Below are positions 1 through 64,000 of a DNA stretch of 64,000 nt, piece by piece. The stretch comes from Sulfurifustis variabilis. Lineage in GTDB: Bacteria > Pseudomonadota > Gammaproteobacteria > Acidiferrobacterales > Sulfurifustaceae. Below the pieces are notes generated by a model that worked only from the letters and a program-made list of their open reading frames with translations, was not told the origin of the DNA and did no database searches. The stretch lies in the NCBI RefSeq assembly GCF_002355415.1, contig NZ_AP014936.1, positions 1,550,001 to 1,614,000 on the forward strand. The letters are read 5' to 3'. The position numbers and the translations under genes were made by a program. Position 1 is the stretch's first letter. Each line of letters starts with the position of its first letter.

Positions 1-373
1 TCGTGCACGCCGCCAGCGCCTGGCCCCACGAGAACTCCACCGCCGGACCCGCGCCGACCTGGATCCCGGCGCAACCCTGGCCCGTCGCTTCGCAACCGGC
101 CGGGACGGCCGTGACGACCTTCGCGTCCTTGTCCACGCAGCTCGCGCCGACCCGGACCATTCCGTCGGCGTCGCTGCCGCAGGGGCCGGTGCCGTTCAGC
201 GCGTCGCGCAGCGCCGCGAAGTTGGCGTTGACCTGTGCCGCGCTCGCCGTCTGGCCGTCCTGGAACGTGTGCGGAAGCGTGACGGCGTACACTGCCGCCC
301 CGCCCGCGGCCGCCGTGCCGAGCACGAGGCCGGTGAACCACCCTTTGGAAAACCGTTTCCGGTTGCCGTCCAT
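1..373 (-). CDS. Exported protein with SUMF1/FGE-like domain (partial, 3' end off the window)
   Basis: The protein starts at the ATG read leftward from 373, with a GGAGG ribosome site at 379-383, and runs off the left edge; 124 residues are visible. An N-terminal membrane/signal segment (about residues 12-32, GLVLGTAAAGGAAVYAVTLP) is followed by the motif FQDGQTASAAQVNANFAAL. This is the 'ASA-VNANF' segment often found just after the signal in exported or fibre-like bacterial proteins. Next comes a GMVRVGASCVD segment and WGQALAACT. The latter matches the region before 'GKRLLTNAEWQ' in proteins of the formylglycine-generating sulfatase (SUMF1/PvdO) superfamily. Its function is not known. The catalytic part would lie outside the window, so the family call is an inference from the N-terminal layout. 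The plus-strand reading frame over the same bases looks like a shadow. Confidence 0.65.
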   Translation of the reverse strand, partial: MDGNRKRFSKGWFTGLVLGTAAAGGAAVYAVTLPHTFQDGQTASAAQVNANFAALRDALNGTGPCGSDADGMVRVGASCVDKDAKVVTAVPAGCEATGQGCAGIQVGAGPAVEFSWGQALAACT

Positions 374-424
374 GTGAACCTCCATTGTCTATTGGTATGC
401 GATGAATCCGGTTCTTTCGGCGGA

Positions 425-586
425 TCAGCTGTCCCAGCTGCACCCGCCCCAGTTCGAGCTGCCCCAGACGCAGGTGCTCGTTGCATTCGAATTATTGCCG
501 CCACCGCCGCCACCGCCGCAGCCGGCGAGGAGCGTGAAGAGGGGAAGGAACCAGAACCAACGTGGGATCGTCGAGCGGGATTTCAT
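425..586 (-). CDS. Small poly-glycine lipoprotein
   Basis: This is a 53-residue protein. The start was moved to the ATG at 586 because an AAGGAGG ribosome site lies just upstream (596-602) and because this gives a proper lipoprotein signal: basic residues at 3-9, a hydrophobic stretch rich in W, F and L, and the lipobox LLAGC with the lipidated cysteine at residue 23. The mature part is only 31 residues. It begins with seven glycines, then an Asn/Ser patch, then a short WGSSNWGGCSW tail with two further cysteines that could pair. It lies 51 bp upstream of the neighbouring exported protein on the same strand and may be co-transcribed with it. I do not recognise a family and assign no function. 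Confidence 0.6.
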   Translation of the reverse strand: MKSRSTIPRWFWFLPLFTLLAGCGGGGGGGNNSNATSTCVWGSSNWGGCSWDS

Positions 587-910
587 TGTTGTTACGCCTC
601 CTTCTGTCGCGCCATGGTTATTATCGAACGCGTCCGCTTCCACGCGCGTCGCGACGGCCCGTCTTCCCTGACAGGAGGTGCGCTTCGTGGCAACCGTAAA
701 GCGCCTGTTGTGACGTGCTCGTGCGGAAACCGTTTATCGTTCGAATTGAGCGACGACGCTAAGCCCGAACCGCGATGCGCGCAATTAGCGTTTCACCTGA
801 GAGATAACCTCGATCCGGCCGGAGGATCGCGCAGTAGACATTGAGGCTGCGCGGTGTCCGAACCGCGCCACTGCGTTATGCTCCCCGCAACAGGGAAGGA
901 GGGAGCGAGG
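587..910. other. Intergenic region between divergent genes
   Basis: These 324 bp separate the minus-strand lipoprotein from the plus-strand polysaccharide locus. They must hold promoters for both directions, but I see no convincing -35/-10 pair. A short inverted repeat GCGGT/ACCGC lies at 851-855 and 862-866, and an AAGGAGGG ribosome site for the next gene at 896-903. No gene-like frame was found. Confidence 0.5.
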
Positions 911-1606
911 ATGCGTAGACGGATGCGGGCCGCATTGCGGCGAGTGGCGACGCGCGTCATTCGGCCGCTGTACGAGTATGCGGAGCACCTCGCGGAGGCG
1001 GATCTGCCGGCCTTCGCCAACCACCCGCGCAATCTGCAGATCGAGCGGCCCCGGCGACTCTACGACACCGACCGCGTCTGGATCGGCGACGACGTGAGCA
1101 TCGGCCCCGGCTCGCTGATCGTGCCCCAGACGATCTATCCCACTCCCGTCATGCGGGATCCCGCGAGAGAGCACGAGGTCCAGACGTTCGATCCCCGGAT
1201 CGCGATCGGCCACCGCGTCACCGCGACGGGCGGCCTCACCATCGCCGCCATGCAGGAGGTCGTCATCGAGGACGACGTGATGCTCGCGTCGAACGTGATG
1301 ATCTGCGACGGGCTGCACGGCTACGCGCATGCCAACGAGCCCTACAAGTACCAGCCGATGTTTCGCATCGCGCCGGTCCGCATCGGTCGCGGGAGCTGGC
1401 TCGGCCAGAACGTGGTGGTGCTGCCGGGGGTCACGATCGGCGAGCTGGCGATCATCGGCGCGAACAGCGTGGTGTCGCACGACGTGCCCGCGCGCGCGAT
1501 CGCCGTCGGACAGCCGGCGCGGGTGATCAAGCGCTGGGATGCCGCCACGCAGCGATGGGTCCCGGCCCACGCCCGGCGGGCGGGTGCCGTGGGGAGCCGG
1601 GGGTAG
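911..1606 (+). CDS. Hexapeptide-repeat acyltransferase (WbbJ/maltose acetyltransferase-like)
   Basis: This 231-residue protein is a left-handed beta-helix O-acyltransferase. From about residue 55 it shows the hexapeptide pattern: IGDDVSIGPGSLI, then VVIEDDVMLASNVMI, then IGRGSWLGQNVVVLPGVTIGELAIIGANSVVSHDVPARAIAVGQPARVI, which ends with the usual closing loop. The middle segment DGLHGY supplies the histidine expected to act as catalytic base. The ATG at 911 is preferred over an upstream in-frame ATG at 854 because AAGGAGGG lies 8-15 bp before it. It is the first gene of the long plus-strand polysaccharide locus. The next gene begins 7 bp after its stop. It most likely adds an acetyl group to a sugar of the polymer; the exact acceptor is unknown. 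Confidence 0.8.
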   Translation: MRRRMRAALRRVATRVIRPLYEYAEHLAEADLPAFANHPRNLQIERPRRLYDTDRVWIGDDVSIGPGSLIVPQTIYPTPVMRDPAREHEVQTFDPRIAIGHRVTATGGLTIAAMQEVVIEDDVMLASNVMICDGLHGYAHANEPYKYQPMFRIAPVRIGRGSWLGQNVVVLPGVTIGELAIIGANSVVSHDVPARAIAVGQPARVIKRWDAATQRWVPAHARRAGAVGSRG

Positions 1607-1613
1607 GGCGGTC

Positions 1614-2897
1614 GTGCGTCTGGCTTACCTGGTAAACGCATTTCCCATTCTGTCCGAGACGTTCGTGCGCGAACAGATCTTCGGGATGATGGAGCGCGGC
1701 CATCACGTCGAGATCTACGCGCTCGACGTCGGCGGTGACACGGCTCGCGTGGTCGACGAGCGCATCGGCCGCTGGCAGGAGGACGCGCGCGTGTACCACC
1801 TGCGGGCACCGGCAGGCTGGCTGGCCCGCGCCGGAGGCGCATGGCGGGCAGCGAGGGGAGCCGACGCGGCATGCGTGCGAGGGTCGCTCGACGTCGCGCG
1901 CTTCGGACGGGACGCGCTCGGCCTCGGGCTGCTGTATCGATCGGCGGCGCTGGCCCGCCGCGGGCGGCAACGCTACGACGTGATCCACGCGCAATTCGGC
2001 CCGCTCGGTCATATCGCCGTGCGCCTGCGTCAGCTCGGCCTGTGGGAAGGCGCGATCGTGACGTCGTTTCGCGGCTACGACGCGACCCAGCTTCTGCGCC
2101 GACGGCCAAACCGGTACCGGGAAGTCTTTCGCGAGGGCGAGCTCGCGCTCCCGGTGAGTGGCGCGTTGCAGCGAGCGCTCATCGCGCACGGCGCCGATCC
2201 GTCGCGCGTGGAGGTCCACCACTCGGGGATCGACTGCGCATCGTTTCCCTGTCGCGAGCGCACGCGACGCGCGGACGAGCCGCTGCGGGTGCTCTCCGTC
2301 GCGCGACTCGTCCCGAAGAAGGGGATCGACGACGCCGTCCGGGCCGTCGCGCGCCTGGCGGAGGACGGCGTCGACGTGCGCTACGAGGTGATCGGGAGCG
2401 GCGGGGAACGGCCGCGCATCGAGGAGCTGATCGATCGCCTGGCCCTGCGCGATCGCATCACGCTCCTCGGCGAACGGTCGCACCCGGAGGTGAGAGCCCG
2501 CCTCGAAGACGCTCATGTGCTGCTCGCGCCCAGCGTGACCGCGAAAGACGGCGACCAGGAGGGCATTCCGAACGTGCTGAAGGAGGCCATGGCGAGCGGC
2601 ATGCCGGTGGTGGCCACTCGCCACGGCGGCATTCCGGAGCTCGTGGAGGACGGGGTTTCCGGTTACCTGGTGGCGGAGCGGGACGTCGCCTCGCTGGCCG
2701 ACCGGCTCGCTTTCCTCGCGCGACACCCGGAGCGGTGGGGCGAGATGGGGCGGTCCGGCCGCGCGAAGGTCGAAGCCGTGTTCGACCGGCGTCGGCTGAA
2801 CGAGGAGCTCGAAAACCTCTATCGCCTCGCCCGTGAGCGCCATGCGCGACGGGGCGTCGCGGCGAGCGCCGGCGCCCCGGCCAGCGCGACGCCCTGA
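1614..2897 (+). CDS. Family 4 glycosyltransferase (WcaL/colanic-acid type)
   Basis: This 427-residue retaining glycosyltransferase has the GT-B fold. The N-terminus VRLAYLVNAFPILSETFVREQI is the acceptor-domain signature seen in WcaL-like enzymes. The sugar-nucleotide domain carries LSVARLVPKKGIDDAVRAV (about 230-248). It also has the E-x7-E type segment EGIPNVLKEAMASGMPVVATRHGGIPELVEDGVSGYLV (about 318-355), which binds the nucleotide sugar. The GTG at 1614 gives a homologous-looking N-terminus and lies 7 bp after the acyltransferase stop. Frames reaching further upstream overlap that gene and look spurious. It probably transfers one sugar of the repeat unit on the cytoplasmic face of the membrane; donor and acceptor cannot be told from sequence. 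Confidence 0.85.
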   Translation: MRLAYLVNAFPILSETFVREQIFGMMERGHHVEIYALDVGGDTARVVDERIGRWQEDARVYHLRAPAGWLARAGGAWRAARGADAACVRGSLDVARFGRDALGLGLLYRSAALARRGRQRYDVIHAQFGPLGHIAVRLRQLGLWEGAIVTSFRGYDATQLLRRRPNRYREVFREGELALPVSGALQRALIAHGADPSRVEVHHSGIDCASFPCRERTRRADEPLRVLSVARLVPKKGIDDAVRAVARLAEDGVDVRYEVIGSGGERPRIEELIDRLALRDRITLLGERSHPEVRARLEDAHVLLAPSVTAKDGDQEGIPNVLKEAMASGMPVVATRHGGIPELVEDGVSGYLVAERDVASLADRLAFLARHPERWGEMGRSGRAKVEAVFDRRRLNEELENLYRLARERHARRGVAASAGAPASATP

Positions 2898-2950
2898 CAA
2901 CGAGCGCCTGCCCTGTCGGGAACGCAAGGACGCATCGAAGGAACGGCATC

Positions 2951-4777
2951 ATGTGCGGCATCGCGGCAATCGTCGGCAGGGAACTGACCCCTGCGCACCC
3001 CGGAATCGAGGCCATGGTGGCGGCGCTCGCGCATCGCGGGCCCGATGCCGACGGCATCGCGCGCCTGGACGGCTGCCACCTGGGCCATGCGCGGTTGAGC
3101 ATCCTCGACCTGGCCGGCGGCGCGCAGCCGATGACCTACGCAGGCCGCTACTGGATCACGTTCAACGGCGAAATCTACAACCATGCCGAGCTGCGCGACG
3201 AGCTGATTCGTCTCGGGCATCGCTTCGCGACGCGCTCGGACACGGAGGTGATCCTCGCCGCCTACGCGCAATGGGGCGAGGCGTGCCTCGACCGGTTGCG
3301 CGGCATGTGGGCGTTCGCGATATGGGACGCACGGGAGCGCGCGCTCTTTGCGTCGCGCGACCTCTTCGGCGAGAAGCCCCTGTACTACGGGCAGACGCCG
3401 GAGGGAACGCTGCTGTTCGCGTCGGAGATCAAATCGCTTCTGGCGTCCGGGGCGCTGACGCCGCGGCTCGACCGGTCGGCGGTGGACGCGTTCCTCGCCC
3501 TCGGCTACGTGCCGCCTCACCGCACGATCTACACCGAGATCCGGACGCTCCCGCCGGGCCACTGGATGACCTGGCGGGACGGGCGCGCGCGGGTGGTGCG
3601 CTACTGGCGGCCGGGCCTCGCGCCGGAGCCGATGGATATCGGCGAAGCGGCCGAGGCGCTGCGCGCGCGCGTCGATGTCGCGGTGCGGCGGCAGATGACC
3701 GCGGACGTGCCCGTCGGCGCGTTCCTCAGCGGCGGGCACGACTCGAGCACGATCGTGGCGCTCATGGGCCAGCATTCGACGAGGCCGGTGCAGACGTTCT
3801 CCGTCGGCTTCGGCCGATGGATCGACGAGCGGCCCTACGCGCGCGCCGTCGCCAAGCAGTACGGGACGGAGCATCACGAGGTCGATCTCGGCGCGCCGGA
3901 CGTCGGCGCGTTGCTCGAGCGAATGGCAAGGGTGTACGACGAGCCGTTCATGGACGCGTCGCACATCCCGACGTTTCTCATCGCCGAGTTCGCCCGCCGG
4001 CGCGTCAAGGTCGTGCTCACCGGCGACGGTGCGGACGAGCTTTTCGGCGGGTACGCATGGTACCCCCTGATCGCGGCCGCGGCGGCCGTGCCCGGCTCGC
4101 TCCTCGCGTGGCTCGTGTTGCGCTCGGCGAGCCGAATGATCGGCGACCGCGTCGCCGCGCTCGTGCTGTATTCGCGGGCGCTCGGTCTCGCGGCCCGTAC
4201 GGCGGACACGTGGCAGCGATACGTGCGCTACCGCCTGGTCTTCGGCGACGCGGAGCGCCGTGCGCTGTGGGCCGGCGAAGCGCCGGCCACGGAGGACTGG
4301 CTGCCGCGAGCCTATTACCGCCAGGACGGCCGCAACCTCGGTTTCGATGCGGCGCTCTACTTCGACCTCGCGGCCTTCCTCCCGGGAGACATCCTGGTCA
4401 AGGTCGATCGCGCGGCGATGGCGCACGGCCTCGAGACGCGCGCGCCGTTTCTCGACCGCGACGTCGTCGAGCTCGCGCTCCGTCTGCCGGCGGCGCTCAA
4501 GGTGAGCGGCCGGAAGACCAAGATCGCGTTCAAGCGCGCGTTCGCGGATCTCTGGCCGCCCGCGCTCGCCGCGCGCGGCAAGCAGGGATTCGCCGGACCG
4601 CACGAACGCTGGCTCGAACGACCCGACGTGGCCGCATTGGAGCGGCGGGTGTGCAGGCCGGACTCGGCGCTCTCGCGGCTCCTGCCGGGCATTGCGGTCG
4701 ACGCCGGACGGACTTCCCAGCAACGGTGGAACCTCCTGACGCTGGGGCTGTGGCTGGAGAGCCGTGCGCGCGCATGA
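2951..4777 (+). CDS. asnB: Asparagine-synthetase-type amidotransferase, copy 1
   Basis: This 608-residue protein is a full-length class II glutamine-dependent amidotransferase. The N-terminal glutaminase domain begins MCGIAAIVG, with Cys2 as nucleophile, and carries HRGPDADG, FNGEIYNHAELR and the FASEIKSLL stretch. The synthetase domain has the PP-loop at about residue 258. It reads SGGHDSS, where most family members have SGGLDSS, and is followed by LTGDGADELFGGY and VKVDRAAMAHGLETRAPFLD. Free asparagine synthesis is possible. Enzymes of this kind also recur in polysaccharide loci, where they are thought to amidate sugar acids or a carrier-bound intermediate. The presence of three complete copies in this locus favours such a role (inference). 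Confidence 0.85.
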   Translation: MCGIAAIVGRELTPAHPGIEAMVAALAHRGPDADGIARLDGCHLGHARLSILDLAGGAQPMTYAGRYWITFNGEIYNHAELRDELIRLGHRFATRSDTEVILAAYAQWGEACLDRLRGMWAFAIWDARERALFASRDLFGEKPLYYGQTPEGTLLFASEIKSLLASGALTPRLDRSAVDAFLALGYVPPHRTIYTEIRTLPPGHWMTWRDGRARVVRYWRPGLAPEPMDIGEAAEALRARVDVAVRRQMTADVPVGAFLSGGHDSSTIVALMGQHSTRPVQTFSVGFGRWIDERPYARAVAKQYGTEHHEVDLGAPDVGALLERMARVYDEPFMDASHIPTFLIAEFARRRVKVVLTGDGADELFGGYAWYPLIAAAAAVPGSLLAWLVLRSASRMIGDRVAALVLYSRALGLAARTADTWQRYVRYRLVFGDAERRALWAGEAPATEDWLPRAYYRQDGRNLGFDAALYFDLAAFLPGDILVKVDRAAMAHGLETRAPFLDRDVVELALRLPAALKVSGRKTKIAFKRAFADLWPPALAARGKQGFAGPHERWLERPDVAALERRVCRPDSALSRLLPGIAVDAGRTSQQRWNLLTLGLWLESRARA

Positions 4778-4939
4778 CAACGCGCGAGGAGCGTCCGCAA
4801 TCGCGTCGAAGCGGTCGCCGAACGCAAGGGCTTCGCTACTCAGTAGTTTCGGCAATACCGGGTGCGGCGGGGCGGGGGCATACTCCGGAGACCCGGCGGG
4901 AAAGCCGGGGGCCGGCGAGAACAACAGTCAATCGGCAGA
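4778..4939 (+). other. Leader region with two inverted repeats
   Basis: These 162 bp lie between two asnB-like genes in an otherwise tightly packed run. They contain a short palindrome CTACT-c-AGTAG near 4834-4844. A GC-rich stem-loop lies near 4891-4910 (CCCGGC, loop GGGAAA, GCCGGG), about 30 bp before the next start codon. There is no T-run after the stem, so it does not look like a simple intrinsic terminator. It could be a processing or translation-control hairpin. I did not recognise a riboswitch class. Confidence 0.35.
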
Positions 4940-6490
4940 ATGATGACGCACGCCATAGACCGGGAAGTCAGGCACGAAGTCCCGTTCGGAGACTCCGCTT
5001 CCACGCTGTTTGCGGGTCAATTCCTGCTGGGGCCGGAGCTGCCGCAGTCGCTCCCCTCGTGGGAGCGATACGCGCTCGGCGACGGTCTCGCGCTGACCGT
5101 GCACCCGCAGCTTCCCGTGCATACCGTGTCGCAAGGCGACCGGTCGCTGACGCTCGTGGGCTTCGCGCTGGATCCCGACCTGCCGACCGCGGACGATACC
5201 GACATCCTCCTGCATCTGCTCGAGCGCTACGCCTCCATCGACAGCCTGATTGCCGCGACCGCGCAGCTGGGCGGGCGCTGGGTCCTGATCGCGCAGGCGG
5301 GGGACGCGCGGCACCTGTTTCACGACGCGCTGGGTCTGCGGCAGGCGTTCTACACCGATCCTCGCGTCACGACGGGGCTCTGGGTCATGTCGCAACCCGG
5401 GCTCGCGCTCGAGGTGCTCAATCTCACGCCGGCCCGCGAGGCGCTCGAGTTCATCGACTCGTTCGAGTTCCGCTCCTTCGCGGAGTACCGCTGGCCCGCG
5501 GCGGCGTCGCCGCTGCAGGAGCTGCGGCGACTCCAGCCGAACCACGTGCTCGACCTGCACTCGGGCAAAGTCAGGCGATTCTGGCCGACGGTTCCGATGC
5601 GACGCCCCCCGATCGCCTGCGCCATCGCTAACGTCACGCGGCTCCTGACCGGCCTGGTCAAGGCGGCCGCGCACCGTTACGACCTCGCCCTCGCGCTGAC
5701 CGCCGGCATCGACAGCCGGGTGGTGCTGGCGGCGAGCCGGGAGGTCAGCCATCGCATCAGTTACGTGACGGTGCGTCAGGCCCGCATGGCGGACGACCAT
5801 CCGGACGTGGTGGTGCCCGCCCGGTTGTTGAACCGCCTGGGGCTGCCCGGGGAGATCGTCCGCGCCCGCGCGAGCATGTCGCCCGTATTCAGCTGGGTGT
5901 ACAAGCGCAGCGTCTTCCTCGCGCACGATCATTACGGCCCGGACGCCGAAGCCATACTGCGCCGCTTCGGGCGGCGGAAAACGGTCATCACGGGAAGCGG
6001 CGCCGAGGTGGCGCGGTGTTCGTTCCGCGACGTGTACGCGTTCGCCCGGTGGCGCCGGCCTTCGGCACGCGACCTCGCGCGACTCCAGCAGATGGGGGAG
6101 CATCCGCTCGCGATCCGGCACTTCGGCGAATGGCTGGAAGACGCGCGCTGCCGCGACTACGTGCCGGTCCTCGATCTCTTCGAGTGGGAGCAGGGACACG
6201 GTAGCTGGCTGGCCTCCACCCAGCTCGAGTTCGACATCGCCTGGCGCGACATCTTCACCCCGTACAACTGCCGGGCCGTGCTCTCGGAACTGCTCGGCGT
6301 CGAGGAGCGACACCGGAGGGCGCCGCGACATACGCTGTTCCGGCGGATCGCGGAGACGATGTGGCCCGATGTCCTCTCGGAGCCCATCAACCCCGGAAAG
6401 CCCAAGGATCACGCGCGTCACCTGTTCGGCGTCTGGCGCAAGCGAATCGGATGGGAGATGCGCGGCCGGCTGGGGGCGCTATGGCACTGA
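4940..6490 (+). CDS. Degenerate asparagine-synthetase-like protein without the glutaminase cysteine
   Basis: This 516-residue protein has the overall layout of AsnB. Its N-terminus (MMTHAIDREV...) lacks the Met-Cys start, so there is no glutaminase nucleophile. The N-terminal domain still shows the fold's tail (LGGRWVLIAQAGDARHLFHDALGLRQAFYTD). The PP-loop is altered at about residue 252 to LTAGIDSR, in place of SGGLDSS. The aspartate and serine that contact ATP are kept, so adenylation of a substrate is possible with ammonia or another nucleophile supplied by a partner. The ATG at 4940 is followed immediately by a second ATG. The gene overlaps the next by 10 bp, which implies translational coupling to the GNAT-like pair. 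The exact substrate is unknown. Confidence 0.7.
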   Translation: MMTHAIDREVRHEVPFGDSASTLFAGQFLLGPELPQSLPSWERYALGDGLALTVHPQLPVHTVSQGDRSLTLVGFALDPDLPTADDTDILLHLLERYASIDSLIAATAQLGGRWVLIAQAGDARHLFHDALGLRQAFYTDPRVTTGLWVMSQPGLALEVLNLTPAREALEFIDSFEFRSFAEYRWPAAASPLQELRRLQPNHVLDLHSGKVRRFWPTVPMRRPPIACAIANVTRLLTGLVKAAAHRYDLALALTAGIDSRVVLAASREVSHRISYVTVRQARMADDHPDVVVPARLLNRLGLPGEIVRARASMSPVFSWVYKRSVFLAHDHYGPDAEAILRRFGRRKTVITGSGAEVARCSFRDVYAFARWRRPSARDLARLQQMGEHPLAIRHFGEWLEDARCRDYVPVLDLFEWEQGHGSWLASTQLEFDIAWRDIFTPYNCRAVLSELLGVEERHRRAPRHTLFRRIAETMWPDVLSEPINPGKPKDHARHLFGVWRKRIGWEMRGRLGALWH

Positions 6491-7551
6491 GCCTGCGGGA
6501 TCTGCGAGCCGCGTGCGCCCGTCGCCGGATCGGCGGCTGGCTGCTCGAGGGCGAGGAGAAGGCGACGGGCCTGCCCCTGTCGATATGCGTCGCCGCGCAG
6601 CTCGAGAGCAAGAATTACCTCGCGGGGCTCGCGTTTCGCCGTCACCGCGAGCGCGCGTTGGGCCTCGCGTGGCGAGGCAAGATGCTGCGGGAGGTCCTGT
6701 CGGCGCGCGCGAATCATATGATCACGGTATTCGACGGCGAGGCCGCACGCCGTCGCCCTGCGTGCTTCGAGGTGCCCAGCTGGGTGTACGGCGAGATCGT
6801 CCTCGAGCAGGCGATGGCGCGCATGCGCGAAAGCCGCAACATCGGTCGGGACCTCGAACGCCTGCGCCGCCAGGGACTGACGTGCGAGTGGACGCGCGAC
6901 GCCGGCGCGCTCGCGGACTTCTACTGGCGGATGTACCTGCCCTACGGGCGGTCGCGGTTCGGGGAAGGTGCGGTGTTGGTGTCCTGGCCCGCCTTCCTGC
7001 AGGCGATACCGCGCGCCGAGCTGATGCTCGTGAAGCGGGACGGGCAGGCGATCGCCGGCGGCGTGCTGGTCCGGGACGGTACGGAGATCATCTCGTGGGT
7101 GCTCGGCGTCAGGGACGGCGATCCGGCGCTCGTCAGGACCGGGGTTCTGAGCGCCCTCTACTGCTTCAAGATTCCCGAGCTCAGGACACGCGGACACGAG
7201 CGCGTCCAGATCGGCTCCACCCGGGCGTTCCTGAGCGACGGCGTACTGCGGTTCAAGCGGAAGTGGGGCGCGCGGTTGATCCGCGCCTCGGCGGAGCACC
7301 TGCAGCTCACGGTGCGACGGCTCACGCCGGGCGCCTGCGCTTTCCTCCAGCACAACCCGTTTATCTACCGGCGCAGCGGCGAGTTGCGGGCCGCGGTATG
7401 GGCGGGCGGCGGTGTCGAGCCCGCCACGCTCTTCAGGGAATACATGCTTCCGGGTCTCGCCGCGATCGATCTCTATGCGCCCGGCAACCCGCTTCCCCTC
7501 ACCACCCAGGCGGTGGCCGGCGACCCCGGCACCCGGACCGAAGACGCATGA
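6481..7551 (+). CDS. GNAT/FemAB-like acyltransferase, tandem copy 1
   Basis: This 356-residue protein is of the FemAB/GNAT-like 'BioF2' type found in exopolysaccharide loci. The C-terminal half carries the acyl-CoA or aminoacyl-tRNA binding-like core: AELMLVKRDGQAIAGGVLV, then a long stretch ending HERVQIGSTRAFLSDGVLRFKRKWGARLI (about residues 235-270). It starts at the ATG at 6481, which overlaps the preceding gene by 10 bp, and overlaps the next gene by 4 bp. The following gene is a clear paralogue: both share FL-DGVLRFKRKWG-RL and LTVRR in the same order. The likely job is N- or O-acylation or aminoacylation of a sugar; the donor is not deducible. Confidence 0.65.
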   Translation: MALSLRDLRAACARRRIGGWLLEGEEKATGLPLSICVAAQLESKNYLAGLAFRRHRERALGLAWRGKMLREVLSARANHMITVFDGEAARRRPACFEVPSWVYGEIVLEQAMARMRESRNIGRDLERLRRQGLTCEWTRDAGALADFYWRMYLPYGRSRFGEGAVLVSWPAFLQAIPRAELMLVKRDGQAIAGGVLVRDGTEIISWVLGVRDGDPALVRTGVLSALYCFKIPELRTRGHERVQIGSTRAFLSDGVLRFKRKWGARLIRASAEHLQLTVRRLTPGACAFLQHNPFIYRRSGELRAAVWAGGGVEPATLFREYMLPGLAAIDLYAPGNPLPLTTQAVAGDPGTRTEDA

Positions 7552-8675
7552 AACCGGACTGGCGTCTGGCTCGGCTCCGGGCCGAGCTCAAGCGTTACGA
7601 CCTTCTGCGCCGCGGGGTGCGCGGACTTCGGGTGTTGCGCGGGCGGCACCTGGCCGACGTCTGGCGCATCGAGGCGCCGGAGGCGCGGACCGGCAAGCCG
7701 CTGTCCATGCTGTTCGTGGGCGAACCCGTGACGCGCCATTACCTCTCCGGCCTCGTGTACGAGAAGTATCGGGACGCCTGGGGCCGCACGATCCTGCCCC
7801 GCGGCGCGCTCGTGCCCGGCACGCGACTGCTCGGGCGCCGCTGCGATCTCCTCGTGCACGAGTCGGCGATGCCCGCGCCGGGAGCGCTGCCCGGCGGCGC
7901 CTTCTGGATACCGAACTGGGTGGGGGGCGAGATCGAATTCGCGGAGGCGGAGCGTCTCAAGAAGACGAGCGGCCGGCTGCAGGCGGACCTCCGGCGGCTG
8001 CGCAAGCTGCCCCACCGCGTGCACACGACGCGCGCGCCCAGCGAAATCTATCGTTTCTACTGCGAGTTCTACGAGCCGTATATCCGGAGCACCTTCGGCG
8101 CGTGCGCCTGTCTTTCTTCCTGGGAGGAGGTCGAAGCGCGGCTGCCGCAGAGCGAGCTCTTTTGGATCATGCGGGACGGCGAGCGTCTCGCCGGGCAGAT
8201 CGTCCTGTACGAACCGGAACGTGTCCGCGCCTGGTGCCTCGGCGTGAAAAGCGGCGCCCGGGAACTCGTGCGGGCCGGGGTCATCGCGGCGCTGTACCAG
8301 GCCGAGATCCAGCACCTGGCCGGAAACGGGTACACGCGGCTGCACGTCGGCGCGTCACGCCCGTTCCTCACGGACGGCGTCCTGCGCTTCAAGCGCAAGT
8401 GGGGAATGCGGCTCGTGGATCACAGCGATCGCGGTCTGCTGCTCACCGTGCGGAGGGCGAGCGAACCGTTGCGCGCATTCCTGGCGGGGCACCCGTTCGT
8501 ATCCCTGGGCGCGCACGGGAAGATGCAGGCGAGCGCGCTCGTGGGCGGGGCGCGTTCCGGCGAACCGGGGGAACCCGACCGCGAGCTGTTGCCCCCCGAG
8601 CTCGGCCGTCCGTTTCTCTACGAGCTGGAGGACGGCGGGGCGGTCGAATGGAAAGGCCTGGCGCCGGCAGCCTAG
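7548..8675 (+). CDS. GNAT/FemAB-like acyltransferase, tandem copy 2
   Basis: This 375-residue protein is a paralogue of the gene just upstream, which it overlaps by ATGA. Shared landmarks include SWVYGEI / NWVGGEIEFAEAE, AELMLVKRDGQAIAGG / SELFWIMRDGERLAGQ, and TRAFLSDGVLRFKRKWG / SRPFLTDGVLRFKRKWG. These indicate a tandem duplication followed by marked divergence in the N-terminal third. The spacing to the following asnB (17 bp) and the coupling to the degenerate AsnB-like protein upstream make a co-expressed block of activation plus acyl/aminoacyl transfer plausible. No membrane segment or signal peptide is visible, so it should act in the cytoplasm on lipid-linked or nucleotide-linked sugars. 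Confidence 0.65.
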   Translation: MKPDWRLARLRAELKRYDLLRRGVRGLRVLRGRHLADVWRIEAPEARTGKPLSMLFVGEPVTRHYLSGLVYEKYRDAWGRTILPRGALVPGTRLLGRRCDLLVHESAMPAPGALPGGAFWIPNWVGGEIEFAEAERLKKTSGRLQADLRRLRKLPHRVHTTRAPSEIYRFYCEFYEPYIRSTFGACACLSSWEEVEARLPQSELFWIMRDGERLAGQIVLYEPERVRAWCLGVKSGARELVRAGVIAALYQAEIQHLAGNGYTRLHVGASRPFLTDGVLRFKRKWGMRLVDHSDRGLLLTVRRASEPLRAFLAGHPFVSLGAHGKMQASALVGGARSGEPGEPDRELLPPELGRPFLYELEDGGAVEWKGLAPAA

Positions 8676-8692
8676 GGCGCGAGGGAAGAGAT

Positions 8693-10702
8693 ATGTGTGG
8701 AATCGCGGGATGCATTGATTTGAGCGGACATCCGATCAGCCGGAGCCTGATCCAGGCGATGACGGACGCGATCCGCCATCGCGGTCCGGACGACGAGGGA
8801 TACGTGCTCATCGACAGCAGGGCCGGGAAGAGCCAGGCGTTCGCCGGGCCGGACAGCCCGCCCGCGGTGCGCGCCACGATGCCGCTGTTCGATCGCCACA
8901 TCGAGAACGCCACGGCGAACATCGGGCTCGCGCACAGGCGCTTCTCGATCATCGATCTGTCGACCGCCGGCCACCAGCCGTTCTTCTCCAACGACGGTTC
9001 CTGCTGCGTGGTCTACAACGGCGAGATCTACAACTACGTCGAGCTGCGCGAGGAGCTCGGGCGTCAGGGCGTGCGGCTGCGCAGCCAGTCGGACACCGAG
9101 GTGCTGGTCGAGGCGTACCGGCTCTGGGGCACCGACTGCTTCTCGCGGTTCAACGGCTTCTGGGCGCTCGCGCTTTACGATTTCCGGAAGAGGCGCCTGA
9201 TCCTCAGCCGGGACCGGCTCGGCAAGCGCCCGCTCTACTGGACGCGTCGCGGCGGGCGGGTGTACTTCGCCTCCGAGATCAAGTCGCTTCTGCAGGCGCC
9301 CGAGATCGCGCGTACCAAGTCCGTCAACCGCGAAGCCTTGTGGCACTGGTGCGTCGACGGCATGCGCGATCTCGACCAGACGACCCTGTTCGACGGCATC
9401 CATAACCTGAAGCCGGCCTCCTGGGTGGTCGTGGGCACGGACTTTCCCGGCGGCATCCGCACGTTCTGGGACATACCGGCCGGGCGGCTGCGCGAGTCGG
9501 AGCTGGGTATCGACGACGCCGCACGCTGGGTCCGGGAGACGCTCGAGGACGCGGTGCGCATCCGGATGCGGGCGGACGTGCCGATCGGTTTCGAGCTGAG
9601 CGGCGGGCTGGATTCCTCGACGGTCGTGGCGCTCGCGGCCGGCGCCGGCAAAGGCGCGGTCACCACCTATACCGTGCGTTTCCGCGATCCCGGCTGGAAC
9701 GAGGAGCCGTTCGCGCGTGCCGTGGGCCGACGATTCGGCACCGATTACCGGGTCATCGATCCGCCGCTCGACACCTTCTGGCGCGGCATCGGGGCGTTCA
9801 CGGCCCTCCAGGAGGAGCCGTACCACTCGCCGAATCTCCAGACGAGCCAGGTCATCTGGTCGCACATGCGCGCGGACGGCACCAAAGTGACGCTGACGGG
9901 GTCGTCGGGCGACGAGCTCTTCGCGGGCTACTCGCGCTATTTCTGGAAAGCCCAGCTCGAGAACCTCGCGCTGGGCCGCTGGGGCCATTTCGGCAGAAAC
10001 GCGCTGCGCTGGTCGGAGAGCCACGCCTTCGTTCCGCAGTTCCTGCGGGAGATCGTTCGGGCGAGCGGCCTGCGGCGCGCCGCCCGGAGTACGCGGCGCC
10101 TGCTGGCCGGAGACCGGGATTATCTGGTCGACGTGCCGTTTCCGGCGCGCCTGCACGAAAGCGGCTCGCTCACCCGGTCGCTGCGCGCCGACATCACCAA
10201 CACGCTGATCCCGTATTGGCTGATGTCGGGGGACAAGACGCTGATGGGGGTTCCGTTCGAGGGCCGGTGCCCGTTCCTCGACTATCGGATGGTGGAGGTC
10301 GCCCTGCGCCTGCCGGTGACGTACCTGATACGGGACGGCTGGCACAAGTGGATTCTTCGCAAAGCGATGGAATCCCACCTGCCCCATGACGTCGTCTGGC
10401 GAAGGGCGAAGATGGGGTTCCCGTTTCCGTACGAGTCCTTCTTCGAGTCGTATCGTCCCATCATCGACCTCATCCTCGCCGAGGCGAGCAATCCCTACGT
10501 GGATTTCGGGAAGAAGGACGTGCTGCGCAACGACTGGAGGGCGCTGAGCTTTCTTCTGTGGTACGAGTATTTTTTCAACGGCAACATGGACCTGTTCGAC
10601 CGGATCGAACGCGCGGCCTCGCACGGAAGCGCGGGCGCGGCGCTGCCCTTCAAGCCGGCGTTCCTCCGCCGGCCGTCCGGGCCGGCGGCGAAGGCGGTAT
10701 AG
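8693..10702 (+). CDS. asnB: Asparagine-synthetase-type amidotransferase, copy 2
   Basis: This 669-residue complete enzyme is about 60 residues longer than copy 1. The start at 8693 gives MCGIAGCIDLSG with Cys2 as glutaminase nucleophile. Two insertions distinguish it: residues about 45-75 in the glutaminase domain (SRAGKSQAFAGPDS region) and a longer synthetase middle. The PP-loop ELSGGLDSSTVV lies at about residue 300, and LTGSSGDELFAGYSR and GDKTLMGVPFEGRCPFLD follow. The frame continues far upstream without a stop, but that extension overlaps the GNAT gene and has no homologous character. It lies 17 bp after the acyltransferase and 2 bp before a GT2 gene, so it belongs to the same transcript. 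It is probably an amidase-type modifier in this locus rather than the housekeeping asparagine synthetase. Confidence 0.85.
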   Translation: MCGIAGCIDLSGHPISRSLIQAMTDAIRHRGPDDEGYVLIDSRAGKSQAFAGPDSPPAVRATMPLFDRHIENATANIGLAHRRFSIIDLSTAGHQPFFSNDGSCCVVYNGEIYNYVELREELGRQGVRLRSQSDTEVLVEAYRLWGTDCFSRFNGFWALALYDFRKRRLILSRDRLGKRPLYWTRRGGRVYFASEIKSLLQAPEIARTKSVNREALWHWCVDGMRDLDQTTLFDGIHNLKPASWVVVGTDFPGGIRTFWDIPAGRLRESELGIDDAARWVRETLEDAVRIRMRADVPIGFELSGGLDSSTVVALAAGAGKGAVTTYTVRFRDPGWNEEPFARAVGRRFGTDYRVIDPPLDTFWRGIGAFTALQEEPYHSPNLQTSQVIWSHMRADGTKVTLTGSSGDELFAGYSRYFWKAQLENLALGRWGHFGRNALRWSESHAFVPQFLREIVRASGLRRAARSTRRLLAGDRDYLVDVPFPARLHESGSLTRSLRADITNTLIPYWLMSGDKTLMGVPFEGRCPFLDYRMVEVALRLPVTYLIRDGWHKWILRKAMESHLPHDVVWRRAKMGFPFPYESFFESYRPIIDLILAEASNPYVDFGKKDVLRNDWRALSFLLWYEYFFNGNMDLFDRIERAASHGSAGAALPFKPAFLRRPSGPAAKAV

Positions 10703-10704
10703 CC

Positions 10705-11664
10705 ATGGAAATGCCGCTCGTCACCATCGCCATCCCGACCCATAACCGCGCGGACAGCTACCTGCGCGATGCGCTGCGGTGCGCCGTGGAACAGACGTAC
10801 GCGCGGCTCGACATCCTCGTCGCGGACAACGCGTCGACCGACGGCACCGCGGAGCTGGTCTCCCGTCTGCGCGACCCGCGCGTGCGCTACCTGCGCCACG
10901 ACGTGGCGATCCGGCCCAACGACAACTTCAATTTCTGCATCGCCCAGGCGCGGGGAGAGTACCTCCTCCTGCTGCTGGACGACGAGCAGGTGGACCGCGA
11001 CTTCGTGGCGACATGCCTCGATGCCGTCGGCGGTCGCTCCGGAATCGGCCTGATCCGGACCGGTCTGCGCACGATCGACGGAAACGGCATCGTGATCGGC
11101 GAGTGTCCGAACGAGGCCGCGGGCCTCCCGATCGGAGACCTCTTCCTCGCCTGGTTCGAGGGGCGAACCTCGCTCTACCTGTGCAACACGCTCTTCAGCA
11201 CGCGCGCGCTCCGGGCCAGCGGGGGTCTGCGGTCGCGGCACTGCCTGTTCCAGGACGTCATGGCGCAGGTCCGGGTGGCCAGGGCGTCGGGACGGGCGGA
11301 TGTCGAGGCGATCAAGGCGACGACGCGCAGCCATCCGGGACAGTTCACGTACTCGGCGAAGGTCCGGGAGTGGGCCGAGGACGCGATCGATCTGTTGCGC
11401 CTCATGTGCGACGCCGCCCCCGAACGACGCGAGGCCATCCGCGTGAAGGGCGGTCGATTCTTCGCCACGGTCAGCTACAGCCGGGCGAACGCGATCCGCG
11501 CGCCGCTTGCCCGCCTCGAGGCCTATCTGCTCGTCTACCGCCTGTTCGGTTATCGGCACCTGCCGCCGTTGCGGGTGGTGCTTTCGGCGACGGCCCTGTA
11601 TCGCGTCGCGCGAGACCTGAAGCGCCGACTGAAGGGGCAGCCGCGCTGGGCGGCGGCGGGATGA
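10705..11664 (+). CDS. Family 2 glycosyltransferase
   Basis: This 319-residue GT-A enzyme starts PLVTIAIPTHNRADSYLRDALRCA, the usual nucleotide-binding beginning. It continues with LVADNASTDGTAELV and, at about residue 90, LLLLLDDEQVD, whose aspartates stand in the position of the metal-binding DxD. It resembles the two GT2 proteins downstream in the LRDPRVRYLRH segment, so the three may be old duplicates. The start lies 2 bp after the asnB stop. It is an inverting transferase expected at the cytoplasmic membrane face; the sugar is unknown. Confidence 0.8.
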   Translation: MEMPLVTIAIPTHNRADSYLRDALRCAVEQTYARLDILVADNASTDGTAELVSRLRDPRVRYLRHDVAIRPNDNFNFCIAQARGEYLLLLLDDEQVDRDFVATCLDAVGGRSGIGLIRTGLRTIDGNGIVIGECPNEAAGLPIGDLFLAWFEGRTSLYLCNTLFSTRALRASGGLRSRHCLFQDVMAQVRVARASGRADVEAIKATTRSHPGQFTYSAKVREWAEDAIDLLRLMCDAAPERREAIRVKGGRFFATVSYSRANAIRAPLARLEAYLLVYRLFGYRHLPPLRVVLSATALYRVARDLKRRLKGQPRWAAAG

Positions 11665-11674
11665 GGGGAGCTCG

Positions 11675-12544
11675 ATGAAGCTGTACGCCATCTGCCTGGT
11701 GAAGAACGAGGACGACGTGATCGGTCAAACGCTCGCCCACGCGGCGAGGTACTGCGACGGCATCTTCGTGATCGACAACGGGAGCACGGACGGAACCTGG
11801 GACATCGTCCGGGATCTGGCGGCGCGGGACCCACGGATCGTCGCGTTCGCGCGCACGCTCGAACCGTACGACGACGCGTTGCGCTGGCCCCCCTACGAGG
11901 AATACCACGGCCGTCTTTCGGACGACGACTGGTGGCTGATCCTGGACGGCGACGAGTTTCTGGCCGAGGACCCGCGGCCCGTGATCGCGGAGGCGTCGCG
12001 TGAGCCGGCCGAGGTGATCAACGCGTGGCAGATACAGTTCTACTACACCGAGAAGGACCATGCGGCCTGGCTCGCCGGCGAGGACACGCGCGACCGGCCG
12101 ATATTCGAGCGGCGTAGGCACTATCGCATCGACTGGCAGGAACCGCGGCTGTTCCGGAACCGCCGCGAAGGGACCTGGGAAGACGCCTATCTGCGCCGCA
12201 AGCTGCCGGCGCCCCGTGGCGAGGACGGGCAGGAAGGACCCGTGCGCGTCGGCCGGATCGCGCGCCGAAAGATCCTCAACCGGCATTTCCAGTACCGGGA
12301 CCCGGAGCAGATCGAGAAGCGTCTGCGGCTGCGGTACGGGCACGCCAAGTTCGCGGCCCAGGTCGACTCGACGGATTGGCGGACGAAGATGCGGTCCTCC
12401 CGACATCTTCATTGCCACCGGCCGGGCGAACGCTGGCATTTCAGCGCCTCGGGACTGACTTATTACTACTCGAGCTGGATGCGATACGTGCTCAAGAGCC
12501 GGGTCCAGCGCGCACAGCGGCGGTTCGCGGAAGTGATCGGATGA
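11675..12544 (+). CDS. Family 2-like glycosyltransferase (short GT-A type)
   Basis: This 289-residue protein starts MKLYAICLVKNEDDVIGQTLAHA. It carries VIDNGSTDGTWDIV and the acidic motif WWLILDGDEFL (about residues 87-97), in which DGD fills the DxD place. This is the short 'glycosyl transferase family 2 / LPS core-like' subtype. AGGGGAG at 11664-11670 is a strong ribosome site that fixes the start. Its C-terminal part is rich in arginine and tryptophan and ends SSRHLHCHRPGERWHFS. It overlaps the next GT2 gene by ATGA. It is likely a sugar transferase in the repeat-unit assembly. Confidence 0.75.
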   Translation: MKLYAICLVKNEDDVIGQTLAHAARYCDGIFVIDNGSTDGTWDIVRDLAARDPRIVAFARTLEPYDDALRWPPYEEYHGRLSDDDWWLILDGDEFLAEDPRPVIAEASREPAEVINAWQIQFYYTEKDHAAWLAGEDTRDRPIFERRRHYRIDWQEPRLFRNRREGTWEDAYLRRKLPAPRGEDGQEGPVRVGRIARRKILNRHFQYRDPEQIEKRLRLRYGHAKFAAQVDSTDWRTKMRSSRHLHCHRPGERWHFSASGLTYYYSSWMRYVLKSRVQRAQRRFAEVIG

Positions 12545-13512
12545 AAACGGAAACGGCGATGTGGGACGGACGCGACGTATCCGCGGGGCGTGGGGCGGAC
12601 TCGGGAGAACCCCGGGAGGCGGCCGCGCCCCTCGTGAGCGTGGTCATCCCGACCTTCAATCGCGCCGGGCGCGTGGCGAACGCCTTGCGGAGCGTTCTGG
12701 CGCAGACCTACACGAACCTGGAGATTCTGGTCGTCGACGACGCTTCCACCGACCGGACCGCGGACGCGGTCGGGTCGTTCGCGGATCCGCGCATCCGCTA
12801 TCTGCGCCACGGGAGCAACCGCGGCGGCGCCGCCGCCCGCAACACCGGCATTCGCGCGGCCGCCGGCGAGGTGATTGCATTTCTCGACGACGACGACGAG
12901 TGGCTGCCCCAAAAAGTCGAAGAGCAGCTGCGCTGGCTCGACCGGTTCGATGCCGTGGTGTGCGCGTCGACGGACAGCCGCGGTGCGATCACACCCCGGC
13001 CGCGCGGCGGCCGATTGACGTTGAACGAGCTTCGACACGGGCCATGGGGGGGCACCGGGGTCCTCATGGCGAAAGCCGGACTGATCCGGGAGACGCTCTT
13101 CGACGAGGAACTGGCGCGCGGGCAGGACTGGGACCTGTTCATCCGGATCGCGCTCAAGCGGGAGATCGCGTACCTGGACAAGCCTCTCCTGCGCTATGAC
13201 GCCGGCGTTCACGATCGAATCACCAACCGCCTGTCGCGCGTATCCGTGCGCGAGATGGCGCACCAGCTGCGCGTGATCGAGAAGCACCGGCCTCTTTTCG
13301 GCGAAAAATGGTTCCATCGGCGCATGTGCGAGGCGTTGCTTTACGACTTCGGGCGTCGGAAGGACAGGGCGGGGGTGCTGGTCCACGCGGCGCGCAGTCA
13401 CGGATGGCTCAACGTCGTGCGCATCCTGATGATGCGGCTTCGAGAGCGGATTCGGCGGGTCACCGCGCGCGGGGCGACGGGATGGCGGATACCCAAGGCA
13501 TTGCAGCCGTGA
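12541..13512 (+). CDS. Family 2 glycosyltransferase, paralogue A
   Basis: This 323-residue GT-A enzyme has a 30-residue Gly/Ala/Glu-rich lead. The core then begins PLVSVVIPTFNRAGRVANALRSVL. It contains LVVDDASTDRTADAV and the metal-binding segment IAFLDDDDEWLPQKVEEQL (about residues 113-131). Later landmarks are ARGQDWDLFIRIAL and VIEKHRPLFGEKWFHRRM. The next gene repeats the same landmarks (RQGEDWDAFIRIGK, VLRKHREFFGERWYEYH), so the pair arose by duplication. Its start overlaps the previous stop as ATGA. The two paralogues probably add different sugars, or the same sugar to different acceptors. Confidence 0.8.
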   Translation: MKTETAMWDGRDVSAGRGADSGEPREAAAPLVSVVIPTFNRAGRVANALRSVLAQTYTNLEILVVDDASTDRTADAVGSFADPRIRYLRHGSNRGGAAARNTGIRAAAGEVIAFLDDDDEWLPQKVEEQLRWLDRFDAVVCASTDSRGAITPRPRGGRLTLNELRHGPWGGTGVLMAKAGLIRETLFDEELARGQDWDLFIRIALKREIAYLDKPLLRYDAGVHDRITNRLSRVSVREMAHQLRVIEKHRPLFGEKWFHRRMCEALLYDFGRRKDRAGVLVHAARSHGWLNVVRILMMRLRERIRRVTARGATGWRIPKALQP

Positions 13513-14501
13513 CCGACTCCAGAACCGAGCCCGCGCCGGGAGAGGGCACGCAACCGGGCGACGCGACGGCAGGCGGCGTATCGGGCCATGCCGGCGCGGG
13601 TCGGGCGGACGCCTTGGTGACGGTCGTCATTCCCACGTACAACAGGGCCGCGTTGCTGCCGAAGGCGATCGCGAGCGTGCTGCGGCAAACGCACGCAAGG
13701 TTCGAGATCGTCGTGGTCGACGACGGCTCCACCGACGCGACGGCCACGGTCGTGTCGTCCCTGCAGGATCCGCGGATCCGTTACGTGCGGCACGAGCGGA
13801 ACCGGGGCCTGCCCGCCGCCAGGAACACCGGCATCCGCGCGGCCCGGGGAGAGTACGTGGCCTTCATCGACGACGACGACGAGTGGCGCGAGGACAAGCT
13901 GGAACGTCAATTGCAGGTGATCGGCCGGTACGATGCCGTTCTCGCGACCGGAGTCGCGGACGGTTATCCGCTGCGGATCCATCGCAGGCCGGAGATCAGT
14001 CTCGACGATCTCCGGAAAGGCAGCTTCAATCCCTCGAGCCTCCTGGCCAAGACGTCCGTGCTCCGGGACGTCATGTTCGACGAGTCGCTGCGCCAGGGCG
14101 AGGACTGGGACGCGTTCATCCGCATCGGAAAGCGCTACTCCATCGGCTGGCTGCCCGAACCGCTGCTCATTTACAACGAGGGCAGCCATGTGCGCATGAC
14201 GAACGAGGCGAAGACCACTTCGGTGACGGAACTGGAGCGGCGTATGGCGGTGCTGCGCAAGCATCGGGAGTTCTTCGGCGAGCGCTGGTACGAGTACCAC
14301 GTGGCGGACAATCTGCTCTCGTACATCGCCACGCGGGCCGACCGGCTGAGCTGCGTGCGCTATGCGATCCGTCGTTGCGGCGTGCTCCCCGTGGCGACGG
14401 TGCTCGCGGACAAGACGCGGCGCTTCGTCGTCCGCCGATTCTGGAAGTATCTGGTTTGGAGGGGCCGGGTGCCCGGCCCCGTGAACGCGGACAAGGCATG
14501 A
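13482..14501 (+). CDS. Family 2 glycosyltransferase, paralogue B
   Basis: This 339-residue GT-A enzyme is the tandem paralogue of the preceding gene. A low-complexity lead of about 45 residues precedes LVTVVIPTYNRAALLPKAIASVL. Next come VVVDDGSTDATATVV and the metal-binding FIDDDDEWREDKLERQL (about residues 126-142). The ATG at 13482 overlaps the previous gene by 31 bp. A GTG at 13509 would give a tidy GTGA overlap and a protein nine residues shorter. I cannot decide between them, because neither has a strong ribosome site. Both copies keep the catalytic acidic residues, so neither looks dead. Confidence 0.78.
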   Translation: MADTQGIAAVTDSRTEPAPGEGTQPGDATAGGVSGHAGAGRADALVTVVIPTYNRAALLPKAIASVLRQTHARFEIVVVDDGSTDATATVVSSLQDPRIRYVRHERNRGLPAARNTGIRAARGEYVAFIDDDDEWREDKLERQLQVIGRYDAVLATGVADGYPLRIHRRPEISLDDLRKGSFNPSSLLAKTSVLRDVMFDESLRQGEDWDAFIRIGKRYSIGWLPEPLLIYNEGSHVRMTNEAKTTSVTELERRMAVLRKHREFFGERWYEYHVADNLLSYIATRADRLSCVRYAIRRCGVLPVATVLADKTRRFVVRRFWKYLVWRGRVPGPVNADKA

Positions 14502-14532
14502 CACGCGCGACCCGGCAAGCGGCGGATGCGAC

Positions 14533-15828
14533 ATGACGATCCAGACGGAACTTCGGCGGGAAGAACGACTGACGCGACAGGACGGCGCCGGACCGGGCGC
14601 GCGCGACGTGGAGCGGGAACCGTGCCGGATACTCTTCGTGCCCGGATTCGTTTGCGACACCTACTCGGAAATCGAGCGTCAGTATGTCGAGCTGTGCGCC
14701 GCCGCCCGCAAGGACGTGCGTTACCTGTGGCTGGTGCCGGATATCCGTTGCCGCGGCAACCGTTTCGCCCGGCCGGCGCTCCGCGAAAAGCTGGCGGAGC
14801 CGGTCTGGGTGCCCCGGCTCCGGGAGCACGGCGTGCCGTACGTCGTGGGAAACATCTCGCGGTACAACGTCGTCCGGAACTACCGGTTGTTCCGCGACGT
14901 GTTCCGGCGTCATCGCATCGACGCGGTCTACACGCACTTCGGTTACGAGCGGTTCTGGGCCGCGTTCTTCGGTCGTCTCTGGGGCAAGGTGACCATCTGG
15001 AACGAGCACTGGCATTCGCTCGGTACGCGTTTCGTACGATTCAAACGGCTGTTCTACGGTGCCTTCGTCGACGATTTCCTCGCGGTGTCCGGGTTCATCG
15101 GCCGGACCCTGCCGGCGGGCGCCGCCGTTCACGTCTTCAAGAACGCCGTGCACCCCGAGGAGAAGAGGGCGGCTTCGCCCGAGGAGGCGGCGCGCATGCG
15201 AGGCGCGCTCGGCATACCGCCCGGCGCAAAGGTGGTGCTGATGGTGTCGGCCTTCCGGCCGAACAAGCGTTACGACCTCGCCATGCGTGTCTGCAGGGAG
15301 GTGCTGAACCGCAGGGAGGACGTTGCGTTCGTATTCCTCGGAGAAGGGGCGATGCGCCCGTGGGTGCTGGAGGAAGCAAGGCGTTGCGGCCTCGGGTCCA
15401 GGATCGCGGCGCCGGGACACGTCGACGATGTCGACCGGTATTACGCACTGGCCGACGTGTGCATGCTCACTTCCACGGGAGAACCGTGCGCCCTGGCGAT
15501 TTTCGAAGCGATGAAGCACGGGCGGCCGCTGGTCGCGTTCCATAGCGGAGGGACCCCCGAGATCGTCCGGGACGGCGCCACCGGCATACTCGTGCCGGAA
15601 GAGGACGTGCATCGATTCGCCGAAGAGGTGCTCGGGCTGCTGACCGACGGGCGAAGACGGTCCGAGATCGGCGCGGCGGCCCGCGAATCCGTGCGGAGCG
15701 AGTTCAACCGCGCGAAATGGATCGGTGACCTGAACAGGCTGTTGAGGAATATCGTGGAACGCCGGCGGAACGGACGCGCTTCGATCGCCGCGCCGCCCGA
15801 TCGACGATCCCGCGTGTTGCGCGAGTAG
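14533..15828 (+). CDS. Family 4 glycosyltransferase
   Basis: This 431-residue GT-B protein has a non-conserved lead of 30 residues. Then comes RILFVPGFVCDTYSEIERQYVEL, an unusual acceptor-domain start that also appears in putative polysaccharide GT4 enzymes. The donor domain contains VLMVSAFRPNKRYDLAMRV (about 236-254) and TSTGEPCALAIFEAMKHGRPLVAFHSGGTPEIVRDGATGILV (about 315-356). In the latter, the acidic residues E and E of the E-x7-E motif are replaced in part: EPCALAIFE keeps both glutamates. There is a 31-bp gap from the previous gene and 54 bp to the next. The role in repeat-unit assembly is inferred from context. Confidence 0.8.
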   Translation: MTIQTELRREERLTRQDGAGPGARDVEREPCRILFVPGFVCDTYSEIERQYVELCAAARKDVRYLWLVPDIRCRGNRFARPALREKLAEPVWVPRLREHGVPYVVGNISRYNVVRNYRLFRDVFRRHRIDAVYTHFGYERFWAAFFGRLWGKVTIWNEHWHSLGTRFVRFKRLFYGAFVDDFLAVSGFIGRTLPAGAAVHVFKNAVHPEEKRAASPEEAARMRGALGIPPGAKVVLMVSAFRPNKRYDLAMRVCREVLNRREDVAFVFLGEGAMRPWVLEEARRCGLGSRIAAPGHVDDVDRYYALADVCMLTSTGEPCALAIFEAMKHGRPLVAFHSGGTPEIVRDGATGILVPEEDVHRFAEEVLGLLTDGRRRSEIGAAARESVRSEFNRAKWIGDLNRLLRNIVERRRNGRASIAAPPDRRSRVLRE

Positions 15829-15882
15829 ACGCAGGCAAGCGATCGACGCCGCCTGAAAAACGACGATAGACGGGGCTGAACG

Positions 15883-17136
15883 GTGGAACTGCTGTTGCTG
15901 AAGCTGGTGGGGCTGACGCGTCCGCTCGCGTCGATGGAGTACGCGGAGCCGGTGTTCGCGATCCTGGGCGTCGGCCTCTTCGTCCTGCTCCTCGGTGGCG
16001 TGCTGATCCGGGCGGCCGTCCAGCAGACCGTGCGTTTCACCGCCATCGACCTGTTCGCGGTCGCCTTCGCGTTCTGGGCGCTCGCGGGTTGGGTCAGTTA
16101 TTACGAGGAAGCCCGTTTCAGCGAGCTGTTGAAGCTCGTGCTCCCGGTCCTGAGTTACACCGTGGTCAAGAACATCGTGCCGGACCGGGCCTCGTACCGG
16201 CGGGTGGTCCTCTGGATTCTCGTCGGGTTCGCCATTCCGACCCTGGTCAGCGCGGCGCTGATCGTGGCGAAGCACCCGACCGCGGTCGACATGGTGAATT
16301 ACTGGACGGAGGTGACCCGCTGGAAGGGCGTCTACACCCACTCCCACAATCTCGGGCACAGCATGACGCTCTTCCTGATGGCGATGGTGCTGTATGTCTC
16401 GTTGCGGGACGCCCGGGACGAACGGTGGCGCCTCGGCGCGAACGCGTTGCTCGTCGCGTTGGGCGCCGTAGCCCTGTTCTGCCTCTTCATGAGCCAGGTG
16501 CGCTCCGCCGTGCTGGGTCTCGTCGTGTTTCTCGCGCTCTACACCTTCTTCGCGCGGAGGCGCCTGTTTCTGCTCGGGACGGCGGCGGCTGCGCTGCTCG
16601 TCGTTGCGACGCTGCCTTACTGGTTCGCCGCGATGTTCCCGGAGTTCGAGGTGAGCCGTCCCGGCGCCGAGGTGGACGTCCTCGATCTCGGTTCCGGCCG
16701 GCCGCGATTCTGGCTCAACGACCTCGAGATCTATGCGGGGCTGCCGGTGGACCAGAAGCTGCTGGGACTGGGCACCGGGGCGGGATTCGCGGACGGCGAG
16801 CAACTCCTCGGGCACAACGATTGGCTCGGCCTGCTGACACAGACGGGGCTGATCGGGGTGTTGCTGTTCCTGGGGCTGCAGCTCGCGATTCTGCGTGCGA
16901 TTCTCCGCCTGCCGGCGTCGGAACGCTATTTCTTCCTGGCGTTGTTCGCGGCGGTGAACGTCATGATGGCCGTCAGCAACAGCTATGCCTGGCGCATTCA
17001 GGTCTCGCAGCTCTACTACATCCTGCTCGCCTTCATCGAGGTGCCCGTCGGCAGTGCCCGGCCGGCGGCGCAGGAGGCCGGAGGCGAACGCGGGCGCCGG
17101 ACGGAGCTCGGGACGGCTGCCATCGCCCGGAGATGA
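15883..17136 (+). CDS. O-antigen ligase / Wzy_C family membrane protein
   Basis: This 417-residue polytopic membrane protein has about ten to twelve hydrophobic segments. It has one large outside loop (about residues 250-310) holding GSGRPRFWLNDLEIY and GHNDWLGLLTQTGLIGVLLF. The arginine before the loop's end and the HND motif are typical of the WaaL/Wzy_C superfamily, which moves undecaprenyl-linked glycans. The start is a GTG at 15883, since no ATG stands upstream without crossing stops. In this locus it could be the polymerase or a ligase. A second polymerase-like protein at 42415 belongs to the other locus, so two polymers may be made. Confidence 0.75.
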   Translation: MELLLLKLVGLTRPLASMEYAEPVFAILGVGLFVLLLGGVLIRAAVQQTVRFTAIDLFAVAFAFWALAGWVSYYEEARFSELLKLVLPVLSYTVVKNIVPDRASYRRVVLWILVGFAIPTLVSAALIVAKHPTAVDMVNYWTEVTRWKGVYTHSHNLGHSMTLFLMAMVLYVSLRDARDERWRLGANALLVALGAVALFCLFMSQVRSAVLGLVVFLALYTFFARRRLFLLGTAAAALLVVATLPYWFAAMFPEFEVSRPGAEVDVLDLGSGRPRFWLNDLEIYAGLPVDQKLLGLGTGAGFADGEQLLGHNDWLGLLTQTGLIGVLLFLGLQLAILRAILRLPASERYFFLALFAAVNVMMAVSNSYAWRIQVSQLYYILLAFIEVPVGSARPAAQEAGGERGRRTELGTAAIARR

Positions 17137-17147
17137 GCTGAAGATCG

Positions 17148-18290
17148 ATGGAACACCTCAACAAAACGAAAGTACTTCTCTGCGGTCCCGCCACGTCGGC
17201 CCTGGGCGGCGGCCCGACCCATATCCGGAGCCTTCTCGCATCGGGGCTCGTCGAAAGGTACGAGCTGATCCACTTCGAGACCGGCAGTCGGGGCCGCGAA
17301 AGCCCGGCGACCGACGAAACGCGCGTGGCCAGGGCGCTGCGTCTCCTGGTCAGCCCCTTCGCTCTGGGGAGGGCGATCTCGAGGTCGGGCGCCGAGATCG
17401 TTCACCTGAACAGCGTGCTCGACCACAAGGCGCTCTGGCGCGATGCCGTGTACGCCCTGGTGTGCAGGGCGCTGGGCCGCAAGGTCGTCGTGCAGATGCA
17501 CGGGGGTTCGCTTCCCGATCTCTGTCGCTTCGCCGTCATGCGTCCGCTCGTGCGACTCGCGCTGAGCATCCCCGACGCGATCGTGCTGCTCGCGTCGAAG
17601 GAGGAACGGGACTTCGGCGAGCACGCCATCGGCGTACAGCCCTTCGTCATTCCGAACGGCATCGACATATCCCCCTACCGGGGGGCGACGCGCGTGCACA
17701 GCGGGCGTCTGCGCCGCCTGGCCTACATCGGGCGACTCATCCGCGCGAAGGGAATCTTCGAGGCCATCGACGCCGTCGAACTGCTGCGCGCGGATCCGCG
17801 GTTCCGCGACGTCGAGCTGCGCATCGCCGGATCCGGCCCCGCCGCGGAGGAGATCGAACGGGCGATCCGGAAGAAGCGATTGGACGACTGCGTGCAGCTG
17901 ACGGGGCCGGTCTACGGCGCGGCGAAGATCGATTTCCTCCGCGAGGCCGACGCCTTCGTCTTCCCCACGTACCACCGCGAGGGGCTGCCGTATACCGTGC
18001 TGGAGAGCCTGGCCGCCGGCACGCCGGTCATCGCGACGCGCGTCGCCGGGATACCGGACGTGGTCCGCGACGGCGTGCACGGCAGACTGGTCGCGCCGCG
18101 GGATGCGGAACAGATCGCCGCCGCCGTGCGGGAGCTCTCGGCCAGCGCTCCGGCCCTGCAGGCGATGTCGCGCGAATGCGCGATGTGGGCGGCGGAGGCG
18201 TTCAGCCTGGACCGGCTCGCCGAACGCTTTGCGGAGGTGTACGAAAGACTGGAAACCGGCGACCGCATGGCGCGCGCGCCGAGCGGCTGA
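17148..18290 (+). CDS. Family 4 glycosyltransferase
   Basis: This 380-residue GT-B enzyme begins KVLLCGPATSALGGGPTHIRSLL, with the Gly-rich acceptor loop. Its hinge region is PFVIPNGIDISPYRG. The donor domain shows LAYIGRLIRAKGIFEAIDAVELL and HREGLPYTVLESLAAGTPVIATRVAGIPDVVRDGVHGRLV, with the E-x7-E glutamates (EGLPYTVLE). It lies 11 bp after the membrane ligase and 29 bp before the third asnB. It acts in the cytoplasm; the sugar is undetermined. Confidence 0.82.
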   Translation: MEHLNKTKVLLCGPATSALGGGPTHIRSLLASGLVERYELIHFETGSRGRESPATDETRVARALRLLVSPFALGRAISRSGAEIVHLNSVLDHKALWRDAVYALVCRALGRKVVVQMHGGSLPDLCRFAVMRPLVRLALSIPDAIVLLASKEERDFGEHAIGVQPFVIPNGIDISPYRGATRVHSGRLRRLAYIGRLIRAKGIFEAIDAVELLRADPRFRDVELRIAGSGPAAEEIERAIRKKRLDDCVQLTGPVYGAAKIDFLREADAFVFPTYHREGLPYTVLESLAAGTPVIATRVAGIPDVVRDGVHGRLVAPRDAEQIAAAVRELSASAPALQAMSRECAMWAAEAFSLDRLAERFAEVYERLETGDRMARAPSG

Positions 18291-18319
18291 CGGGGCCGGC
18301 AGACGAGGAAACGGACTTC

Positions 18320-20260
18320 ATGTGCGGAATCGCAGGCATAGTGGGACGACCCGACGGCGCCGCCGTCGCGCGAATGACGGCCGTGCAATCCCACCGCGGG
18401 CCGGACGACGCCGGCTGCGTGGTTCTGGAAAAACAGCGCACCGCCCTCGGGCATCGGCGCCTGAGCATCATCGACCTGAGCGAGGCCGGCCATCAGCCGA
18501 TGTGCGACGCGTCCGGACAGATCTGGATCACCTACAACGGGGAGATCTACAACTACCGGGAGCTCCGGGAGGAGCTGATCCGGCTCGGCTACCGGTTTCG
18601 GTCGTCGACCGACACGGAAGTGCTCCTCGTCGCGTACGAATGCTGGGGCGACCGCTGCCTGGAACGCCTGAACGGGATGTTCGCCTTCGCCATCTACGAC
18701 TGCCGCCGGCGCCTCCTGTTCGCCGCCCGGGACCGGCTCGGCGTCAAACCGTTCTACTACTACGAAGGGCAGGGCATGCTGGTGTTCGCCTCGGAGGCCA
18801 AGGCGCTGTTCGCGTGTCCGCAGGTGCCCAGGCGACCGGACCTGGCGGCCCTGGCCACTCCCGTCCGTTACCAGGTGCCGCCGTACACCGGCTTCGAGCA
18901 CGTCCGCAAGCTGCCGCCAGGGCACGCACTGACGTATCGCGACGGTCGCGCGTCGGTGCGCCCCTACTGGACACTACGGGTTTCCGAGGATTCCGCTCCC
19001 GACGGGGACGACGCCGTCGGCCGGCTGGACGATCTCCTCAAGGGCGCCGTCGAACGACAGATGATCGCGGACGTGCCGGTCGGCGTGCTGCTGAGCGGAG
19101 GCCTGGATTCCTCGGTGATCGCCTGCCTCATGCGGCGGCTCACCACGCGCGACATCCACGCCTTCACGATTCGCCACGCGGAGAAGGACCAACGTTTCGA
19201 GGCCATGCCGGACGACAGCCGTTACGCCCGGCGCGTCGCGCGGGATCTCGCGCTCGAGTACCACGAGATCGAGATCGAACCGAGGGTGGACGAACTGCTG
19301 CCGCGCATCACCTGGCATCTCGACGAACCGCTTTCGGATCCGGCGGCCATCAACACCTACCTGATCGCGCGCGCCGCCCGGGAACGCGGCATCCCGGTGC
19401 TCCTGAACGGCATGGGCGGCGACGAGGTGTTCGGCGGTTACCGCAAGCATCTGGCGTGCCTGCGCGCCGAGCAGTACCAGCGGGCGCTGCCGCCGGCATT
19501 GCGGCGCATCGTCGAGGGCGCCTTCGCGCGCGCGCCGGTGGCGACGAACAGCCGGGGATTGCGGACCGTGCGCTGGGCGAAGCGGTTCTTTTCGTTCGCC
19601 TCGCTGCCGCCGCTGGACCGCTATCTCGCGTCCGATCTCTCGCTACCGGGAGAGCTGTACGAGCGGTTGTACCGGGGCAGGGCGGCGTACCGCGAGTCGC
19701 GCTTCTACGCCGCCCAGCAGGCGCTGTTCGAGAGCTGCGCCGCGTCGTACTTGACGCGCATGTGCCTGGGAGACACGACGTTCTTCCTCGCGGAACACAA
19801 CCTGTTGTACTCCGACAAGGCGACCATGGCGGCGGGCGTGGAAGGGCGGCCGCCGCTCACCGACCACGAGGTGGTCGAGTTCATGTTTTCGCGGCCTCCG
19901 CGGGACCGCATTCGCGGGAACCGTCAGAAGTACCTGCTGAAGCGCGTGGCCGAAAAGTACCTGCCGGCGGATATCGTGCATCGGCCGAAGGCGCCCTTCG
20001 GATCGCCGCTGCGCTCCTGGATACGCGGACCGCTTGCGCCGATGGTCGACGATCTGCTGGCGCCGTCGGCCATGAAGGCGTCCGAGCTGTACGAGCCGGG
20101 CGTGGTCAGCGAGCTGGTGGCGCGGGATCGGGCGGGCCTCGACGACAACGCGCTGATCATCTGGACGATCCTCACGAACGAAATATGGTTTCGGGCGAAT
20201 TTCGAAGCCCCGGCACCCGATGTCGCCACCGGTCCCGGTGCACTCGTCCGCCGGGCGTGA
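18320..20260 (+). CDS. asnB: Asparagine-synthetase-type amidotransferase, copy 3
   Basis: This 646-residue complete enzyme begins MCGIAGIVGRPDGAAVARMTAVQSHRGPDDAG, with Cys2 as the glutaminase nucleophile. YNGEIYNYRELREEL and FASEAKALF follow. The synthetase PP-loop LLSGGLDSSVIACL lies at about residue 256, then LNGMGGDEVFGGYRKHLA and YSDKATMAAGVEGRPPLTDHEVVEF. The frame runs on upstream through the GT4 gene, but the MCGI start is unambiguous. Of the three complete copies this one is closest in layout to enzymes of polysaccharide loci ('asparagine synthase, glutamine-hydrolysing'). It lies 29 bp before the bi-domain oxidoreductase, a pairing that recurs in loci with heparinase-type genes. Confidence 0.87.
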   Translation: MCGIAGIVGRPDGAAVARMTAVQSHRGPDDAGCVVLEKQRTALGHRRLSIIDLSEAGHQPMCDASGQIWITYNGEIYNYRELREELIRLGYRFRSSTDTEVLLVAYECWGDRCLERLNGMFAFAIYDCRRRLLFAARDRLGVKPFYYYEGQGMLVFASEAKALFACPQVPRRPDLAALATPVRYQVPPYTGFEHVRKLPPGHALTYRDGRASVRPYWTLRVSEDSAPDGDDAVGRLDDLLKGAVERQMIADVPVGVLLSGGLDSSVIACLMRRLTTRDIHAFTIRHAEKDQRFEAMPDDSRYARRVARDLALEYHEIEIEPRVDELLPRITWHLDEPLSDPAAINTYLIARAARERGIPVLLNGMGGDEVFGGYRKHLACLRAEQYQRALPPALRRIVEGAFARAPVATNSRGLRTVRWAKRFFSFASLPPLDRYLASDLSLPGELYERLYRGRAAYRESRFYAAQQALFESCAASYLTRMCLGDTTFFLAEHNLLYSDKATMAAGVEGRPPLTDHEVVEFMFSRPPRDRIRGNRQKYLLKRVAEKYLPADIVHRPKAPFGSPLRSWIRGPLAPMVDDLLAPSAMKASELYEPGVVSELVARDRAGLDDNALIIWTILTNEIWFRANFEAPAPDVATGPGALVRRA

Positions 20261-20289
20261 AAGGAGACTGCGACGGCAGGAAAACGGCC

Positions 20290-22491
20290 ATGAGACAGAT
20301 CACACAGAACTACCGGACGGGGACCGTGCAGATCGAAGAGGTCGTATGGCCCGCATTGAAGCAGGGAGGGGTGCTCGTTCGCACGCGGTACAGCGCGGTA
20401 TCGATCGGCACGGAAGGCATGAAGGTGCGGGAGGGACGGTTGTCGTACCTCGGAAAGGCCCGGGCGCGTCCGGATCAGCTCCGCAAGGTGATCGACACGG
20501 CGCGGCAGCAGGGCGTGGTCGCGACCTTCAGGAAGGTCATGAACAAGCTCGACTCCCTGACTCCGCTGGGGTATTCGCTGGCCGGCGAGATCGTGGCGGT
20601 CGGACGCGGCGCCGAGGAATTCACGGTCGGCCAGCGCGTCGCCTGCGCGGGAGCCGGTTACGCGAACCATGCCGAGGTGAACTTCGTGCCGCGGAACCTG
20701 GTCGTGCCCGTGCCGGAGAACGTCTCTCTCAGGGACGCGGCCTTCGCGACGGTCGGCGCCATCGCGTTGCAGGGATTCCGTCAGGCGCGGCTGCAGCTCG
20801 GCGAGACGGCCTGCGTGATCGGGCTGGGTCTGCTTGGGCAGCTGCTGGTGCAGATCCTGCGCGCGGGCGGGGTCCGCGTGCTCGGCGTGGACCTGCTGGA
20901 GGCGCGCTGCCGCCTGGCCGAGCGTCTGGGCGCCGCGTCCGCGATGACGTCCGAGGACCCTCGCCTCGAAAGCGCGATCGATCGGCTCACCGGCGGGCAC
21001 GGCGTCGACGGCGTGTTCATCGTGGCGGGCGGGTCCGACAACTCGGCCACGGAGCTCGCCGTCCGGGTCGCCCGCGATCGAGGGAGGGTGGTCGACATCG
21101 GCAAGACGACGCTCGATCTGCCCTGGAACGACTACTACCTCAAGGAGCTCGACGTTCGCTTTTCGAGGTCGTACGGTCCCGGCCGCTACGACCCGGTCTA
21201 CGAGGAGCAGGGCATCGATTATCCGATCGGCTATGTCCGATGGACGGAGCGGCGCAATCTCTCGGCATTCCTCGATCTGGTCCGCGACGGCGCCGTGCAG
21301 GTGGAGCCGATCATTTCGGCAGAGTACGCCTTCGACGACGCCGAGCGACTGTATCAAGACATCGCATCGGGGACACGGGATTTCCTGGGAGTCGCGTTGA
21401 GGTACGGAGAGGAGGAACCTGCGCGGTTGCGGGTGCGCACCGGGCGGGCGGCGCGCGCGCCGGAAAAGAGGCCGGGACGGGTGAGGATCGGCGTCATCGG
21501 CGCCGGCAACTACGCGTCGAGCATGCTCCTGCCGCACCTCGCCGGCCGCGACGACGTCACGCTGGCGCGCGTGGCGGTAACGACCAGCCTCTCGGGTCAG
21601 AACGCAAGACGGAAATTCGGATTCGAATCGGTGACGACCGACCACGGGGAGATTATCGGCGCGGACGACATCGACGCCGTCCTGATCGCCACTCGCCATT
21701 CCTCGCACGCCCGGCTGGTGGCCGAAAGTCTCCGTGCCGGCAAGGCCACGTACGTGGAAAAGCCGCTGGCGCTCGGGCTGAGCGAACTGGCGTCGGTCGT
21801 CGCGGCCGCCAGGGAGTCCGGCAACGAGCGCCTCATGGTCGGGTTCAACCGGCGTTTCGCGCCCATGATCGGCGAGCTGACGAGACGGTTCGGAGGTTCG
21901 AAGGGGCCGACCGTGGGTCATTATCGCGTGCATGCCGGGCAGCTGGAGCAGGGCTCGTGGTACCTCGACCCGTCGCAGGGTTCACGGTTCGTCGGCGAAG
22001 CGGGGCATTTCCTCGATCTCCTCTCCTGCCTGATCGACGCCCGCCCCGTCGCGGTGACGGCCGCCGCGCTGCGACCTCCCGAAACGACTCCGGACGATCT
22101 GGAGAACCTGGCCGTCGTCGTCCGGTATGAAAACGGTTCCATCGGCAACCTGCTGTACCTGACCCAGGGCGGCGCCAAGCTGCCGAAGGAATATCTCGAG
22201 CTGTTCGGGGGCGGGGTGACGATGCAGATGCACAACTTCGAGTCGCTGCTGTACTACGACCGATCCACGCGACGCCGTCTCTCGATGCGGATGGACAAGG
22301 GTCAGCGGCACGCCCTCGAGGCTTTCGTCCTGGCGGTGCGCGCGGGCACCCCGATGCCGATTCCCTATGAAAGCCTGCTGGACACGACGCTCGCGACCCT
22401 CGCGGCGGGCGAATCGCTGCGGACCGGGCGGGAAATCCCGCTGGCGGGTCTGCGGGAGGAGTGGATTGCCGGAACCGAGAAAGGGGAGTGA
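20290..22491 (+). CDS. Bi-domain oxidoreductase (alcohol-dehydrogenase-like + Gfo/Idh/MocA)
   Basis: This 733-residue fusion has two dinucleotide-binding enzymes. Residues about 1-385 are a medium-chain dehydrogenase: VRTRYSAVSIGTEGMKV stands where zinc enzymes have the catalytic Cys, so zinc may be absent. It has PVPENVSLRDAAFATVGAIALQG and the NAD(P) motif VIGLGLLGQLLVQIL. Residues about 397-733 are a Gfo/Idh/MocA oxidoreductase: IGVIGAGNYASSMLLPHL, then VEKPLALG, whose lysine is the conserved catalytic-region lysine. Such fusions occur in capsule and exopolysaccharide loci beside heparinase-like genes. They are likely to convert a nucleotide-linked hexose or uronate (inference). Thirty base pairs separate it from asnB copy 3. 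After it the coding direction switches. Confidence 0.83.
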   Translation: MRQITQNYRTGTVQIEEVVWPALKQGGVLVRTRYSAVSIGTEGMKVREGRLSYLGKARARPDQLRKVIDTARQQGVVATFRKVMNKLDSLTPLGYSLAGEIVAVGRGAEEFTVGQRVACAGAGYANHAEVNFVPRNLVVPVPENVSLRDAAFATVGAIALQGFRQARLQLGETACVIGLGLLGQLLVQILRAGGVRVLGVDLLEARCRLAERLGAASAMTSEDPRLESAIDRLTGGHGVDGVFIVAGGSDNSATELAVRVARDRGRVVDIGKTTLDLPWNDYYLKELDVRFSRSYGPGRYDPVYEEQGIDYPIGYVRWTERRNLSAFLDLVRDGAVQVEPIISAEYAFDDAERLYQDIASGTRDFLGVALRYGEEEPARLRVRTGRAARAPEKRPGRVRIGVIGAGNYASSMLLPHLAGRDDVTLARVAVTTSLSGQNARRKFGFESVTTDHGEIIGADDIDAVLIATRHSSHARLVAESLRAGKATYVEKPLALGLSELASVVAAARESGNERLMVGFNRRFAPMIGELTRRFGGSKGPTVGHYRVHAGQLEQGSWYLDPSQGSRFVGEAGHFLDLLSCLIDARPVAVTAAALRPPETTPDDLENLAVVVRYENGSIGNLLYLTQGGAKLPKEYLELFGGGVTMQMHNFESLLYYDRSTRRRLSMRMDKGQRHALEAFVLAVRAGTPMPIPYESLLDTTLATLAAGESLRTGREIPLAGLREEWIAGTEKGE

Positions 22492-22523
22492 GCGCCTTGC
22501 AACGTCCACTCCCGACCGGATGC

Positions 22524-24248
22524 TCAGCTCTCGTTGTTGATGCCGATGCCCTGCCGCGTTCCGAAATCGCTCGGGCAGCCGTACGCCTCCGGGGCGCTGA
22601 CGTGCACGCGGGCGTAAGGAATGGTGTACGGCTCGGGGTTCGTCCGCAGCTTGCGGTAGAACGTGTACGGTCCGCGGATGGCCTGCAGGGACACCGAGCC
22701 GTCCTCCGTCGTGCAACCCAGGCTGGTGCAGTACTGCGGCCCGTTGCCCGCGGTCGTTCCGCCGGCCGTCACGCGATAGAGGAAGCACGCGGCGTCGGAG
22801 TCCGTGCGGCAGTTCTCGGGCCCGGCCAGCCGGACGATGTCGCCCGGGGCATAGTAGGTGGAGTTGGCGCGCGTCTTGACGGCGCTCGTGACGTTGGTGC
22901 CGTCACCGTTGAAGGTCCACGCCGGCGAGTCGTAGAAGGCGTTGCGGTCGGCGCGCGTGCTGCTCGGCGGGTTCCCGGAGTTCTTGGGTCCGGAAGACAG
23001 GAGAACGTTGCACCGGACGTCGACGTCGCTGTGGTCGAGGCCGGGGAACGAACTACCGGTCGCGCTGATGAGCGTGTTGAAGTACATCTCGTAGTTGCTG
23101 GCCGGCTGATAGGTTCCCCAGGTCCAGGAGTCGAACACGATGCTGTTGACCCCGCTGTCGTATCGCTGGATCTTGTAGAAGAGGTTCCCGACGAAGGACG
23201 TTTGCCGCGCGACGTTGCTCACGCCGATCTGGTTTTCGAAGATGATGTTGTTCTTGATCAGGATGTAGTTGGCGTAGTCGTAGAGCGTGATCCCGTAGCC
23301 GCCCTCGCCGTTGCAGCAATAGTTCATGTCCGTGTAGCGCGATCCCCAGATCCGGTTGTGAATGACCTGAACCGGAGACGACGCGGTACCGTCGATCTTG
23401 ATCGACAGCGGCGACTCGGCGATGGCGCGGGCCCCGCCCTGGGTGTGCCGCGCCGGGCTCACGTAGAGATCGTTGTTCTCGACGACGATGCCGGAACGGT
23501 CCGGCTGGTTGGCGTCGGAGACGTTGTGGCCCAGCTGGATCGGGTGGGAGACCCAGTCGTAGATCTCGTTGTTGACGGCGCGCAGGTTGTTTCCGCACTG
23601 AAGGTCGACGGCGACCGACTCGTTCGGGTACCCGATCGGGTCGAGACTGCGAAAGACGCTGTTCTGCACCGTGATGTTGTTGTAGCCGCTTCCGGCGTTG
23701 CAGTTCTGCGAGTAGCCGTAGTACAGGACGCCGATCCCCGGACCGCCCTCGACGAGAAGGCGATTGAAAACCTGGTTCCCGGAATTGGAGTCGCTCTGGA
23801 TGCGCGGGCTGGGCCCGACGGACGACGCCGGGAACGTGAGGCGATGGATGACCCAGTGGCTGCCGGTCACGTTCAGTCCCTGGATCTTCGCCTTGTTGCC
23901 GTCGGACTGGCTCCAGGGCTCGTCGTTGTTGTCGTCGCCGCGGTAGTAACGCAGCACCTTGTAGTTGCTCGACGTGCCGCTGCCCTGGACCGTCAGTCTT
24001 CCCTTTCCGGTGTGGTCGCCGTTGGCGATGCAAATGGTGTTGTTCGACCAGTTTATCGAGGACCAGGCCATCGACGGCGTGATGATCTGATCGCAGGCGC
24101 GCGTACCGAGGGATTCGACGTCGACGTTGCACTGCGTGCCGCCGGCGCGGCACTCGTACAGCGCGGTGTACCCGTTACGGTCGGCGGCGTGGACGCCCAG
24201 CGGGGCCGCGAGCAGGAGGAGAGCGGGAAGGTACGGACGGAAACGCAT
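22524..24248 (-). CDS. Secreted right-handed beta-helix protein (putative polysaccharide-binding or lyase-like)
   Basis: This 574-residue protein has a clear signal peptide: MRFRPYLPALLLLAAPLGVHA, with cleavage predicted after the A-x-A-like end near residue 21. The body is a parallel beta-helix of the pectate-lyase-like type. It has repeated rungs such as HWVIHRLTF, NITVQNSVF, GIVVENNDLYV, YILIKNNIIFENQIGV and YEMYFNTLI. About twelve cysteines occur, including CCNGEGG, and may form disulfides in the periplasm or outside. It reads against the rest of the locus and has its own promoter candidate. It may bind, trim or epimerise the exported polymer, as alginate-related beta-helix proteins do. 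No catalytic set could be assigned with confidence. Confidence 0.72.
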   Translation of the reverse strand: MRFRPYLPALLLLAAPLGVHAADRNGYTALYECRAGGTQCNVDVESLGTRACDQIITPSMAWSSINWSNNTICIANGDHTGKGRLTVQGSGTSSNYKVLRYYRGDDNNDEPWSQSDGNKAKIQGLNVTGSHWVIHRLTFPASSVGPSPRIQSDSNSGNQVFNRLLVEGGPGIGVLYYGYSQNCNAGSGYNNITVQNSVFRSLDPIGYPNESVAVDLQCGNNLRAVNNEIYDWVSHPIQLGHNVSDANQPDRSGIVVENNDLYVSPARHTQGGARAIAESPLSIKIDGTASSPVQVIHNRIWGSRYTDMNYCCNGEGGYGITLYDYANYILIKNNIIFENQIGVSNVARQTSFVGNLFYKIQRYDSGVNSIVFDSWTWGTYQPASNYEMYFNTLISATGSSFPGLDHSDVDVRCNVLLSSGPKNSGNPPSSTRADRNAFYDSPAWTFNGDGTNVTSAVKTRANSTYYAPGDIVRLAGPENCRTDSDAACFLYRVTAGGTTAGNGPQYCTSLGCTTEDGSVSLQAIRGPYTFYRKLRTNPEPYTIPYARVHVSAPEAYGCPSDFGTRQGIGINNES

Positions 24249-24574
24249 CTGGAGTTCGCCTCCCTTATTGGGATGAAGTATGTGGCAACGACGGCGATTA
24301 TGCCTGCGTGCGAAAGACCTTCAACGAATCCCGGACATTAGTCGCTTCACGGTGGACAAGCGGCGATGACGCTGCGCGCCGCAGAAAGTGTCAAAAAAAT
24401 GGACGAGGCGTGCGCTGCGGGCGACGAAGAACATGACCACCGGACAAGCGGATGACGCACGGCGAGAATCGGTAGAGAATCGCGAGAGCATCGGATCCAC
24501 GCCGGCTCGCGACCGCCACGGTCCGCGCGGAAGACGCGCCGGGATGGAGACGCCGAACAAAGCGTAGTGGTGCC
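24249..24574. other. Intergenic region between divergent genes with an imperfect direct repeat
   Basis: These 326 bp lie between the beta-helix gene and the heparinase gene. Besides the minus-strand promoter they hold an imperfect direct repeat: GGACAAGCGGCGATGACGC at 24354-24372 and GGACAAGCGGATGACGC at 24442-24458, differing by a two-base gap and spaced 88 bp apart. This could be an operator pair or chance in GC-rich DNA. No plus-strand promoter for the heparinase gene stands out, and the ribosome site before 24575 is weak. Confidence 0.4.
24297..24324 (-). promoter_or_regulatory. Candidate sigma70 promoter of the beta-helix gene
   Basis: Read on the minus strand, TTGAAG (24324-24319) and CATAAT (24302-24297) are separated by 16 bp. 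They lie about 50 bp before the start codon at 24248. A GGGAGGCGAA ribosome site stands next to that start. The pair fits a vegetative promoter, so the gene is probably transcribed apart from the surrounding plus-strand run. Confidence 0.5.
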
Positions 24575-26611
24575 ATGGAACGACTGCTCAGGAAGAGCGA
24601 ATTCGCGGCGCCCGAATCGAGGGCGAGCCCGCTGCAGTGGTACTGGAACCGGCTTCGTTGCATGTCGGTGCCCGAGATCGGGTATCGCCTGCGACAGAAG
24701 GTGGCCGGCCAGGCGCAGCAGATCGGCCTCGGCACTGCGAGGGGCGTCCCCCGTCCGGATCTGGCCCGGCGGGGCCGGCTCTGGATCGCGCCGAATCCGG
24801 ACGTCGACCCGGCTCCCTATCGAGCGGCGGCCGAGCGGGTGCTCTCGGGTCGCCTGCGCGTGTTCGGGATGGACATCGACCAGGGCCCGGTTCCGGAGTG
24901 GAACCGCGACCCGAAATCGGGACGCCTGGCGCCGCTGGGCTTCGGCAAACACCTGAACTACCGCGACGCAGCGCTCGTCGGCGACATCAAGTATCTCTGG
25001 GAGCCGAACCGGCACCTCCACCTGGTCACGCTCGCGCAGGCGTACCGGTTGAGCGGCGATCTCCGTTATGCGCTCGGCGTGCGCCGACTCCTCGACTCCT
25101 GGTTCGCGCAGTGTCCCTACCTGCACGGTCCCAACTGGACGAGCTCGCTCGAGCTCGGTATCCGCCTGATCAACTGGAGCCTGGTCTGGCAGCTCCTCGG
25201 CGGAGCGGATGCCTCCGTATTCGCCGACAGCGAGGGACGGCGCTTCCGGCACGCGTGGCTTTCGTCGGTGTTCCGGCACCTGCACTTCATCGCGGGTCAC
25301 TTTTCCCGCTTCTCGTCGGCCAACAATCATCTGATCGGCGAGGCGGCGGGGCTCTATATCGGCGCCACGACGTGGCCTCACTGGCATCGGACCGGCGTCT
25401 GGCGCGAGCAAGCCCGGAAGATTCTCCTGCGCGAGGCCCTGCGGCAGAACGCGCCCGACGGCGTCAACCGCGAGCAGGCGATCGCCTATCAGCAGTTCGT
25501 GCTCGATTTCCTCCTGCTCTCCGGCCGCGCCGCGCGCGCGCACGGCGAACCCTTTCCCGACGCATACTGGCGGCGCCTCGAGAGCATGCTCGGGTTCATC
25601 GCCGCCCTGCTGGACACCGGCGGTCACATGCCGATGATCGGCGACGCGGACGACGGGTTCGTCGTGGCCCTCGCTCCGGATTCCGGTTTCTGTCCCTACC
25701 GCTCGCTCCTCGCCACCGGGGCGGTGCTCTTCGGGCGTCCGGATTTCAAATGCAAGTCCCGCGCTTTCGACGACAAGAGCCGCTGGCTGCTGGGGCGGGA
25801 CGGCGAAGACGCGTACGCGCGGCTGCCGTCCGTCGCGGGCACGGCGACGCGGGCGTTTCCGGAAGGCGGCTACTGGGTGCTCGGGAAGGATCTCGACGCC
25901 GCGACGGAGATACGGCTGGTCGTCGACGCGGGGCCCCTCGGCTACGAGCGCATCGCGGCGCACGGCCATGCCGACGCGCTCGCCTTCACGCTGTCGATCG
26001 GCGGGAACGAGTTCCTGATCGACCCCGGTACCTACGCCTATCACACCGAGCGCGAATGGCGGGACTACTTCCGCGGAACGGGCGCGCACAACACCGTGCG
26101 GGTGGACGGAGCGGATCAGTCGGTCCCGGGCGGGCCGTTCATGTGGATGCGCCACGCCCGGGCCGCGTGCAGGGAGTGGCGGCCCGGCGAGTACATGGAC
26201 GTGTTCGTCGGTCGACACGACGGCTACTCGCGGCTGGAGGATCCCGTCGGGCACGAACGCAGAATCGTGCTCGACAAGGCGGAGGAGCGTATCGAGGTCA
26301 CCGACACCCTGACGTGCGCGCGAGGGCACACCGTCGAACGGTGCTGGCACTTCGCCGAGGGCGTGGCGGTCCGGGGCGGGCGCGACGGCGAGATCGAGGC
26401 GAGCTGCGGGGAGATCCGGGTGAGGTTCGTTCCGGGCGAGGCGGTCGAGCTCGCGCTTTACCGGGGATCGGAGACGCCGCGTTTCGGATGGGTATCCCGG
26501 CGTTTCGACGTGAAGATCCCGACGACGACCGCCGTCTGGCGAAGCGCGATAGCGGGCGCGACGCGGCTGACGGCACGGCTGCTCATCGAGCGGCAGGGGG
26601 TTCGACCATGA
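24575..26611 (+). CDS. Heparinase II/III family protein
   Basis: This 678-residue protein is a polysaccharide-lyase-type protein. The N-terminal half is the alpha/alpha toroid (WNRLRCMSVPEIGYRLRQ, then NWTSSLELGIRLINW and FSSANNHLIGEAAGLYIGA). The C-terminal half is the heparinase II/III beta-sandwich with HGHADALAFTLSIGGNEFLIDPGTYAYH (about residues 465-492) and FRGTGAHNTVRVDG. Family enzymes cleave uronic-acid-containing chains by beta-elimination. No signal peptide or membrane segment is visible, so either it acts inside the cell or it is exported by another route. It is followed by a 4-bp overlap with a methyltransferase, and the AlgD-like enzyme two genes on supplies a uronic acid, in line with a uronate-containing substrate. 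Confidence 0.85.
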   Translation: MERLLRKSEFAAPESRASPLQWYWNRLRCMSVPEIGYRLRQKVAGQAQQIGLGTARGVPRPDLARRGRLWIAPNPDVDPAPYRAAAERVLSGRLRVFGMDIDQGPVPEWNRDPKSGRLAPLGFGKHLNYRDAALVGDIKYLWEPNRHLHLVTLAQAYRLSGDLRYALGVRRLLDSWFAQCPYLHGPNWTSSLELGIRLINWSLVWQLLGGADASVFADSEGRRFRHAWLSSVFRHLHFIAGHFSRFSSANNHLIGEAAGLYIGATTWPHWHRTGVWREQARKILLREALRQNAPDGVNREQAIAYQQFVLDFLLLSGRAARAHGEPFPDAYWRRLESMLGFIAALLDTGGHMPMIGDADDGFVVALAPDSGFCPYRSLLATGAVLFGRPDFKCKSRAFDDKSRWLLGRDGEDAYARLPSVAGTATRAFPEGGYWVLGKDLDAATEIRLVVDAGPLGYERIAAHGHADALAFTLSIGGNEFLIDPGTYAYHTEREWRDYFRGTGAHNTVRVDGADQSVPGGPFMWMRHARAACREWRPGEYMDVFVGRHDGYSRLEDPVGHERRIVLDKAEERIEVTDTLTCARGHTVERCWHFAEGVAVRGGRDGEIEASCGEIRVRFVPGEAVELALYRGSETPRFGWVSRRFDVKIPTTTAVWRSAIAGATRLTARLLIERQGVRP

Positions 26612-27300
26612 GCGCGATCGCGCACGCGGTCAACGGCTTCCGGGCGCGGGCGCGGGCCGGACGGGCGCATGTCTTCCGCAGCCGGTTCCGGCTGGGTCCC
26701 GGTTCGAAGGTGCTCGACATCGGATCGGAAGACGGCTCCTCGATCGCCGCGGTCCTCCAGGGCGCGGGAATCGCGCCCGGAAACGTCTACATCGCCGACA
26801 TCGACGTGGAGTCGGTGGAGCGGGGCCGGCGGCTGTTCGGGTTCACGCCCGTCGTCATTCCGGAGTCCGGCCGGCTGCCGTTCGATGACGGCTTTTTCGA
26901 CGTCGTCTACTGCTCGTCCGTCATCGAGCACGTCACGCTTCCGAAGACGGCCGTCTGGACGTTGCGTTCCGGACGCGAGTTCCGGCGCATCGCGGACGAA
27001 CGCCAGGCGGAGTTCGCGAGCGAAATACGGCGGCTCGGGCGCGGCTACTTCGTGCAGACGCCAAACCGGTGGTTTCCGATAGAGAGCCACACGTGGCTTC
27101 CGTTCGTCGGCTACCTGCCGCGGCGGCTGCTGGTGCCGCTGCTCGGGGTCACCAACCGGGTCTGGGTGAAGCGGACGAGCCCCGACTGGCGCCTGCTTTC
27201 CATCGCGGAAATGCGCCGTCTGTTTCCGGAGGCGCGCATCGTGCGCGAGCGTGTATGGGGTATGACCAAATCGATCATGGCGATCAAGGGACTGACATGA
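26608..27300 (+). CDS. Class I SAM-dependent methyltransferase
   Basis: This 230-residue protein has the Rossmann SAM-binding start VLDIGSEDGSSIAAVLQGAG (about residues 33-52). The acidic ribose-binding segment is NVYIADIDVESVERGRRLF. The 'motif 4' stretch reads LPFDDGFFDVVYCSSVIEHV. It is of the Methyltransf_11/25 kind common in glycan loci, acting on a sugar or lipid-linked intermediate. It overlaps both neighbours by 4 bp (heparinase upstream, AlgD-like downstream), so the three are translated together. The exact acceptor is unknown. Confidence 0.78.
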   Translation: MSAIAHAVNGFRARARAGRAHVFRSRFRLGPGSKVLDIGSEDGSSIAAVLQGAGIAPGNVYIADIDVESVERGRRLFGFTPVVIPESGRLPFDDGFFDVVYCSSVIEHVTLPKTAVWTLRSGREFRRIADERQAEFASEIRRLGRGYFVQTPNRWFPIESHTWLPFVGYLPRRLLVPLLGVTNRVWVKRTSPDWRLLSIAEMRRLFPEARIVRERVWGMTKSIMAIKGLT

Positions 27301-28607
27301 AAATAAGCGTGTTCGGGCTGGGCTACGTGGGGGCGGTTTCCGCCGGATGCCTCGCGCGGGACGGGCATCGCGTGATCGGCGTCGATCCGGTGCCGGCGAA
27401 GGTCGCGCTGATCAACGACGGCCGCACGCCGATCATCGAGAAAGATCTCGACGTCGTGATCGAGCGCACCGTTCGTGAAGGACGGCTGACCGCGACGGGG
27501 CGGGCGGAAGAGGCGATCGGCGATTCGGAGCTGTCGCTCGTCTGCGTCGGAACACCGAGCCGCGGGAACGGCGGGCTGGATCTGAGCTATGTCCGGCGGG
27601 TGTGCGAGGAGATCGGCGTCGCGCTCAGGGAGAAGACCGAGCGCCATACCGTCGTGGTGAGGAGCACGATGCTGCCCGGGTCCATGCGGGATACGGTGAT
27701 CCCCACCCTCGAGGAACATTCCGGCAAGCGGGCCGGCGCGGATTTCGGGGTGTGCATCAATCCCGAGTTCCTGCGGGAAGGCAGCGCGGTATTCGATTTC
27801 TACCATCCCCCGAAGACGGTCATCGGGGAGATCGACCGCGCGAGCGGCGAGACGGTGGCCGCGCTGTACTCCGGGATCGAGGCGCCGCTGATTCGCACCG
27901 ACGTCGAAACCGCCGAGATGGTGAAGTACACGGACAACGCGTGGCACGCGCTCAAGGTCGGCTTCGCGAACGAGATCGGAAACATCTGCAAGGAGCTGGG
28001 GATCGACGGGCACAAGGTCATGCAGATCTTCTGCCGCGACACCAAGCTCAATCTCTCCCCGTATTACCTCAAGCCGGGATTCGCGTTCGGCGGATCGTGT
28101 CTCCCCAAGGATGTGCGGGCGCTCTGCTACAAGGCGAAGTCGCTCGACCTGGACCTGCCCATCCTGAACGCCATCCTCCCGAGCAACGAACGGCAGATCG
28201 AGCGCGGGCTGCGCATGATCATGGAGAAGGGGAGCAAGCGCGTTGGCGTGCTGGGGTTCAGCTTCAAGGCCGGCACCGACGATCTGCGCGAGAGTCCCGT
28301 CGTGGAGGTGATAGAGCGTCTGATCGGCAAGGGCTACGAGCTGCGTCTTTACGACCGCAACGTGCGGCTTGCCGGTCTCGTCGGCGCCAACCGGGATTAC
28401 ATCCTGAACCGCATTCCGCATCTCTCCCGGCTCATGGTCGGCAGCGTCGACGAGGTGGTCGATTTCGCCGACACGGTGGTCATCGGAAACGGCGAACCGG
28501 AGTTTCGCGCCGTCCCGTCGAGGATGCGCGATGGGCAGGCGCTGATCGACTTCGTGCGCATCGTCGAGGGCGCCACACGCGGGGGTTACGATGGCATCTG
28601 CTGGTAG
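27297..28607 (+). CDS. algD: GDP-mannose 6-dehydrogenase (AlgD-like)
   Basis: This 436-residue protein belongs to the UDP-glucose/GDP-mannose dehydrogenase family and has the same length as Pseudomonas AlgD. It begins MKISVFGLGYVGAVSAGCLARDGH (NAD binding). The catalytic region is LNLSPYYLKPGFAFGGSCLPKDVRAL, with the thiohemiacetal-forming cysteine near residue 268. This stretch is notably AlgD-like rather than UDP-glucose-dehydrogenase-like. The C-terminal domain begins VLGFSFKAGTDDLRESPVVEVIERL. The reaction is GDP-mannose to GDP-mannuronate with two NAD+. I infer a mannuronate or derived residue in the polymer. UDP-sugar specificity cannot be excluded from sequence alone. It overlaps both neighbours. 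Confidence 0.85.
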   Translation: MKISVFGLGYVGAVSAGCLARDGHRVIGVDPVPAKVALINDGRTPIIEKDLDVVIERTVREGRLTATGRAEEAIGDSELSLVCVGTPSRGNGGLDLSYVRRVCEEIGVALREKTERHTVVVRSTMLPGSMRDTVIPTLEEHSGKRAGADFGVCINPEFLREGSAVFDFYHPPKTVIGEIDRASGETVAALYSGIEAPLIRTDVETAEMVKYTDNAWHALKVGFANEIGNICKELGIDGHKVMQIFCRDTKLNLSPYYLKPGFAFGGSCLPKDVRALCYKAKSLDLDLPILNAILPSNERQIERGLRMIMEKGSKRVGVLGFSFKAGTDDLRESPVVEVIERLIGKGYELRLYDRNVRLAGLVGANRDYILNRIPHLSRLMVGSVDEVVDFADTVVIGNGEPEFRAVPSRMRDGQALIDFVRIVEGATRGGYDGICW

Positions 28608-29832
28608 CCCCCGTCGCGTCCTGATCATCGTCGAGAACCTGCCGGTGCCGTTCGACCGGCGCGTGTGGCAGGAGGCGACGACGCTCGTCGCCGCGGGCTA
28701 CGAGGTGTCCGTCATCTGCCCGAAGGGCAAGGGCTTCGAGCGGGCGCGGGACACGATCGACGGGGTCCATGTGTACCGCCATCCCCTTCCGTTCGAAGCC
28801 GACGGCGCGCTCGGCTACCTGCTCGAGTACGGGACGGCGCTTTTCTGGGAGCTCGTGCTGGCGTGGAAGATCTACGCGACGCGGGGCTTCGACGTCATCC
28901 ACGCCTGCAACCCGCCGGACACGATTTTCCTGATCGGTGGACTGTTCAAGCTCCTGGGCAAGCGCTTCGTGTTCGATCACCACGACATCAACCCGGAGCT
29001 GTACGAGGCCAAGTTCGGACGCCGCGACGCGTTTTATCGCCTCTTGCGGGTGCTGGAGCGATTGACGTTTCTTGCGGCGGACGTGTCGATCGCCACCAAC
29101 GAGTCCTATCGCGAGATCGCGATCGAGCGGGGACGCATGCCCCCCGATCGCGTGTTCGTCGTCCGCAGCGGCCCCGATCTGCGCCGCTTGCGGGTCCTGC
29201 CCCCGGTTCCGGCGCTCCGGCGCGGGCGCCCGTACCTCGTGGGGTACGTGGGCGTGATGGGGCGGCAGGAAGGCATCGACCTGCTGCTGCAGGCCGTTCG
29301 CCACCTGGTCCGGGATCTCGGTCGCACCGACGTGCAGTTCGCGCTGGTGGGCGGCGGCACGGAGCTCGACGCGATGAAGGCCTATGCCGGAGAGCTGGGC
29401 ATCCGGGAATTCGTGACGTTCACGGGCCGCGTGCCGGACGAGGAGCTCCTCGCGGTCCTCAACACCGCCGACGTCTGCGTCAACCCGGATATCGCGAACG
29501 AGATGAACGACAAGTCGACGATGAACAAGATCATGGAGTACATGGCGCTCGGAAAGCCCATCGTGCAGTTCGATCTCAAGGAAGGGCGGTACTCCGCGCA
29601 GGAGGCGTCGCTGTACGCAACGCGCAACGACCCGGTCGATTTCGCGCGCAAGATCGCGGAATTGCTCGACGACCCGAGTCGCCGCGCCCGCATGGGCGAG
29701 TACGGGCGCGACCGGGTGGTCCGGCGACTGGCGTGGGAGCACGAGGCCCCGGCGCTGCTCGCCGCGTACGAGGCGCTCTACGGAAAGCGGGACGTGCGCC
29801 CGGCGGCGGCGGATCTGCCGCGCCGGGACTGA
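28591..29832 (+). CDS. Family 4 glycosyltransferase (WcaI/capsule type)
   Basis: This 413-residue GT-B enzyme begins RVLIIVENLPVPFDRRVWQEATTL, the start typical of a GT4 group found beside AlgD-like and exosortase-type polysaccharide genes. Landmarks include HACNPPDTIFLIGGLFKLLG, FDHHDINPELYEAKFG, GYVGVMGRQEGIDLLLQAV and DKSTMNKIMEYMALGKPIVQFDL. The E-x7-E place carries NKIMEYMALG. The gene overlaps the algD-like stop by 17 bp and is the last gene of this plus-strand run. The next two genes read the other way. Confidence 0.83.
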   Translation: MASAGSPRRVLIIVENLPVPFDRRVWQEATTLVAAGYEVSVICPKGKGFERARDTIDGVHVYRHPLPFEADGALGYLLEYGTALFWELVLAWKIYATRGFDVIHACNPPDTIFLIGGLFKLLGKRFVFDHHDINPELYEAKFGRRDAFYRLLRVLERLTFLAADVSIATNESYREIAIERGRMPPDRVFVVRSGPDLRRLRVLPPVPALRRGRPYLVGYVGVMGRQEGIDLLLQAVRHLVRDLGRTDVQFALVGGGTELDAMKAYAGELGIREFVTFTGRVPDEELLAVLNTADVCVNPDIANEMNDKSTMNKIMEYMALGKPIVQFDLKEGRYSAQEASLYATRNDPVDFARKIAELLDDPSRRARMGEYGRDRVVRRLAWEHEAPALLAAYEALYGKRDVRPAAADLPRRD

Positions 29833-29853
29833 ACGCCGGGCACGCCCCGACGA

Positions 29854-30126
29854 CTACATGACGAACCGGGCGACGACCAGGCCCGTGGGCGCCGCCGGTG
29901 CGGTCGCGACCGGTGGCGTGGTGGGCGGCGTCGAGGGAGTCGAGGCGGTGCCGGCTTCCAGCGCCCCCATGGTCGGCGGCGTGGAGCGGGTTTGAAGGGC
30001 GAGGTCGGTGGTGGCGAGGCCCGCGATGCCCGCGGCGATCGGCAGAAGGGTGAGGCCGAGGACGGCGGCGAGCCGTGTCCGTACAACGGGACGATCGTTA
30101 CCGCGGATCTTCATTCTGAAGCGCAT
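29854..30126 (-). CDS. Small membrane-anchored or secreted Pro/Thr-rich protein
   Basis: This is a 90-residue protein with one hydrophobic segment (about residues 19-40, LAAVLGLTLLPIAAGIAGLATTD) that acts as an anchor or signal. A Thr/Pro/Ala-rich tail follows. The sequence ends APAAPTGLVVARFVM. The last part resembles the opening strand of a fibronectin type III domain (PxAPTGLxV), and the stop comes just as such a domain would begin. The gene may therefore be a remnant of a longer protein, or simply a linker-like short protein. It lies 28 bp after the FnIII-type lipoprotein on the same strand and is probably co-transcribed with it. A GGGAGG ribosome site precedes the start at 30126. Function unknown. 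Confidence 0.5.
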   Translation of the reverse strand: MRFRMKIRGNDRPVVRTRLAAVLGLTLLPIAAGIAGLATTDLALQTRSTPPTMGALEAGTASTPSTPPTTPPVATAPAAPTGLVVARFVM

Positions 30127-30154
30127 TCGTTTTTTACCTCCCGTGGGTTATTGG

Positions 30155-30574
30155 TCAGATCGTGGCGCAGGCGGGTTGTGACCAGTCGGACATCACCCCC
30201 TCGCTGTTGTAGGCGCGCAGCCGGAAGCAGGCCTGGCTTCCGGGATCGAGCCCGAGATCGTTGCCGGCGTTGTACGAGACGGACGGCGCCTGCGAGTTGA
30301 GCGCGCGGTTGGCGACGGCAAGATCGGAGAGCTGCGCGGTGGCGCCCTCGGGTGTCGTTCCGAAGTAGACGCGGTAACCCGCTACGGGATCCGAATTCGG
30401 CTGCCACGTGAGTTGAAGCACCACGTCGGTGGCGCTGCCGGGCGCCGGCGGCGTGTACACCTGGGACGGGGACCCGGGCTGGTCGCCCGTCGGCGCCGAA
30501 GAGTCCTGTCCGGAACCGCCGCTGCAGGCGGTCATCGAGGCGACGAGCAGCGGTACCCAGAAGATGTGTCGCAT
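30155..30574 (-). CDS. Lipoprotein with a fibronectin type III domain
   Basis: This is a 139-residue protein. The ATG at 30574 is chosen because it gives a lipoprotein signal, MRHIFWVPLLVASMTACSGG, with the lipidated cysteine at residue 17. Upstream in-frame ATGs would bury this signal. After a Ser/Gly/Pro linker, residues about 45-135 form a fibronectin-III-like domain: VVLQLTWQPNSDPVAGYRVYFGTTPEGA, then ACFRLRAYNSEGVMSDWSQPAC. The cysteines near its ends could form a disulfide. FnIII domains in bacterial lipoproteins commonly hold carbohydrate or other surface partners, in keeping with a place between two polysaccharide loci. No enzymatic motif is present. Confidence 0.7.
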   Translation of the reverse strand: MRHIFWVPLLVASMTACSGGSGQDSSAPTGDQPGSPSQVYTPPAPGSATDVVLQLTWQPNSDPVAGYRVYFGTTPEGATAQLSDLAVANRALNSQAPSVSYNAGNDLGLDPGSQACFRLRAYNSEGVMSDWSQPACATI

Positions 30575-31097
30575 GAAAAATCTCCGAAGAATAAAGCACG
30601 GTGTTGAGCGGTGCGTACTGCCGGGGCGCGAGAGAACGCGGGCGCAAAGTGGCCGGGTGGGAGGGCGCGCGAGGAAGAGCGGGATGGAACGAAGACGAGT
30701 CGTCCTGCGGATCGGGGCGAGCCCGGAAAGAGCGGGGTGTGGCATGCCTCGTCGTTCTTGGTGTTGGCGAGTTCCTGTCGGCCTCGCGCTGTAGTGTTTC
30801 CAATCTCCCTGCGGGGCTTCGGCGGTTCGCGACCGGATCGACCCGCACGCATTATTTTCATTCGCGGCGCGGTATTTCCACGCTTTCAGGATGGGAGTCG
30901 GCGCGCCGCGGACGAGCGGAGCGGCGCGTCGAGCAGCGACCGATGAATGGCGCTGCTCGAGACGTGACGCGCAGCGAATGCGCCGTCATTTTCCGCGCGA
31001 GCCTCACGTATTTGCGTCAGGGAAGCTGTGCTATCGTGGTTTGCCTCGCGTAACAGGGAAGACGCGTCGCCCGAATGCGGCGCCGCCGAAAACAACG
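30575..31097. other. Intergenic region between the divergent lipoprotein and second polysaccharide locus
   Basis: These 523 bp contain only frames without codon bias or recognisable domains. They probably hold promoters for the divergent lipoprotein gene and for the second locus. A TATCGT box at 31032-31037 lies about 60 bp before the next start, but the best upstream box, TTGCGT, is only 14 bp away, so I do not call it a promoter. I searched by eye for a sigma54 GG-N10-GC site and saw none that convinced me. Confidence 0.4.
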
Positions 31098-33017
31098 ATG
31101 GGACGCAACGCCAAGCACGACGCCGACCGGGTCTCGATCGAGGAGCTCGCCGCGACGCTCGAATCGAAGATCGGGGCCGACGTGCACGAGCGGGCGGATG
31201 ACGAGGACCTGGCGCTCGAAGAGCGCGCCTCACCGGCGGCCGCGCGCCAGGCGGCCGCACCGCCGCCTCCCCCGATCCTCGTCGCCCACGCCGATCCGGG
31301 CGTGCGCGGCGCCGTACGTGCGGCGCTCGAGCGGCACTTTCAGGTTCTCGAGGCGGACGACGGCGAGGACGCCTGGGAAACGCTCGCGTCGCACCGTGAC
31401 ATCAGGCTGCTGCTCACCGGTACGGGTCTTCCTCGGCTCGAGGGCATCGAGCTGATCCGGCGTTTGCGGCGTCCGAACGGTCCCTCGCACCTCGTCGGTC
31501 TGCCGGTGATGCTGTACGCGGAGCGCGAGGACGCCAACGTCAAGCAGACGGCGTTGCTCGCGGGCGCCAACGACTACCTGACCCAGGACATCGAACCGGC
31601 GACGCTGCTCACGCGCGTCCAGGCGCGAAACCGTCTCTTCGAGCAGAGCCGGCGGGCGATGAATCTCACCGGAACCATGCCGACCGCCCGCGCGGGTCGC
31701 CCGGAAGCGTCGAACGGTGCCTCGGCGAGGTCGAGCGCGTCCCCGGCGCCCCCGCGTCCGCAGCGGCAGGAAACGCCGGCGCGCAGGCCCGGTGAGCGAC
31801 CCATCTGGGTGGAGGCGCGAGGCGGCGGCAGGCCTGCGGTCGCCGGGCCTCGCGGATGGGCCGAGCGTCTGTACCGGATCAGCTCGACGACGACGATCAC
31901 GCTCACGGCGACCGTGCTCGTCATTCTTGCCATCACGTTGATCCTGCTCCTCAACCAGACGCCGCAGCGGCCCAAGTCGCTGGCCGTCGGGCGGCTGGAT
32001 ACCGCGCCGCCGGCGGAGCGCACGAGCGAGCCGAGAACCGCCCTGTCCGAATCGGTCGATCGCGCGGAATCGCCGCCGACCCCGACATCGGCGAACGTGA
32101 ACACGACGGCGCCCGAACCGGTGCCGGACGATCCGCCGGCGACCGCGCCACCCGTGGCGTCCGGTCCGCCCCCGGCGATTTCGAAACCCGGCGGCGGCCG
32201 CAAGGAGGCGGCGGTGGCCGGCTCGCGAACGGAGTCCGGTCGCCCGAACGAGGAGCGGCGCCCCCCGGTGACGGAAGCGCCGGCTCCATCCAAGCCATCG
32301 TCGGCCGACGTCGCGAGCCGTCCTCGCAACCCGGTCGAGTCGGCGTCGCCGGCCGCCGCAGGGACGGCAGGCAGGGAAGAGCCACCGAAGCCGTCCGCGC
32401 GCGCTTCGCCGGCGCCCAAGACCGACGAGCCGGAACCGGTGACGCGCGACGCTCAGCCGGCCCCGACGGCGGAGACCAGGCCGTCCCCGCCCCGTGCAGC
32501 GACCCCGCCGCCGGCGGCAAAACCGGAGTCATCGTCGGCCGCCGAGGTTCCCGCGATGTCCGATCGGCCCGCCAACACGTCCGTGGCGGCGGCGGCGACG
32601 CCGGCTCCGCCCAGCCCGCCGCCGCGGCCGGCGTCCGCCCGGTTATCGCGCGAGGAGCTCACGACGTTGCTGCAGCGTTTCGTCTCCGTCTACGAGGCCG
32701 GCGACATCGAGCAGTTCATGGCGCTGCTTGCGGACAACGTGCAGACCAACGATCGCATCACGCGCCAGGCGGTCCGAGAGGATTATGACCGGCTTTTCCG
32801 CACGACCGATCTGCGTCAGATGCGAGTGGACAGCATGAACTGGGACGTCGAGGGCGAACAGGCACACGGCTGGGGCGAGTTCGAGGTGGAGGTGCGGCGG
32901 CAGGGTGATGCTTCCGTCTATCACTACGAAGGCAGTCTCACGTTGCTCGTTCGCAAGGCCGACGGCCGGCCGCGGATCGAGCGCCTCTACCACAGCGAAC
33001 GTCGAGCGAGCCGTTAG
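31098..33017 (+). CDS. Membrane protein: degenerate receiver domain, transmembrane helix, Pro-rich linker, NTF2-like domain
   Basis: This 639-residue protein has an unusual domain order. Residues about 58-182 look like a response-regulator receiver. The acidic pocket is lost: ILVAHADPGVR where ILVVDDDP is usual, the phosphate-accepting Asp replaced in LLLTGTGLPRLEG, and the Lys replaced in YLTQDIEP. It is therefore unlikely to be phosphorylated. One membrane helix follows (about 264-287, TITLTATVLVILAITLILLL). Next come about 220 residues rich in Pro, Ala, Glu and Thr. Residues about 515-635 are a NTF2/SnoaL-like domain (VYEAGDIEQFMALLADNV). With the receiver inside and the NTF2-like domain outside, it could pass information across the membrane. 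It leads the second polysaccharide locus. Confidence 0.65.
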   Translation: MGRNAKHDADRVSIEELAATLESKIGADVHERADDEDLALEERASPAAARQAAAPPPPPILVAHADPGVRGAVRAALERHFQVLEADDGEDAWETLASHRDIRLLLTGTGLPRLEGIELIRRLRRPNGPSHLVGLPVMLYAEREDANVKQTALLAGANDYLTQDIEPATLLTRVQARNRLFEQSRRAMNLTGTMPTARAGRPEASNGASARSSASPAPPRPQRQETPARRPGERPIWVEARGGGRPAVAGPRGWAERLYRISSTTTITLTATVLVILAITLILLLNQTPQRPKSLAVGRLDTAPPAERTSEPRTALSESVDRAESPPTPTSANVNTTAPEPVPDDPPATAPPVASGPPPAISKPGGGRKEAAVAGSRTESGRPNEERRPPVTEAPAPSKPSSADVASRPRNPVESASPAAAGTAGREEPPKPSARASPAPKTDEPEPVTRDAQPAPTAETRPSPPRAATPPPAAKPESSSAAEVPAMSDRPANTSVAAAATPAPPSPPPRPASARLSREELTTLLQRFVSVYEAGDIEQFMALLADNVQTNDRITRQAVREDYDRLFRTTDLRQMRVDSMNWDVEGEQAHGWGEFEVEVRRQGDASVYHYEGSLTLLVRKADGRPRIERLYHSERRASR

Positions 33018-33044
33018 CGCCATCGAGGTGCCCGGAGGGGAAGC

Positions 33045-33389
33045 ATGAACAATAAGATGCGTGAGCGGATACTGTGCGCACTCCTGATCTTGCCCGTCTC
33101 CGGGACCTCGTTCGCCGGCGATCTGTACGCGCAGGCGATCGGCGAGCCGCCCCCGGCCCCGGCACCTCCGCCCAAGGCACCGCCGCCGAAACCGGCGCCG
33201 CCCGCGGCCGAGCCGAGTCCACCCCCGACCGCGACGCCCGCCGAGCCGCCCCCCAGCGAGGTTGCCGAGGCGGAGCAGCCGGAGGGCGCCACCCGCCGCA
33301 ACGTGCTCATCGGCATCGGCGTTGCCGCCGCCCTGGCCGCGTTGGCGGGCGGCGGCGGGAATGGCGGGGGATCGACCACACAACACTGA
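33045..33389 (+). CDS. GfcA/YjbE-like small exported protein
   Basis: This 114-residue protein has a signal peptide (MNNKMRERILCALLILPVSGTSFA, cleaved near residue 24). A Pro/Ala-rich middle follows, then a hydrophobic segment RNVLIGIGVAAALAALAG, and a tail GGGGNGGGSTTQH. The order signal, low-complexity stretch, hydrophobic helix, Gly/Thr/Ser end is the layout of YjbE and GfcA, small proteins of unknown action in the E. coli yjbEFGH and group 4 capsule gfc operons. It lies 28 bp after the receiver-like gene and 75 bp before the YjbH gene, so the context agrees. The match is in layout, not in a long sequence identity. Confidence 0.6.
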   Translation: MNNKMRERILCALLILPVSGTSFAGDLYAQAIGEPPPAPAPPPKAPPPKPAPPAAEPSPPPTATPAEPPPSEVAEAEQPEGATRRNVLIGIGVAAALAALAGGGGNGGGSTTQH

Positions 33390-33464
33390 CCTTCGTCCGG
33401 ACCACGAGCCATCGCCTACCATAATACTAACCGATGGCAGGAGCACCGACCCGGTGATCGAGCG

Positions 33465-35600
33465 ATGGCGCACGCGCATCGCGTGTGCCGCTCGCCCGAC
33501 CCCCTTGTCGTGGCTGCGCTGTTTCCCCTGGCAGCGGGAATGATCGGATGGCCCGAGGGCGCGCTCGGCGAGGCGAGCCTGAGCGGCCAGACCGGGTTCG
33601 TCCACATGCCGAGCGCGCGCATCCAGCCGGAAGGGACATGGAGCATCGGCTCGAGCAACGCCGAGCCTTACTTCGCCGGCTGGAGCAGCGTGTCGCTGTT
33701 CCCCCGTTTCGAGTTCTCGGCTCGCTATACGCGGATCGACAACCTCTCGCCCGGTTTCGAGGACCAGGCCTACGGCGACTACAAGGACAAGGCGTTCGAC
33801 GCGAAGATCGTCCTCGCGCCGGAATCGACCTTCCTGCCGCAGATCGCGGTCGGCGCGCAGGACTTCACCGGCACGCGCCTGTTCGCCGCGCGCTACCTCG
33901 CGATCAGCAAGCGCGCGGGGCGCTTCGACTGGGGCTTGGGGTACGGCGAGGAGCGCATCGACGGCTGGTTCGGCGGCGTGCGCTATCGGCCGCCCGGGTT
34001 GCGGCGGCTCGGGCTGGTGTTCGAGTACGACGCCACGCGCTACGCCGAGGATTACCAGGCGTCGACATCGGGAGCGCTCGATCGGGAAGGGGGAGCGACG
34101 TACGGGATCGAGTACCGAAGCGGCTGGTTCGGCGGGCAGGTGTCCTATCAGTCCGGGGAAGTCGGCGCCAATCTCTACGTCACCGTGCCGCTGAACCGAC
34201 GCGAGTTCATTCCGAAAATCGACGAGCCTCCCCCCTTCGCGCGCGCGGCTCCCGCCGGTCCGCCGCTCGAGCAGTGGTTGCAGGACCCCGGGGCGCAGCA
34301 CGGCCTCCGTCGCGCGCTCGAAGCGGAGGGCTTCCGCGCGGTCGAGCTCTCCGCAGGCGATCGCTCGCTCGAGGTCAGGCTCTCGCATCCGCGCATCTCG
34401 GTCATCGGTCGCGCGGTCGGCCGGGCCGCGCGCGTGCTGCTCGCGCTCGGGCCGAGCGACCTGCAAAGCCTGCGCATCGTCTACACGCTCAACGACCTGC
34501 CCGTGCTGACCTACGTCTTCGACGACCTCGCGCACCTCGATCGGTTTCTCGCGGGCGGGACCGACGCCCCGTCGATGGAGGACACCGTACGGATCGCCTT
34601 CGCGTCGCCCGAAGCGGCCACGGACTTCAGGGGCCTGGCCGACCTGATACCGCCCCGGGGAGAGGGCGGAGGCCTCGAGGCGCGCTACGGCGAGGACGGA
34701 CATGCGCTCCTGCTGCGCAGCGAGAACCCGAGCGGTTCGCATTTCACGGTGGTCCCGTTCAACGTCCGGTTCTTTTTCAACGATCCGAGCGGCGCCTTTC
34801 ACTACGACAGCTACGCGGGACTCGATTACGCGCGACGCCTGCACCGCGGCTGGTTTCTGCTCGGCGGCGCGCGCCTGACGCTGTTCGAAGACGTGAGCGA
34901 CGTCACGCAGCCTTCCGACAGTCTCCTGCCCCACGTGCGCAGCGACATCGCGGAGTACCTGGGCGAAGGCGGGCCGGTGCGGCTGGATCGGCTCCTCCTC
35001 AATCGATATCACTATCCGGCGGAACAGCTCTACGCGCGCTGGTCGGCAGGCTACTACGAGGAGATGTACGGCGGACTCGGCGTTCAGTTCCTCTACCTGC
35101 CGACCGACTCGGCCTGGGCGGCCGATCTGGCGGTCGATGCGCTGCGGCAGCGGGCGCCGGGAGAGGTGTTCGCGTTCCGCGACTACTCCACCGTCACGGC
35201 GCTCGCCTCTCTGCATTACCGGGTTCCGCGCTACGGCGTCACCGCGACGACGCGCCTCGGTCGCTTCCTCGCCCGGGACGACGGGGTGCGCCTCGAGCTC
35301 AAGCGACGCTTTCGTTCCGGAGTCGAGATGGGCGGATGGTATTCCTGGACGGATGCGGAGGACATTACCGGCCCGGGACAACCGGGGGACCCGTTCCGCG
35401 ACAAAGGGCTTTTTCTCTCCATACCGCTACGGTCGATGCTCACCCGCGATACGCGCGAGCGTGCGAACTTCAGCCTCGTTGATTTCACGCGCGACGTCGC
35501 GCAGATGGTGCAGTCGCCCGGCGATCTTTATCGTCAGTTCGAGCTCGCGCGCCACTTCGACGACGGTGAGCACAACCCTTTCATGGATTTCCGCAAGTAG
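33465..35600 (+). CDS. yjbH: YjbH/GfcD-family outer-membrane exopolysaccharide protein
   Basis: This 711-residue protein has a signal-like N-terminus (LVVAALFPLAAGMIG). The family start follows: SLSGQTGFVHMPSARIQPEGTWSIGSS, equal to the 'G-GLL-MPTAR--EGE' opening of YjbH. The long body alternates short hydrophobic strands and polar turns, as expected for a beta-barrel (for example FEFSARYTRID, ANLYVTVPLNRREFIPK, SAGYYEEMYGGLGVQFLYLPTD). A soluble insert lies about residues 265-400. YjbH/GfcD takes part in release of exopolysaccharide or group 4 capsule through the outer membrane. The start codon has only a weak ribosome site. Length is close to the family's usual 700. Confidence 0.85.
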   Translation: MAHAHRVCRSPDPLVVAALFPLAAGMIGWPEGALGEASLSGQTGFVHMPSARIQPEGTWSIGSSNAEPYFAGWSSVSLFPRFEFSARYTRIDNLSPGFEDQAYGDYKDKAFDAKIVLAPESTFLPQIAVGAQDFTGTRLFAARYLAISKRAGRFDWGLGYGEERIDGWFGGVRYRPPGLRRLGLVFEYDATRYAEDYQASTSGALDREGGATYGIEYRSGWFGGQVSYQSGEVGANLYVTVPLNRREFIPKIDEPPPFARAAPAGPPLEQWLQDPGAQHGLRRALEAEGFRAVELSAGDRSLEVRLSHPRISVIGRAVGRAARVLLALGPSDLQSLRIVYTLNDLPVLTYVFDDLAHLDRFLAGGTDAPSMEDTVRIAFASPEAATDFRGLADLIPPRGEGGGLEARYGEDGHALLLRSENPSGSHFTVVPFNVRFFFNDPSGAFHYDSYAGLDYARRLHRGWFLLGGARLTLFEDVSDVTQPSDSLLPHVRSDIAEYLGEGGPVRLDRLLLNRYHYPAEQLYARWSAGYYEEMYGGLGVQFLYLPTDSAWAADLAVDALRQRAPGEVFAFRDYSTVTALASLHYRVPRYGVTATTRLGRFLARDDGVRLELKRRFRSGVEMGGWYSWTDAEDITGPGQPGDPFRDKGLFLSIPLRSMLTRDTRERANFSLVDFTRDVAQMVQSPGDLYRQFELARHFDDGEHNPFMDFRK

Positions 35601-35682
35601 GGGCATGGAGAAGCGCTTGTGGAGAAGCGAGCGCGATCGGTAAGATCGAAGCGACAGGAATAACGATAAGTCGAGGGGCAGG

Positions 35683-38421
35683 ATGCGCCGTCGCACTTCA
35701 GTTCATCGCGCATGGATCGCCGCCGCCCTCTGTGCGCCGTACGCGCTTTCCTTCGGCGCCCCGCCCGGCAACGTTTCCCTCTCCGATCCCGAAGTCGTGC
35801 AGGCGATCGCGCCGCTGCCGACGGCCACGCAGGACCTCATACGGCGTCTGCTTTCGGAGCGGCAGAAGCCGGTCGACACGGTCGAGCGGGACGAGACGGG
35901 TGACGGCGCGCGGCCGGTTCCGCGGGCCGAAACCGACGACACCGCGCGCTTCAAGGCCGGCGATACCCTTCTCATCCGGTTCGCGCCGGTCGAAAGCGAC
36001 GCGAAGGAAGTCCCGACGGCGCCGCCGTTTCCGAAAGTGGTGGAGCCGTCCAGGGAAGAAAAGGAGCGGCTCGAGCTGCGCAAGGCTCGACTTCCGAAGC
36101 AGCAGACCTTCGTGCTCGATCTGAACGGTGTACTGACACTGCCTCACGTCGGTCGAATTCCGCTCGCCGGGCTCAGCGAGGACGAAGCCGCGGAGCGAAT
36201 CGCGGCCGAGCCGGAATTCGAGGGTCTCGAGGTGCGCGTGCGTTATCTGCCGGTCGAGAGAGAGCTCCGGCCGTTCGGATACGAGCTCTTCAGCCGCGCG
36301 CCCAAGACGTTCGCGCCGGCGACCGACATACCGGTGCCGGCCGATTACGTGCTCGGGCCGGGCGACACCGTCGTGGTTCAGCTTTACGGAAAGGACAACA
36401 TCGAGCACACGCTTTCGGTGACGCGGGAAGGGGTTCTGCTGTTTCCCGGCATCGGCCCGATCACGGTGGCCGGAAAGAAGTTTTCCCGTCTCCAGAGCGA
36501 GCTGCAGGCGCGCGTGCAACGGCAGCTTATCGGAACCCGGGCCGCGGTTTCGCTCGGTCGTCTGCGCTCGATTCGCGTCTTTGTGCTCGGGGATGTGGAG
36601 CAGCCCGGTTCCTACACCGTGAGCAGCCTCGCGACCCTGACCAACGCGCTCCTCGTGAGCGGAGGGGTCAGGCCGCACGGCTCGCTCCGTGACGTCCAGC
36701 ACCGGCGGGGCGGGCAGCTCGTCGGTACGCTCGACCTGTACGACCTCCTGTTGCACGGCGATACCAGCCGCGATGCCCGCCTGCTTCCGGGCGACGTGAT
36801 CTTCGTGCCTCCGCTCAAACGGACCGTCGGTATATCCGGACGCGTCCGTCGCCCCGCGATTTACGAGATCAAAGGCGAGCGCACGGTCGGGGAACTGATC
36901 GCGCTCGCCGGCGGGCTGCTGCCGGACGCCGACCCGCAGAGCGCGCAGCTCGAACGCATCGCCGCGCAAGGCGCGCGCAGGCGCGTCACGCTCGATTTGA
37001 GCGCCTCGGTCGGGCGCCAGGAAGCGCTGGAGAACGGCGACGTCGTGCGAGTGCTTCCCGTGCTCGACCGGATCGACAACACGGTCACGCTCACGGGTTA
37101 CGTCGAGCGCAGCGGCGCCTATGCGTGGCACACGGGCATGCGGCTCAGCGATCTGCTGCCGACCCTGTCGCTGCTCCAGCCCGAGGCCGATCCGCGATTC
37201 GTACTGATCGTGCGCGAAGACCCCGCAAACGGGACGCAACTGCGCGGGGCCAGCCTCGCCGAGGCGCTCGCCCACCCGGGCGGCGAGGCCGACGTGATGC
37301 TGGCGCCGGGGGACGAGGTGGTGGTCTTCGATCGCCGCGAAGACCGCGCCGCGCTCATTCGTCCGCTGCTCGAGCGCGCGCGTGCGAGCGCGACGCCGGA
37401 GCGGCCGAGCCCGGAAGTGGGAATCGAAGGGTCGGTCCACCACGCGGGCCGCTATCCGTGGTCGCCGGGGATGTCCGTGCGCGATCTCCTGAACGCCGCC
37501 GGCGGCCTCACCGACCGGGCGCACCTGCTGGAGGCCGAGCTCACGCGTTACGTGCTCCTCGAGGGCCAGGCGCGCGAGCAATCGCGGCGGGTCGTCGACC
37601 TGCGCCGGGTCCACGCCGGGAACGAGGCGTTGCGGCTCGAGCCCTACGATCGCCTCGTCGTGCGGCGCGTGCCGCGCTGGCAGGAAGAGGGGGCGGTCGA
37701 GATCCTCGGGGAGGTCAAGTTCCCCGGCAAATATCCGATCGCGCCCGGCGAGCGGCTGAGCAGCGTGCTGCGCCGCGCCGGCGGGCTGACCGAGATGGCC
37801 TACGCGCGGGCCGCCGTGTTCCTGCGCGAATCCGTCCGGGCGCGCGAGCAGGAGTACCTGGAGCGACTGACGTCCCAGCTGGAGCGGGATCTCGCCCTCG
37901 TGAGCCAGGGTGGCCCGGAGATCGGCGTGAGAAAGGAGGCGGCGCTCGCGGAAGGGCAGGCGCTGTTGCGGCAGATGCGAGGGGCGAAGGCAACCGGCCG
38001 CATGGTGGTCAAACTCGAGGAGGTGCTGAACGCGCGCGACGATTACGACGTCGTAATGCAGCCGGGGGACCGCCTGGTGGTGCCTCAGCGGCCGGACGAG
38101 GTGACGGTGATCGGCGAAGTGTATCACCCGACCTCCCACATCCATGTCGATCGGTATACGCGCGACTCCTACGTGAAATTGAGCGGCGGCGTGACGGAAC
38201 GCGGCAACCGCCGCGCCGCCTACGTGGTGCACGCCGACGGCTCGGTGAGTCCGCCGGGCGGCTGGTTCGGGGGCGACGTTGCCGTCGGGCCGGGAGATAC
38301 GGTGATCGTCCCCCTGAAGGTGGACCGCATCAGCAGCCTGAAGATCTTCACCGACGTCAGCACCATCCTGTTCCAGCTCGCGGTGACCGCGGCCGCGCTG
38401 GATTCGATCGGCATCCTCTAG
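35683..38421 (+). CDS. Polysaccharide export protein with six SLBB repeats
   Basis: This 912-residue exported protein (signal about residues 1-25) is of the Wza/poly_export class but far longer than Wza (about 380). There are two poly_export-type segments: FVLDLNGVLTLPHVGRI near residue 142 and VLGPGDTVVVQLYG near 222. Six SLBB-type repeats follow, with the pattern '(I/V)xGxVxxPGxYxxxxxxxxxDLLxxAGGL'. They lie near residues 300, 383, 466, 579, 671 and 805 (for example VFVLGDVEQPGSYTV, VEILGEVKFPGKYPI). No lipobox is visible, unlike Wza. It probably forms the periplasm-spanning channel that carries the polymer with YjbH. It ends 10 bp before the Wzz-type gene. Confidence 0.85.
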   Translation: MRRRTSVHRAWIAAALCAPYALSFGAPPGNVSLSDPEVVQAIAPLPTATQDLIRRLLSERQKPVDTVERDETGDGARPVPRAETDDTARFKAGDTLLIRFAPVESDAKEVPTAPPFPKVVEPSREEKERLELRKARLPKQQTFVLDLNGVLTLPHVGRIPLAGLSEDEAAERIAAEPEFEGLEVRVRYLPVERELRPFGYELFSRAPKTFAPATDIPVPADYVLGPGDTVVVQLYGKDNIEHTLSVTREGVLLFPGIGPITVAGKKFSRLQSELQARVQRQLIGTRAAVSLGRLRSIRVFVLGDVEQPGSYTVSSLATLTNALLVSGGVRPHGSLRDVQHRRGGQLVGTLDLYDLLLHGDTSRDARLLPGDVIFVPPLKRTVGISGRVRRPAIYEIKGERTVGELIALAGGLLPDADPQSAQLERIAAQGARRRVTLDLSASVGRQEALENGDVVRVLPVLDRIDNTVTLTGYVERSGAYAWHTGMRLSDLLPTLSLLQPEADPRFVLIVREDPANGTQLRGASLAEALAHPGGEADVMLAPGDEVVVFDRREDRAALIRPLLERARASATPERPSPEVGIEGSVHHAGRYPWSPGMSVRDLLNAAGGLTDRAHLLEAELTRYVLLEGQAREQSRRVVDLRRVHAGNEALRLEPYDRLVVRRVPRWQEEGAVEILGEVKFPGKYPIAPGERLSSVLRRAGGLTEMAYARAAVFLRESVRAREQEYLERLTSQLERDLALVSQGGPEIGVRKEAALAEGQALLRQMRGAKATGRMVVKLEEVLNARDDYDVVMQPGDRLVVPQRPDEVTVIGEVYHPTSHIHVDRYTRDSYVKLSGGVTERGNRRAAYVVHADGSVSPPGGWFGGDVAVGPGDTVIVPLKVDRISSLKIFTDVSTILFQLAVTAAALDSIGIL

Positions 38422-38431
38422 GGACGAAGAC

Positions 38432-39364
38432 ATGAGCGTCGTCATTCAGCGATCGAGGTCCGGAGCCGCCGACGAACCCGGGTACGATCGTCCGCCCTAC
38501 CTGCGCGATTACTGGCGGGTCGTGTCCGCGGAACGACGCGCCGCGGTGGCGCTCCTTGCGCTTTGCACGCTTGTCGCGACCGCCGTGGCATTCCTGTGGC
38601 CGCCCACGTACGAGGCGGAGGTGCTGCTCGCGCCCGTGCCCCAGTCCCGGGATCAGTCGCTGGGTCTCGGCGGGCAGTTCGCCGATATCGCCACGATGAT
38701 CGGACTGACGCTCGGCCCGAGAAAGGACCGGACCGCCGAGCACCTGGCGGCCCTGCGATCGCGGTCGCTCGCGATGGGCTTCGTGCAGAAGGAGAGCCTG
38801 AGACCGGTGCTGTTCGCGGAGCGATGGGATGCCGGATCCGGCCAATGGAAGGGAGGAGCGCCGACCGACTGGGAGGCTTACGAAAGGTTCGACGAGGACG
38901 TGCGGTCCGTGAGCATGGACTGGAAGAGCGGGCTGATCACGTTACGGATCGAGTGGAGCGACCCGGAGACCGCCGCGCGCTGGGCGAACGCCCTGGTTCA
39001 ATTCGCGAACGAGCGCCTTCGAGCGGATGCGATCGAAGATGCCACGCGTCGGATCGCTTACCTGCAGAAGGAGGTCGCCCGAACCGGAGCGATGGAGGTC
39101 CGCCAGGCGATATTTCGTCTCATCGAGGCCGAAACCAAACGCCGAATGATGGCCGCGACGAACGTGGAATACGCGTTCGAGGTCATCGACCCGGCGGTCA
39201 CGCCCGAAGAGCGCGCCTGGCCGAAACGGGTATTGATGATCGCCACCGGTTTTCTTGTCGGCGTCATGCTGTCCGTGACAGTCGCGTTCGTGCGCCGCGC
39301 GTGGTCCGGCCCATGCCCGACGGGGACCGATCCCGCGACCCCGTGGGTCACCGGCAGGACATGA
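38432..39364 (+). CDS. wzz: Wzz-type polysaccharide co-polymerase (chain-length determinant)
   Basis: This 310-residue inner-membrane protein has two membrane helices that enclose a periplasmic domain. The first is near residues 38-57 (ALLALCTLVATAVAFLWPPTYEAEVLLAP), which carries the usual proline just past the helix. The second is near 265-288 (KRVLMIATGFLVGVMLSVTVAF), after the family motif VIDPAVTPEERAWPKR. It lacks the tyrosine-kinase domain of Wzc. It sets polymer length and probably links the polymerase to the SLBB channel. The next gene starts as ATGA across its stop. Confidence 0.83.
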   Translation: MSVVIQRSRSGAADEPGYDRPPYLRDYWRVVSAERRAAVALLALCTLVATAVAFLWPPTYEAEVLLAPVPQSRDQSLGLGGQFADIATMIGLTLGPRKDRTAEHLAALRSRSLAMGFVQKESLRPVLFAERWDAGSGQWKGGAPTDWEAYERFDEDVRSVSMDWKSGLITLRIEWSDPETAARWANALVQFANERLRADAIEDATRRIAYLQKEVARTGAMEVRQAIFRLIEAETKRRMMAATNVEYAFEVIDPAVTPEERAWPKRVLMIATGFLVGVMLSVTVAFVRRAWSGPCPTGTDPATPWVTGRT

Positions 39365-40671
39365 TGTTCCGGGACAAAGACGACCCGACCCGGCCGACGG
39401 GATGGCGCGAGGGCGCGATCGGAACGGCGGGTGTCAAGATCGCCGGCATGCTCCTCGCGTTCACGACGAGCGTGGTTCTCGCGAACGCGCTGGGGCCGAA
39501 GGCGTACGGCGACTTCGCGCTCGTCGTCTCGCTCGCGTTACTGCTGGGCGCGCCATTGGCGCTCGGTCTCGATATTCTTCTGGTTCGCGAGCTGGCCGCC
39601 GCCGTGGCGGCCGATGACCGCTCCCGGGTGCACGTCTTGCGTCGGGCCGTGGACCGGTCGGTTGCCGGCGTTTCGTTCGCGACGTCGCTGGCGGCGTCGG
39701 TATTGCTGCTTCTGGGACCGTGGCCGCTCACGTCCCACCTGGGCGTGTTGCTATGGGGCGTGGCGCTCCTTCTGCCGGTCTGCGCGCTGCTTCGGACGCA
39801 ACAGGCATGCATCCAGGGGTTGGGCGGTGTTGCGGCCGGACAGATGCCCCAACTCGTCGTGCTGCCGCTCGCGGTTCTCCTTCTGACGACCCTGTTCCTG
39901 ACTATCGAGCCGTTGACCGCTCCGGCGGCGGTGCTCATCTACGTCTCCGCCGCCGTGACGGCGTGGCTGGTCGGGCGGCGGTGGCTGCCCCGGACGGAAA
40001 CGATGCCGGGTCGCACACCTGGAGGGGCGATTCCCGGCCGGGTCGCGGGACCGCTGATCCTGCTTGCGGTGGCGGGGACGGCCCACGACCAGCTTCCGAT
40101 GGTGATGCTCGGGGCCCTCGCCGACGCCCGGTCTGTCGGCCTCTACGACGTCGCACGGAGAACGGCCTCGTTGCCGTCCTTCGCGCTGGTTGTTCTGAGC
40201 ATCTCCCTCGCGCCGCGGATCGCCGAGCTTCATACCACCGGCCGGAAGACGGATCTGGCCCGGCTGGTCGCGCGTGCCGCGCCGCCGGCGCTGATCGTCT
40301 CGCTCGCCGTCGGCGCAGTCCTGATCGCGTGCGGGGAATCGATACTGTCGTTCTTCGGTGAGGGCTTCGACGCCGTCTACCCGTCGCTCGTCATTCTCAC
40401 GTTCGGGCAGCTTGTCTACGTGCTGGGCGGCTTCGCCGTGCCGCTGCTCAACATGACGGGGCACGATGCGGACGTCGCATGGAGTTTCCTCGGCGCGGGC
40501 GCGCTCAACGCCGGTCTCAGCATGGTCCTGGTCCCGCCGTTCGCCGTGGAGGGTGCGGCGGTGGCAACGACGGTGAGCCTCGGCGCGACGACGTTGTTCC
40601 TGACGGCCCGGGTATCCCGCCGTCTGCACATCGGCGTGTGGCCGGTCCGCGCACGCCAACGGGTCTCATGA
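39361..40671 (+). CDS. wzx: Polysaccharide flippase (Wzx-type, MOP family)
   Basis: This 436-residue polytopic protein has about 12 to 14 hydrophobic segments. The first helix region is GTAGVKIAGMLLAFTTSVVLANALGPKAYGDFALVVSL, the standard start of Wzx/RfbX-like members of the MOP exporters. A later part, MVMLGALADARSVGLYDVARRTASL, is also typical. The protein turns undecaprenyl-linked repeat units across the inner membrane. The start overlaps the Wzz stop by 4 bp, and the next gene overlaps its own stop the same way, so expression is coupled. Confidence 0.83.
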   Translation: MMFRDKDDPTRPTGWREGAIGTAGVKIAGMLLAFTTSVVLANALGPKAYGDFALVVSLALLLGAPLALGLDILLVRELAAAVAADDRSRVHVLRRAVDRSVAGVSFATSLAASVLLLLGPWPLTSHLGVLLWGVALLLPVCALLRTQQACIQGLGGVAAGQMPQLVVLPLAVLLLTTLFLTIEPLTAPAAVLIYVSAAVTAWLVGRRWLPRTETMPGRTPGGAIPGRVAGPLILLAVAGTAHDQLPMVMLGALADARSVGLYDVARRTASLPSFALVVLSISLAPRIAELHTTGRKTDLARLVARAAPPALIVSLAVGAVLIACGESILSFFGEGFDAVYPSLVILTFGQLVYVLGGFAVPLLNMTGHDADVAWSFLGAGALNAGLSMVLVPPFAVEGAAVATTVSLGATTLFLTARVSRRLHIGVWPVRARQRVS

Positions 40672-41585
40672 ACGCCGCTGCCGCCGATCTCGTCTGGCGA
40701 ACGTATCACGCGCTGATGCGCGCAGTCCGGCATCGCGCCTGGATGTGGCGGGCCGTGCGACTGGTGCCGGAGCGGGCGCGTACGGCCGTCTACCGGGCGG
40801 TCGAGCAGTACCGGCAGTCCACGCGGGAGATCGATTTCACGGTTGCGCACCCGGTACTGGGGCATCGGATGTTCCTCTGCAGCCGCACGGACCTGGGGCA
40901 GCTTTTCGTGAGCGGGGTTTACGAGAAGGACGTCGTTCGGGTGCTCGTCGAAGGCCTCCGTCCGGGTATGACGTTCGTCGACGTGGGTGCCCACGTCGGA
41001 TTTCACACGGTGATTGCGGCGCGGTCGGTCGGTGCCCGGGGAAAGGTGTACGCGTTCGAGCCGCAACCGGAGGTGCGCAGCCTGTTGGAGCGAAACGTCG
41101 CGCAGAACGGCTATCGATCCCGTTGCGAAGTGCTCGGGGTCGCGGTCTCCGATCGACAGGGCACGGGTCGGCTTTACCTCGGGAAGCGCGAACGCGGGCA
41201 CTCCAGCTTCTACGCGAGCGACCGCACCGCAGAAGCGATTCCAGTGGAAACCACGACGCTCGACCGGTTCTTCGCCGGGCGCGGTTGGCCGCCGGTTCAT
41301 TGGGTCAAGATGGACATCGAAGGCGCGGAGGCGTTCGCGCTGCGCGGGATGCGCGGACTCGTCGCGCGCAATCCCGCGCTCGCCCTGATCATGGAGTTCG
41401 GGGTTCACACCGCGCGTGATGCGGGGTACACGCACGTGCGCCTTGCCCGCCTCCTGCACGGGCTCGGTTTCCGCATCGGGTACTGGATCGAAGCGGGCCT
41501 GCGCCGGTTCGAGCTGCCGGTGGAGTGGCCCGCCACGGACTACGGCAACCTGCTGTTCGTGCAGGGCGAAGGGCCGCCGACGTGA
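40668..41585 (+). CDS. FkbM-family methyltransferase
   Basis: This 305-residue protein has the SAM-binding segment MTFVDVGAHVGFHTVIAARSVG (about residues 103-124). KVYAFEPQPEVRSLLERNV and the FkbM signature PVHWVKMDIEGAEAFALRGMRGL follow. FkbM-type enzymes O-methylate sugars or polyketides. In this locus a methyl ether on a repeat-unit sugar is the likely result. The ATG at 40668 overlaps the flippase stop, and the following gene starts with GTG over its own stop, so three genes are coupled. Confidence 0.85.
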   Translation: MNAAAADLVWRTYHALMRAVRHRAWMWRAVRLVPERARTAVYRAVEQYRQSTREIDFTVAHPVLGHRMFLCSRTDLGQLFVSGVYEKDVVRVLVEGLRPGMTFVDVGAHVGFHTVIAARSVGARGKVYAFEPQPEVRSLLERNVAQNGYRSRCEVLGVAVSDRQGTGRLYLGKRERGHSSFYASDRTAEAIPVETTTLDRFFAGRGWPPVHWVKMDIEGAEAFALRGMRGLVARNPALALIMEFGVHTARDAGYTHVRLARLLHGLGFRIGYWIEAGLRRFELPVEWPATDYGNLLFVQGEGPPT

Positions 41586-42433
41586 CGGGCGAGATTCCGA
41601 TTTCGCTGATTGTCGCCACGGTGAATCGCGTGACACCGCTGCTCGATCTGCTCTCTTCGCTTCGCCAACAGACGTGGCCGTCGTTCGAGGTGGTCATCGT
41701 GGATCAGAACAGGGACGACCGTTTGGATCCGGTCCTCGCGCAATTCGGCGATACGCTCGACATCCGCCGTTTGAGGACGCCCGACGAAGGTGCGTCACGT
41801 GCGCGCAACATCGGAGCGCGCGCCGCTCGCGGCGGGGTCCTGGCGTTTCCGGATGACGATTGCCGTTATCCGCCGACGCTGCTTCAGCGGGTGATGGGAT
41901 ATCTGCAGGAATCCGGAGCGGACGGCGTGACGGGTTCGGTCACCGACGACCGGGGCAAGACGAGCTCGGGTCGCTGGGATCCCCGCCCGGGACCCATCGA
42001 CCTGAGGAACGAGTGGACCCGGTCCGCCGAGCCGAGCCTCTTCATCCGTCGCGGCGCGTTCGACGCCGTGGGCGGATTCGACGAAACGCTCGGGCCGGGA
42101 GCGGGCACGCCGTGGGGTGCGTGCGAGGGCGATGACCTGATTCTGCGCGCGATCGCGAAAGGTTTTTGCTTCTACTACGAACCTTCCTTTCACGTTCATC
42201 ACCCGGCGAGAAGCCCGGAAGAGGCAGGCGTGTGCGAGCGCGCGCGGGCGTACGGTCGCGGCATGGGACGGGTAATGCGAAAGCACGGCCTCCCGTTACG
42301 GTTCGTGGGGTACTACTGGACCCGCTCCTTCGGCGGTCTGGTCCTGGCCTCTCTCAGAGGCGACTCGGTGCGGCGGCGATACTACGCCGCTACATTGCAC
42401 GGGCGGATCACGGGATGGCTGGCGAAACCCTGA
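41582..42433 (+). CDS. Family 2 glycosyltransferase
   Basis: This 283-residue GT-A enzyme begins IPISLIVATVNRVTPLLDLLSSLRQQTWPSFEVVIVD. Its DxD-like metal site is VLAFPDDDCRYPPTLL (about residues 82-97). GGFDETLGPGAGTPWGACEGDDLILRAI follows, a stretch typical of a GT2 group active on undecaprenyl-linked sugars. It starts at GTG 41582, overlapping the FkbM stop. The stretch YYEPSFHVHHPARSPEEA supports the same group. It overlaps the polymerase gene by 19 bp. Confidence 0.8.
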   Translation: MTGEIPISLIVATVNRVTPLLDLLSSLRQQTWPSFEVVIVDQNRDDRLDPVLAQFGDTLDIRRLRTPDEGASRARNIGARAARGGVLAFPDDDCRYPPTLLQRVMGYLQESGADGVTGSVTDDRGKTSSGRWDPRPGPIDLRNEWTRSAEPSLFIRRGAFDAVGGFDETLGPGAGTPWGACEGDDLILRAIAKGFCFYYEPSFHVHHPARSPEEAGVCERARAYGRGMGRVMRKHGLPLRFVGYYWTRSFGGLVLASLRGDSVRRRYYAATLHGRITGWLAKP

Positions 42434-43734
42434 CGCGCGTCCCGCGCCGCCCGGATGCATTCGGCGTGCCGTACCGGCTGGCCGCCCCGCACCTGATCGC
42501 GATCTTCTGCTTCGCGCCCCTGCTGGCCGTCTACGCCGCGCTGCCCGACGCCTGGTTCCTCGAAAGCTGGGGCGGTTCCAAGTCGGCGGGCGCGTTCGAG
42601 CTGCTGCTTTTCGCGTGTTACCTGGCATTGTTCGCGACGGGCTCGTTCATCGGCGTCCGGATGCCGGTAGGGCGGGGCGGTCCGCTCTCCCCGATGCTGA
42701 CCGACCCGCCGCGGTGGTACGTCAGGCTGGGGCTGCTCGTTGCCCTCGGTGCCTACGCCTTCTGGTTCGCGCTTTCCATGGATCGATCGGGCGGATTCGA
42801 AGCGCTGCTTGCCCGGATGGCGAGCGACCCGTATTACGTGAAAGCGCACCTGATGGAAACGGTGCCGGGGATCACCACCCTGACCCAGGTGGCCGTTCTC
42901 GCCGTTCCCTTGATGCTCGTCAGCGGAAAAGGCGGCTCCCTGGATCGACTGTTGATCGTGGCGATCCTGGTCCTGGCGGGCGCGCGGGCGTACCTCCACT
43001 CCGAGCGCCTGGCGTTACTGGAGCTCCTTGTCCCCATGGCCTTCCTCTGGGCCTCGGGTCGGAGACTCGGCCGCGCTCCCACTCTCGCGGGGTTCGCTGT
43101 CCTGCTCGCCGCCGGCGTCATGCTCTTTGTTGCCTTCGAGGCAACCCGCTCGCTGATCTATCTCGGAATCGAGGGACCGGACGCGGCGGCGGAGTACGGG
43201 TTGGTCCGGCTGGTGGGCTATTACCTGACCAGCATCAACAACGGCTTGTTCGTGATTCGCGAAGCCGCCTTCGACACGCCTCTGTACTCCGTGTTGGGAG
43301 CCCTTTGGGCGCTTCCCGGTGCCGACGAAATCTACCGCGCCCTGGCGGGTCCGGCACCCGATTACCCTGTCGATCTGATCAACCGGGGGGACCTGAATCC
43401 CGAGTTCGGCACGGTCACCGCCCCGGGCAGCTGGGTTGCGGATCTCGGTTGGGTGGGCGCGGGTGTCGCGGCCGCCTTTTTCGGCTGCGTCTCGGGATGG
43501 CTCTACCGGCGCGCCCCGCTCACGCCGGTCGCCGCCGCCTGCTATGCCGTCTGGCTGGTCGGACTGCTCGAATTCATGCGCATTCCTTACTTCACGGATA
43601 CACGGCTGGTGCCCGCTTATCTTTTCCTCGGTGGATTGTTCGTGTTGGGGGCGTTCGAGCGCGTGGCTCGAGCCCGGAGTGGACCGGTGGATCATGGACG
43701 AGTCGATCGCAATCAATACGCGCGTAATCCGTAG
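42415..43734 (+). CDS. wzy: Wzy-type polymerase
   Basis: This 439-residue membrane protein has about 11 to 12 hydrophobic segments and a large outside loop near residues 315-345 (AGPAPDYPVDLINRGDLNPEFG). Very low identity is normal for Wzy, so the call rests on topology and position: it lies in a locus with Wzz, Wzx and the initiating transferase and has the 'oligosaccharide repeat unit polymerase' layout. The ATG at 42415 overlaps the preceding gene by 19 bp, and its 3' end overlaps the next gene by 41 bp. It would join lipid-linked repeat units in the periplasm. Confidence 0.7.
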   Translation: MAGETLTRVPRRPDAFGVPYRLAAPHLIAIFCFAPLLAVYAALPDAWFLESWGGSKSAGAFELLLFACYLALFATGSFIGVRMPVGRGGPLSPMLTDPPRWYVRLGLLVALGAYAFWFALSMDRSGGFEALLARMASDPYYVKAHLMETVPGITTLTQVAVLAVPLMLVSGKGGSLDRLLIVAILVLAGARAYLHSERLALLELLVPMAFLWASGRRLGRAPTLAGFAVLLAAGVMLFVAFEATRSLIYLGIEGPDAAAEYGLVRLVGYYLTSINNGLFVIREAAFDTPLYSVLGALWALPGADEIYRALAGPAPDYPVDLINRGDLNPEFGTVTAPGSWVADLGWVGAGVAAAFFGCVSGWLYRRAPLTPVAAACYAVWLVGLLEFMRIPYFTDTRLVPAYLFLGGLFVLGAFERVARARSGPVDHGRVDRNQYARNP

Positions 43735-44743
43735 CGGAGGTAGCAGCGGCGTTCTGCGATACACGCGCGAACTCTCCCGTGCGCTCGCGGGACAGGCCAC
43801 GGCCGTCGCGCCGACGGGTGCGTTCTCGGGGACCGCCGGCCACCTGTGGGAGCAGCTTTCCCTTCCGCGGCGGGTCGGCCGGGCGCTGCTTTTCAGTCCG
43901 TCGAACACGGGGCCGCTGGCGGTCTCGAGGCAGGTCGTGACCATCCATGACTGGGCCGTGATGGATCACCCCGAATGGTTCAGCCCCCGGTTCAGCGCCC
44001 TGTATCGCTTCCTGCTGCCTCGGCTGGTTGCGCGCGTGCGGCGCGTGATCACGGTGTCCCGGTTCAGTCGAGAACGCATCCTGGAGGCGACGCGTGTCGA
44101 CCCCGAGCGCGTCGTTGTGGTACCGAATGCCGTGGGACCGGAGTTCCGCCCGCAGTCCCGGGAGCGGACGGCGAGCATGCGCCGGTCGCTGCGACTCAAG
44201 AGCGACCGGTACGTGCTGAGCCTGGGTTCGATCGAGCCGCGCAAGAACATTCCTCGGGTGCTGTCGGCGTGGCGGATGGCGCAACGACAGCTGCCGTCCG
44301 ACGTCTGGCTGGTCATAGCGGGCGCACCCGGAAGCGCCTCTGTGTTCCGTGCCGTGCCGTTGAATGCGCTGCCCGAGCGCGTCCAGCTCATCGGCCGGGT
44401 GCCGGAGGCCGAGCTGCCCGCGCTGTACACCGGCGCCATCGCGTTGGTATATCCGTCGCTCTACGAGGGCTTCGGTCTGCCTCTCCTCGAGGCCATGGCC
44501 AGCGGTACGCCGGTGATCGGGTCTTCGCGCGGCGCGATGCCCGAGGTGGTCGAGGCCGCCGGGCTGCTGGTCGACCCACGCGTGCCGGAAGCGATCGCGG
44601 AAGCGGTCGTGCGCGTTGTGGTGCGGACCGACCTGTGGAAGACGCTGCGACATCGCGGACTGGAGCGTGCCCGCCGATTCAGCTGGAAGGAGACCGCGAG
44701 ACAGACGCTTGCGGTACTGCGCGAAGCCGGGAGCGACGCATGA
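43694..44743 (+). CDS. Family 4 glycosyltransferase
   Basis: This 349-residue GT-B enzyme opens with MDESIAINTRVIRSGGSSGVLRYTRELSRAL. The core is LSLGSIEPRKNIPRVLSAWRMA (about residues 174-195). The donor site is VYPSLYEGFGLPLLEAMASGTPVIGSSRGAMPEVV, with the E-x7-E pair (EGFGLPLLE). This is the mannosyl/rhamnosyl-transferase-like GT4 subgroup often in Wzy-type loci. The start lies 41 bp inside the polymerase gene, a larger overlap than elsewhere here. A later start near the GVLRYTREL segment is possible but would remove a conserved Gly loop. Confidence 0.83.
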   Translation: MDESIAINTRVIRSGGSSGVLRYTRELSRALAGQATAVAPTGAFSGTAGHLWEQLSLPRRVGRALLFSPSNTGPLAVSRQVVTIHDWAVMDHPEWFSPRFSALYRFLLPRLVARVRRVITVSRFSRERILEATRVDPERVVVVPNAVGPEFRPQSRERTASMRRSLRLKSDRYVLSLGSIEPRKNIPRVLSAWRMAQRQLPSDVWLVIAGAPGSASVFRAVPLNALPERVQLIGRVPEAELPALYTGAIALVYPSLYEGFGLPLLEAMASGTPVIGSSRGAMPEVVEAAGLLVDPRVPEAIAEAVVRVVVRTDLWKTLRHRGLERARRFSWKETARQTLAVLREAGSDA

Positions 44744-45948
44744 CCGCCCGAGCGAGAAAGGTCGCGGTCGTGCACGAATGGTTCGAGACGGTCGCCGGTT
44801 CGGAACGGGTGGTGGAGCAGATCTTGCGATGCTATCCGGAGGCCGACGTCTACTGCATCGTCGATTTCCTGTGCGAGAGCGATCGACGGCTCCTGTCCGG
44901 GCGGCGCGTCCGAACGTCATTCATCCAACGACTGCCCTTCGCCCGCCGATGTTTCCGGCACTACCTGCCGCTCATGCCGTTCGCGGTGGAACAGTTCGAC
45001 CTGTCGGCGTACGACATCGTGATCAGCAGCACGCACGCGGTCGCAAAGGGCGTCCTCACCGGCCCCGACCAGCTGCACCTGGCCTACGTGCACTCGCCGA
45101 TGCGGTACGCCTGGGACATGCAGCATCAGTATCTCCGGGAGTCCAACCTCGTCTGGGGCATTCGCTCGGTATTCGCGCGCGCGATTCTGCACGCCATGCG
45201 CACCTGGGATTACCGGACGTCGTGCGGTGTGGACGTTTTCATCGCGAACTCCGCGCACGTCGCCCGCCGGGTACGCAAGTGCTACGGCCGCGAGGCCATG
45301 GTCATTCCTCCGCCCGTCGATACCGACACGTTCGCGCTTCGGAACCGAAAGGAGGATTTCTACGTGACCGTCTCCCGGGCGGTGCCTTACAAGCGTCTCG
45401 ACCTGCTCGTCGAGGCGTTCTCGCGCATGCCAGCCCGGCGCCTGCTCGTGTTGGGACGCGACACGAATTCGGCTTCCCTGCGCAGTAAAGCCGGATCGAA
45501 CGTCGAGCTTCTGGGTCACCAGCCGATCGACGTCGTGCGGGATTTCCTGCAGCGCGCGCGGGCATTCGTGTACGCGGCGGAAGAGGATTTCGGCATCGCG
45601 GTGCTGGAGGCGCAGGCGTGCGGAACGCCCGTGATCGCCTACGGAAAAGGCGGCGTTCGCGAGACGGTGCGAGCGACACCGGCCGAGCGGGCGACGGGGG
45701 TGCTCTACGAGGAGCAGAGCGTCGACGCGGTCGTCGCCGCCGTGGACCGATTCGAACGCGAGAGTAGCCGCTTCGATCCGTCCGCCTGTCGGGCGAACGC
45801 CGAGCGGTTTACGCAAAGCCGCTTTCGGTCGGACTTCGAGGCCGCGGTGGAAGCCGCCTGGCTCGAGTTGCGGGCGCGCGAGAGGCACGACGGAGCACGG
45901 CCTGGCCGGGCGGACGCGGTACGGTACGGGAGAGGATATGGCGTTTGA
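44740..45948 (+). CDS. Family 4 glycosyltransferase (WbaZ/mannosyltransferase-like)
   Basis: This 402-residue GT-B enzyme begins KVAVVHEWFETVAGSERVVEQIL, the start typical of GDP-mannose-using transferases of the WbaZ type. Other landmarks are HSPMRYAWDMQHQYL, VIPPPVDTDTFALRNRKEDFYVTVSRAVPYKRLDLLVEAF, and EEDFGIAVLEAQACGTPVIAYGKGGVRETV. In the last, the two glutamates of E-x7-E are visible as EEDFGIAVLE. It overlaps both the previous gene (ATGA) and the next one (11 bp). Mannose transfer is an inference from family resemblance. Confidence 0.83.
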   Translation: MTARARKVAVVHEWFETVAGSERVVEQILRCYPEADVYCIVDFLCESDRRLLSGRRVRTSFIQRLPFARRCFRHYLPLMPFAVEQFDLSAYDIVISSTHAVAKGVLTGPDQLHLAYVHSPMRYAWDMQHQYLRESNLVWGIRSVFARAILHAMRTWDYRTSCGVDVFIANSAHVARRVRKCYGREAMVIPPPVDTDTFALRNRKEDFYVTVSRAVPYKRLDLLVEAFSRMPARRLLVLGRDTNSASLRSKAGSNVELLGHQPIDVVRDFLQRARAFVYAAEEDFGIAVLEAQACGTPVIAYGKGGVRETVRATPAERATGVLYEEQSVDAVVAAVDRFERESSRFDPSACRANAERFTQSRFRSDFEAAVEAAWLELRARERHDGARPGRADAVRYGRGYGV

Positions 45949-46711
45949 AGCGGAGCGCGTCCGACGAGTCCCGGAAGCGCGCGCGCACGGCTTCGGCTAC
46001 GACGCGCACCGCTACGCGATCGCGCCCAGGGCGAGCAGAGACGGGGCGGCGGTCCGGCTTCCCACCGTACTTCCGCCGCGTCGTGCCAGGGCGTCGCGCG
46101 GGGCTCGGGTCCTGAAGCGGGTGATGGACATCCTGGGCGCCGTCTTTCTCCTGGTGGTCCTTGCGCCGGTGCTCCTTCACATCGCTCTGCTCGTCAAGCT
46201 GGCGGCAGGCGGTCCGGTGCTGTTCCGGCATCCGCGCGTCGGGCGTCACGGAAAAACCTTCGTCTGCTACAAGTTCAGGACCATGATTCGTAACGCCGAC
46301 GAGGTGCTCGAGGGCATGCTCGCCAGCGATCCGAACGTTCGCGAGGAGTGGAACCGCCACTACAAGCTCAAGTACGATCCGAGGGTCGTGCCGATCGGGC
46401 GGATACTCCGGCGAACGAGCCTGGACGAGCTGCCTCAGCTGTTGAACGTGCTGAAGGGGGAGATGAGCCTCGTGGGGCCGCGCCCGATCGTCAGCGGCGA
46501 ACTGGACCGCTATCGCGAAAACGTGCACCACTATCTGGAAACCGCGCCCGGCCTGACCGGCCTCTGGCAAATCAGCGGTCGCAATGACCTGAGCTACGCG
46601 GATCGCGTCTCGCTCGATATCTGGTACTCGAGAAACTGGTCGTTGTGGCTCGACGTGGTCATTCTTTCGAGGACATTCAGGGCGATCGTCTCGAGCCGCG
46701 GCGCCTACTGA
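45938..46711 (+). CDS. Undecaprenyl-phosphate sugar phosphotransferase (initiating enzyme)
   Basis: This 257-residue protein is the catalytic-half form of the PHPT (WbaP/WcaJ) superfamily. After a basic cytoplasmic lead, one membrane re-entrant helix (LGAVFLLVVLAPVLLHIALLVKL, about residues 66-88) is followed by the conserved block: PVLFRHPRVGRHGKTFVCYKFRTM, RRTSLDELPQLLNVLKGEMSLVGPRPI, TGLWQISGRNDLSYADRVSLD. The aspartate-glutamate pair in TSLDELPQ is catalytic. It moves a sugar phosphate from a nucleotide sugar to undecaprenyl phosphate and so begins the repeat unit. GAGAGG before 45938 is a fair ribosome site. It is the last gene of the plus-strand locus. Confidence 0.9.
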   Translation: MAFEAERVRRVPEARAHGFGYDAHRYAIAPRASRDGAAVRLPTVLPPRRARASRGARVLKRVMDILGAVFLLVVLAPVLLHIALLVKLAAGGPVLFRHPRVGRHGKTFVCYKFRTMIRNADEVLEGMLASDPNVREEWNRHYKLKYDPRVVPIGRILRRTSLDELPQLLNVLKGEMSLVGPRPIVSGELDRYRENVHHYLETAPGLTGLWQISGRNDLSYADRVSLDIWYSRNWSLWLDVVILSRTFRAIVSSRGAY

Positions 46712-46722
46712 GATCCAGCGGG

Positions 46723-47514
46723 TCAGGCCGGCGGGGGCGAATCCGCCAAACGGGCCCGGGCGCGCCGTAGCCCGTCGGGACTCCCGATGTCGAGGTACGG
46801 CGTTTCGGAGACCCGAAGGGCGGCGACCCGCAGTCCTGCGTCGATGGCGGCGTGGAGCACCTCGCCGACGTGGAGCTCCTGCCGAATCCGTCCGCGTTGC
46901 AGAAGCTGTGCGAGATGCTGATGCATGAACTCCGTGAAGGGCGGGTTCCACACGGCCATGCCCCAGGTGGACGTGAGCGTCGTGTGCAGAGGCTTGATCA
47001 GGATCCGGCGGACCAGGCCGGCTTCGGTCTCCACGACATCCATCGCTTGCGGCCGATCGGCAGGAAACAGCCCGAGCACCGCGTCCGCGCCCATGCGGTC
47101 CTGGGCCTCGAGCAGCCGTCCGTAGGCGTCCGGCGTGTCGAAGAGAATGTCGGGAAAGCCCAGCGCCACGCGGTGCCCCTTCACGAACGGATAGGCGGCG
47201 TCCAGGGTAAAGGGCACGCCGTACGACAGCGAGGCGACGACGTAGGCGATCGACGGTCCGCCCGGCGCCCGCTCCCCGAGATGCGCGGGAATGTCCCACT
47301 TGCCTCGCCGTAACACGACGAACGCCCGCGTGATTCCGGCGCTGGCCATACGCGCCAACGTATGCTCGCAGACCGCCCTCGGTTGGGCGCCGCCGGCCGC
47401 GCGCCACAGCGGAAGCAGTTCCTTGCTGCAGGGCTGAGGCGCGATGCGCGTCGCGTGTCCGGCTGCCGGCAGGATGCCGATCACGGATTGGCCGGTGGGG
47501 CGGGTTGCGGGCAT
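46723..47514 (-). CDS. Sugar nucleotidyltransferase (RmlA-like)
   Basis: This 263-residue protein begins SVIGILPAAGHATRIAPQPCSKELLPLW. It is the nucleotidyltransferase P-loop-like motif GGxGTRLxPxT...K with the two glycines replaced by Ala-Ala and a preserved K, as in a known subgroup whose signature is PCSKE. Next come GVPFTLDAAYPFV, VALGFPDILF (the DxD-like D) and SETPYLDIGSPDGLRRARA, the usual end where product binds. It reads toward the sugar-transferase gene, with only 11 bp between the stops. A strong AAAGGAGG ribosome site precedes the start. It may make the activated first sugar of the repeat unit (inference). Confidence 0.78.
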   Translation of the reverse strand: MPATRPTGQSVIGILPAAGHATRIAPQPCSKELLPLWRAAGGAQPRAVCEHTLARMASAGITRAFVVLRRGKWDIPAHLGERAPGGPSIAYVVASLSYGVPFTLDAAYPFVKGHRVALGFPDILFDTPDAYGRLLEAQDRMGADAVLGLFPADRPQAMDVVETEAGLVRRILIKPLHTTLTSTWGMAVWNPPFTEFMHQHLAQLLQRGRIRQELHVGEVLHAAIDAGLRVAALRVSETPYLDIGSPDGLRRARARLADSPPPA

Positions 47515-47646
47515 GCAGCCTCCTTTATTTCATCATACTAATAGCGTCGGGCAGGTCTCGCGCAGCGCGCCGGCCGGCGTGTGCTAGGCTTTGAAAAAAT
47601 ACGGAATTTCCAAGGAGCGGGGCGATCCCGAATTCGGACACTGAAG

Positions 47647-49311
47647 GTGACTAACCCCGTCCTTTCCATCCCGGCCCGCCGGGCTTCCGGCTGGTTGACC
47701 GAAACCGACCCCAAGTATGCCCGTGCGTGGCTGGAGTCGCTGCCGCTCGCCGACAGCGCGGAGACCGGCCGGGAAATCTACCAGGCTGTGTACACGCTGA
47801 ACCGCGTGGAGTTGAACGCCTCGGTCCGTTTTGAACTCATGGAGCTGTACGGTCCGGCGGTCGCGTCCGTCTGCGCCGGCCTGCGCTCGTATCTCGCCCA
47901 TGAGGTGCCCCCGCTCGGACCGAAGAAGCGGCAGCTTGCGGAATTCCTGCGCCGCTTGCACGTGGAGATGGCGTACGGGTACAAGCTGTGCCTGCACGGC
48001 ATGCAGAAAGCGCGCTTCCGGATGGGTCGGCGCGCCCGGCTTCTGCGTTCGACGGAGCGGGCGCTGCACCACCTGGGCGAGGTCCTGTTGCGGTCGTATG
48101 CCGTCTACATACCTTATCCTGGCGGCACGTGGCGCGAGATCCACGAGCTTTATCGCCTGGCAGAGGCAGCCGGGCTCAGCGAGGAGCAGATACCGGAATC
48201 GGACGAGAACGCCGCCGAGCCATCCGTTCCCGTGAGCATACGATCGCGCTACGTGCGCGTGCTTCTGCTTGGGGCGGCGAATCCCTATCAGCTCCCGCAG
48301 GGCGTCGCCCAGCAGTTGCAGTCCTTTCTGGCGCGCTGGGCCGACACGGCAGTGCTATCCGCGAGCGTGTCGGTATCCAACCCGGCGGCGCATTTTCTGG
48401 TCGAGCTGGACGCCGATTCGCCGCCGCAGCCGTTTCCGAAGCGCGTCGAAGAGAATCGCGACACGGCCAGCCTGCGTGCGCTGAACACGCTCGCGCTCGT
48501 ACGCACATTGCGGGAGTTCGCCGACCGGCTCGAAAGGGGAGGGGCGGTCGACCGCAGGGAGCTCGGCGTTGACTGTCTCGAGGCCTCCTGTCTGGATTTC
48601 ATACGCCGCCTCGCGCGGCTCTGGGGGCTGAGCGCCAGGCGCCGGCATGCCCGGCGGCGGCAACGCCGGCCGGTGCTCGTGTGTTCCGGGATCGAGGCGC
48701 TGCATTTCTTCGTCAACGGACAACAACCCTTCGATGCCTCGACGGTGGAGTCGTCTTCCGATGCCGAGTTCATCGAGCTCGACCGGCTATCCGGTCTATC
48801 GGAGGAGACGGAGACGGAGCAGGCCGCCGGAAACGGCGAACACCATCGCATCGATCGCTGGCAGGTTCGCGACGTCGGGCCCCACGGGATGGCCCTCGCG
48901 CGCTATGGGGATGCCCGGATCGGCGTCAAAGTGGGCGATCTGCTCGGGCTCCAGGAGACGGACGATCCGGGTCGATGGCAGGTCGTGGTCGTGCGCTGGA
49001 TGAAGAGTCCCGAGACGGGAAGCCTGGAGCTCGGCGTCGAGATCCTGTCGGCATCCGCGATTCCGGTTGCGGTTCGCCGTTTGTTCGCCGACGGAAGCGT
49101 CGAAACGCCGTATCGCGTCGGTCTGCAGCTGCCGGCCGAACCACGGCTGCGCAGACCGCAGACGCTGCTCGTCACGCGCGGGCTCTTTCTCGAGAAGCGC
49201 GATCTGCAGGTGGCGGAGCCGGACGGCGCGGTGCGACGGATACGCCCGCTTCGCCTGCTGGAACGGACCGGCGCGTTCGAGCAGTTCGTCTACGCCGACG
49301 TCGCCCGCTAG
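47647..49311 (+). CDS. Conserved protein with a PilZ-like C-terminal domain
   Basis: This is a 554-residue protein. The start is taken as the GTG at 47647. The in-frame extension to 47581 covers a sequence with AAGGAG that looks like leader rather than coding, though no start codon is ideally placed behind it. Residues about 30-340 are helical and rich in Leu and Arg (ELYGPAVASVCAGLRSYLAHEV, LRRLHVEMAYGYKLCLHGMQKARF). Residues about 398-480 resemble a PilZ beta-barrel: WQVRDVGPHGMALARYGDARIGVKVGDLLGL, then VVVVRWMKSPETGSLELGVEILS. The cyclic-di-GMP signature is degenerate (DVGPHG where D/NxSxxG is expected), so nucleotide binding is uncertain. It would suit control of polysaccharide or motility, but no partner is proven. 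Confidence 0.55.
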   Translation: MTNPVLSIPARRASGWLTETDPKYARAWLESLPLADSAETGREIYQAVYTLNRVELNASVRFELMELYGPAVASVCAGLRSYLAHEVPPLGPKKRQLAEFLRRLHVEMAYGYKLCLHGMQKARFRMGRRARLLRSTERALHHLGEVLLRSYAVYIPYPGGTWREIHELYRLAEAAGLSEEQIPESDENAAEPSVPVSIRSRYVRVLLLGAANPYQLPQGVAQQLQSFLARWADTAVLSASVSVSNPAAHFLVELDADSPPQPFPKRVEENRDTASLRALNTLALVRTLREFADRLERGGAVDRRELGVDCLEASCLDFIRRLARLWGLSARRRHARRRQRRPVLVCSGIEALHFFVNGQQPFDASTVESSSDAEFIELDRLSGLSEETETEQAAGNGEHHRIDRWQVRDVGPHGMALARYGDARIGVKVGDLLGLQETDDPGRWQVVVVRWMKSPETGSLELGVEILSASAIPVAVRRLFADGSVETPYRVGLQLPAEPRLRRPQTLLVTRGLFLEKRDLQVAEPDGAVRRIRPLRLLERTGAFEQFVYADVAR

Positions 49312-50123
49312 ACGGCCTTCAGCGCACGCCAGTCATCGGGCAGGTGCGCGCGCACTCGCTTCAGGAGTTCTGGGTAGATCTTCGCATTCCCGGCGACGAC
49401 GTGGCCGGTGCGGAGATGGTCCTGCCCCCCGGATGGATCGCCGATGAACCCGCCGGCCTCCTCGACGAGCAGACACCCGGCGGCCATGTCCCACGCGTGC
49501 AGGCCGAACTCCCAGAAGCCGTCGAAGCGCCCGCACGCCACATGGGCGAGATCGAGTGCCGCCGACCCGGCGCGACGCACGCCGCTCACATCCGGTGCGA
49601 GGTCCCTGAAGATCCCGACCCACATGTCGAGGAACGCCTGGCCCTTGAAGGGAAAGCCGGTGCCGAGCAGCGCGTGGCGCATATCGTGCGTCTGGCTCAC
49701 GCGAATGCGCCGCTCGTTGAGCTGTGCGCCCTGACCGCGCGTCGCAGTGAACAGCTCGTTTCGATGCGGGTCGAATACGACGGCCTGCTCGAGGCGGCCC
49801 TTGTGCTCGAGCGCTATCGATACCGCGAAGTGCGGATACGAGTGCAGAAAGTTGGTGGTGCCGTCCAGCGGATCGATGATCCAGCAGTAATCGCCCCCGG
49901 GGTGGCGGCCCGTTTCTTCCGCCAGGATGGCGTGGTCGGGATAGGCGTGCCGAAGGATGTCGATGATTTCCGCCTCGGCGAAACGGTCCACGTCGCTGAC
50001 GAAATCGCTGCGTCCCTTGGCCTCGATCTTGAGCCGGTCGGGCCGGTCCAGGTGCCGCATGATGACGCTGCCCGCACGGCGCGCGGCCTTGACCGCCGTG
50101 TTGAGCATCGGATGGAGGGCCAT
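49308..50123 (-). CDS. suhB: Inositol-1-monophosphatase family protein SuhB
   Basis: This is a 271-residue protein. The ATG at 50123 is chosen because it gives the family N-terminus HPMLNTAVKAARRAGSVIMRHL; the longer frame carries a long arginine-rich non-homologous lead. Metal-binding motifs are AILAEETG (Glu), WIIDPLDGTTNFLHSYPHFAVSIAL (D-P-L-D-G-T) and AWDMAAGCLLVEEAGG (W-D). SuhB hydrolyses inositol phosphate and in gammaproteobacteria also joins the ribosomal-RNA antitermination complex. Its stop overlaps the stop of the facing gene by 4 bp. It lies back to back with trmJ, an arrangement kept in many gammaproteobacteria. Confidence 0.93.
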   Translation of the reverse strand: MALHPMLNTAVKAARRAGSVIMRHLDRPDRLKIEAKGRSDFVSDVDRFAEAEIIDILRHAYPDHAILAEETGRHPGGDYCWIIDPLDGTTNFLHSYPHFAVSIALEHKGRLEQAVVFDPHRNELFTATRGQGAQLNERRIRVSQTHDMRHALLGTGFPFKGQAFLDMWVGIFRDLAPDVSGVRRAGSAALDLAHVACGRFDGFWEFGLHAWDMAAGCLLVEEAGGFIGDPSGGQDHLRTGHVVAGNAKIYPELLKRVRAHLPDDWRALKAV

Positions 50124-50133
50124 GACGTTTCCA

Positions 50134-50185
50134 AGAGCGCGAAAGCGCGGGATTGTATAAGCTCGGGTGCCGGGATAAAAGCAAA
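50134..50185 (-). promoter_or_regulatory. Candidate suhB promoter and leader hairpin
   Basis: Read leftward, TTGCTT is followed after about 18-19 bp by TTATACAAT, a fair sigma70 pair (-10 about 50152-50159). Just downstream, in the presumed leader, GAGCGCGAAAGCGC (50134-50147) can fold into a short stem with a GAAA tetraloop. TATAAG at 50156-50161 on the plus strand could serve trmJ, but I see no matching upstream box. Confidence 0.35.
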
Positions 50186-50206
50186 AGCCTCTCGCACGGC
50201 GCGCCG

Positions 50207-50941
50207 ATGAACTCCGCAGCGACGCAGATCCGCGTGGTCCTGATACGACCGACACACCCCGGCAACGTCGGGGCCGCCGCACGGGCGCTCAAGAACATGG
50301 GTCTCGAGCGGCTTTATGTCGTCGCGCCGGCCGCCTTTCCCCACGTCGAGGCGACGGCCCGGGCGGCCGGAGCCGAAGACCTGCTCGCCGGTGCCGTGCT
50401 CAGCCCTGACCTCGACGCCGCACTGGCCGAGTGCCACTATGTGCTGGGCACCAGCGCCCGGCCGCGCCATATCGGGTGGCCGATGCTCGAGCCGGCAGAG
50501 GCGGGAACGCGTCTGGTCGACGAGTCGCGGCGCGGACCCGTCGCCCTGCTTTTCGGCCAGGAGCGCTCGGGACTGACGAACGCGGAGCTGGACCGCTGCC
50601 ACGCGCTCGTGCAGATACCCGCCAACCCGGCGTACCCGTCACTCAATCTCGCCGCCGCGGTGCAGGTTCTGGCCTACGAGATCCGACGCGCCTTGGGACT
50701 GCCCGAACAGCCGCGGTCCGAGGAATCGGAAGCACCACCGGCCAGCGCGAACGAGATGGAACACTTTTACCGGCACCTCGAGGAGGTCCTGGTCGACACG
50801 GGCTTTCTCGACCCCGCAAACCCGCGCCTCCTCATGCGGCGCCTGCGACGGCTGTTCAACCGTGCACGGCCCGATCAGAATGAGATGGCCATATTGCGGG
50901 GGATTCTGTCGGCAGTTCAGCGCGTCACACGCAAATCTTGA
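50207..50941 (+). CDS. trmJ: tRNA (cytidine/uridine-2'-O)-methyltransferase TrmJ
   Basis: This 244-residue protein is a SPOUT-fold enzyme that 2'-O-methylates position 32 of certain tRNAs. It begins RVVLIRPTHPGNVGAAARALKNMGL, the SpoU-type motif 1. Motif 2 is ALLFGQERSGLTNAELDRCHALVQIP. Motif 3, forming the knot, is NPAYPSLNLAAAVQVLAYEIRRAL. A C-terminal helical extension (HFYRHLEEVLVDTGFLDPANPRLLMRRLRRLFNRA) is a feature of TrmJ against other SpoU proteins. The ATG at 50207 is preferred to an upstream ATG at 50153 that would add 18 unrelated residues. It runs into cysE with a 24-bp gap. Confidence 0.93.
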   Translation: MNSAATQIRVVLIRPTHPGNVGAAARALKNMGLERLYVVAPAAFPHVEATARAAGAEDLLAGAVLSPDLDAALAECHYVLGTSARPRHIGWPMLEPAEAGTRLVDESRRGPVALLFGQERSGLTNAELDRCHALVQIPANPAYPSLNLAAAVQVLAYEIRRALGLPEQPRSEESEAPPASANEMEHFYRHLEEVLVDTGFLDPANPRLLMRRLRRLFNRARPDQNEMAILRGILSAVQRVTRKS

Positions 50942-50965
50942 CAATAACGATCAACGACCAGCCAA

Positions 50966-51802
50966 ATGGCAGCCATGTTCGACGGTCTTCGTGAATATAT
51001 AAGAAGCGTTTTTCAGCGGGACCCGGCGGCACACTCGACCCTGGAGGTGCTGACGGCGTACCCCGGTGTGCACGCGGTTGCCCTGCACCGGATTTCGCAC
51101 CGTCTGTGGAACTGGCGGCTAAGATGGCTCGCACGCATGCTCTCCCAGCTCACCCGGTTCCTGACCGGCATTGAGATTCATCCCGGCGCCAAGATTGGGC
51201 GCGCACTCTTCATCGATCACGGTATGGGGGTCGTGATCGGCGAGACCGCTGAGATCGGGGACAACTGCACCCTTTACCATGGTGTCACGCTCGGCGGCAC
51301 CACTTGGCAGCGGGAGAAACGCCACCCGACGCTCGGAAGCAACGTGGTGGTCGGGGCGGGCGCGAAGATCCTCGGCCCCATACGGATCGGCGACAACGCG
51401 CGCATCGGCTCCAACTCGGTGGTGGTCAAGGACGTACCGGCGAACGCGACCGTGGTGGGTATCCCCGGACGGGTCATTCAGGAGCGGACCGATGCCCAGA
51501 CCCGGCAGCGTCAGGCGATGGCGAAGAAGATGGGCTTCGATGCCTACGGCCAGACCCGCCAGATGTCCGATCCGGTCGCGCACGCCATTGATTGCATGCT
51601 CGATCACCTCCATGTCATCGACCAGAAGATGAAGAATCTCTCGGAAGCGCTGGAGAAATCAGGGATAAGAGTCAACCTTGAGCTGCCACAACTGGACGTC
51701 GAGAGCCTGGAAGAAACCCGGTCCAGTGCAGAGTCGGGCAAGGGATCCGCTACTACTAATGAAGCGAATACGGACAACCGGAAAGCGGGTACCAATAGTT
51801 GA
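50966..51802 (+). CDS. cysE: Serine O-acetyltransferase CysE
   Basis: This 278-residue protein makes O-acetylserine for cysteine synthesis. The N-terminal helices are followed by a left-handed beta-helix: [48 protein letters not shown]. The DHG histidine and the HGVTLGG histidine are the catalytic residues. The end [38 protein letters not shown] closes the helix. The C-terminus has an added tail of about 60 residues that is rich in Glu and Ser. Its stop overlaps the -35 box of the iscR promoter. Linking a cysteine-synthesis enzyme to Fe-S assembly genes fits the need for sulfur. Confidence 0.93.
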
Positions 51803-51826
51803 CTGTGAAGATCAAGATTGTAGAAT
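51795..51826 (+). promoter_or_regulatory. iscR promoter with half of an IscR type-1 box
   Basis: TTGACT at 51799-51804 and TAGAAT at 51821-51826 are 16 bp apart, a good sigma70 pair just before iscR (start 51860). The -35 box lies inside ATAGTTGACT (51795-51804), which matches all ten left-half positions of the known E. coli type-1 IscR box (ATASYYGACT). The right half does not match well. This agrees with autorepression by [2Fe-2S] IscR, though it is not proof of it. Confidence 0.6.
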
Positions 51827-51859
51827 GGCAACACGTTTACAGCGTGTGGGATTACCCCG

Positions 51860-52318
51860 ATGAAACTCACGACCAAGGGGCGCTACGCGGTCACCGCGAT
51901 GCTCGATCTGGCGCTCCACTACGAGAAAGGCACGGTCACCCTCGCGGACATTGCCCGCCGCCAGGGCATCTCGCTGTCTTACCTGGAGCAGCTTTTTGCG
52001 AAGTTAAGGCGCTGCGGCCTGGTGGATAGCGTACGCGGGCCGGGTGGCGGGTATAACCTCGCCGCGCATCCGTCCAAGATCACGGTCGCGCAGATCGTCG
52101 CCGCGATCAACGAGAACATCGACGCGACCCGGTGCGGCGGGGAGCGAAACTGCCAGGGAGACGAAGCCTGCCTGACGCACCAGCTCTGGGAAGAGCTGAG
52201 CACCCGGATCTACGAGTTCTTGAACGGGATCACCCTGGCCGAGTTGGTGACCCGACCGCACGTGCAGGAGGTCGCATCGCGCCAGGAAGGCCGCATGCGG
52301 GCCGTGGTGTCGCGCTGA
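51860..52318 (+). CDS. iscR: Fe-S cluster-responsive regulator IscR
   Basis: This 152-residue Rrf2-family protein starts [19 protein letters not shown]. The winged helix follows: [43 protein letters not shown], almost as in E. coli IscR. The [2Fe-2S] ligands are visible as [16 protein letters not shown] (C-x5-C-x5-C-x2-H, about residues 92-107), the E. coli spacing. It senses Fe-S cluster status. The next gene is iscA; the iscSU-hscBA genes that usually come next are missing. Confidence 0.96.
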
Positions 52319-52349
52319 TCGATTCTCTCGATGCTCACATGAGGCATGT

Positions 52350-52673
52350 ATGGCAATTACCCTGACCGAGAAGGCCGCCGACCGAGTCCGTAGTTTCATC
52401 GACAAGCGCGGGAAAGGGGCGGGGCTGCGGCTTGGCGTCAAGAACGTGGGGTGCTCCGGAAAAGCCTACGTGGTCGAGTACGCCGACAGCATCGAGCCGG
52501 GCGACCAAGTGTTCGAAAGCCACGGCGTGAAGGTCATCATCAGCGCCACCAACCTGGTGTTTCTGGACGGCACCGAGATCGACTACGAACGCGAGGGTCT
52601 GAGCGAGGGTTTCAAGTTCCGGAACCCGAACGAAAAGGCCCGCTGCGGCTGCGGCGAAAGCTTCAGCATCTGA
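52350..52673 (+). CDS. iscA: A-type Fe-S carrier IscA
   Basis: This 107-residue A-type carrier starts [17 protein letters not shown]. It has the three conserved cysteines: one in [19 protein letters not shown] (about residue 35) and two in [11 protein letters not shown] near the end. [25 protein letters not shown] is the typical IscA stretch. It delivers clusters to apo-proteins. It lies 32 bp after iscR in place of the usual iscS. It could also be read as a SufA, but the length and the start are nearest IscA. Confidence 0.92.
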
Positions 52674-52702
52674 TCCACGTCGTCGAGTATTAGCGAATGC
52701 TG

Positions 52703-52732
52703 TTGATCTCGCGCCTAAAACAGTACTAAAAT
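52703..52732 (+). promoter_or_regulatory. Candidate promoter of the suf operon
   Basis: TTGATC (52703-52708) and TAAAAT (52727-52732) are 18 bp apart, about 30 bp before the second Rrf2 gene. An alternative -10 TACTAA would give a 15-bp spacing. Just downstream, GGTTTTATA (52738-52746) resembles half of the known IscR type-2 motif in A/T-rich flanks. The other half is not clear, so control by IscR or by the second Rrf2 protein is open. Confidence 0.45.
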
Positions 52733-52762
52733 GGTCCGGTTTTATAAGGCGGGGAGAACCGC

Positions 52763-53212
52763 ATGTTGCGCATGAGCAAACTGACCGATTACGGGACGGT
52801 TGTCATGACGTTCCTCGCCCGTGAATCGGACCGACTGCACGCGGCGAGCGAGATCGCCGGGCAGATCCAGGTGGCGGCCCCCACCGTGAGCAAGATCCTG
52901 AAGATTCTCGCCCGCGAGGGGTTGGTGGTATCGCATCGCGGGGCAAAGGGCGGCTACTCCCTGGCTCGTCCGGCGCGCGAGATTTCCATGGTGGAGATCA
53001 TCGACGCGCTCGAGGGTCCGGTCGGGCTGACGGAATGCGGGAGCAGCCCCGGGTTGTGCGAGCAGGAATCGTCCTGCTCGGTCCGCGGCAACTGGCAGCG
53101 CATCAACGTCGCCGTGCGGCAGGCGCTCGCCGGGGTCACCCTCGCGGAGATGGCTCAACCCACATACGTCGTGCGCCCGCCCGCCCGGCCGGCGCGCGCC
53201 GGCGCGCTGTAA
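52763..53212 (+). CDS. SUF-type Rrf2-family regulator
   Basis: This 149-residue Rrf2-type repressor is distinct from IscR. It begins [21 protein letters not shown]. The winged helix is [45 protein letters not shown]. The cluster ligands are likely [14 protein letters not shown] (about residues 92-105). The layout fits the 'SUF system Fe-S cluster assembly regulator' of Xanthomonas-like bacteria. GGGGAG precedes the ATG at 52763. It leads sufBCDSUT (17 bp to sufB), so it probably senses cluster demand and represses this operon. Confidence 0.9.
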
Positions 53213-53228
53213 CGCTACGGAGACGAAC

Positions 53229-54677
<1,449 letters not shown>

Positions 54678-54706
54678 CGAAAAGAGATTCGACGAGGGTA
54701 GAGCGA

Positions 54707-55459
54707 ATGCTGTCGATCAAGAACCTGCACGTCAACGTGGACGGCAAGCCCATTCTCAAGGGCATCGACCTCGAGATCCGTTCGGGCGAGGTGCACGCGA
54801 TCATGGGGCCGAACGGGTCCGGCAAGAGCACGCTCGCGAACGTGCTGGCGGGGCGTGAAAACTACGAAGTCACCGACGGCGAAGTGCTGTATCAGGGGAA
54901 GAATCTGCTGGAGCTGGCCCCCGAGGAGCGTGCGCGCGAGGGGGTGTTTCTCGCATTCCAGTACCCGGTCGAAATCCCGGGCGTCAGCAACATCTACCTG
55001 CTCAAGGCCGCGCTCAACGCGGTTCGCAAGCACCGCGGGCTCGACGAGCTCGACGCGATGGATTTCCTCGCGTTCATCAAGGAGAAAATGAAGCTCGTGG
55101 AGATGAAGGAGGACTTCATCTACCGCTCGGTGAACGAGGGTTTCTCGGGCGGCGAAAAGAAGCGCAACGAGATCCTGCAGATGGCCGTGCTCGAGCCGAA
55201 GCTGGCGCTCCTCGACGAAACGGACTCCGGCCTCGACATCGATGCCCTGAAGATCGTGGCGAATGGCGTGAACGCGCTGCGCGGCCCGGAGCGCGCGATC
55301 GTGATGGTCACGCACTACCAGCGCCTGCTCAACTACGTGGTTCCCGACAAGGTCCACGTGCTCGCGCGCGGTCGAATCGCAAAGTCGGGCGGCAAAGATC
55401 TGGCGCTCGAGCTCGAGCGGCGCGGCTATGGCTGGATCGAATCCGAAGCGCGCGCCTGA
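54707..55459 (+). CDS. sufC: Fe-S assembly ATPase SufC
   Basis: This 250-residue ABC-type ATPase has the Walker A MGPNGSGKSTLANVL (about residues 34-48). The Q-loop is AFQYPVEIPGVS, the signature EGFSGGEKKRNEILQM, and the Walker B KLALLDETDSGLDIDAL. The 'LLDETDSGLD' form is specific for SufC. The start is the ATG at 54707; frames further upstream lie inside sufB. It drives the SufBCD scaffold. It lies 29 bp after sufB and 7 bp before sufD. Confidence 0.97.
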   Translation: MLSIKNLHVNVDGKPILKGIDLEIRSGEVHAIMGPNGSGKSTLANVLAGRENYEVTDGEVLYQGKNLLELAPEERAREGVFLAFQYPVEIPGVSNIYLLKAALNAVRKHRGLDELDAMDFLAFIKEKMKLVEMKEDFIYRSVNEGFSGGEKKRNEILQMAVLEPKLALLDETDSGLDIDALKIVANGVNALRGPERAIVMVTHYQRLLNYVVPDKVHVLARGRIAKSGGKDLALELERRGYGWIESEARA

Positions 55460-55466
55460 GGGAGCC

Positions 55467-56801
55467 ATGAACGCGATCGTCGATAGCAAGAGCAACTATC
55501 TCGACGCCATCGCCGCCGGGCGGGGCAGCGCGCCCGGCCACGCGGTGCCGTGGGTGCGCGCCTTGCGCGAGCACGCGGCGATGCAGTTCGAAGCACAGGG
55601 GTTTCCGACGGCGCGCGATGAGGCGTGGAAGTACACCAACGTCGCCCCGCTGGTCCGGCAGGCGTACGCGCCGGCGAGCGGGGTCGCCGACGTACCCACG
55701 GACGTGAACCAGATCGTCTTTCCCGGGCTGGAGGCGTATCGGCTGGTCTTCGTCGACGGACGCTACGCCCCGGCCCTGTCGACGCCCGTCTCGGTAGCGG
55801 GCGTCGAGGCGGGGTCCCTCGCGGACGCGCTCGAGCGGCGCAGCGATGCGCTGGAGCCGTACCTGGGCCGGATTGCATCCCTGGAAAGGCACCCGTTTGC
55901 CGCGCTCAACACGGCGTTCCTGGCAGACGGCGCGTGGCTGCGTCTCGCGGCCGGGGCGGTCGTGGAGCGACCGATCCATCTGGTCTTCCTCGCGACCGGC
56001 GGGCAGGTGCTTGCCCTGCCGCATAACCTGATCGTGCTGGAAGAGGGCGCGCAGGCCACTGTGATCGAGCACTATTTCGCCCTGAGCGACGGGCGGTATT
56101 TCACCAACGCGCTTACGGAAACGTCGCTCGAGAAGGACGCCCGGCTCGAGCACTACCGGGTGCAGCAGGAAGGCGGTCAGGCCTACCACATCGGGGGCGT
56201 GCACGTGCAACAGCGCCGCGCGAGCCGGTTCGTCGCCCACGCGATCGATCTCGGCGGTTTGCTGGTGCGCAACGACCTGCGCGCGGTGCTCGCTGCAGAG
56301 CACGCCGAGTGCGCCTTGAATGGGCTGTACGTGCTCGACGGCCGGCAGCACGTCGACAACCACACCCTCATCGATCATGCGAAGCCGCACGGGACGAGCA
56401 GCGAGTATTACAAGGGCGTGCTCGACGGTCGTTCGCGCGCGGTCTTCAACGGCCGCGTGATCGTTCAGCCGGACGCACAACATACCGACGCCCGGCAGAT
56501 GAACAACAACCTGCTGCTCTCCGAGGACGCGGAGGTCGACACCAAGCCAGAGCTCGAAATCTACGCCGACGACGTGAAGTGCAGCCACGGTGCGACGGTC
56601 GGGCAGCTCGACGCGGACGCGCTCTTCTATCTGCGCTCGCGTGCAATCGAGGAAAGCGCCGCGCGCGACCTGCTGACCTATGCGTTCGCCAACGACATCT
56701 TGAGCCGTTTTCGACTCCAGCCGATTCGCCACGAGCTCGAACGGAAGCTGACCGCACGGCTGTTGCACGGGCGGGAGATCAAGGAACTGGAGCTGGTATG
56801 A
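55467..56801 (+). CDS. sufD: Fe-S assembly scaffold subunit SufD
   Basis: This 444-residue protein is the partner of SufB in SufBC2D. It has TARDEAWKYTNVAPLVRQAY near residue 50. The beta-helix core is HLVFLATGGQVLALPHNLIVLEEGAQATVIEHY. The SufD end is VQPDAQHTDARQMNNNLLLSEDAEVDTKPELEIYADDVKCSHGATVGQLDADALFYLRSRAI. GGAG lies 7 bp before the ATG at 55467. The next gene overlaps the stop by 4 bp. Confidence 0.96.
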   Translation: MNAIVDSKSNYLDAIAAGRGSAPGHAVPWVRALREHAAMQFEAQGFPTARDEAWKYTNVAPLVRQAYAPASGVADVPTDVNQIVFPGLEAYRLVFVDGRYAPALSTPVSVAGVEAGSLADALERRSDALEPYLGRIASLERHPFAALNTAFLADGAWLRLAAGAVVERPIHLVFLATGGQVLALPHNLIVLEEGAQATVIEHYFALSDGRYFTNALTETSLEKDARLEHYRVQQEGGQAYHIGGVHVQQRRASRFVAHAIDLGGLLVRNDLRAVLAAEHAECALNGLYVLDGRQHVDNHTLIDHAKPHGTSSEYYKGVLDGRSRAVFNGRVIVQPDAQHTDARQMNNNLLLSEDAEVDTKPELEIYADDVKCSHGATVGQLDADALFYLRSRAIEESAARDLLTYAFANDILSRFRLQPIRHELERKLTARLLHGREIKELELV

Positions 56802-58066
56802 GCACCGCCCCCGAAAGGACCGCCCGGACTTACGCGCCCGCGCCGGTCGCCTTCGACGTGGAACGGGTGCGCCGCGATTTCCCCGCGCTGCATCAACGTG
56901 TGCGCAACAGGCCGCTGGTGTATCTCGACAACGCGGCGACCACCCAGAAGCCGCAGGGCGTCATCGACGCGCTCGAACATTACTACCGCTTCGACAACGC
57001 GAACGTGCACCGCGGCGTCCATACCCTGAGCGAGCGGGCGACGGCGGCTTACGAAGGAGCCCGCGAGAAGGTACGCGCGTTCCTAAACGCGCGCTCCACG
57101 AAGGAGATCGTGTTCACGCGCGGAACGACCGAAGCGATCAACCTGGTGGCGGCGAGCTGGGGTAGGGCCAATCTGCGCGCGGGTGACGAGGTGCTGATCA
57201 CGGAGATGGAGCACCATTCGAACATCGTGCCATGGCAGATGCTGTGCGAGCAGACCGGGGCCACGCTCAAGGTCGCGCCCATCACGGACGAGGGCGAGCT
57301 GATTCTGGAACGGTTCGACGCGCTGTTGAGCGAGCGCACGCGGCTCGTCGGTGTCGTCCACTGCTCGAACGCTCTCGGGACCATCAATCCGATCGAGCGC
57401 ATCATCGAGCGGGCCCACGCCGCCGGCGCCGTGGTGCTCCTCGACGGCGCACAATCGGTCGCGCATCTCGCCGTGGACGTGCAGAAGCTCGGGTGCGATT
57501 TCTTTGCGTTCTCCGGACACAAGCTCTACGGGCCGACCGGGATCGGCGTGCTGTACGGAAGGGAGAAGCACCTCGCCGCCATGCCGCCCTACCAGGGCGG
57601 TGGCGAGATGATCAAGTTCGTGAGCTTCGACAGGACGGTGTACAACGACCTGCCGTACAGGTTCGAGGCGGGGACGCCCCACATCAGCGGGGCGATCGGG
57701 CTCGGCGCGGCGATCGACTACGTAAAGGGGCTCGGCCTGGAGTCGATCGCGGCATACGAGCACGAGCTGCTCGGCTACGCGACGGAGGCGCTGACCGCGG
57801 TGTCCGGCCTGCGGTTGATCGGGACGGCAAGGGAAAAGGCGAGCATCCTTTCGTTCGCGCTGGAGCGCATCCACCCGCACGACGTCGGCAGCATACTGGA
57901 TCACGAGGGCGTGGCGATTCGGGCGGGCCACCACTGCGCGATGCCGGTCATGCAGCATTATTGCGTGCCCGCGACGGCACGCGCGTCGCTCGCGATGTAC
58001 AACACACGAGCCGACATCGATGCGCTCGTCCGGGCGATCCATCGCGTGAAGGAGGTCTTTCGGTGA
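56798..58066 (+). CDS. sufS: Cysteine desulfurase SufS
   Basis: This 422-residue PLP enzyme takes sulfur from cysteine as a persulfide. Residues about 44-52 are VYLDNAATTQKP. The PLP lysine lies in CDFFAFSGHKLYGPTGIGVLYG (about residue 245). The persulfide cysteine is in AIRAGHHCAMPVMQHY (about residue 380), with the group II 'RxGHHCA' form of SufS rather than the IscS form. It overlaps sufD (ATGA) and sufU (GTGA). The sulfur acceptor here is probably SufU, because no sufE is in the operon. Confidence 0.96.
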   Translation: MSTAPERTARTYAPAPVAFDVERVRRDFPALHQRVRNRPLVYLDNAATTQKPQGVIDALEHYYRFDNANVHRGVHTLSERATAAYEGAREKVRAFLNARSTKEIVFTRGTTEAINLVAASWGRANLRAGDEVLITEMEHHSNIVPWQMLCEQTGATLKVAPITDEGELILERFDALLSERTRLVGVVHCSNALGTINPIERIIERAHAAGAVVLLDGAQSVAHLAVDVQKLGCDFFAFSGHKLYGPTGIGVLYGREKHLAAMPPYQGGGEMIKFVSFDRTVYNDLPYRFEAGTPHISGAIGLGAAIDYVKGLGLESIAAYEHELLGYATEALTAVSGLRLIGTAREKASILSFALERIHPHDVGSILDHEGVAIRAGHHCAMPVMQHYCVPATARASLAMYNTRADIDALVRAIHRVKEVFR

Positions 58067-58506
58067 GCGACCTGCGCTCGTTGTACGAGGAAGTGATCCT
58101 CGACCACAACCGACGGCCGCGAAATTTTCTCTACAGGCCGGAGGGTGCGAATCGCCACGCCCACGGGTACAACCCGCTGTGCGGCGACGATTTTACCGTG
58201 AGCCTCCGCGTCGAGGACGGCGTCATCCGAGACGTGGGATTCGAGGGCGCCGGCTGCGCGATTTCGACGGCATCCGCCTCCCTCATGACCGAAGCGATCA
58301 AAGGCAAGAGAATAGAAGAAGTAGAGCGGCTGTTCGAGAACGTGCACGAGTTGTTGACCAGGGACGGGGAGCCCGCGGATCTCGGAAAGCTCCGGGTTCT
58401 CGCCGGAGTTCGCGAGTATCCCGCGCGCGTCAAATGCGCGACGCTCGCGTGGCACACGCTGCACGCGGCATTGCAGAACGTCCCGGACACGGTCACGACG
58501 GAGTAG
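58063..58506 (+). CDS. sufU: SufU-type sulfur-transfer protein
   Basis: This 147-residue IscU-like fold keeps the metal ligands NPLCGDDFTV (Cys and the following Asp), EGAGCAISTAS and RVKCATLAW. The insertion between the second and third cysteine (GKRIEEVERLFENVHELLTRDGEPADL) is longer than in IscU and is typical of SufU. In SufU the zinc site takes the persulfide from SufS by ligand exchange. It starts at GTG 58063, overlapping sufS. SufU is best known from Gram-positive bacteria; it also appears in SUF operons of this proteobacterial kind. Confidence 0.92.
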   Translation: MSDLRSLYEEVILDHNRRPRNFLYRPEGANRHAHGYNPLCGDDFTVSLRVEDGVIRDVGFEGAGCAISTASASLMTEAIKGKRIEEVERLFENVHELLTRDGEPADLGKLRVLAGVREYPARVKCATLAWHTLHAALQNVPDTVTTE

Positions 58507-58512
58507 GCAATC

Positions 58513-58875
58513 ATGGCCGACGAACCGCGCGGTATCGATCTGAGGCCCCTGGACGATCCACCGCATGGGGCGGAAGACCTGCGGGAGCGAGTCGTCGAGG
58601 CGTTGCGGTCGGTGTACGACCCCGAGATCCCGGTCAATATCTACGATCTCGGGCTCATTTATCGCCTGGACATCGATTCGGAAGGCAAGGTCGTGATCGA
58701 CATGACCCTCACGGCGCCGGGATGTCCGGTCGCACAGACCTTTCCTTGCACGGTCGAGTGCGCCGTCAAGGCGGTGGAGGGCGTGAAGGATGCCCGGGTC
58801 GAGCTGGTGTGGGACCCGCCCTGGAGCCGCGACCGGATGTCGGAGGCGGCGTTGCTGCAGCTTGGAATGCTCTGA
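58513..58875 (+). CDS. sufT: SufT-type Fe-S maturation protein (MIP18/DUF59)
   Basis: This 120-residue protein has the MIP18-type domain [33 protein letters not shown] (about residues 23-55). The conserved CPVAQTF loop follows ([15 protein letters not shown], about residues 66-80), and the end is [24 protein letters not shown]. It matches the 'SUF system Fe-S cluster assembly protein' type, which helps mature Fe-S proteins. It lies 6 bp after sufU and 5 bp before the Rieske-type gene. Confidence 0.93.
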
Positions 58876-58880
58876 TCGCC

Positions 58881-59201
58881 ATGTCGGACTGGCAGGACGT
58901 GGCCCCGACCGACGAGCTTCTCCCCGGCACGCACCGCGTTGTCGACGTGGAGGGAACCCAGGTGGCGGTATTCAACCTCGACGGCGAATACTACGCGATC
59001 GAGGACGTCTGCACGCACGACGGAGGCGTGCTCACGGGTGGAAGCGTGGAGGGGGAGGAGATTGTCTGCCCCCGTCACGGAGCCCGTTTCTCCATAAAGA
59101 CCGGCGCGGTGCTGGCGCCGCCCGCTTACGAGCCCATTCACTCCTTCCCGGTCCGCGTTCAGGACGGGCGCGTCCAGGTGCGCGACGATCGCTGGGATTG
59201 A
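58881..59201 (+). CDS. Non-haem Rieske-type [2Fe-2S] ferredoxin
   Basis: This 106-residue protein has both Rieske ligand boxes: C-T-H (VCTHDGGVL, about residue 43) and C-PR-H ([26 protein letters not shown], about residue 62). Family proteins carry electrons to oxygenases; in SUF operons this member is often the last gene and may act in cluster repair or transfer (inference). The ATG at 58881 gives [17 protein letters not shown]. After it the operon ends; the next gene has its own promoter. Confidence 0.88.
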
Positions 59202-59226
59202 GTGCCCGGCGACCCCCGCCGTCGCA

Positions 59227-59255
59227 TTGTCGGTACGGTAGCAAGAAGCTACACT
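59227..59255 (+). promoter_or_regulatory. Candidate ndk promoter
   Basis: TTGTCG (59227-59232) and TACACT (59250-59255) are separated by 17 bp. They lie about 80 bp before the ndk start. The 131-bp gap is the only sizeable non-coding stretch between the suf operon and yfgM, so a new transcript probably begins here. No terminator stem with a T-run was seen after the Rieske gene. Confidence 0.5.
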
Positions 59256-59332
59256 ATGGGCGGGAATTAAAGAAGAAAGTCCCGCAGAATCCCGGACTTG
59301 TCTCGTTCTCCTCAGGCCCAAGGTGGAGCTCC

Positions 59333-59764
59333 ATGGCGGTCGAACGCACGCTCTCGATTATCAAGCCGGACGCGGTGGCGCGTAACCAGATCGGCGCGAT
59401 CTGCGCCCGCCTGGAGAAGGCCGGCTTGCGCATTGTTGCGGCCAAGATGCTGCACCTCGATCAGCAGCAAGCGGAGGGCTTCTATGCGGTGCACCGGGAC
59501 CGGCCATTCTTCCGCGATCTCGTCAAATTCATGACCTCGGGACCCGTCCTCGTGCAGGTGCTCGAAGGGGAGAGCGCGATCGCGCGCAACCGGGAGATCA
59601 TGGGCGCGACCGACCCCAAGAAGGCATCCCCGGGCACGATCCGCGCCGACTTCGCGACGAACGTCGAGGAGAACGCCGTTCACGGGTCGGATGCTCCGGA
59701 GACGGCAAAGAAGGAGATCGCTTACTTCTTCCGTGACGACGAGCTCTGCGCCCGTACCCGCTGA
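59333..59764 (+). CDS. ndk: Nucleoside-diphosphate kinase
   Basis: This 143-residue kinase balances NTP pools. It begins [23 protein letters not shown]. The conserved [21 protein letters not shown] leads to the phospho-histidine in [10 protein letters not shown] (about residue 117). Length is exactly that of the family. GGTGGAG stands before the ATG. The frame upstream of 59333 is not coding. Seven base pairs separate it from rlmN. Confidence 0.96.
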
Positions 59765-59771
59765 GGCTCAC

Positions 59772-60875
59772 GTGTCCGCCGATCCGATCAACCTCCTCGA
59801 CCTCGACCGGCAGGGCCTGCAGGACTTCCTCGTGGGGCTCGGCGAGAAGCCGTTTCGCGGTCAGCAGGTGATGCAGTGGATCCACCAGTACGGGATCGAC
59901 GATTTCGCACGGATGACGAATCTCGCCAAGCCGCTGCGCACGCGCCTTGCGAACGCGGCCCGCGTTGGCGGGCCGTCCGTCAAACAGGACCAGCAGGCCG
60001 CCGACGGCACGCGCAAGTGGCTTTTCGAGCTCGCCGACGGTAACGCCGTCGAGACCGTCTATATCCCCGAGGAGGATCGCGGCACTCTCTGCGTCTCCTC
60101 GCAGGCCGGGTGCGGGCTCAACTGCACTTTCTGTTCGACCGCGCACCAGGGCTTCAACCGCAACCTGAGCGCCGCCGAGATCGTGGGTCAGATCTGGCTC
60201 GCGAGCCGGCTGCTGGGCAGCAGCCCCAACGGCGAACGGCGGATCACGAACGTGGTCTTCATGGGCATGGGCGAGCCGCTGCTCAACTTCGAGGCGGTTA
60301 CCGGCGCCATACGGGTCATGCTCGACGATCTCGCCTACGGGCTGTCCCGTCGCCGCGTCACGGTGAGCACCGCCGGGCTCGTGCCGATGATCGACCGGCT
60401 CCGGGAGGAATGTCCGGTCAGCCTCGCGGTCTCGCTGCACGCGCCGGACGACGAGCTTCGCACGGCGCTCATGCCGGTCAATCGCAAGTACCCGATCGTC
60501 CAGCTCCTCGATGCCTGCCGCCGTTACGTCGAAGGCGACCCGCGGCGCCGCATCACCTTCGAGTACATCATGCTGGACGGCGTCAACGACACGCCCGATC
60601 ACGCGCGCCGGCTCGTGCGTTTGCTGCGCGACGTCCCTTCGAAGGTCAACCTGATTCCCTTCAATCCGTTTCCACAGGGCCGCTATCGACGCTCGTCGCC
60701 CGAGGCGATCGACGCCTTCCGTCAGGTGCTTTACCACGCGGGTCTCACGACCATCACCCGTCGCACGCGCGGAGACGACATTGATGCGGCGTGCGGGCAG
60801 CTCGCCGGCCGGTTTCACGACCGGACGGGGCGGCGCGAACGTCTCGCCCGGGCGGCGGGCTCGCCCGACGCATGA
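59772..60875 (+). CDS. rlmN: Dual-specificity 23S rRNA/tRNA adenine C2-methyltransferase RlmN
   Basis: This 367-residue radical-SAM enzyme methylates A2503 of 23S rRNA and A37 of some tRNAs. The [4Fe-4S] binding motif is [21 protein letters not shown] (C-x3-C-x2-C, about residues 113-120). Next come [16 protein letters not shown] and the methyl-carrying cysteine near the end in [10 protein letters not shown]. The GTG at 59772 gives [16 protein letters not shown], which fits the E. coli start region; TGAGG stands before it. The 3' end overlaps pilF by 4 bp. As a Fe-S protein it suits a place next to the suf genes. Confidence 0.95.
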
Positions 60876-61636
60876 TGCGTTTCCTGGCGCTGCTCGTGGC
60901 CGGCCTCGTCCTGGCCGGTTGTGCCTCCACCGCCGAGCGTCAGGCCGACGAAGCGAAGCGCCGCCAGATCATCGACACGAATATCCAGCTCGCTACCGGT
61001 TATCTGCAGAACGGGCAGGTCGAGTACGCGAAGGAAAGACTGGATCGCGCGCTGCAGATCGACGCCTACCATTCACAGGCCAACAACATGATGGCGCTGC
61101 TGCAGTGGCGTCTGAAGGACTACGAGGCGGCCGACCGCCATTTCCGCCGCGCGCTCGATGTCGATACGGATAACCCCGAGGCGCAGAACAATTACGGCGT
61201 GTTTCTGTGCGAGCGCGGCCGCATCGACCAGGCGGAAACCTGGTTCAAACGCGCAATCGAAAACCCGTACTATCGGACCCCGGCGATCGCGAACCAGAAC
61301 GCCGGTTTGTGCCTGAACAAACGCGGCGACCGTTCGGCAGCCGAGTCCTACTTCAGGGAGGCGCTCAAGATCGACCCGCGGCTCCCGCCGTCGCTGTATC
61401 AGATGGCGCTCATCAGCTTCGAGTCCAAACGGGCGCTCGCGGCGCGCGGATTCATACAGCGCTATTTTGAAGTGGGGGAGGACAACCCGGAGACGCTGCT
61501 GCTTGCCGTCCGTATCGAGCGCGCGCTCAAGAACAAGGACGCGGAGGCGAGCTACGCGGTCAGGTTACGCGGGAAGTACCCGGGTTCGCCCGAGGCGGAG
61601 CAGCTCAATCGAATGGCGGCAGGAGGCAAGCGGTGA
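60872..61636 (+). CDS. pilF: Type IV pilus assembly lipoprotein PilF (PilW)
   Basis: This 254-residue lipoprotein has the signal [17 protein letters not shown], with Cys17 lipidated. TPR repeats follow: [59 protein letters not shown], and [27 protein letters not shown]. It pilots the PilQ secretin to the outer membrane. The position between rlmN and rodZ is the classical one in gammaproteobacteria. The ATG at 60872 is followed by another at 60875; either is possible. It overlaps both neighbours by 4 bp. Confidence 0.93.
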
Positions 61637-62508
61637 GCACGACAGAGCGGGAGACGATTGCGTCGGCAGACCGTTCCGGCCCGGGCGCCAGGCTGCGGGA
61701 GGCGCGCACGGAGCGACAGCTTTCGGTAGAGCGTGTTGCCGCGGCCCTGCACCTGTCCCCCCGCCAGATCCTCGCGCTGGAGGAGGACGATTACGACAGT
61801 CTCCCCGGCCCCACGTATGTGCGCGGCTACCTGCGGAGCTACGCGCACTATGTCGGCCTTCCGGTCGACCCGGTCCTGGCCGCGTTCAACCGGTTGCCGG
61901 CGGCAACACGGCGCGTCGAGCTGACCGCGCCCGCCCCGGCGCAGCAGCTGACCAGCAGCCACGCCCTCGTCAAGCTCGGCACGGTGCTCATTGCCGGCGT
62001 GGTGCTGGGGCTCGCCGCAATCTGGTGGGCGGGCGAGGACGCCCCACCGCCGACCGCGGGGCCTTACGCCGATCTGAGCGGAGCCGAACCCTCACCGCAG
62101 GCCGAGGCCCAGCTCGAGGTGACCGAGCCCGCGACGCCGCCAGGCGTATCGGAGCCCGCAAGCGCTTCCGAAAGCGACAAGGCCAGGCGCGTCGAGCCGA
62201 CGGCATCTCCGGCACCGGTCGAGGAAGACGAGACACCGGCCGCCCTTGCGCCCGATGCACCCCGTTCCCGGCTGGTCCTGTACGTGCACCAGGACTCGTG
62301 GGCCGACGTGCGTGACGCCCGGCAGCAGCGGCTCGTTTACGACACCATCGAGGCCGGACGCGTCATTACGCTCGAGGGGGTCGCGCCGCTGCAGGTGTTC
62401 CTGGGTAACGTGGACGGCGTGCGGGTGGAATTCGAGGGAAAGCCGTACGACGCCACGCGGCACAAGCGCGGTCAGGTCGCGCGCTTTACCCTCGGCAAGG
62501 CGCCCTGA
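61633..62508 (+). CDS. rodZ: Cytoskeletal protein RodZ
   Basis: This 291-residue protein has an N-terminal helix-turn-helix ([60 protein letters not shown]). Residues about 109-131 are one membrane helix ([22 protein letters not shown]). A Pro/Glu/Ala-rich linker and a C-terminal RodZ beta-domain ([60 protein letters not shown]) follow. It binds MreB and sets rod shape. GTG at 61633 overlaps the pilF stop; AGGAGG stands 6 bp before it. Confidence 0.94.
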
Positions 62509-62534
62509 CTGACGTCCTTCCGCAGGCGGTACCG

Positions 62535-63812
62535 ATGAACAAGGCGATACAGGCCGTGCGCGGCATGAACGACCTGTTGCCCGACGCCGTCGCGCGCTGG
62601 CAGCATGCGGAAGCGACCGCCCGGGCGGTCTTCGATGCCTACGGTTATCGCGAGATTCGCCTCCCGGTCGTCGAGCGTACGGAGCTTTTTGCGCGCTCCA
62701 TCGGCGAGCACACGGATATCGTCGAGAAGGAGATGTACACGTTCGAGGACCGTAACGGCGATCGACTCACGTTGCGTCCTGAAGGTACCGCCGGCTGTGT
62801 TCGTGCGGGGATCGAGAGTGGCCTGCTCCATAACCAGGTTCAACGCCTCTGGTACGCGGGACCGATGTTCCGTCACGAGCGGCCGCAGAAGGGCCGTTAT
62901 CGCCAGTTCCATCAGATCGGCGCGGAGGTTTTCGGTCTACACGGCCCGGATATCGACGCCGAGCTCATCCTGCTCAACGCACGCCTTTGGCGCGCGCTCG
63001 GGCTCACGGATCTGGAGCTCGAAGTCAACTCGCTGGGCGCGCCGGCGGCACGCGCCGCATACCGCGAGAAGCTGGTAGGCTACCTTCGCGCCCGCGTCGA
63101 CGAGCTCGACGAGGACAGCCGCCGACGGCTCGACAGCAATCCATTGCGCGTCCTGGACAGCAAGAACCCGGCCATGCAGGACGTCATCGCCGGCGCACCG
63201 AACCTGCTCGAGCACCTCGACGCCCCCTCGCGCGATCACTTCGAGGGATTACGGGCGCTCCTCGACGCGGCCGGCGTCCGCTATCGCGTCAACCCTCGAC
63301 TGGTGCGCGGACTCGATTACTACACGCGCACGGTGTACGAGTGGACGACCGACCGCCTCGGGGCGCAGGCGACGGTGTGCGCCGGGGGACGTTATGATGG
63401 GCTCGTGGAGCTGCTGGGCGGCAAGACGACCCCGGCAATCGGCTTCGCACTCGGGATGGAGCGACTGGTCGAGCTGCTCGCGCAAGCTCCGGCGGAGGAG
63501 GCCGACCGGACGGAAGTCTATGTCGCCGCCGCCGCGGCCGAGGCGGCGCACGACGCCTTGCGACTGGCCGAGGGCCTGCGCGATCGCGGCGTCCGCGTCG
63601 AGTGGCACTGTGGCGGCGGAAGCCTCAAGAGTCAGCTGAAGCGGGCCGACCGCAGCGGCGCGCGCTACGCGGTGCTGCTCGGAACCGGCGAAGCGGCCGT
63701 GGTGAAGGACCTGCGTGGTCGGGAAGGCCAGGTCGAGCGGGCGCGCGCAGAGTTAGAGGATTATCTGATGACGCACCTGCGGGCTGCGTCGGGCGAGGAG
63801 AGAACCGGGTGA
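62535..63812 (+). CDS. hisS: Histidyl-tRNA synthetase
   Basis: This 425-residue class II synthetase has motif 1 ([15 protein letters not shown]...), motif 2 ([15 protein letters not shown], then [28 protein letters not shown]) and the histidine-specific loop [15 protein letters not shown], then [15 protein letters not shown]. Motif 3 is [15 protein letters not shown]. The C-terminal anticodon domain begins [10 protein letters not shown]. The length is normal. In many relatives ispG lies between rodZ and hisS; here the two are only 26 bp apart, so ispG must be elsewhere. Confidence 0.96.
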
Positions 63813-64000
63813 GCGCGTATACCGAACAAGAAGAGCTCGAGAAGATCAAGGCCTGGTGGAAGACCTACGGCGGGGCGCTGATCCTGGGCGTCCTGCTGGG
63901 CATCGGCCTGCTCTTCGGCAACAAGTACTGGACCCAATACAAGGAGGAACGGCTTGCGCGCGCCTCGGACGTGTACGCCGAAATGTTGTCGCAGGTGCGT
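63809..64000 (+). CDS. yfgM: YfgM-like ancillary protein (partial, 3' end off the window)
   Basis: Sixty-four residues are visible. They begin [59 protein letters not shown]. This is the standard YfgM start: a cytoplasmic lead, one membrane helix (about 21-40), then the start of the TPR-like periplasmic part. YfgM joins PpiD at the Sec translocon and lies between hisS and bamB in gammaproteobacteria. The GTG at 63809 overlaps the hisS stop. The C-terminal part is outside the window. Confidence 0.92.

Follow-up and report, generated by a model that had tools for sequence, protein, structure and literature searches.

The window analysed here is a stretch of 64,000 nucleotides from Sulfurifustis variabilis (contig NZ_AP014936.1, positions 1,550,001 to 1,614,000). 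ORF 31098–33017, the subject of this study, is followed on the same strand by genes for a small Gly-rich protein, a YjbH protein, an SLBB protein and a Wzz protein, with gaps of 27, 75, 82 and 10 bases (Table 1), a spacing from which we infer a single transcript. The small protein resembles the one in the same place at a related locus (L033), and no kinase domain was seen in the Wzz/GNVR protein. The Pfam matches of the YjbH, SLBB/Poly_export and Wzz/GNVR genes bear out the view of the initial annotation that the ORF leads a polysaccharide export locus. Upstream lie a glycosyltransferase, whose matches to PEP-CTERM/XrtA-type glycosyltransferases fall below cut-off, a nucleotide-sugar dehydrogenase and a divergent small gene whose relatives adjoin, by phmmer, the G008 orthologue of the ORF (see below) and the J-type family members L049 and L052. 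The same sugar cluster contains a Heparinase II/III-like gene with an additional alginate lyase-like match (24575–26611), and beside the cluster an exported-looking protein of 574 residues (22524–24248, minus strand) has no Pfam or NCBIfam match over cut-off.

Table 1. Features of ORF 31098–33017 and its neighbours, in positions of the window.
Feature	Position	Strand	Evidence or remarks
Nucleotide-sugar dehydrogenase common to the G008 locus	27297–28607	+	TIGR03026 above cut-off (409 bits); L031 by phmmer, E 1.6e-235
Glycosyltransferase common to the G008 locus	28591–29832	+	L031 by phmmer, E 2.6e-204
Divergent small lipoprotein-like gene (label by reading)	30155–30745	-	phmmer matches; no NCBIfam match
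Receiver–membrane helix–Pro/Ala linker–NTF2-like gene	31098–33017	+	639 aa, then stop; translation, Pfam, profiles
N-terminal segment, residues 8–28	31119–31181	+	homologous to post-lid stretch of the ATPase of the G008 orthologue
Pseudo-receiver, residues 58–177	31269–31628	+	Pfam; profile without window copies; row of catalytic positions
Membrane helix, residues 267–285	31896–31952	+	hydropathy; aligns with helix of the G008 orthologue
Pro/Ala-rich linker, 229 aa, putatively periplasmic	31953–32639	+	composition
NTF2-like domain, residues 515–639	32640–33014	+	profiles, predicted model, fold matches, PDB sequences
Small exported-looking protein, Gly-rich C-terminal hydrophobic tail	33045–33389	+	phmmer E 6.8e-8 to L033; no Pfam match
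YjbH family protein (PF06082)	33465–35600	+	445 bits
Poly_export/SLBB (OPX-type) protein, 912 aa	35683–38421	+	Pfam; EpsE-like NCBIfam match below cut-off
Wzz/GNVR chain-length protein	38432–39364	+	GNVR above cut-off (39.9 bits); Wzz slightly under its own cut-off (24.5)

The domain order first proposed for the ORF, a receiver followed by a membrane helix, a Pro/Ala-rich linker and an NTF2-like end, is recovered by Pfam, profiles, hydropathy and a predicted model. PF00072 (Response_reg) matches residues 60–175 with 53 bits (E 4.4e-14; cut-off 30.2), and a genome scan finds the same receiver in the same place with 56.9 bits. A local profile made from 30 receivers of the fetched loci, with all copies of the window sequence excluded, reaches 85.5 bits for residues 58–177. 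In an alignment of 57 receivers, the five catalytic positions are occupied by H64, A65, G108, A141 and Q163 (HAGAQ), so that the acidic pair, the phospho-Asp, the Thr/Ser and the Lys are all replaced, while each of the other 56 receivers misses at most two of the five. As judged from this alignment, the domain is a pseudo-receiver lacking every residue for the usual phosphorylation, in agreement with the altered hallmarks noticed initially. The fold-shaping residues P112 (D+4) and G116 (D+8) are retained in the alignments; such residues are tied to the β3–α3 turn and the start of α3 in PMC12632262. A one-sequence AlphaFold prediction was uninformative (pLDDT 56.8), and the receiver fold is therefore assigned from sequence evidence alone. 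The GC content at third codon positions is 0.856 in the receiver and 0.808 to 0.877 in the rest of the ORF.

No ATPase family was found in the ORF by Pfam or among the best 25 of 58 NCBIfam rows, nor a peptidoglycan-binding domain by Pfam, and the family ATPase profile detected no AAA core with a Walker A motif in any of the 550 window ORFs. With two hybrid-kinase ORFs as queries, the sole match among these 550 was the receiver itself, and of the genome's 54 HATPase matches, the 41 listed all fall outside the window, consistent with the earlier remark that no sensor kinase is attached.

The NTF2-like end by itself gives weak SnoaL-type Pfam matches below cut-off. A family profile of 41 rows matches the sequences of solved ketosteroid isomerases over part of its length (E 6.9e-5); the N-terminal parts of PBP2a and PBP5 are matched as well. 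The AlphaFold model of the domain, based on a four-row alignment, has a mean pLDDT of 94.7, and its helices are predicted to pack on a curved β-sheet in the cone-like fold of the NTF2-like superfamily. NTF2-like and ketosteroid isomerase chains head the Foldseek and VIA-align lists (Z up to 18.0), and dehydratases are also among the fold neighbours. Y18, R59, W68 and G98 are invariant in the 41-row alignment. NTF2 folds can be non-catalytic, and many NTF2 relatives are dimers. With an NTF2 profile match at its C-terminus, behind a helix and a linker, the protein falls into a group that we refer to as the TM-NTF2 family.

The ORF has a single membrane helix (hydropathy 2.83), and its linker is 23% Pro and 19% Ala. 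Among the family helices with hydropathy above 1.6, the N-terminal side is the more positive in 35 of 42 and tied in 5; the helix of the ORF is one of the two with the opposite bias (net charges of 1 and 2 on the N and C sides, respectively). The cytoplasmic placement of the N-terminus is drawn from the relatives and from the usual location of ATPase, J and receiver domains. The protein probably spans the inner membrane once, with its NTF2 end most likely in the periplasm. Among the relatives, two NTF2 proteins that stand alone (L047:9062–9625 and L055:9228–9794, 188 and 189 residues) appear on reading to start with a secretion signal.

Outside its own genome, the ORF is matched best by a protein of G008, a genome of the same family and another genus, with E 1.4e-40 over residues 178–637. 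By phmmer, the G008 gene has the nucleotide-sugar dehydrogenase, the glycosyltransferase and the small divergent gene as neighbours, as in the window. Its product matches TIGR03015 at positions 192–266 only (E 8.3e-7), which is the lid of the ATPase, and tblastn and profile searches of the window and G008 found no ATPase core or hidden upstream ATPase beyond this lid. Residues 1–57 of the ORF align with the G008 post-lid stretch with a score of 71, compared to a mean of 28 and a maximum of 47 for shuffled sequences (0 of 1000 reach 71), and the two helices align with a score of 74 (shuffle maximum 47, 0 of 1000). No counterpart of the receiver was found in G008, the alignment score being equalled or exceeded in 972 of 1000 shuffles. 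On the common neighbours and the alignable N-terminal segment and helix, we regard the two genes as orthologous. The lid relic, the missing core and the aligned flanks together imply that the ATPase core was lost, and that the receiver was either gained in the lineage of the window or lost in G008. If gained, the point of entry may lie between the post-lid stretch and the helix.

The NTF2-end profile matches in 26 of 369 genomes in a sample of the class to which the window belongs, in 4 of 57 of its order and in 10 of 75 around genome G156, as well as in 22 of 24 genomes in the order of G355 and all three in the order of G092. A sample of the phylum yielded matches in 7 of 398 genomes, strong only in G000 and G420; the other five have E-values of 5e-5 to 7e-4, and two of these are outside the class. 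We fetched 40 stretches (all listed class-sample matches save one) and three order relatives. A separate scan of contigs gave three loci, whose contigs equal those of L034, L033 and L045 by length. The layout counts exclude L042, which shares its contig with L045, loci that were fetched again as short stretches, the unfetched match G137:C15, and the loci from around G156 and from the orders of G355 and G092, which were not classified one by one. In the G355 order (L046, L051 and genomes G425–G445), several genomes contain tandem NTF2 pairs, and G355 and G433 have ten matches each.

Across the 46 sequences classified (45 frames and the ORF), the NTF2 end is constant and the part before it varies. 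The layouts are J (13), AAA (12), AAA-J (4), AAA-J with two NTF2 domains (2), J-receiver (2), J-J (1), receiver (1, the window), NTF2 alone (8) and two NTF2 domains (3). An AAA module is thus present in 18, a J module in 22 and a receiver in 3, with AAA and J combined in 6 and J and receiver in 2. The seeds of the J and AAA profiles were 10 and 6 members of the family, respectively, and these match by construction. Pfam DnaJ independently exceeds its cut-off in 13 of 20 proteins scanned. The receiver labels come from a profile holding three window copies; the window and L047 (73.7 bits) were confirmed separately by Pfam. No module was recognised in 11 sequences; these include at least two frames that reach the end of their contig and are possibly incomplete (L059 and L067), and a TPR protein (L034). 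Of the 18 AAA members, 17 have a Walker A motif and only G008 lacks it; the HPD motif occurs in 3 of 23 J rows. The L033 ATPase scores 258 bits against TIGR03015, below the cut-off of 324.5. The J-like domain of L044, L047, L049, L057, L069 and others carries its own conserved N-terminal extension of ∼80 residues, and the domain in most cases has no HPD. The dead receiver was seen in the ORF only, that is, in one genome. The receiver is not a constant or defining part of the family, as the initial annotation would have had it, since relatives bear an AAA ATPase or a J-like domain in its place.

The repeated linkage to export genes that had been anticipated was observed in two forms. First, the order NTF2-family gene, small protein, YjbH, SLBB is found at L033, L046, L051, L057, L069 and in the window, and is completed by Wzz in L046, L057, L069 and the window, where the fetched stretch is long enough. 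The inner ends at these loci are an ATPase (L033), an ATPase with J (L046 and L051), J (L057 and L069) and the receiver (window). A genome-wide search of 30 genomes (the 26 class matches plus G008, G025, G038 and G012, the last without the NTF2 family) found YjbH in seven, and in six of these it is separated from the upstream NTF2-family gene by one small gene. In the seventh, G340, the only match is partial (53 bits) and lies on a different contig. G131 contains, in addition, a second YjbH at another place in its genome. The other 23 genomes searched yielded no YjbH, among them G008 although it keeps its NTF2-family gene, so the partner is not always YjbH. Second, SLBB and Wzc-like genes precede the NTF2-family gene in 6 of 43 loci, five of which also have a Wzy_C-type gene after it; Pfam was applied to the L047 genes and the other loci were joined by BLAST clusters.

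In a further 9 of the 43 loci (L053, L054, L062, L064, L065, L067, L073, L074 and L076; ATPase type in 7 of 9), the gene precedes a protein of 200–253 residues and a giant protein, a set not polysaccharide-like in appearance. The giant protein has 766–1395 residues and reads as a lipoprotein in L064 and L065; a scan of the L065 protein gave an Ig-like match. No common cluster was recognised in the remaining loci of the 43. Small exported-looking proteins adjoin the NTF2-family gene in two of the cluster types (33045–33389 of the window, L033:3917–4600, L050:9373–10095 and L069:8236–8964); they have no Pfam match and, where read to the end, a Gly-rich hydrophobic tail.

The proteins of the family would be built from a module in the cytoplasm, a single membrane helix, a tether that is long and flexible and passes through the periplasm, and a folded periplasmic NTF2-like domain. 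It is because this plan resembles that of ExeA that we take the ORF for a scaffold of the cell envelope for polymer export, which has lost its motor and whose pseudo-receiver would dock partners at the inner face, as in FrzS, a reading to which we give about an even chance. The protein most likely serves the YjbH/SLBB/Wzz polysaccharide exporter. Its NTF2 end, probably dimeric, would reach and organise the periplasmic and outer-membrane export parts, and its cytoplasmic end would keep these in register with the synthesis machinery of the inner membrane; export would presumably need it. With the ATPase apparently lost in the lineage of the window, the inner face would bear the pseudo-receiver, which could not be switched by the usual phosphorylation and is most likely a protein docking surface. 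Several observations weigh against this scaffold reading: the charge bias of the helix of the ORF, the occurrence of the dead receiver in a single genome next to two relatives with intact receivers, the genomes searched that have no YjbH, and the loci where the NTF2 module precedes genes of another appearance than polysaccharide genes. A scaffold coupling polymer synthesis to the channel, as the initial annotation envisaged, is plausible: the dead receiver, the probable periplasmic location of the NTF2 end and the export linkage speak for it, whereas the supposition that the receiver defines the system, with a conserved loss of the Asp, did not hold.

The main rival to the scaffold, which we consider unlikely, holds that the helix, linker and NTF2 end suffice for function, and that the dead receiver, the G008 lid and the HPD-less J domains are decaying leftovers at the N-terminus. 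The 11 sequences without a recognised module, including the two possibly truncated frames and the TPR protein, would fit such decay, as would the two small secreted-looking NTF2 proteins, the absence of HPD from 20 of the 23 J rows and the retention of only a lid in G008. However, the receiver is full length, without a stop or frame break, and scores well on the profile free of window copies; it keeps the proline and glycine at D+4 and D+8, and its third-position GC matches the rest of the gene. Moreover, decay does not produce a receiver, and G008 has none there.

The relationships of the receiver bear on another alternative, that the pseudo-receiver answers some other signal (a phosphorylated receiver, the c-di-GMP machinery or a protein state) and gates export via the helix. 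In the tree of 57 rows, it falls inside a group of 33 (100/97) with the receivers of L047, L055 and others; of eight rows of this group inspected, four have a GGDEF motif, three a degenerate GGDEF-like sequence by reading and one neither. Cross-talk with GGDEF machinery is thus imaginable, and PleD combines a receiver with a pseudo-receiver (PMC12632262). The rows were selected by likeness to the receiver of the ORF, and therefore the grouping is loose and the tree informs only on broad type. No kinase was detected in the window by the queries used, none of the listed kinase-type domains is located there, and we regard such a sensor as improbable. Within the group, the receiver of the ORF lies outside the other 32 rows, L047 and L055 included, at 94/77, which is below the mark for good support of the tree program. 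A common origin with the L047 and L055 receivers was considered separately: the tree gives it no support, and a clade of these and the ORF alone is not rejected (p-AU 0.31). L047 and L055 are the only other receiver-bearing relatives found, and both have the complete set of five catalytic residues. The idea that the receiver is dead throughout the family is thereby rejected, and with it the expectation that the Asp is consistently lost. Of the accompanying possibility, homologues with a phospho-Asp and a partner kinase, the half that concerns the Asp applies. No partner kinase was seen next to these two genes: among the matches listed, the L047 contig has one kinase-type ATPase domain, 42 kb away, and the L055 contig none.

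That the NTF2 pocket modifies or binds the sugar polymer, with the rest as an anchor, is the least probable reading, and a very doubtful one: the ketosteroid isomerase and dehydratase neighbours and the four invariant residues favour it, but these residues are few, non-catalytic NTF2 folds and the PBP2a and PBP5 matches weaken the argument, and the domain also adjoins genes that are not polysaccharide-like.

Beyond the scaffold itself, we tentatively suggest, as a possibility that falls short of even, a family of envelope adaptors in which one helix–NTF2 chassis accepts interchangeable AAA, J-like or receiver modules, and in which the motor was lost and a pseudo-receiver inserted at an orthologous polysaccharide locus. 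Strong matches to this family are so far confined to the class of the window. If the suggestion is correct, the inner module of the TM-NTF2 family would be a docking face and not an enzyme. The natural series from an ATPase through an ATPase with an HPD-less J domain, an HPD-less J domain and a lid relic to a dead receiver could probe the need for an energy-using module.

We know of no comparable head gene in the E. coli gfcABCD/yjbEFGH operons and, to our knowledge, no inner-membrane coupling part is known for YjbH/GfcD-type export. A head gene that closely precedes YjbH in several families, and whose product has a tethered outer domain, offers a concrete candidate for such a part. Our full-text literature search, whose coverage left out most subscription papers, did not find the family or its layout described; PMC6329079 and PMC3791409 appeared unrelated. 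The parts are known, and their combination and the exchange of modules appear new as far as this search goes.

Relatives of the ORF carry an ATPase like that of TIGR03015 (XrtA/PEP-CTERM ATPase), followed by a helix and the same NTF2 end, and we take TIGR03015 and ExeA to belong to one ATPase family. L038, from the genome of the window, encodes a TIGR03015-type ATPase followed by what reads as a peptidoglycan-binding region. Also in this genome, a receiver-like ORF of 111 residues (L035:1067–1399, minus strand; weak CheB-type match, E 1.1e-4) overlaps a stand-alone XrtA-type ATPase, a second pairing of ATPase and receiver, which adjoins chain-length and kinase-like genes. In ExeA, an ATPase in the cytoplasm is joined by one membrane domain to a peptidoglycan-binding domain in the periplasm, and the protein is required for secretin assembly (PMC4098917); the single-pass layout of ExeA/GspA, with a cytoplasmic module and a periplasmic domain, would also be that of the TM-NTF2 family. 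Unlike ExeA/GspA, the ORF has no ATPase, ends in an NTF2-like and not a peptidoglycan-binding domain, and neighbours YjbH and SLBB genes and not a secretin. In the E. coli gfcABCD/yjbEFGH systems for group 4 capsule-type export, the YjbH/GfcD gene adjoins an OPX/SLBB gene, as here (PMC9603273). The J and J-receiver NTF2 proteins (L047, L055, L057 and L069) share the helix, linker and NTF2 end of the ORF and its location at export clusters, whereas their inner end is J-like, or J with a receiver that has all five catalytic residues. Among pseudo-receivers, whose ways of working in bacteria are termed a mystery, that of FrzS binds SgmX and offers a precedent for docking, and those of FrzS and PleD are, like that of the ORF, receivers recognised by PF00072 without catalytic residues (PMC12632262). 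The ORF differs from both in the loss of all five residues, in its membrane helix and NTF2 end, and in having no DNA-binding or cyclase domain, which makes it an unusual setting for a pseudo-receiver.
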